A DNA stretch of 5,900 bases, from NCBI GenBank assembly GCA_900767685.1, contig CAAGAB010000016.1:1-5900 (forward strand), in the 5' to 3' direction. Under the pieces are notes generated by a model. That model searched no databases and was not told where the DNA came from. It worked only from the letters and a program-made list of their open reading frames with translations. Below, piece after piece: positions 1 to 5,900 of the stretch; positions within the stretch are counted from its first letter, which is position 1; each line of letters begins with the position of its first letter. This DNA comes from an uncultured Coprococcus sp. Its GTDB lineage: Bacteria > Bacillota_A > Clostridia > Lachnospirales > Lachnospiraceae. Position numbers and translations under genes: made by a program.

Positions 1-349
1 AGGCCTAACCTTTGCGAAGTACAGCGATGGGATCTCTATGTTCTCACGCTCTATGTACTCCCATATATCAGCCTCAGTCCAGTTGGAAAGTGGGAATACT
101 CTGACCTCCTCGCCCTTCTGGATCTTGGTGTTGAACAGCTTCCACATCTCCGGTCTCTGGTTCTTTGGATCCCAGGCATGCTGAGCATTTCTGAATGAGA
201 GGATTCTCTCCTTCGCACGCGACTTCTCCTCGTCTCTGCGTCCGCCGCCAAATGCTGCTGTGAAACCGTATTTGTCAAGAGCCTGCTTGAGCGCCTGTGT
301 CTTCATGATATCTGTGTATGCTGAGCCGTGGTCAAATGGGTTGATGCCC
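1..349. repeat. Long direct repeat, left copy (internal cysD)
   Basis: Aligns gap-free with 5552-5900 at an offset of 5551 bases. Hand comparison gives 16 mismatches, about 95% identity: positions 100, 102, 103, 112, 136, 166, 175, 184, 186, 211, 220, 259, 265, 280, 292 and 298. The repeat reaches both window edges, so its true length is greater. Confidence 0.95.
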
Positions 350-636
350 TTCTTGACACCCTCCTCGTTGATGTACTCGATCATGTCAAGTCCGTATTTC
401 TTTGCAGTCCTGTCTCTGAACTCGATCATTTCCTTGAACTTCCATGTTGTATTTACATGCAAAAATGGAAATGGAGGTTTCTCAGGATAGAATGCCTTGA
501 GTGCCAGATGCAGCATTACTGAGCTGTCCTTTCCTATGGAATAAAGCATAACCGGCTTTTCACACTCCGCAGCAACTTTGCGGATGATGTATATCGCCTC
601 TGCCTACAGTTCGTCAAGATTTGATAACTTTCCCAT
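1..636 (-). pseudogene. cysD: Second cysD copy, broken by TAG at codon 11; 3' end outside window
   Basis: Sulfate adenylyltransferase subunit 2, the PP-loop ATP pyrophosphatase-fold catalytic subunit of ATP sulfurylase. Reading from ATG 636-634, the first ten residues are MGKLSNLDEL, then a TAG (604-606) falls where the family usually has Glu. The frame is otherwise open to position 1 (212 codons). It keeps the PP-loop motif SIGKDSS (residues 33-39), GINPF and HGSA just before residue 111, the [12 protein letters not shown] motif (133-144) and [12 protein letters not shown]. The next in-frame start is Met30 (547-549), just before the PP-loop; no ATG, GTG or TTG lies between the stop and it. 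Arg19-Lys20 replaces the Arg-Glu of the usual IIREVAAE stretch. Positions 1-349 match the cysD copy at 5552-5900 with 16 mismatches, only one of them changing an amino acid (Ala151 here, Ser there). It follows the phosphoesterase gene with no clear promoter or terminator between them. It is either a recent pseudogene, a product restarted at Met30, or a sequencing error at one base. Confidence 0.85.
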
Positions 637-647
637 GTTTATACCAA

Positions 648-654
648 CCTTTCT
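648..654 (-). promoter_or_regulatory. Ribosome binding site of the broken cysD copy
   Basis: On the minus strand AGAAAGG lies 11 bases upstream of the ATG at 636-634. It supports this start, and so the reading that TAG 604-606 is a real interruption early in the gene and not part of an upstream untranslated region. The spacing is slightly long. Confidence 0.5.
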
Positions 655-688
655 TCTTTATAGCCGCGCCGCCCCGGTAACGGAGGTA

Positions 689-718
689 GGGGGACGGAGG
701 TACCTGTCCCCTTTGGGG
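689..718. repeat. 30-bp dyad repeat, copy 1
   Basis: Begins GGGGGAC and ends GTCCCCTTTGGGG, with GGAGGTACCT between the two arms. GGGGAC pairs with GTCCCC as a six-base stem, and the centre contains the palindrome AGGTACCT, so either strand could fold. It matches the copy at 752-781 at 27 of 30 positions. The shape (GGGGAC, about ten bases, GTCCCC) resembles interspersed intergenic palindromes found in many Firmicutes genomes, some associated with REP-type tyrosine transposases. No such transposase lies in this window. CGGAGGTA also occurs just upstream at 681-688 and inside the element at 695-702. Confidence 0.75.
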
Positions 719-751
719 AAAACGCAAATTTTACTTCATTTTACCCTCTTT

Positions 752-781
752 GGGGGACGGCGGCACCTGTCCCCTTTGGAG
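752..781. repeat. 30-bp dyad repeat, copy 2
   Basis: Second copy of the element at 689-718, starting 63 bases further on. The arms GGGGAC and GTCCCC are intact and the core is GGCGGCACCT, differing from copy 1 by A to C (761), T to C (764) and G to A (780). Differences lie in the loop and tail while the stem is kept, which suggests the fold matters or that the element spreads as a unit. Confidence 0.75.
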
Positions 782-838
782 AAAAACGAATATGTAACGT
801 ACGCCATAAGGATCACCAAAACACCAAAACAATTCCCT

Positions 839-3472
839 TTAAATAGACTGCTCCTCTGTTTCGATTAACATTAAATCAAAATCTCTTAACACATGGCCAC
901 TAAATAATCTCTGCAAAGAATTAACTCTTCTCGATATTCCATACATCCCATCCGTACGACTTACACTCTGCTCTTTTCTTTTAAAGACTTCCACATTATC
1001 TGTATTCTTAGATTCTATCAAATAACTATTTGAATTTAAACGTAACAAGTAGTTCTTGTCCTTCGATTTCTCAGCATATTTCTTCTTCACATGCTCAATA
1101 TGTGCCTTCTCATCTTCTAACATTTCAATATATGGCAATTTCCATGGGGATTCTAATTTCATCGATAACTCTGTTTCCATAGATTTAATAACATCCACAA
1201 AAGAAACTAAGTTCAAAACCATGCCATACTTTGAAGAATAATAAAACGTCATACTGCCATCAACTGGATTCAACATAATATGATGATAATAATCTATATC
1301 CACGATACATCCATGTATTTCACCTGATAAGCCAAGATCCTTCAATTCCTTTGATAATTTTTCTTGCGCATTACGCAATGGCGTAAGGGCCTGCAAATAC
1401 CTAGATAATACAACATCAAAATTCTCGCAAATCCAGCCCATATCGGTTGAATTTGTTAACTTCTTAGTTGCTCCACCATTAACGATTGAAATGCCTTTTG
1501 ATGTCCCCTTTGGATTCATTATGAAAAATCCATAGTAACCTTTTCTTTTTATCACATTAAGGTTTGCTTTATCATTTTGGCATCTTTGATATAAAAGATT
1601 CCCCTTACCTACATCTTCGCCAATATATCTATAGAATTGTAAATAATCTTCAATTGTGGTCACATATAATCCATCTTGCATATCAGCGTATGGATTTAAC
1701 TCAATTCCAGTAGTTGCAATTCTAAATTCTATATTATTGTCCTTGTACCCTATCTGATTATCTGCATATAAAACTTTTTCTTCATTCTTCACATATTCGT
1801 TGCGATGATTATGTCCCGTAAAATAGATAGCTTCTTTGTCATACTTATTGTTCAAGCACGCAAATACAGGATAATGAGAAACACTTAAGAAACACATATT
1901 ATTTTTTTTTGCATAAGCTAAAGCCTTTTTATAGCCATTTTCAAATAACTCCGTCTCTCTTTTCTCATCTTCACGAGAAAAATTCGGACAGCAAACTAAA
2001 GTATCTGCATTATGTTCCCAATCATATTTTGCAAATCCAATACCACCATAAATCACAAATTTATCTTGTATATCGCATTCATTATGCAACAGTTTTATTC
2101 CTACTTTAGGCAACTCCGATTTATAATACGAAACACACGATGCAACATCTTCAAAACAGCAACATTCATGATTACCAAGCACAACATATACATTTTTTTC
2201 TTTATTTAGCAAAGCATGTCGATAGTCGGTCATATGAATTTCTTCAATAATTTTACCATGCAAATTTTCAAACGATTGCACATCCATCGAAAGAGCTCTA
2301 ACTGCTCTCTGATATGATTCTAGTTTTGTTTCACATTTTTGCTTATAACCACATAACTTAGCCATACCTTGAATCATTTCTTCAACATTCACCGGCAACA
2401 TAAGTTTCTTATATGATTTAGTCTTTTTGTAGCATTCAAACGTTGACTCATAATCCTTTCCTTCATAATATTTGTCGTGATACTTTTCAAATTTTTTAAA
2501 ATCGAAATACTTTAAAAGCATTTCCTTATTATGATTTATTCTAGAATTTAGCTTATCAAGCTTATTCTCTAATCTCGAATCATCCATCCTTTGAAGTATT
2601 CTTTTTACTTGTTTCATGCGCATAACACTGAGTTTAAATTTCAAAAACTCATCATAATCATATCTCTTCATGAATGCATCATAAAATTTCATCGTTAGTT
2701 TAGTATCGGAAGATGTATCACCGCCAAAAACTATAATCCGTGCTCCTCCCAATGATTCATACAGCTTAGAAACAATATCTTTTATCATTCGTTTTTCATT
2801 ATTGCCGTAATACTTCTTATGATGTCCCAAATGAATATCTGATATATACGCAATCTCAAGATAATCACTACTATTAGGTCGACCATAATATGTCAATGGG
2901 TCACTCAACTTTTCCACATTTGCTAATTGCTTGTCAAGCACTTGTAATGCTGTTGAATCAGCATTACATGAATATAGACTCATTGAATAGTCGATTGTCT
3001 GCTCACTAATTGTAGTCTTAAGGCATTCTGCGCCAATACAAGAACGCCATTCTACACAATTGAAACTGCTTTCATCCATCAAGAATGTCCGATTGCATAT
3101 TCCACACTTCACTCTATACAATTTCTTCTCTGCACAGGCTAATTCTAATTCAGGGAACGTATTTGGTTTCTTTTTATGATATAAAATTTTAGGATTCTTC
3201 TTCAATTCATAACCATACTCATCCTTCTCAACATATTTATCTATAAACGATTCTGGCATAGTCGCGTTATTATCATAAAGCTCTTCTTCGGTTTCGTTAA
3301 GTTGATAATATGACTTGAAATCACCTGAATAGCCCCACTTTATCCATTTCGAGAATCTTTTCCATTCTTTTTCAGCAATTTCTCTGGATATATCTTTAAT
3401 ATCATCAACCGTATCACTGCAACCACCAATCACTTCAAGGCAACCCGAAATGTCACCAACTTTTATACTCAT
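839..3472 (-). CDS. Large calcineurin-like metallophosphoesterase with Cys cluster and helical insert
   Basis: An 877-residue protein with the full metallophosphoesterase signature in order: DIH (212-214), GGD (250-252), GNHE (433-436), SHYP (532-535) and GHNH (553-556). These residues bind two metal ions in the family and hydrolyse phosphoesters; the substrate here is unknown. Spacing between GGD and GNHE is about 180 residues, far more than in compact members, and the insert is charged and probably helical (about 270-425). The N-terminal 150 residues hold KVGDISGCLEVIGG (4-17) and a Cys cluster (C123, C126, C139, C145, C150) that may bind zinc. The C-terminal 280 residues have no known catalytic motif but contain NGG (665-667) and IHGCIVDID...LNPVDG (719-739). 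No signal peptide or membrane segment is evident, so it is probably cytoplasmic. The start is supported by a near-complete Shine-Dalgarno sequence. The gene is AT-rich (17 G+C of 60 at 1681-1740, against 27 of 60 at 4081-4140 in cysN), which suggests horizontal transfer. I do not recognise the exact family; a defence nuclease or phosphodiesterase is only a guess. Confidence 0.88.
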   Translation of the reverse strand: MSIKVGDISGCLEVIGGCSDTVDDIKDISREIAEKEWKRFSKWIKWGYSGDFKSYYQLNETEEELYDNNATMPESFIDKYVEKDEYGYELKKNPKILYHKKKPNTFPELELACAEKKLYRVKCGICNRTFLMDESSFNCVEWRSCIGAECLKTTISEQTIDYSMSLYSCNADSTALQVLDKQLANVEKLSDPLTYYGRPNSSDYLEIAYISDIHLGHHKKYYGNNEKRMIKDIVSKLYESLGGARIIVFGGDTSSDTKLTMKFYDAFMKRYDYDEFLKFKLSVMRMKQVKRILQRMDDSRLENKLDKLNSRINHNKEMLLKYFDFKKFEKYHDKYYEGKDYESTFECYKKTKSYKKLMLPVNVEEMIQGMAKLCGYKQKCETKLESYQRAVRALSMDVQSFENLHGKIIEEIHMTDYRHALLNKEKNVYVVLGNHECCCFEDVASCVSYYKSELPKVGIKLLHNECDIQDKFVIYGGIGFAKYDWEHNADTLVCCPNFSREDEKRETELFENGYKKALAYAKKNNMCFLSVSHYPVFACLNNKYDKEAIYFTGHNHRNEYVKNEEKVLYADNQIGYKDNNIEFRIATTGIELNPYADMQDGLYVTTIEDYLQFYRYIGEDVGKGNLLYQRCQNDKANLNVIKRKGYYGFFIMNPKGTSKGISIVNGGATKKLTNSTDMGWICENFDVVLSRYLQALTPLRNAQEKLSKELKDLGLSGEIHGCIVDIDYYHHIMLNPVDGSMTFYYSSKYGMVLNLVSFVDVIKSMETELSMKLESPWKLPYIEMLEDEKAHIEHVKKKYAEKSKDKNYLLRLNSNSYLIESKNTDNVEVFKRKEQSVSRTDGMYGISRRVNSLQRLFSGHVLRDFDLMLIETEEQSI

Positions 3473-3477
3473 TTTAT

Positions 3478-3492
3478 CCTCACCACCTTTCT
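3478..3492 (-). promoter_or_regulatory. Extended Shine-Dalgarno sequence of the phosphoesterase
   Basis: On the minus strand AGAAAGGTGGTGAGG ends five bases before the ATG at 3472-3470. It matches the complement of the 16S rRNA 3' end (AGAAAGGAGGTGA) at 12 of 13 positions. It fixes the start of the 877-residue protein and predicts efficient initiation. Confidence 0.8.
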
Positions 3493-3503
3493 GTATTTAT
3501 TGT

Positions 3504-3531
3504 AATATATCAAAGTATTATCTTCAAACAA
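3504..3531 (-). promoter_or_regulatory. Possible sigma-A-type promoter for the phosphoesterase
   Basis: On the minus strand TTGTTT (3531-3526) is followed after 16 bases by TATATT (3509-3504). These match 4 of 6 and 5 of 6 positions of TTGACA and TATAAT. Transcription would start near 3497, giving a leader of about 25 bases that includes the ribosome binding site. The stretch is AT-rich, so chance matches are likely. The position between the cysN terminator and the phosphoesterase start is what a separate promoter would need. Confidence 0.4.
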
Positions 3532-3563
3532 TATATGCATGGTCTACTTTTCCTTGATGCCCC

Positions 3564-3599
3564 CTAAAAAACAAGAACGGAAAGGCATCTCTGCCTTCC
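3564..3599 (-). terminator. Rho-independent terminator after cysN
   Basis: On the minus strand the arm GGAAGGCA (3599-3592), loop GAGA (3591-3588) and arm TGCCTTTCC (3587-3579, one bulged base) form a hairpin. It is followed by a T-rich run, GTTCTTGTTTTTTAG (3578-3564). The plus-strand reading has no T-tract after the hairpin, so it acts in one direction. It lies about 50 bases after the cysN stop and separates the cysDN transcript from the phosphoesterase. Confidence 0.8.
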
Positions 3600-3645
3600 C
3601 ATCCCTGTTATACTAACTATATATTCTTTTTAAACACCCTATATC

Positions 3646-5286
3646 TTAGATATAATTTCCATCGTGAACCTGAGCCGCGTCGTATACAGACTCCTTGCGG
3701 ATCTCGTCTGCTATCTCGTCTGCGTCGATCTCGCCGTCAGCATTCCAGTCACCGCTGTAGACCTCGGCGCCTTCTACCTTGATTCCTGCGATCTGCTGCT
3801 CGCTTGCGAAGAGAAGCACGATGATTCCGGCATGATGAAGATGCTTTAATACAGCATTTACATCCTCGCGGATATCTGGAGCATACAGGTATGTATGACG
3901 TCCGTCGATGCAGAGTTTCTTCTCTACCGACTCAACGAAATCTCTTGAGACATTTCCTGCTGCAAATGGAACTATGACAGCTTTCTGCCCCTTGATTGCT
4001 GCACGCACATTTCTGTCCACGCGTCCCTCGTAAAGTCCGGTCTCCTCAGTGTGAACCTCCTCGACAACACCGCAGGCACTTGTCATGTCTGTGACACGGT
4101 CGATGAGTATGAGCTCTCCGAGAGTCTTATGTTTCTTGAACTCGTCTACCACGATCCTGTCGGCAAATGCGATCCTGCAGACTGCGATACCATTCTTGGA
4201 AAGGGTGTCCGCTGATTTCTGCTCGCCTGTATTTACATCTATGGTGTAATCAATGTGTGTAACTGTACCAGGAATCATCTTGGTTCCGAGCTTCACGAAG
4301 AAGTTCTTGCCATTATACAGCTCATCGTCATCCATCCAGAGAAGTGTTGCGGTGATCGAAGATGCAACCTTTGCGCCTGAATCAACTGTGAGCACACAGC
4401 CTCTTGACACATCAACCTCACGGTCAAGCTGTATTGTTACAGGCTGTCCTTTCTGTGCTGAGTCCACTGTGTCAAATCCCACATGGATGCTCTTGACCTT
4501 TGCGGTCTCGTTGCTTGGGAGTGTGTTGATCTCGTCTCCAACGTGGATCTCACCGTCCTCGATCTGCCCCTGAAAACCTCTGAATGTGTGGTCAGGACGG
4601 CACACTCTCTGAACAGGCATATAGAATCCTGCCTCTGTGTTATCCTCTGCGATATCTATATCCTCAAGGTATGTAAGGAGTGCGGGACCCTCATACCAAG
4701 GAATGTTCTCTGACTTCTTTGTCACATTGTCACCCTCTGTCGCTGACACTGGGATGATAGTGATATTTGGCAGGCTGAGCTCTGATGACAGCTCATTTAT
4801 CTGCTCAACTATCTCGTTGAAACGCTTCTCATCGTATCCGACAAGATCCATCTTATTTACTGCAAATACAAAGTATCTGATTCCCATTAGCGCGCAGATC
4901 CTTGCGTGTCTTCTGGTCTGCACTAGTACGCCCTGCTTTGCATCGATGAGGATGACTGCCAGATCGGCAAATGATGCGCCAACCGCCATGTTCCTTGTGT
5001 ACTCCTCATGGCCCGGTGTGTCCGCCACGATGAAGCTTCTCTTGTCTGTTGTAAAATATCTGTATGCAACGTCGATGGTGATACCCTGCTCACGCTCCGC
5101 CATCAGTCCGTCCAGAAGAAGTGAATAGTCAATGGCACCGCCACGGCTTCCTACCTTGGAATCAAGCTCCAGAGCCTTCTCCTGATCTGCATATAAAAGC
5201 TTTGAATCGTATAATATATGTCCTATAAGTGTTGACTTTCCGTCATCTACACTTCCGCATGTTATAAATTTAAGTAATCCGCTCAT
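3646..5286 (-). CDS. cysN: Sulfate adenylyltransferase subunit 1 (GTPase) with decayed APS kinase-like tail
   Basis: GTPase subunit of ATP sulfurylase; with CysD it makes APS and pyrophosphate from sulfate and ATP, coupled to GTP hydrolysis. The 546-residue protein shows all GTPase motifs: P-loop GSVDDGKST (11-19), REQGITID switch I (65-72), DTPGHEEYTRN (89-99) and NKMD (144-147). EF-Tu-like beta-barrel domains follow to about residue 430. Residues 436-497 look like a shortened APS kinase: SVEKKL, GRHTYL and HHAGIIVLLFAS recall the kinase's EKKL...GRHTYLLDGD...DAGLIV landmarks, but the P-loop GxxGxGKS is replaced by AAGNVSRD (442-449), so kinase activity is not expected. Residues 513-524 (DWNADGEIDADE) fit an EF-hand loop. 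A longer reading starts at 5376, but its extra 30 residues overlap cysD out of frame. The ATG at 5286 has a ribosome binding site and begins MSGLLKFITCGSVDDGK as expected. The cysD stop is one base upstream, so the two are probably translationally coupled. Confidence 0.95.
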   Translation of the reverse strand: MSGLLKFITCGSVDDGKSTLIGHILYDSKLLYADQEKALELDSKVGSRGGAIDYSLLLDGLMAEREQGITIDVAYRYFTTDKRSFIVADTPGHEEYTRNMAVGASFADLAVILIDAKQGVLVQTRRHARICALMGIRYFVFAVNKMDLVGYDEKRFNEIVEQINELSSELSLPNITIIPVSATEGDNVTKKSENIPWYEGPALLTYLEDIDIAEDNTEAGFYMPVQRVCRPDHTFRGFQGQIEDGEIHVGDEINTLPSNETAKVKSIHVGFDTVDSAQKGQPVTIQLDREVDVSRGCVLTVDSGAKVASSITATLLWMDDDELYNGKNFFVKLGTKMIPGTVTHIDYTIDVNTGEQKSADTLSKNGIAVCRIAFADRIVVDEFKKHKTLGELILIDRVTDMTSACGVVEEVHTEETGLYEGRVDRNVRAAIKGQKAVIVPFAAGNVSRDFVESVEKKLCIDGRHTYLYAPDIREDVNAVLKHLHHAGIIVLLFASEQQIAGIKVEGAEVYSGDWNADGEIDADEIADEIRKESVYDAAQVHDGNYI

Positions 5287-5287
5287 C

Positions 5288-5900
5288 TTAGAAGTATCCC
5301 TCCCTCTTTCTACGCTCCATGCTGCCTGCTGCCTCGTTGTCAATAACTCTGGTGGTTCTCTCTGAGGATACCGCACTGAGCGTCTCCTCGATAATCTCAG
5401 GGAGTGTGTCCGCTTTGGACTCCACGCCGCCTGTCAGTGGATAGCATCCGAGAGTTCTGAAACGAACACTCTTGTACTCTATCTTCTCACCAGGTCTGAG
5501 TTTCATTCTGTCATCATCGACCATGATGATATTTCCGTCACGGTATACAACAGGCCTAACCTTTGCGAAGTACAGCGATGGGATCTCTATGTTCTCACGC
5601 TCTATGTACTCCCATATATCAGCCTCAGTCCAGTTGGAAAGTGGGAATACACGAACCTCCTCACCCTTCTGGATCTTGGTGTTGAAGAGCTTCCACATCT
5701 CCGGTCTCTGGTTCTTCGGATCCCATGCATGCTGTGAATTTCTGAATGAGAGGATTCTCTCTTTCGCACGGGACTTCTCCTCGTCTCTGCGTCCGCCGCC
5801 AAATGCTGCAGTGAAGCCGTATTTGTCAAGCGCCTGCTTGAGTGCCTGCGTCTTCATGATATCTGTGTATGCTGAGCCGTGGTCAAATGGGTTGATGCCC
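5288..5900 (-). CDS. cysD: Sulfate adenylyltransferase subunit 2, 5' end outside window
   Basis: C-terminal part of the ATP-transferring subunit of ATP sulfurylase, partner of the CysN encoded immediately after it. The frame is open to the window edge. The visible part begins around GINPF...HGSA (before residue 111, numbering by the other copy) and includes [16 protein letters not shown] (130-145), [42 protein letters not shown] (243-257) and the typical C-terminal [12 protein letters not shown]. With the N terminus of the other copy, the full length would be 299 residues, close to E. coli CysD. A Met at 5857 is internal, not the start. The TAA (5290-5288) is one base from the cysN ATG. The PP-loop region and promoter lie outside the window, so I cannot tell whether this copy is intact at its 5' end, though its pairing with cysN makes it the likely working copy. 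Confidence 0.93.
5298..5306 (-). promoter_or_regulatory. Ribosome binding site of cysN inside the cysD 3' end
   Basis: On the minus strand GAGGGAGGG lies 11 bases before the ATG at 5286-5284, within the last codons of cysD. It decides the cysN start against the longer reading from 5376 and fits coupling of the two subunits' translation. Confidence 0.6.
5552..5900. repeat. Long direct repeat, right copy (internal cysD)
   Basis: Partner of the repeat at 1-349, same orientation. Together they bracket most of cysN-cysD and the whole phosphoesterase gene. Homologous recombination between them would delete a 5551-bp segment as a circle. Confidence 0.95.

What the first reader, a model, noticed from the sequence alone, without database searches (positions are those of the whole stretch)
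839..3472. Unusual multidomain metallophosphoesterase as a lone cargo gene in a housekeeping locus
The 877-residue protein has a complete calcineurin-like active site, but flanked by about 200 N-terminal and 300 C-terminal residues that I cannot assign. It is a one-gene, independently expressed, AT-rich insertion in a sulfur assimilation locus. Single large multidomain hydrolases with this kind of context are often phage-defence or mobile-element-related proteins. The defence role is inference; the motifs are seen directly.
Basis: partly seen in the sequence, partly recalled or inferred. Interest (0 to 1): 0.7.

Follow-up and report, generated by a model that had tools for sequence, protein, structure and literature searches.

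The report
Mobile modular metallophosphoesterase gene, probably a nuclease
A single bacterial gene that moves between unrelated genomes carries a phosphoesterase core with swappable attachments, and probably cuts foreign nucleic acid, either to protect its host from phages or to spread itself.

Summary
In detail: an intact 877-aa ORF (839-3472, minus) has all five calcineurin-like motifs, flanked by about 200 N-terminal and 290 C-terminal residues without a Pfam match above cut-off. It is not a core gene. By my count 17 of 397 related genomes and 7 of 391 of the class have a member. It is a low-GC gene (below its flanks in 22 of 23 loci) at mostly unrelated sites. Transfer across families is supported (gene 76% identical, GuaA 62%). 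Four of 20 genome loci have strong known or candidate defence neighbours (Wadjet, PDC-M33 twice, AbiD) against 1 or 2 of 18 control regions, not significant. The core is constant; N-termini and tails vary. Some tails are DUF4379 and an unnamed repeat, shared with proteins bearing a Vsr-like nuclease motif. Best reading: a mobile, modular, nucleic-acid-directed phosphoesterase, used for defence or selfishly; activity untested. The window also holds a second, broken cysD copy.

The parts
839..3472 (-). Metallophosphoesterase gene, 877 aa, intact
2873..3472 (-). N-terminal region (residues 1-200), alpha/beta with a conserved Cys cluster
   Evidence: alignment A1, model
3008..3130 (-). Probable zinc finger (residues about 115-155): VKCxIC...SCxGAEC
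   Evidence: conserved in the window's clade; pattern found in 61 of 67 N-termini that had been chosen for length and a CxxC; metal binding inferred
1703..2863 (-). Metallophosphoesterase core (residues 204-590), five motifs
2210..2659 (-). Helical insertion (residues about 272-421) between motifs II and III; missing in some relatives (P0036, P0064, P0107)
1103..1702 (-). Conserved C-terminal domain (residues 591-790): YxIK...GYYGFF, IHGCIVDID; weakly SH2-like in fold
842..955 (-). C-terminal helical motif RLFSGHVLRDFD; the tail carried by many relatives after it is absent here
3478..3490 (-). Ribosome-binding site AAAGGTGGTGAGG
   Evidence: sequence
3499..3527 (-). Promoter-like TTGAAG-17-TACAAT, not above chance by count
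3570..3609 (-). Terminator-like hairpin between cysN and the gene
   Evidence: z -6.1; not listed by the consensus scan
3646..5376 (-). cysN (sulfate adenylyltransferase large subunit); ORF as listed, true start probably near 5283
5288..5900 (-). cysD copy A, N-terminal end beyond the window
1..636 (-). cysD copy B, C-terminal end beyond the window; in-frame stop at codon 11

Best explanation
The gene encodes a free-standing, horizontally moving, modular phosphoesterase that most likely acts on nucleic acid. The constant part is a two-metal calcineurin-like core followed by one conserved C-terminal domain. N-termini and tails are exchanged between relatives and would choose the target. In the window protein the aiming part would be the N-terminal Cys-cluster region, and the core would cut phosphodiester bonds. 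The gene travels alone or inside phage-like and integrative elements and lands at unrelated sites; I take its main use to be interference with incoming DNA, with selfish spread as the alternative. Shown: intact motifs, conserved two-domain core, module exchange in relatives, horizontal transfer, lone-gene context. Inferred: metal binding by the Cys cluster, nuclease activity, DNA as target, defence.
Against: No activity data. The window protein has no recognised DNA-binding domain: its N-terminal finger does not match the AP2-type zinc ribbons (hmmsearch E 8; hhalign probability 0.1-0.2%) and it lacks the tail. Only a minority of relatives carry recognised modules. The Vsr-like domain of the module-sharing proteins rests on a recalled motif: precomputed Pfam names no nuclease there and PDB sequence searches found none. 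The best fold match, PptH, is a hydrolase of another substrate by its title. Defence enrichment is not significant by locus.
Confidence: 0.45

Rival explanations
1. Single-gene anti-phage effector that is not a DNA nuclease: the variable N-terminus senses infection and the core then destroys a nucleotide, signal or RNA, ending in abortive infection.
For: Fixed core with exchanged N-termini; neighbours Wadjet (L044), PDC-M33 (L039, L046), AbiD (L037), Schlafen/AlbA_2 (L006); phage-like and integrative-element carriage (L003, L004, L005, L047). DS-8 and DS-9 metallophosphatase systems were validated, substrate unknown (PMC13092281, section 7 read).
Against: Neighbour enrichment not significant by locus (P 0.34); no NACHT or HAD partner seen; fused DUF4379 and zinc-ribbon modules in relatives point to nucleic acid.
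Confidence: 0.3
2. Selfish free-standing homing-type gene: it cuts a gene-less allele and is copied in by repair.
For: Lone gene; modules shared with homing-type proteins; free-standing homing genes sit between conserved genes (PMC6083498, passages).
Against: Close relatives L040, L041 and L042 (68-76% identical) sit at unrelated sites: a neighbour comparison of 22 loci plus the window showed no shared flanking gene among these three. The core is none of the six catalytic families named in PMC6083498, nor its Endo VII type.
Confidence: 0.13
3. Ordinary metabolic or regulatory phosphatase, recently acquired.
Against: Patchy (17 of 397); sites change; no cysN or cysD match among 223 neighbours of 22 other loci; no characterised family match.
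Confidence: 0.07
4. Phage accessory or counter-defence gene stranded in chromosomes.
For: Three phage-like contigs by eye (L003, L004, L005).
Against: Rarely found in viruses: 4 loci in a pattern-limited scan of 2.9 million contigs, one of them (L006) also a stretch of a 4.8-Mb bacterial contig (L100); no tblastn match in 50,697 phage or 72,556 plasmid records.
Confidence: 0.05

Closest known systems
DS-8 and DS-9 metallophosphatase defence systems (DefensePredictor, PMC13092281)
   Same: Metallophosphatase core; DS-8 is one protein
   Different: No NACHT domain and no HAD phosphatase neighbour here; conserved IHG C-terminal domain and exchanged modules; their sequences could not be compared
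EDxHD/Vsr-like homing endonucleases with CapR/DUF4379-like modules (PMC12350094, passages)
   Same: DUF4379 in relatives of the window protein; lone mobile gene
   Different: Catalytic core is a metallophosphoesterase; close relatives at unrelated sites
SbcD/Mre11 nucleases
   Different: No SbcC/Rad50-like gene in the window; different C-terminal domain; partnership not tested
PptH phosphopantetheinyl hydrolase (6unc)
   Different: 278-residue chain without these extra regions; substrate relation unknown

Membership tests
Calcineurin-like metallophosphoesterases | Five metal-binding motifs and the fold | tested here: met
Known anti-phage system in PADLOC v2.0.0 | Match to a PADLOC model | tested here: not met
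   0 hits at E<=1
DS-8 type defence | NACHT NTPase in the same protein | tested here: not met
   no NTPase domain in the Pfam scan at E<=1
DS-9 type defence | Adjacent HAD phosphatase gene | tested here: not met
   neighbours in the window are cysN and cysD copies
DS-8/DS-9 type defence | Sequence homology of the metallophosphatase | not testable with these tools
   their sequences are not in the text read
Free-standing homing endonuclease | Lone mobile gene between unrelated genes | tested here: met
Free-standing homing endonuclease | Known homing catalytic domain | tested here: not met
   only Metallophos above cut-off
Free-standing homing endonuclease | Homing-type DNA-binding modules | tested here: inconclusive
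   present in a minority of relatives; not recognised in the window protein
Free-standing homing endonuclease | Close relatives share one insertion site | tested here: not met
   L040, L041, L042 at unrelated sites
Free-standing homing endonuclease | Cleaves the empty allele | not testable with these tools
   needs assay
SH2 domain (C-terminal domain) | SH2 sequence profile match | tested here: not met
   no SH2 among the 18 Pfam families listed at E<=10 for 31 pieces, none among 3 PDB sequence matches
SH2 domain (C-terminal domain) | SH2 fold | tested here: inconclusive

The most novel reading that the evidence does not exclude
A new class of mobile nuclease: a metallophosphoesterase core with its own C-terminal, perhaps SH2-like, domain that has taken the place of the nuclease domain in homing-type modular proteins, shares their DNA-binding parts, moves as a single gene, and is kept by hosts as a one-gene barrier to phages or other mobile DNA.
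Probability: 0.2. Interest if true: 0.8.

Novelty: new variant of a known kind. Interest (0 to 1): 0.55.

Why it matters
The family is sporadic but widespread in Clostridia genomes and metagenome proteins and, beyond the phosphoesterase label, unnamed in the libraries tried. If it cuts DNA it adds a catalytic core to those listed for homing-type enzymes and links selfish nucleases to one-gene defence. If it hydrolyses a nucleotide instead, it joins metallophosphatases such as DS-8 and DS-9 whose defence role is validated but whose substrate is unknown. Either way single-residue tests are now defined.

Tried and rejected
N-terminal finger as a homing zinc ribbon: rejected as homology (window E 8, best relative P0060 E 0.0077; hhalign 0.1-0.2%). 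Window-clade tail as the unnamed repeat module: suggestive only (hhalign probability 18.8%, pairwise E 0.0012; hmmsearch scores like shuffles). NUMOD in L044: below cut-off (E 2.6e-4). C-terminal domain as a known fold: best Foldseek PDB E 0.3. Whole-protein profile against PDB sequences: 3 unrelated matches at E 0.1-0.3. Viral structures: 12 calcineurin-like or unnamed matches at E<=0.001, none telling more than the superfamily. Rfam: none in the window. More viral members by three further scans: two found none, one found L003's contig again. A larger sample of loci: one search drew from the same family and its new rows are further pieces of known members; held only 4 and 11 genomes. Papers: no paper describing this family was seen in the listings of searches of one open-licence library (53 and 125 listed 20 of 87 and 20 of 29).

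Rows dropped and limits of counts. Of 154 neighbour ORFs listed 137 were scanned, 17 judged spurious left out; the 137 include three viral-collection loci; L004 and the fragment locus L050 were not included. Of 202 control ORFs 135 were taken. PADLOC tables show 25 of 150 (neighbours) and 25 of 46 (controls) families, so my 10 strong neighbours (E<=1e-40) are a lower bound; strong controls are AbiO, Nhi and GlgB, in 2 or 3 proteins not identified one by one, so the control locus count of 1 used in the test could be 2. Jet genes were assigned to L044 by gene order. At a laxer cut-off (1e-20) adds PDC-S50 near one further locus and the controls add mad3, mad2 and E1-E2 hits. L100 repeats L006. 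Five of 22 matched genomes and 16 of 23 were set aside because the match was short and limited to the phosphoesterase motif region; three of the 17 kept are short fragments (G005, G292, G200), and G001 and G262 are in both samples. The N-terminus of L003 is cut by the contig end.

Full report
Observation. The window holds one intact 877-aa ORF at 839-3472, minus strand. Its five metal motifs are D212/H214, D252, N434/H435, H533 and H554/H556, invariant in 38 aligned rows, the window and 37 homologues. Pfam gives Metallophos only above cut-off; NCBIfam and PADLOC give nothing, PHROGs weak matches. A terminator-like hairpin separates it from cysN (z -6.1), though the consensus scan did not list it and its promoter count is at chance.

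Window context. The gene lies between cysN and a second copy of cysD. The two copies share 333 of 349 bases; 14 of 16 differences fall at third codon positions and the translated overlap differs by 1 of 116 residues. Copy B has an in-frame stop at codon 11. In ten loci, the best CysN matches among 397 genomes of the family of L001's genome (a record titled Lachnospiraceae), cysD-cysN is single in the 4.5-4.6 kb held and is not followed by this gene. No genome is held for the window, so an assembly join cannot be excluded.

Family. By my count 17 of 397 genomes of that family, and 7 of 391 of its class, have a true member, that is, more than a short match to the generic phosphoesterase motifs; two genomes are in both samples. 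Copies also decay: in L037 (G222) the gene is split over two frames and its match carries stops.

Mobility. The gene has lower GC than its flanks in 22 of 23 loci (means 33.7 and 44.6%, Wilcoxon P 7e-7). L047 and L101 come from different families by the search groups; their genes are 76% identical while GuaA is 62%. L101 lies directly after guaA, L047 downstream of guaA in a stretch with integrase-like and mobilisation-like genes (gene names read by eye). Of IMG/VR contigs four matched: L003 beside an integrase-like ORF and tail-like genes, L004 after recT/yqaJ-like genes, L005 between replication-like genes and an endolysin-like gene (by eye), and L006, a bacterial stretch seen again as L100. 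No tblastn hit in 50,697 phage or 72,556 plasmid records.

Defence context. Strong PADLOC neighbours within 5 kb lie in L037 (AbiD, GajB-like helicase), L039 (PDC-M33A/B; also a type II enzyme at 2e-24), L044 (JetB/C/D) and L046 (PDC-M33A/B/C, type IV enzyme). L006 has a Schlafen/AlbA_2 protein. Five further loci (35 neighbours) gave weaker hits only, best PDC-S50 at 1.4e-22. At E<=1e-40 I counted 10 of 137 neighbours against 2 or 3 of 135 controls (P 0.03 and 0.08; proteins of one operon are not independent), and 4 of 20 genome loci against 1 of 18 regions (P 0.34). PDC-M33 was the one multi-gene neighbour set shared by two loci; other shared neighbours were single genes of common families. 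I call this suggestive, not established.

Modules. N-termini differ by class. DUF4379 is above cut-off in the four relatives scanned that bore its precomputed label, and an unnamed repeat is in 10 of 96 tails. A search with one such tail found 15 proteins, 5 of them without a phosphoesterase label (P0213, P0214, P0215, P0216, P0222). Four of these five show an IEYDGxxWH-like motif that I recall as Vsr-like, P0214 not by my pattern; their precomputed Pfam labels name no nuclease and PDB sequence searches with two of them did not confirm one. A 2025 paper describes domains distantly related to CapR, DUF4379 and DUF723 on EDxHD/Vsr-like homing endonucleases (PMC12350094, passages). The ORF after L038's gene is CapR/DUF4379.

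Judgement. A mobile nucleic-acid-directed phosphoesterase fits best. Defence and selfish spread are both open. Against strict homing, close relatives sit at unrelated sites. Metallophosphatase-based defence is already validated for DS-8 and DS-9 (PMC13092281, section 7 read), so a defence role here would be a new variant, while the exchange of modules with homing-type proteins is the newer element.

Noticed in passing
window 1-636 and 5288-5900: Two cysD copies, third-position-biased divergence, copy B with an in-frame stop at codon 11; tandem duplication, single-crossover integration or assembly join.
   Followed up: partly
window 689-722 and 752-785: Two copies (91% alike) of a 34-nt GGGGACGG...ACCTGTCCCC palindrome between the gene and cysD copy B, REP-like in look (recalled).
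   Followed up: no
C-terminal domain, window 1103-1702: Weak SH2-like fold with an invariant Lys (K642) near where SH2 domains carry the phosphate-binding Arg (position compared from recall, not aligned).
   Followed up: partly
L038:16147-16608: Short ORF directly after the gene with CapR/DUF4379 zinc fingers, a possible detached module; near the contig end.
   Followed up: partly
L039 and L046: Candidate defence system PDC-M33 beside the gene in two loci (components A and B, 27% and 22% identical); the third gene is DUF6339 in both.
   Followed up: yes
P0213-P0216: Proteins with 4 to 8 unnamed repeat modules around a Vsr-like nuclease motif (motif not found by my pattern in P0214), apparently an unannotated repeat family.
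   Followed up: partly
L038 and L099: A RarA-like ATPase gene (name by eye) lies near the gene in both loci (43% identical); may be chance.
   Followed up: no
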